DNA of 12,422 bases, taken from the NCBI GenBank assembly GCA_021791345.1, contig JAJYWT010000215.1, positions 1-12,422 of the forward strand. Reading direction: 5' to 3'. The notes under the pieces were generated by a model. That model worked only from the letters and a program-made list of their open reading frames with translations, searched no databases and was not told where the DNA came from. Shown piece by piece: positions 1-12,422 of this stretch. The stretch's first letter is position 1. Every line of letters starts with the position of its first letter. Source of the stretch: a bacterium. Its GTDB lineage: Bacteria; Chloroflexota; Dormibacteria; UBA8260; Bog-877. A program made the position numbers and the translations under genes.

Positions 1-1899
1 GGCCGGCCCGAGCCTCCCCCGCACCGACGCGATGGCCGGCCCCGTTGGGAGGCGGCAAGGGGTCTCAGCCGCTCGGTGGCGGCTTGGACCGGCGGCCGGG
101 GCGCGCGCCGGGGGGGATCCGTCAACCGAGGCCAGCGAGCCGGCCCCACCTTGCGGCTGCAGACTGGATTCGGACTCCCGCTCTCGATGGGTCCCGGGCT
201 GAGCCGCCTGGGTAGGCTCGACGGCGTCCTGGTAGTGGAACTTCCCTCCCCGCAGCCAGGATGCGACCGCCGCGATGAGGCAGGCGATGACCGCGAAGTC
301 AAAGGCCTCGTGGAGGCCGCTCATGAAGGGCTGGGAGATCAGCGAGGAGAAGAAGGTGCGGCCGGTGAGGTAGCTGACCTTGGCCGGGGCCATGTGCACC
401 AGGACCGGGCCGAGCAGGGTCTTGACCGGGTTGTAGCCGAGGAACGCCGCGAACAGCGCCCCGGTCGGGGGGAGGTGTGAGATCTTCGCCGCCGCCGCCG
501 CGGGGACACCCTGGGTGGTGAGGCCGTGGTACAGCGCCGAGGGGAGGGAGCTGGCCAACCCGGTGATTATCAGGGTGAAGAAGATGCCGATGGACAGCAC
601 CATCGCCGAGTTCTGGAAGGTGGCGGTCATTCCCGAGCCCGCCCCCCGCTGGGTGTTGGGCAGGCTGTTCATGATGCCCGCCCGGTTCGGGGAGGCGAAC
701 AACCCCATCGCCAACCCGTTCATCAGCAGCAGCGCGGCAAAACCGGGGTATCCGAAGTCGGCCGGCAGCAGCTCGAGAAGGCCGAAGCTGAGCGCGGCTG
801 CGATCATGCCGCCGGTGGCGAACGGCCTGGCCCCGTAGTGATCCGAGAGGATCCCGGAGATGGGGCCAGCGATCAAGAAGCCGGCCGTGAGCGGCAGCAT
901 GTAGATGCCCGCCCACAAGGGGGTCTCGGCGAAGCTGTAGCCGTGCTGCGGCAGCCAGATCCCCTGCAGCCAGATGATCAGGATGAACATGATCCCGCCC
1001 CGTCCCAGGGCGGCCAGCAGGCTCGCGACGTTGCCGGCGGCGAAGGCGCGGATGCGGAACAGGGGTAGCCGGAACATTGGGTTCTCGACCTTGGTCTCGA
1101 TGTACATGAAGACCAACAGCAGCAGCACCCCCCCGCTGATCTCACCCAGCACGCTGGGGTTGGTCCAGCCCATGCTGGAGGTGCCGTAGGGCTCGATGCC
1201 GTAGGTGATCCCCACCAACAGGGAGATGAGGCCGGCAGCGAAGGTCAGGTTCCCCCACCAGTCGATCTTGGAGGCGGTCTTCACGCCCCGCTCCACCAGC
1301 TTGAAATAGGCCCAGACGGTCCCGAAGACCCCGAACGGCACCGAGACCAGGAAGACCAAGTGCCAGTCCACAGGGCCGAGGAGGCCGCCGAGAATCAGGC
1401 CGATGAAGGATCCTCCGATGGCCGCCACCTGGTTCACCCCGAGGGCCAGCCCGCGCTGATCCGGAGGGAAGGCGTCGGTGAGGATCGCGGCGGAGTTGGC
1501 GAACAGCAGCGCCCCTCCGATCCCCTGCAGGATGCGGATGCCGATCAGCCAGATGGCTCCGGCCGCCCCCTGCAGCCAGGTGATGGAGAGCAGGATCGAG
1601 AAGAAGCTGAAGACGGCGAACCCCAGGTTGTACATCCGCACCCGGCCGTACATGTCGCCCAGCCGGCCGAAGCTGACCACCAAGACCGCCGTGACCACCA
1701 TGTAGCCCATCAGCAGCCAGAGGAAGTAGCTGGTGTTGCCCGGGGTCAGCGGGTTGAGGTGGATGCCGCGGAAGATGTCGGGAAGCGCGATCAGGATGAT
1801 CGAGGAGTTGACGACCACCATCAGGGTGCCCAGCGTGGTGTTCGAGAGGGTCACCCACTTCCCCCGGTATCGGGGGTCGCCGCCCTTTGGTCTCGCCAC
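1..1899 (-). CDS. DHA2-type MFS transporter, first paralog (C-terminus beyond window)
   Basis: Predicted 14-helix proton-coupled exporter of the DHA2 (EmrB/QacA-like) branch. Reading from a GTG at 1899-1897, the frame is open for 633 codons to the left edge with no stop, so the gene is 3'-partial. TM1 begins at about residue 15 (KWVTLSNTTLG). MFS motif A is GRLGDMYGRV (78-87) and a motif-C-like glycine run follows (IGGSFIGLILGG, 161-172). The transporter ends near residue 553 (ASWLRGGK). Residues 554-633 are a polar Pro/Ala/Ser/Arg-rich tail without recognisable domain motifs. The protein is collinear with the MFS half of the 3722-6127 gene, roughly two thirds identical by eye. GTG is the only reasonable start I found before TM1; an AAGGAGGG stretch (1926-1919) lies 19 nt upstream, further than ideal. 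A second domain, as in the paralog, could lie beyond the edge. Function is by family; substrate unknown. Confidence 0.9.
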   Translation of the reverse strand, partial: MARPKGGDPRYRGKWVTLSNTTLGTLMVVVNSSIILIALPDIFRGIHLNPLTPGNTSYFLWLLMGYMVVTAVLVVSFGRLGDMYGRVRMYNLGFAVFSFFSILLSITWLQGAAGAIWLIGIRILQGIGGALLFANSAAILTDAFPPDQRGLALGVNQVAAIGGSFIGLILGGLLGPVDWHLVFLVSVPFGVFGTVWAYFKLVERGVKTASKIDWWGNLTFAAGLISLLVGITYGIEPYGTSSMGWTNPSVLGEISGGVLLLLVFMYIETKVENPMFRLPLFRIRAFAAGNVASLLAALGRGGIMFILIIWLQGIWLPQHGYSFAETPLWAGIYMLPLTAGFLIAGPISGILSDHYGARPFATGGMIAAALSFGLLELLPADFGYPGFAALLLMNGLAMGLFASPNRAGIMNSLPNTQRGAGSGMTATFQNSAMVLSIGIFFTLIITGLASSLPSALYHGLTTQGVPAAAAAKISHLPPTGALFAAFLGYNPVKTLLGPVLVHMAPAKVSYLTGRTFFSSLISQPFMSGLHEAFDFAVIACLIAAVASWLRGGKFHYQDAVEPTQAAQPGTHRERESESSLQPQGGAGSLASVDGSPPARAPAAGPSRHRAAETPCRLPTGPAIASVRGRLGPA

Positions 1900-1940
1900 T
1901 GTTTCGGCCGTGCCTGCGCCCTCCTTGCCGCTCAGCCCCC

Positions 1941-1970
1941 AGAATACACGAAAGCTTACGTTAACGTGAA
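1941..1970 (-). promoter_or_regulatory. Putative promoter of the first MFS gene
   Basis: On the minus strand, TTCACG (1970-1965, 4/6 to TTGACA) and TATTCT (1946-1941, 4/6 to TATAAT) are separated by 18 bp. The -35-like hexamer and half of the spacer lie inside the palindrome at 1955-1970, so a bound regulator would sit on the promoter. A start near 1934 would give a leader of about 35 nt holding the AAGGAGGG stretch. This rests on sequence match only. Confidence 0.4.
1955..1970. promoter_or_regulatory. MerR-type operator, site 1 (CTTACGT-TA-ACGTGAA)
   Basis: A 16-bp inverted repeat with 7-bp arms around TA; the inner ten bases ACGTTAACGT are a perfect palindrome. The arms (CTTACGT and, on the other strand, TTCACGT) match those of the site at 6117-6132. 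The form resembles the binding sites described for LiuR-like MerR regulators of branched-chain/fatty-acid catabolism, and a MerR gene is present at 3253-3741. It lies 56 bp upstream of the MFS start codon and about 50 bp upstream of the -10 box of the divergent kinase gene, so control of the MFS gene is the simpler reading. Binding is inferred. Confidence 0.6.
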
Positions 1971-2021
1971 GATCATCCCAGCCTCGGCTGACGACTCCGG
2001 CCGCCCGCGGTAAGCCGCCGC

Positions 2022-2027
2022 TATCCT
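2022..2027 (+). promoter_or_regulatory. -10 box (TATCCT) of a probable leaderless promoter
   Basis: TATCCT fits TANNNT and ends exactly 6 nt before the ATG at 2034, so transcription would start at or next to the start codon. No Shine-Dalgarno sequence precedes that ATG. This geometry is typical of leaderless mRNAs in high-GC actinobacteria. No convincing -35 hexamer is seen at the usual distance. Confidence 0.5.
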
Positions 2028-2033
2028 TGCCGG

Positions 2034-2632
2034 ATGTCCAGCGATCCGGTCACAGCAGCGCTGGCAGGCGGGCCTCCGGTGGTGTTCCTCCTGACCGGGG
2101 TGCCGGCCGCCGGGAAGTCAACCGTGGCCCAGCTTTTGGCAGAGCGCTTTCCCCGCAGCGCCCATGTCCGCGGGGACATCTTCCGTCGCATGGTGGTCAG
2201 AGGCCGCGTAGAGGCGACGCCGTCGGCGGAGCCGGAGATGGCCCGGCAGCTTCGCCTGCGTCACTCCCTCGCGGCAGCCACCGCCGACGGGTACCACGCG
2301 TGCGGTTTCACCACCGGGCTGCAGGACTGCTTCCTCGAAGGCATGCTGCCGTTTGTGGTGTCGAGACTCCGGAGCCGTCCGCTGTTCGTGGTGGTGCTGG
2401 CGCCGACCGCCGACGTGGTGCGCCGCCGGGAGCAGGCCCGAGGCAAGCGCGCCTACGGAAGCTGGACCGTGGAGGATCTCGATCACCGGCTACGGGAGGG
2501 GCTCCGCACCTCGGGGTCTGGGTGGACTCGTCGGGGCAAGCCCCCGAGGAAACGGTGGAAGAGATCCTCAGGAGGAGCCACCGCGAGCCCGACGCCTTCG
2601 CGGTACCCGGTACGCCGGTGGGTGTGAGGTAG
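2034..2632 (+). CDS. P-loop kinase-like (AAA-type) ATP-binding protein, apparent frameshift near 2508-2512
   Basis: A small P-loop NTPase resembling uncharacterised zeta-toxin/chloramphenicol-phosphotransferase-like kinases. Walker A is GVPAAGKST (residues 22-30), followed by VRGDIFRR (45-52), a hydrophobic strand PLFVVVLAP (116-124) and an Arg-rich lid RRREQARGKRAYG (130-142). The ATG frame is convincing to REGLRT (159) and then becomes Ser/Arg/Pro junk ending at 2627. The -1 frame carries the expected family ending, LGVWVDSSGQAPEETVEEIL, to a TAG at 2630-2632. With one base added near 2508-2512 the gene is exactly 200 codons (199 aa plus stop). This is either a single-base deletion that inactivates the gene or a sequencing error. 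It is convergent with the GNAT gene, 35 bp apart. Phosphoacceptor unknown. Confidence 0.8.
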
Positions 2633-2667
2633 GAGGTCAGCCCAGGCACACCGCTCTGGCCTCGAGC

Positions 2668-3176
2668 CTAGTCGCCGCGCGGCCGACGGCTCATCACCAG
2701 GACGTCTCGCCCAGCTTGGTCCCTCCTCCTGTCTGGATCGCCATAGCCGAGCGCCCGCCAGAAGCTGAGTGCGGCCCCGTTGCCGGTGAGGACCGCCAGA
2801 CGCAGCTCGGTCCATCGCAACCTCGCCACCTCCAGCTCGAGCGCCCGGACCAGCTCGCGCCCCAGTCCCTGGCGCTGGTGCTCCCGCCCGACCAGCACCA
2901 GCCCGAGCCAGGCCATCCCGTCCTCCTCGTTCGGGAGACGCAAAATGGCGGTGGCACGGTTGGCGCCGTTGCCTCGCGTGCTCGCCACCAAACAGTGGCG
3001 CAAGGGGGCCGGGGACTCCTGGGTGATGTAGTCACCAACATCGGATTCTGCGAATGCGGCCACCGCCAGCCGCGAGAGCCGCCGGAAGGTCGGCTGGGAG
3101 CGGAAGAGCGGCAGGAGGGCGGGCAGGTCTGGGGGCCAACCTCTCTGACATCCAATCTCGGGGTGCTGATCCGCAT
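2668..3176 (-). CDS. GNAT-family N-acetyltransferase, apparent frameshift near 3131-3135
   Basis: The acetyl-CoA-binding motif A is clear: LVLVGREHQRQGLGRELVRA, with Q/RxxGxG as HQRQGLG, followed by the late-helix motif LTGNGAALSFWRALGYG. These lie in the frame that ends at TAG 2668-2670. The expected family N-terminus, MRISTPRLDVREVG, is in a different frame starting at ATG 3176-3174. The frames join in a run of five C on the coding strand (G5 at 3131-3135 on plus); one extra C gives REVGPPDLPALLPLF and a 169-aa protein of normal length. The uninterrupted ORF could instead start at 3210, but its first ~25 residues look unlike a GNAT. The gene lies 76 bp downstream of the merR-like gene on the same strand. 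Substrate unknown; antibiotic or small-molecule acetylation is possible given the neighbours. Confidence 0.8.
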
Positions 3177-3252
3177 CGTCAGATTGTCGCCACCCGCACG
3201 GTTGCGGCACACCCCGATCCCTGCGGACCGACGGTGAGGCTGGCCCTTGGGC

Positions 3253-3741
3253 TCAGGTCCGAGAGCCGATGCGCTCTGCCCCCTGTTCGGACAGCTCCTC
3301 AAGGCGCTTCAGGTGCCGGGCATGCCTCTGCTCCAGCTCCAGCTTGAGCGTCATGAGGCGCTCGATGCGCTCGGTGACCAGCTGCAGCTGCCGCTCCACC
3401 ACCTCGGTCGCCTCGGTCAACACCGCCGCCTGGGCACGGGGCGATGAGCTCCGGCGGTAGGCCGCGCGCAGGCCGACCAGACGGTCCTCGGCCTGCAGGG
3501 ACTCTCGGATTTCGCAGAGCCCCGCCCCCAGGTACTCCTGCATCTCCTTGATCCGGCGAACCCGCTCGACCTCCTCTGGGGAGTAGCGCCTGCCCTGGGC
3601 AGTGGTCTCCCGGGTGTCCGGGGTGATCAGGCCGAGCTCCTCGTAGTAGCGGAGCGTGCGGGGGGTGACCCCCGTCAGCGCCGCCACCTCCCCTATCCGC
3701 AGGCCGGGGGCGGGGGATGGCTCAGACGGCGACCGGGACAC
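3253..3741 (-). CDS. MerR-family transcriptional regulator
   Basis: An N-terminal winged HTH, LRIGEVAALTGVTPRTLRYY at residues 14-33, continues through EELGLITPDTRE and RRYSPEEVERVRRI. A helix of about 50 residues (roughly 105-155, rich in Glu, Leu and Arg) forms the usual dimerisation coiled coil. There is no extra effector domain and only one cysteine (C76), so metal or redox sensing of the MerR/SoxR kind is unlikely. I chose GTG 3741-3739 (162 aa) because GGAGG (3755-3751) stands 9 nt upstream; a TTG at 3759 would add six residues. The start overlaps the end of the MFS-kinase gene by 20 bp, which suggests translational coupling. The protein is the best candidate to bind the two palindromes at 1955-1970 and 6117-6132, which would make it autoregulatory. 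Small MerR proteins of this size include LiuR- and SauR-like regulators. Confidence 0.92.
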   Translation of the reverse strand: MSRSPSEPSPAPGLRIGEVAALTGVTPRTLRYYEELGLITPDTRETTAQGRRYSPEEVERVRRIKEMQEYLGAGLCEIRESLQAEDRLVGLRAAYRRSSSPRAQAAVLTEATEVVERQLQLVTERIERLMTLKLELEQRHARHLKRLEELSEQGAERIGSRT

Positions 3742-6127
3742 GTCTGGCCACCTCCACAATCCGTGCCGCGGCCTCCTCGACCGAGACCTTGGTTGTGTCG
3801 ATCATCAGATCATAGAGTTTGGGGTCATTCCAATCGACCCCGTAAAAGTGGTGGAGGTAGGCGTGCCGGGCCTGGTCGGTGTGGCGCTGATCCCGGCGGG
3901 CGGTGCGCTCCTCGATCCCCTGCTGATCCACCACCCGGCGGATCCGGCCCTCGACAGGCCCGTCGAGCCGGACCTTGAGCACGTGGGGGTTGTGACGCAG
4001 GATCACCGTGGCCCCCCGGCCCAGAATCACGCCGCCGCGGTCGGCGAGCTTGCGGATCACGTCCTCGGTGTAGCGCCGGAAGCGGTCTCCGGAGCCATCC
4101 TGCTCCATGTCGGGGGCCGCCGTGGGGGCCATCGGTCCCAGGCCGCGGGAGAGCGCGGCGAACAGCTCGCCCACGGCGTCGTAGGTCTCGTCCTCCTGCG
4201 CGAGCACCACCTCCAGCGGCTCGGCCATCTCCGCCGCGACCTGCACCGGGATGGCCCGATCGAGAAACTCCACGTCGAGCTTGGCGGCCACCGCTCGGGC
4301 GATCGCATCCCCGCCGGCCCCGTAGCTGGCCGAGATCGCGACGGTGCGGATCGGCCCCGGAGCGGCCTCGCCAGAGGCCGGCCCGGCCAGGGCAGCCGCG
4401 CTGGAGGCTGGCGCCGAAGCGGCGGTGGTGGCGGGCGGTGCCACCTCCTCGTGGACATAGCGCTTGCCGCGCATCCAGGAAGCCGCCGCCGCGATCAGCA
4501 TCATGACCGTGGAGAAGTAGAAGGTGACCCGCATCCCGGACATGAAGGGCTTGGAGATCAGGTTCGGGAAGAACTCCCGCCCCGTGAGCGCGGCCTGCCG
4601 GGCCGCCGGCAGCCCGTGCAGCGCCGGCCCGAGCAGAGTCGCTACCGGGTTGTAGCCCAGGAACGCCGCGAACAGGGTGCCGACCGGAGGCAGGTGGGAG
4701 ATCTTGCCGGCGGCCGAGGCGGGGACTCCCTGCGCCACCAGCCCGTGGTAGAGCGACTGGGGCAGAGCGGACGCCAGGCCCAGCACCATCAGGGTGAAGA
4801 AAAGCCCGATGGAGAGCGTCATCCCGGAGTTCTGGAAGGTGGAGCGCATCCCCGAGGCGACGCCGCGCTGGCCGGCGGGGACCGAATTCATGATCCCGGC
4901 GGTGTTGGGCGCGGAGAACATGCCCATGGCGAAGCCATTGAAGAAGAGCAGGACGGCGAAGGTGGGATAGGTGAAGTTGGCCGGCAAAAGCGCCAGCAAA
5001 GCGAAGCTGACCGCCGCCGCCAGCATCCCCCCGGTGGCGAAGGGGCGCGCCCCGAAGCGGTCCGACAGATACCCGGACAGCGGTCCGGCGCAGAGGAAAC
5101 CGACCGTCAGGGGCAGCATGTAGATCGCGGCCCACAGGGGGGTCTGGACGAAGTTGTACCCGTGCAGCGGCAGCCAGATGCCCTGCAGCCAGATGATCAG
5201 CATGAACATGAGGCCGCCGCGGCCGATGGAGGCCAGCAGGGAGGCCAGGTTGCCCGCGGTGAAGGCGCGGATCCGGAACAGCGACAGGTTGAACATCGGC
5301 GCCTCCACGCGCCTTTCGATGAGCACGAAGACCCCCAGGACCACGATCCCCCCGATCACCTCGGCCAGGACGGTGGGGTTGGTCCAGCCCATGTCGCTGC
5401 TCCCGTAGGGCTGGATGCCGTAGGTGATCCCGACCAGCAGGGCGATCAGACCGACCGCGAAGGTCGCGTTGCCGAGCCAGTCGATCCTGGCGCGGCGCAC
5501 GACCCCGGTCTCCCTGAGCTTGAGGTAGGCCCAGATGGTCCCGAACGCCCCGATCGGCACCGAGACCAAGAAGACCAGGTGCCAGTCGATCCCCGACAGC
5601 AGGCCTCCCAGCACCAGCCCGATGAAGGACCCGGAGATCCCCGCCACGACGTTGATGCCGAGGGCCATGCCCCGCTGGTTGCTGGGGAAGGCGTCGGTGA
5701 GGATGGCGGCGGAGTTGGCCATCAGCAGAGCCCCACCGACCCCCTGCACGATCCGCAACCCGATCAGCACCAGAGCTGCGGTGGTGCCGCTGAAGAAGAC
5801 CAGGGAGAGCCCGATGGAGGCCAGGGTGAAGACCAGGAAGCCCAGGTTGTACATGCGCACCCGGCCGAACATGTCCCCCACCCGGCCCAGGCTCACCACC
5901 AGCACCGCGGTCACCACCATGTAACCCATCAGCATCCAGAGCAGGAGGCTGACGTTGGCCGGTGCCAGCGGGTTCACCTTGATCCCGCGGAAAATCGCCG
6001 GCAGCGAGATCAACACGATCGAGGAGTTGATCACCGCCATCAGGATCCCGAGGGTGGTGTTGGAAAGGGCCACCCACTTGTAGCGCCCGGAAACCGGGGC
6101 GGGGGTTGCAGCAGACTTTACGTTCAC
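3722..6127 (-). CDS. MFS (DHA2) transporter fused to a cytidylate-kinase-like domain
   Basis: The 801-aa protein has two parts. Residues about 17-555 are a DHA2 exporter: TM1 from KWVALSNTTLGILMAV, motif A GRVGDMFGRV (81-90), motif-C-like GISGSFIGLVLGG (163-175), last helix ending MRGKR (552-556). After an Ala/Pro linker (557-592) comes a ~210-residue domain of Cytidylate_kin2 type (593-801): strand and P-loop-like VAISASYGAGG (596-606), GGVILGRGATVIL near 700, LKVRLDG near 720, and YDLMIDTTKVSVEEAA near 775-790. With 14 helices the domain would be cytosolic. No in-frame ATG or GTG lies in the linker, so a separate kinase gene is unlikely. The start GTG 6127-6125 falls inside an operator. The gene lies 15 bp after dedA and overlaps merR. 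The P-loop lacks the Walker lysine, so catalysis is uncertain. Transport substrate unknown. Confidence 0.92.
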   Translation of the reverse strand: MNVKSAATPAPVSGRYKWVALSNTTLGILMAVINSSIVLISLPAIFRGIKVNPLAPANVSLLLWMLMGYMVVTAVLVVSLGRVGDMFGRVRMYNLGFLVFTLASIGLSLVFFSGTTAALVLIGLRIVQGVGGALLMANSAAILTDAFPSNQRGMALGINVVAGISGSFIGLVLGGLLSGIDWHLVFLVSVPIGAFGTIWAYLKLRETGVVRRARIDWLGNATFAVGLIALLVGITYGIQPYGSSDMGWTNPTVLAEVIGGIVVLGVFVLIERRVEAPMFNLSLFRIRAFTAGNLASLLASIGRGGLMFMLIIWLQGIWLPLHGYNFVQTPLWAAIYMLPLTVGFLCAGPLSGYLSDRFGARPFATGGMLAAAVSFALLALLPANFTYPTFAVLLFFNGFAMGMFSAPNTAGIMNSVPAGQRGVASGMRSTFQNSGMTLSIGLFFTLMVLGLASALPQSLYHGLVAQGVPASAAGKISHLPPVGTLFAAFLGYNPVATLLGPALHGLPAARQAALTGREFFPNLISKPFMSGMRVTFYFSTVMMLIAAAASWMRGKRYVHEEVAPPATTAASAPASSAAALAGPASGEAAPGPIRTVAISASYGAGGDAIARAVAAKLDVEFLDRAIPVQVAAEMAEPLEVVLAQEDETYDAVGELFAALSRGLGPMAPTAAPDMEQDGSGDRFRRYTEDVIRKLADRGGVILGRGATVILRHNPHVLKVRLDGPVEGRIRRVVDQQGIEERTARRDQRHTDQARHAYLHHFYGVDWNDPKLYDLMIDTTKVSVEEAAARIVEVARRVPVAV

Positions 6128-6132
6128 GTTAA
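6117..6132. promoter_or_regulatory. MerR-type operator, site 2 (TTTACGT-TC-ACGTTAA)
   Basis: A 16-bp inverted repeat with arms TTTACGT and TTAACGT around a 2-bp centre, the same design as site 1. It occupies the gap between dedA and the MFS-kinase gene and covers the GTG start codon (6127-6125). On the minus strand a weak TAGACT (6142-6137) and TAAAGT (6120-6115) flank it with a 16-bp spacer. If that pair were the promoter, the RNA would start inside the annotated frame and translation would need a later start, such as the GTG of KWV just before TM1. Binding is inferred from similarity and context. Confidence 0.6.
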
Positions 6133-6142
6133 CTAGAGTCTA

Positions 6143-6763
6143 CTACACCTCCTCCTCGGCAGCGGCCGCGGGTCGGTTGATGTAGCGCCAGACCCCGTAC
6201 AGCAGGGCCACGACCAGGAGCGCCAGGACCAGATATTCCAGGGGCTTGATCACAGCCCCGATCCGGTTGAAGTGCTTGCCCAGCTCCATCCCTGCAATCG
6301 ACAGCGAGGCGTCCCAGACGAAGGCCCCGAGCAGGGTCGCCGGGATGAACTTGACCAGGGGCATGCGGGCGAACCCCGCGGGGTAGCTGGTGTAGCTGCG
6401 CAGCACCGGCAGCACCCGGCCCACCGCCACCGCCACCACCCCGCGCCGTTCGTAGAAGCGCTCGGCGGCTTCGAAGTGACTCTCCTTGAGCCGGAACCGC
6501 TTGCCAAAGCCGACCACCGCCTGCCGCCCAACCCAGGCGGCCACCCCGTAGGCGATGAGAGCGCCGACCAGCTCCGCCAGCAGCGCCACGATGATCACCA
6601 GCGGCAGACTGAGAGTGCCGGTGGCCACCAGCACCCCCGCGAAGGGAAGCACCACCTCACTGGAGACCGGAAACCCGCAGCACTGTGCGACGGTCAGCAG
6701 GAACAGGGCCAGGTACCCCGCGGTGGTGAGGAAGCTCTCCAGGGAGTGGATCAACGCCGGCAC
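6143..6763 (-). CDS. DedA/VTT-family membrane protein
   Basis: A 206-aa polytopic inner-membrane protein with the VTT (SNARE-associated) signature: SSEVVLPFAG (34-43) in the first re-entrant region, FYERRG (103-108), GRVLPVLRSYTSYPAG (115-130) with two conserved arginines, then M134 and the helix GAFVWDASLSIAGMELG (146-162). A C-terminal helix (177-194) and a Glu-rich tail end at TAG 6145-6143. Family members are linked to undecaprenyl-phosphate or phospholipid flipping and to resistance to membrane-active drugs; its own substrate is unknown. The GTG at 6763 is used as start because no other ATG, GTG or TTG precedes it in frame near the domain; its ribosome-binding site is weak. It lies 15 bp before the MFS-kinase gene and may share its transcript, although the operator between them points to a separate internal promoter. 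Confidence 0.9.
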   Translation of the reverse strand: MPALIHSLESFLTTAGYLALFLLTVAQCCGFPVSSEVVLPFAGVLVATGTLSLPLVIIVALLAELVGALIAYGVAAWVGRQAVVGFGKRFRLKESHFEAAERFYERRGVVAVAVGRVLPVLRSYTSYPAGFARMPLVKFIPATLLGAFVWDASLSIAGMELGKHFNRIGAVIKPLEYLVLALLVVALLYGVWRYINRPAAAAEEEV

Positions 6764-6834
6764 CCCGCTCTCATCGTCGGCATTGTCGCCGATCCGCGGT
6801 GTCTCAGGCGCAGCCCAGCCGTCGTACCGGAGGC

Positions 6835-6840
6835 TACGCT
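6835..6840 (+). promoter_or_regulatory. -10 box (TACGCT) close to the start of the SCO1664-like gene
   Basis: TACGCT fits TANNNT and ends 9 nt before ATG 6850, so the transcript would be leaderless or have a leader of two or three bases. A GGAGG (6829-6833) is 16 nt from the ATG, too far to be a good ribosome-binding site. It lies in the 86-bp divergent gap shared with dedA. No clear -35 is seen. Confidence 0.35.
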
Positions 6841-6849
6841 GATCCCGTC

Positions 6850-7590
6850 ATGACCGCTCAGGATGAGGATCGCACTGTTCCCGCGGAGTCCGACACCCAG
6901 GCGACGTTGGAGCGGGCCCCCATCGCGGACCTGGCCAGGGTCGGGATCGGCAGCAACGCAGTCTTCCTGGCCACCCTGGACACCGGGGGCGAGCCGAGGC
7001 GGGCGATCTACAAGCCGGCCCGTGGCGAGCGACCGCTCTGGGACTTCCCCGCCGGCACCCTGCACCGTCGCGAGGTCGCCTCCTTCGAGGTGGACCGCGC
7101 CCTGGGGTTCGGGTTCCTGCCGGTCACGGTGCTGCGCCGAGAGGCACCCCTGGGGGTGGGTTCTCTGCAGGAGTTCGTGGAGGGCCCCGATGCCGGCCAG
7201 GAGATCGACTCAGCCGCCTTGGACACCCAGCTGCTGGGGCTCGCGACCCTGGACGTGCTGCTCAACAACGCGGACCGCAAGAGCGCCCACCTGCTGGTCG
7301 ACCGCTCCGGCCGGCTAAAGGGGATCGACCACGGGGTCACCTTTCACGTCGACTTCAAACTCAGGACCGTGCTGGCCGATCTGGGCGGAGAGGAGGTGCC
7401 GGATGCCTGGCTCCGGGCAGTGCAGCGCCTCTGGGGCGACCGTGGCGCCATGAGCCGGCTGGAGGCCACCCTCAACCGGTTGCTGGCGCCCCAGGAGGTT
7501 CGTGAGTTCGTGCTCCGCGGACGGCGCCTGCTGCGCCAACGGCACTTCCCGATCCTCCACCCGTGGTACGGCCGGCCGTTCCAGTGGTGA
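6850..7590 (+). CDS. SCO1664-like PI3/PI4-kinase-fold protein
   Basis: A 246-aa soluble protein resembling the actinobacterial SCO1664 family, a distant relative of phosphatidylinositol 3-/4-kinases. AIYKPARGERPLWDFPAGTL (52-71) holds the likely nucleotide-binding lysine K55. It is followed by HRREVASFEVDRALGFGFLP (72-91), a catalytic-loop-like LLNNADRKSAHLLVD (137-151) with D142, and a metal-site-like GIDHGVTFH (158-166) with D160. The arrangement of lysine, NxDRK.H and ID supports an ATP-dependent phosphotransfer fold; lipid-kinase activity is not implied. In many actinobacteria relatives sit beside a mycothiol ligase and a DUF3090 gene (from memory), but neither is next to this one here. 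ATG 6850 was preferred over an upstream GTG at 6799 because of the adjacent -10 box. The gene is divergent from dedA and convergent with thpR (13 bp gap). Confidence 0.82.
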   Translation: MTAQDEDRTVPAESDTQATLERAPIADLARVGIGSNAVFLATLDTGGEPRRAIYKPARGERPLWDFPAGTLHRREVASFEVDRALGFGFLPVTVLRREAPLGVGSLQEFVEGPDAGQEIDSAALDTQLLGLATLDVLLNNADRKSAHLLVDRSGRLKGIDHGVTFHVDFKLRTVLADLGGEEVPDAWLRAVQRLWGDRGAMSRLEATLNRLLAPQEVREFVLRGRRLLRQRHFPILHPWYGRPFQW

Positions 7591-7603
7591 CCGCCGCGCA
7601 ACC

Positions 7604-8185
7604 CTAGAGGAGTCTCAGGGCCAGTGCCTCCCGCGACCGGTACCGGTTGGGCTCTCCCGGCACTGGCTCGGACTCCATGAGGTGGATCTCGGTGACCGGC
7701 AGGGGCTCAAACTCGGCTGCCCGCAGGCGGGCGCCGAGCCCTGCGACCTGAGCGAAGGCCGTCTCCCCCAGCTCGCCCTTGACCCGGGCCAGGGTCAGGT
7801 GGGGCCGGAAGCCGCGGCGGTCCTGGGGCAGCCGCGCCGCGGCCAGACGGGTGCCCAGCTCGCGGTTGAGCCCGGCCAGCTCATCGGCTCCGCGCCGGAG
7901 CCCGATCCAGATCACCGTGGGCCGATGGCCGGACTCGAAACTGCCCAGCTCTCCCAGCTCGATGGTGAACCGCGGCCGATCGGAGGCGACCGCGACCCCG
8001 ACCGTGAGCAGCGCGGCGACGGACTCCGGCGGCACCCTCCCCAGGAACTGCAGGGTCAGGTGCAGCCCGTCCGCCCGCACCGGGCGGATCGCCGGAGAGA
8101 TCCCTGCCAGCCCGGCCAGATATGGCTCCAGCTGGGCGCAGCTGGAGGCGGGCAGGCGAACGGCGAAGAATAGGGTGGGGTTCAT
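7604..8185 (-). CDS. thpR: RNA 2',3'-cyclic phosphodiesterase (2H family)
   Basis: A 193-aa 2H phosphoesterase of the LigT/ThpR family, which hydrolyses 2',3'-cyclic phosphate ends of RNA to 2'-phosphates. Both HxTx motifs are present and in the expected setting: HLTLQFLG (42-49) and HLTLARV (129-135). Conserved FFAVRLP begins at residue 6, and the length is usual. The start is ATG 8185-8183, whose ATGA overlaps the TGA of the upstream alpha/beta hydrolase. The nine extra residues of the longer frame have no support. It is the last gene of the minus-strand operon and convergent with the SCO1664-like gene. A role in tRNA or RNA repair is family knowledge; its coupling to catabolic genes is probably a matter of genome packing. 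Confidence 0.93.
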   Translation of the reverse strand: MNPTLFFAVRLPASSCAQLEPYLAGLAGISPAIRPVRADGLHLTLQFLGRVPPESVAALLTVGVAVASDRPRFTIELGELGSFESGHRPTVIWIGLRRGADELAGLNRELGTRLAAARLPQDRRGFRPHLTLARVKGELGETAFAQVAGLGARLRAAEFEPLPVTEIHLMESEPVPGEPNRYRSREALALRLL

Positions 8186-9060
8186 GCGCCGGTGGGCGTC
8201 GCCGTGACCCACCTCTGCAGCAGCTCCTGCTGCGCCGCCATGAACTCCCTGGTCCAGCCATGGCCGGCGGCAGCGAGCAGGTGCAGCCGGAGACGGGGGC
8301 GGAGCCGGCAGTAGCGGCGCAGGGCTTCTATATCGACGATCCTGTCATCGGCGGCGGCCAGGATCTCCGCCGGCCCCGTCCAGCCGTCCAGGAGCGCGGT
8401 GAACTCGAGCGTGGTCGCCTCGCCCAGCCACTCGCGGGCCGCCCTCGGATTGGCGCGCAACTGGTTCTGGAAGTTCACCTCCGCCGAGCGGAGGTCCACA
8501 TCCGCCGACCCCTCCACCACCAGCCGGCGGTAGAGGTCGGCCAGCACCCGCCACCTCCCCACCGCAGAGACGGCGGCGATGGGCAGAGGTCCCACCGCGG
8601 TGACCGCTGCCACCTGGAAGCGGAACGGGCGCCGCAGCATGGTCGGCCCCAGAAGGGGTGTGTGCAGCAGCAGCCGCCTCACCCGAGCCGGCTCGGCGGC
8701 GAGCAGCTCCAGAGCTACCGCCGCCCCCAGGCAGAGCCCGCCCGCCTCATAGGTGGAGAACCCCAGATGGTCCATGAGGATGCGAACCTCGGAGGCCAGC
8801 GCCCGGCTCAGGTGGCGGCCGGCCAGAGGGTCGGAGCTACCGAAGCCGGGCAGGTCGGGCAGGATCAGGGTACGATGCTCGCCCAGCACCGGCACCCACG
8901 TCTCGAAGTTCTCCGCCGAGCCGATGAAGCCGTGACACAGGACCAGGGGCGGCCCCTGCCCGGCGACCACGTAGCGCAACCGCCCCTGGGGTCGAGGCAG
9001 CCAATGCTCCTCCCAGCCAGCCTCGACCGCAGCCGGCAGGGGTGCAACCCCGACTGTCAT
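8182..9060 (-). CDS. Alpha/beta-fold hydrolase with Cys at the nucleophile position
   Basis: A 292-aa alpha/beta hydrolase. The oxyanion-loop motif LCHGFIGSAENF is at 41-52, and the strand-5 nucleophile elbow reads GGLCLGA (107-113). This places Cys110 where most relatives have Ser. The acid is D238 or D239 (AAADDRIVD), and the histidine is H267 in AAAGHGWTREF. A helical cap lies roughly at 135-215. No signal peptide is seen, so it is probably cytosolic. The start ATG 9060 overlaps the TGA of the acyl-CoA dehydrogenase (ATGA), and the stop overlaps thpR in the same way, so all three are probably translated in series. A thioester, lactone or carboxylic ester hydrolase is likely; the exact substrate cannot be inferred. 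The closest familiar groups are epoxide-hydrolase/MhpC-like hydrolases, but the Cys sets this protein apart. Confidence 0.9.
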   Translation of the reverse strand: MTVGVAPLPAAVEAGWEEHWLPRPQGRLRYVVAGQGPPLVLCHGFIGSAENFETWVPVLGEHRTLILPDLPGFGSSDPLAGRHLSRALASEVRILMDHLGFSTYEAGGLCLGAAVALELLAAEPARVRRLLLHTPLLGPTMLRRPFRFQVAAVTAVGPLPIAAVSAVGRWRVLADLYRRLVVEGSADVDLRSAEVNFQNQLRANPRAAREWLGEATTLEFTALLDGWTGPAEILAAADDRIVDIEALRRYCRLRPRLRLHLLAAAGHGWTREFMAAQQELLQRWVTATPTGA

Positions 9061-10286
9061 GGGTGGGCTTGCGACCGCTCCGAATCCCCCTCGGACTCGT
9101 TCGGCCAGCCGGGCAGTGGGCAGCGGACGGCCCGGTCCTCCCGGTAACCCAGCGCATACTCCGCAGCCAACTGGGTCTGCACCTCCCTGGTCCCCTCATA
9201 GATCAGGGTCGCCCGGCTGTTGCGCAGGTAGCGGGCTGCCTGGCACTCCTCACTGAAGCCGGTAGCCCCGTGGATCTGGAGAGCATCATCCGCGCAGCGG
9301 TTCGCCCGTTCCGAGTTGACCCACTTGGCGAGCGCCGACTCCCTCGAGCTGCGCCGACCCTCGTTCTTCAGCCAACCCGCCCGCATCCAGAGCAGCCTGG
9401 CGATGTCGTAGTCACGCGCCATGTGGGCGATCATCTGCTGCACCAGTTGGAACCGCCCGATCTCCTGCCCCTGCACCTGGCGCTGGCGGGCGTAGGCGAC
9501 GCTCATGTCCAGAGAGGCGCGGATGGTCCCGGCGGCACCACTGGCGACGCAGTAGCGGCCGCTGTCGAGGCAGCTCATGGCGACCTTGAATCCCTCCCCC
9601 TCCTCCCCGATCCGGTTGGCGGCGGGGACCAGAGCGTCGTCCAGGTAGACGACCGCGGTGTCGCTGGCGCGCAGCCCGTACTTGTCCGCGATCGGCTCGG
9701 TACGGAGGCCGGCCCCGGCCAGCTCACGATCGACGGCAAAGGCGGTGATGCCCTTGAGCCCCAGGGCCGGGTCCACGGTGGCGAAGACCAGGATCACGTC
9801 AGCGAAGTCACCCATGGAGATCCACACCTTCTGGCCGCGCAGCCGGTAGGCATCTCCCTCCCGGTGGGCGCGGGTGGAGATCGCCCGCACATCGCTGCCG
9901 GCGTCCGGCTCGGTGAGGCCGAAGCAGCCCTGCCGGCGGCCCTCGGCCAGCGGGCGCAGGATGCGCTGCCGCTGCTCCTCGGTCCCCCACTGGTAGATCC
10001 CGGTCAGGCAGAGACCGGCATGCACCGAGAGCGCGGTCCGGCAGGACGCATCGACGTACTCCAGCTCCTCACAGGCGATCCCAAGCGCGATCCAATCCAG
10101 GCCGGCACCGCCATAGCGCTGCGGGATGCTGACTCCGGGGATCCCCAGACTGGCCAGCTTGGCGAAGAGCTCGGGGTCCGGGCGGTGCTCCCGGTCCCGC
10201 GCCGGGATCTCGGGCGCGAGGTCCCGGCGCGCAAACTCCCTGATCGTCGCCTCGAACTGGCGCTGCTCATCGGTCAGATCGAGCAT
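9057..10286 (-). CDS. Acyl-CoA dehydrogenase
   Basis: A 409-aa FAD-dependent acyl-CoA dehydrogenase that introduces an alpha,beta double bond into an acyl-CoA and passes electrons to ETF. The N-terminal helical domain begins MLDLTDEQRQFEATIREF. The substrate/FAD motif CFGLTEPDAGSD is at 121-132, the FAD motif KVWISMGDFADVILVFA at 153-169, and the catalytic base E364 in LIYEGTREVQ (361-370), the usual place for short/medium-chain enzymes. The C-terminal ~30 residues are polar and variable. The start ATG 10286 lies 3 nt after the aldehyde dehydrogenase stop. The chain-length preference is not certain. With the aminotransferase and aldehyde dehydrogenase upstream, a dicarboxylyl-CoA such as glutaryl-CoA, or a branched short-chain acyl-CoA, is a possible substrate, but no acyl-CoA ligase or transferase is in the window. 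Confidence 0.94.
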   Translation of the reverse strand: MLDLTDEQRQFEATIREFARRDLAPEIPARDREHRPDPELFAKLASLGIPGVSIPQRYGGAGLDWIALGIACEELEYVDASCRTALSVHAGLCLTGIYQWGTEEQRQRILRPLAEGRRQGCFGLTEPDAGSDVRAISTRAHREGDAYRLRGQKVWISMGDFADVILVFATVDPALGLKGITAFAVDRELAGAGLRTEPIADKYGLRASDTAVVYLDDALVPAANRIGEEGEGFKVAMSCLDSGRYCVASGAAGTIRASLDMSVAYARQRQVQGQEIGRFQLVQQMIAHMARDYDIARLLWMRAGWLKNEGRRSSRESALAKWVNSERANRCADDALQIHGATGFSEECQAARYLRNSRATLIYEGTREVQTQLAAEYALGYREDRAVRCPLPGWPNESEGDSERSQAHP

Positions 10287-10289
10287 GCG

Positions 10290-11804
10290 CTAGTCCCTGC
10301 CGGTGTCGATCTGGGCCCGCTGCAGCCGGCCGGAGTAGTCGATGTAGACGGTCTTCCACTCGGTGAACTCGTCGAAGGCGGTGGGCCCGGCCTCGCGGTG
10401 GCCGTTGCCGGTCCACTTGGTCCCGCCGAAGGGCAGCTGGATCTCCGCCCCGATGGTGGGGGCGTTGATGTAAACGATCCCCGACTCCAGGCGGTCGACC
10501 GCCTGGAACGCCTTGGCCAGGTCGCGGGTGTACAGCGACAGGGAGAGCCCGTAGCGGGTCCCGTTGGCGATCCGGATCGCCTCCCCGGTGTCCTCGGCCG
10601 GCAGCACGACGACCGTGGGGCCGAAGATCTCCTCCTGCGCGACCCGCATCTCCGGGCGCACGTCCGCGAAGACGGTCGGGTGGTAGAAGTTGCCCTCTCC
10701 AAGAACACCCTCGGTGGCGATCGAGCCTCCGATGAGGAGCCGTGCCGACTCCTTCTGTCCGATCTCCGTGTACGAGTGGATGCGCTTCAGCTGGGTGGGG
10801 TTGATCACCGGACCGACATCGGTATCGGGGTCGAGCCCATCACCCAGCCGCAGCTTGCCAACCCGGGCCACCAACTGCTCGGTGAAGGCGTCCAGGACCG
10901 GCCGCTCCACCACCAGCCGGGAGGTGGCGGTGCACCGCTGTCCAGCCGTGCCGAAGGCCCCCCACAGGGCGCCGTCGACCGCCAGCTCCAGGTCGGCGTC
11001 CGCGGTCACCACGATGGCGTTCTTGCCCCCGAGCTCCAGGGAGACGCGCTTGCCCAGCCTCCCACAGGTCGCGGCTATCTGCTGGCCCACCTCCACCGAT
11101 CCGGTGAAGGAGATCGCCCGGACCGCCGGGTGCTCGACCAGCGGGGCGCCGCACTCCTCGCCGTACCCGGTGACCAGGTTGAGCACCCCTTTGGGCAACC
11201 CGGCCTCAATCAGGATCTCGGCCAGGCGGATCGCCACCAGCGGGGTGTCCTCGGCCGGCTTGAACACCACCGCGTTGCCCGCCAGGAGCGCCGGCATCAG
11301 CTTCCAGCAGGGGATGGCCATGGGGAAGTTCCAGGGGGTGATGCAACCGACCACCCCGATCGGGACTCGCTCGGTGAAGCAGCGCTTGTCGCGCAGCTCG
11401 CTGGGGACCACCTCCCCCACCGGGTTGCGCCCCTGGCCCGCCATGTACTTGGCCATGTCGATGCCCTCCTGGACATCGCCCCTGGCCTCGGTCAACACCT
11501 TGCCCATCTCCCTGGTCATGAGCCGGGCCAGCTCCTCCTTGCGCTCCTCGAGCAGGCGCCCGGCCCTGGCGATCACCTCCGCCCGTCCCGGCATCGGGGT
11601 CCTCGCCCAGCCGGGCTGGGCGGCGACCGCGGCGGAGACCGCGTCCTCGATGTCACTCTTGCCGCTGCGGGCGAAGTGGCCGAGCACCTCACTGCGCCGG
11701 GCGGGGTTCACCGAGTCAAAGGTCTCGCCTCCCCGGGCGGCGCGCCACTCCCCCGCTATCAGGTTGCCGTGGGTCTTGGCCGGCGCCGCGGTTTCCCCAC
11801 TCAT
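10290..11804 (-). CDS. NAD(P)-dependent aldehyde dehydrogenase (semialdehyde dehydrogenase-like)
   Basis: A 504-aa class ALDH enzyme with a full catalytic set: N159 in TPWNFP (156-161), E257 in LELGGKN (256-262), nucleophile C291 in GQRCTATSR (288-296), coenzyme motif FTGSVEVGQ (233-241) and EEIFGP (391-396). The ending GNGHREAGPTAFDEFTEWK, then YIDYSGRLQRAQID, is reminiscent of alpha-ketoglutaric- and other semialdehyde dehydrogenases. It probably oxidises a semialdehyde made by the upstream aminotransferase; succinic, glutaric or a similar semialdehyde are candidates. The start is ATG 11804-11802, with GGAGG 9 nt upstream and ATGA overlap with the aminotransferase stop. The longer open frame to 12218 runs through the aminotransferase out of frame and is not coding. 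Confidence 0.93.
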   Translation of the reverse strand: MSGETAAPAKTHGNLIAGEWRAARGGETFDSVNPARRSEVLGHFARSGKSDIEDAVSAAVAAQPGWARTPMPGRAEVIARAGRLLEERKEELARLMTREMGKVLTEARGDVQEGIDMAKYMAGQGRNPVGEVVPSELRDKRCFTERVPIGVVGCITPWNFPMAIPCWKLMPALLAGNAVVFKPAEDTPLVAIRLAEILIEAGLPKGVLNLVTGYGEECGAPLVEHPAVRAISFTGSVEVGQQIAATCGRLGKRVSLELGGKNAIVVTADADLELAVDGALWGAFGTAGQRCTATSRLVVERPVLDAFTEQLVARVGKLRLGDGLDPDTDVGPVINPTQLKRIHSYTEIGQKESARLLIGGSIATEGVLGEGNFYHPTVFADVRPEMRVAQEEIFGPTVVVLPAEDTGEAIRIANGTRYGLSLSLYTRDLAKAFQAVDRLESGIVYINAPTIGAEIQLPFGGTKWTGNGHREAGPTAFDEFTEWKTVYIDYSGRLQRAQIDTGRD

Positions 11805-12422
11805 GACCGCGCTCCTCCCTGCAAAATCGCCTCCTCCATGACCTGCATCCCCTGCTCGACCTCGGCATCGCTGAGGGTGAGCGGCGGCACCAACCGGATC
11901 ACGTTGTCGTCTATGCCACAGCCGAGCACCAGCAGTCCGCGCTGCAGGCAGGCGGACCGGATCGCATCGACCCGTTCCGCGTCGGGCAGCCCGGCGCTGT
12001 CCATGAACTCCAACCCGATCATCGCACCGCGGCCGCGGACGTCGGCCGGCCCACCCACCTGACGCTGCCAGCTCCGAGCCCGGGCCATGATCTGCTCTCC
12101 GATCGCGGTCGCCCGCTGCAGGAGCCCGTCGCGCTCGATCACCTCGATGGTGGCGATCGCCGCCGCGCAGGAGACCGCGTTGCCCCCGAAGGTCGAGCCG
12201 TGGGTCCCAGCGGGCCACTTGTCCATGAGGTCATGACGGGCCACGATCGCGCCGATGGGAAGGCCGCTGCCGAGCGCCTTGGCCAGGGTCACCACGTCGG
12301 GGACCACCCCCTCGTGCTCGCTCGCCAGCCAGCGGCCGGTGTGACCCACCCCACTTTGAACCTCGTCGAAGATGAGGACGATGCCGTGCTGGTCGCAGAT
12401 CTGGCGCAGGGTGGCGAGGAAA
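11801..12422 (-). CDS. Class III (omega-amino acid) aminotransferase, N-terminus beyond window
   Basis: The C-terminal ~206 residues of a PLP-dependent class III aminotransferase; the frame is open to the right edge. The cofactor residues are visible: Asp in LIFDEVQSGVGHTGRW binds the pyridine nitrogen, Lys in TLAKALGSGLPIGA forms the Schiff base, and the phosphate-binding Thr is in HGSTFGGNAVSCAAA. The C-terminal small domain follows (GRGAMIGLEF, LGCGIDDNVIRLVPPLTLS). The family includes GABA, 5-aminovalerate, beta-alanine and ornithine aminotransferases. The missing N-terminus prevents a finer call. It is the first gene visible in a five-gene minus-strand series and is coupled by ATGA overlap to the aldehyde dehydrogenase, which suits a transaminate-then-oxidise pathway. 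Confidence 0.93.
   Translation of the reverse strand, partial: FLATLRQICDQHGIVLIFDEVQSGVGHTGRWLASEHEGVVPDVVTLAKALGSGLPIGAIVARHDLMDKWPAGTHGSTFGGNAVSCAAAIATIEVIERDGLLQRATAIGEQIMARARSWQRQVGGPADVRGRGAMIGLEFMDSAGLPDAERVDAIRSACLQRGLLVLGCGIDDNVIRLVPPLTLSDAEVEQGMQVMEEAILQGGARS

Follow-up and report, generated by a model that had tools for sequence, protein, structure and literature searches.

The window analysed here, a stretch of 12,422 nucleotides from a soil bacterium, carries on its reverse strand a gene in which an MFS transporter is followed by a linker and a cytidylate-kinase-like domain (Table 1). The first-pass annotation had taken this gene for one uninterrupted frame of 801 codons, and the frame is indeed open over its whole length, from a GTG start. 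Both parts pass their Pfam gathering scores: MFS_1 (PF07690) matches residues 25–438 at 124.1 bits (cut-off 33.4) and Cytidylate_kin2 (PF13189) matches residues 596–780 at 142.0 bits (gathering cut-off 28).

Table 1. Features of the fused gene and of its immediate neighbours, in window coordinates.
Feature	Residues	Position	Strand	Basis or remark
Fused gene: MFS transporter, linker and Cytidylate_kin2 domain	801 aa	3722..6127	-	GTG start; open frame, Pfam, homologue search
MFS membrane part, divergent DHA2-like	14–552	4472..6088	-	MFS_1, TIGR00711, model helices, PDB 7y58
Ala/Pro-rich linker, predicted disordered	560–591	4355..4450	-	pLDDT < 50; holds GTG codon 562
Cytidylate_kin2 domain (PF13189)	593–796	3740..4351	-	
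P-loop remnant SASYGAGG, Gly606 replacing the Walker A Lys	599–606	4310..4333	-	Alignments
Arg624, aligned with the phosphate-binding Arg41 of E. coli Cmk	624	4256..4258	-	Kept in 24/25 fused rows
Arg704, aligned with the phosphate-binding Arg131 of E. coli Cmk	704	4016..4018	-	Kept in 25/25 fused rows
Asp751-x-x-Arg754, D..R motif like that of the Cmk lid	751–754	3866..3877	-	25/25 fused rows
MerR-type regulator gene, overlaps the fused-gene end, likely GTG start at 3741		3253..3741	-	MerR_1, 70.8 bits (Pfam)
DedA/VTT-domain membrane protein, upstream, same orientation		6143..6763	-	VTT_dom (Pfam)

An AlphaFold model of the fused protein, calculated from a 25-row alignment (A1), is helical up to residue 552 and forms a separate alpha/beta domain from residue 595 onwards. 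The Ala/Pro linker described earlier is recovered between the two as a segment with pLDDT < 50 (residues 560–591). The pTM of the model is only 0.65 and the relative placement of the domains in it is therefore uninformative. The linker had been said to lack an in-frame ATG or GTG, which is not correct, as codon 562 (window position 4444) is a GTG. This is the only one, however, and GAGGAG directly abuts it, a poor start spacing. The error of one codon is without consequence. The next in-frame ATG, GTG or TTG is codon 613, past the P-loop.

The window DNA may be metagenomic, and an artefact of assembly or annotation, with a stop codon missed or a frameshift at the junction, was accordingly considered. 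Across residues 501–650, taken as three blocks of 50 codons, the G+C content of third codon positions is 0.98, 0.86 and 0.92, and composition thus gives no sign of a junction frameshift; moreover, the same frame is found in independent genomes. The probability of an artefact is practically nil on these grounds, and it was ruled out. The fusion of pump and kinase-like domain is real.

In a protein search, 59 of the 61 suitably long proteins matching residues 588–801 contained both PF13189 and PF07690. Among them, P0002 is nearly identical to the window protein, while P0006 and P0012 are assigned by source name to Candidatus Dormibacteria and P0016 to Candidatus Nanopelagicaceae. The permanent joining of pump and domain, as originally claimed, is thus upheld both by these proteins and by independent genomes. 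The homologues do not always encode the two parts separately, since fused relatives span diverged clades in a quick tree. For a full-length alignment of the pump subfamily, 80 loci were kept among 592 confirmed relatives listed from species genomes; five of these (L001–L005) are fused in frame among the matches listed, so most of the pumps kept do without the domain. At L014 the kinase is encoded by a separate gene whose ATG (2897–2899) overlaps the TGA of the pump (ATGA), and this coupled pair is a plausible intermediate toward fusion. The kinase adjoins the pump divergently at L045, and a kinase fragment lies approximately 1.2 kb from the pump frame at L054. No kinase was seen in the available flank of the remaining 72 of the 80 loci, some of these flanks ending at contig ends.

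The class of G003 is regarded as Dormibacteria because G001, whose locus L001 bears the title Candidatus Dormiibacterota, falls in it. At least 51 of its 110 genomes reach E 1e-40 or better with the kinase profile, and in at least 15 of the 110 pump and kinase share one frame. At the same threshold at least 13 of 296 genomes match in the class of G005, with at least two fused. In the class of G006 at least 24 of 199 genomes match at E 1e-10 or better, and no in-frame fusion occurs among the loci of these genomes. The class searches scored the best 10–28 candidates per genome.

The surroundings of the fused gene are partly conserved. The upstream DedA gene recurs in L001, L002 and L003 with 75–79% identity, and in L001 and L003 DedA, the fused gene and MerR follow one another as in the window, the MerR frame again overlapping the fused gene at its end. 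Both also retain from the window the genes for a PI3/4-kinase-like protein, LigT, a hydrolase and an acyl-CoA dehydrogenase. L002, whose contig ends inside the fused gene, shares DedA, PI3/4-kinase-like, LigT and hydrolase genes with it.

The kinase part of the fused protein is under purifying selection among close relatives: in six of them (15 pairs), dN/dS is 0.035–0.094 for the kinase part and 0.024–0.071 for the pump part. Over longer distances (six window pairs) the kinase part is less constrained, with identities of 57–82% versus 85–93% for the pump part and dN/dS of 0.15–0.43 versus 0.07–0.17.

The pump matches TIGR00711 (DHA2/EmrB) best among the NCBIfam models, yet its 162.5 bits lie below the curated cut-off of 230.2, and we therefore label it DHA2-like. 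The earlier designation as a full DHA2 transporter was thus slightly generous. It shares with DHA2/EmrB-QacA pumps the MFS_1 family, the GRVGDMFGR motif and a similar length of the membrane part, and differs in its sub-threshold score, in having Asn34 where PDB 7y58 has Asp, and in its C-terminal soluble domain. It aligns (E 1.3e-29) with PDB 7y58, ‘Antiseptic resistance protein’, which we take to be QacA, a pump in which Asp34 matters. This TM1 position is Asp in 7y58 and Asn in the window pump, the latter residue also occupying it in 19 of 25 fused rows and 65 of 76 unfused ones, with Asp in the remainder. In the membrane part, Arg303 is conserved without exception across the 101 rows. DHA2 pumps span the membrane with 14 helices, their N- and C-termini both being cytosolic; the helical part of the AlphaFold model would be compatible with this topology, and the RGKR sequence following the last helix suggests a cytosolic C-terminus.

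In the predicted structure the C-terminal domain takes the CMP-kinase fold, shared by small-molecule kinases (shikimate, gluconate, CMP), and matches the fold of the solved PF13189 members 3hdt and 3fdi. With these stand-alone proteins it has in common the family, the exchange of the Walker A lysine for glycine and the GR and D..R motifs; it differs from them in being joined to a membrane transporter and in belonging to a ‘SASYGAGG’ clade, as opposed to SREYGSGG. It also differs from the cytidylate kinase Cmk (TIGR00017, TIGR02173). The score against TIGR02173 is 37.0 bits, below the curated cut-off of 102.1, and the domain has neither the P-loop lysine nor equivalents of Ser36, Tyr40 and Asp132, which recognise cytosine according to PMC3603445 and PMC7259600, where the roles of Cmk residues are described. 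In all 21 aligned domains the position of the Walker A lysine is occupied by Gly (Gly606 in the window protein), the equivalents of Ser36 and Tyr40 are deleted and Asp132 is replaced (E. coli numbering). A function as housekeeping CMP kinase was ruled out: the domain has lost the CMP-specific residues, and each of the 12 genomes tested has a genuine cmk that scores above cut-off.

As its sequence has neither the lysine of Walker A nor the residues that recognise cytosine, the domain is probably not a CMP kinase but a weak or dead phosphotransferase. The lysine is also lacking in other PF13189-like domains (33 of 36 have Gly and none has Lys; 60 clade rows and 36 other rows, split by locus number after removing duplicates and rows < 150 residues), and the literature search found no work on whether any PF13189 member is active, which makes ‘dead’ a guess. 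The name cytidylate-kinase-like used in the first-pass annotation is thus appropriate for fold and Pfam family and doubtful as enzymology.

Two arginines aligned with phosphate-binding residues of Cmk are maintained, as is the D..R motif. The alignment is shifted by about two columns at Cmk Asp185, and Asp is not one of the most frequent residues in that column, so the equivalence of Asp751/Arg754 to Cmk Asp185/Arg188 is motif-based only. The missing lysine, the conserved phosphate-binding arginines and the parallel of an MFS–Usp fusion (see below) point to a phospho-ligand sensor; the domain may sense a phosphate-bearing molecule rather than work as a kinase. Hence we favour, tentatively, a divergent DHA2-like pump tuned by a cytosolic, kinase-derived domain that binds a phospho-ligand. 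The pump would have permanently gained a C-terminal module that is often encoded separately beside efflux pumps elsewhere. Tethered by the flexible linker, the domain would be located at the cytosolic mouth and bind a phosphate-bearing small molecule, a nucleotide or a phosphorylated compound, via Arg624, Arg704 and Asp751/Arg754, and the lid closing on the bound ligand would alter pump activity. Of the three roles suggested at the outset, sensing of nucleotides to gate the pump agrees best with the missing lysine and the kept arginines, while modification of the cargo and its trapping by phosphorylation remain rivals.

The domain might alternatively help the protein to fold or oligomerise, or bring in DedA, MerR or another pump as a partner, its ligand binding being vestigial. 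The fusion persists in some lineages while the motifs erode, namely in two fused proteins of G004, one of G473 and one clade, and the conserved DedA–pump–MerR order of L001 and L003 would be in line with partner recruitment. We nevertheless hold such a scaffold to be improbable because the invariance of Arg704 and of the D..R motif across all 25 fused proteins of A1 is not predicted by scaffolding alone.

Phosphotransferase plus efflux is a known resistance logic, and the domain could be an active enzyme with non-canonical P-loop chemistry which phosphorylates an exported toxic compound or metabolite, coupling inactivation to efflux. Its fold class is common to small-molecule kinases, the phosphate-binding arginines and the D..R motif are retained, efflux and regulator genes are among the neighbours, and in the same window the gene of a P-loop kinase with Pfam matches to AAA_33 and CPT (chloramphenicol phosphotransferase-like) adjoins a paralogous pump. 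Against this, the Walker A position is never Lys in any aligned row having a letter there, and no column that is invariant, or almost so, in the 21-row domain alignment is a lysine. We regard an active phosphotransferase as rather unlikely, albeit a serious competitor; if it existed, the pump would bring along an enzyme that modifies its cargo by an unusual P-loop chemistry. A chloramphenicol phosphotransferase with efflux and P-loop was not found in the literature search.

Relatives of the domain are also encoded separately, which ruled out that the kinase is always fused. In a second search 655 shorter proteins matched the domain at E 1e-3 or better, some of them being pieces of fused proteins, as the linker present in P0063 and P0064 shows. 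We analysed 40 stretches, from 38 genomes, around separate kinases of the ‘SASYGAGG’ clade. A DHA2-profile pump was present in 20 of them and at most 1 kb from the kinase in 17, the gaps being measured between profile-matched parts and not between gene ends; at L191 and L192 an MFS_1 gene within 1 kb was missed by the profile. In the 133.1 Mb of the same genomes, with up to 30 candidates scored per genome, TIGR00711 has at least 484 matches, and chance would place a pump within 1 kb at about 0.6 of 40 loci, as calculated from approximate genome sizes and a chosen 4.2-kb window (0.5–0.7 for 3.6–5 kb). Separate relatives thus adjoin efflux pumps far more often than expected by chance, the counts not representing independent events since the loci are related (L199 and L200 are nearly alike). 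Five of 43 other PF13189-like loci lie within 1 kb of a pump as well, all with near-identical matches (581–585 bits), and therefore this comparison set is no clean negative; one further, weak match is 1174 bases away. Eighteen of the 40 separate relatives (20 by profile less L191 and L192) have no pump in the stretch examined, among them every one of the five loci of the G006 class, Pfam having been run on the neighbours of 16 of the 20 profile-negative loci. The domain consequently occurs apart from pumps too.

Four arrangements of linked kinases and pumps occur: the kinase precedes the pump, the kinase follows it, or the two genes diverge or converge. In the 10 of 20 linked pumps that were scanned, the best NCBIfam matches vary (tcmA-, OtrB-, SmvA/LfrA- and LmrA-like), ruling out that the partner always belongs to the subfamily of the window pump. 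The quick tree was made from 104 chosen rows and has many open forks. Its linked label, counted after 16 rows of unknown neighbourhood had been set aside, needs 11 changes, and the fused label needs three; on starred branches at least two changes are forced for fused and at least eight for adjacent. So few fusion changes, together with the coupled L014 pair and the kinases away from pumps, are what would be expected if a kinase gene downstream of a pump had become joined to it by chance, with little functional meaning and the domain as independent as elsewhere. The persistence of the fused state across deep clades, and the recurrence of linkage in all four arrangements with pumps matching different models, make a chance fusion very improbable.

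Extending the preferred sensor function to the ‘SASYGAGG’ clade of PF13189 as a whole is speculative and may well prove wrong. Its members would be partners of efflux pumps: lysine-less sensors of kinase origin through which a phospho-ligand would gate pumps of the DHA2 type and perhaps of the RND type. Their genes would stand divergently to the pump gene, share an operon with it, be translationally coupled to it or be fused to it, the window showing the last stage of this series. For a family annotated as ‘cytidylate kinase-like’, the link to efflux pumps provides a first testable function, and it suggests that this annotation is misleading for the clade. If the domain gates a secondary transporter via a phospho-ligand, it would represent a kinase-derived control module of MFS efflux, of which we know no description. 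The first-pass annotation knew of no described example, and neither the fusion nor a function for PF13189 was found described in the literature searched, preprints and most subscription journals being outside it; the gene-list entries consulted in PMC8756737 have nothing to do with it.

Transporters with attached soluble domains are already known. According to PMC12159084, permease–Usp and Na+/H+ exchanger–Usp proteins occur in halophilic Archaea, and a title in its reference list gives TeaD as a case of a nucleotide-binding Usp partner. These systems, fused or partnered, likewise combine a transporter with a soluble domain; the PF13189 fold is unrelated, and regulation by Usp has been studied whereas no study of PF13189 was found. 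At L184 an MFS gene with a C-terminal Usp domain is located beside a separate relative of the kinase. At L188, L199 and L205 the kinase is flanked by an AcrB-family RND gene on one side and a DHA2 gene on the other (the pump of L199 being identified by profile only), and L188 has a MarR gene upstream. The 55 neighbours scanned, of 74 chosen around linked kinases, comprised five MarR_2, five MFS_1 and three ACR_tran matches.

The fused pump (window 3722-6127, kinase tail of PF13189) carries Asn at residue 34, the place aligned with the TM1 Asp of PDB 7y58, an 'Antiseptic resistance protein' with which the pump part aligns, and its Arg303 is invariant in the pump subfamily alignment (101/101 rows). 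The paralogous pump and the small P-loop kinase gene of the window (see table) are divergently oriented. No kinase domain is visible on the part of this paralog within the window, past whose edge the gene continues, and the L033 pump from another genome, 85% identical to it, is unfused.

Features of the window and of loci from other genomes
Feature	Locus	Positions	Strand	Measure
Paralogous pump	window	1-1899	-	67.9% identity to fused pump
Small P-loop kinase gene	window	2034-2627	+	Pfam AAA_33 31.8 bits, CPT 23.2 bits
PI3/PI4-kinase-like gene	window	6799-7590	+	24.3 bits, under cut-off 27.1
MFS protein with C-terminal universal stress protein (Usp) domain	L184	3678-5408	-	
AcrB-type RND gene, kinase, DHA2 gene (kinase in middle)	L188	2117-8452		
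Same arrangement	L199	4282-10077		
Same arrangement	L205	180-5864		

The PI3/PI4-kinase-like gene adjoins DedA, an arrangement kept in the in-frame fused loci L001-L003. Genome G004 holds two fused copies (L089, L093) with eroded GR motifs; the Spirochaetales title of its contig L004 may reflect misbinning.

Other tails occur in the pump subfamily: the Pfam scan, which among tails of this type covered L016, L053 and L063, placed CarboxypepD_reg repeats at the C-terminus of these three unfused pumps, and similar tails were seen in further loci. The L063 pump frame has an additional, borderline MarR_2 match (27.3 bits vs cut-off 27).

Separate kinases of the SASYGAGG clade, to which the fused tail belongs, also stand beside other transporters. 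One adjoins the MFS-Usp fusion of L184, and in L188 a MarR gene lies upstream in the RND/kinase/DHA2 arrangement. Kinases with the canonical SREYGSGG motif, outside this clade, are encoded immediately 5' of a pump at L101, L103, L104, L106 and L107, where the pumps score 581-585 bits against the window-subfamily profile and the genomes measure 5.4-6.0 Mb.
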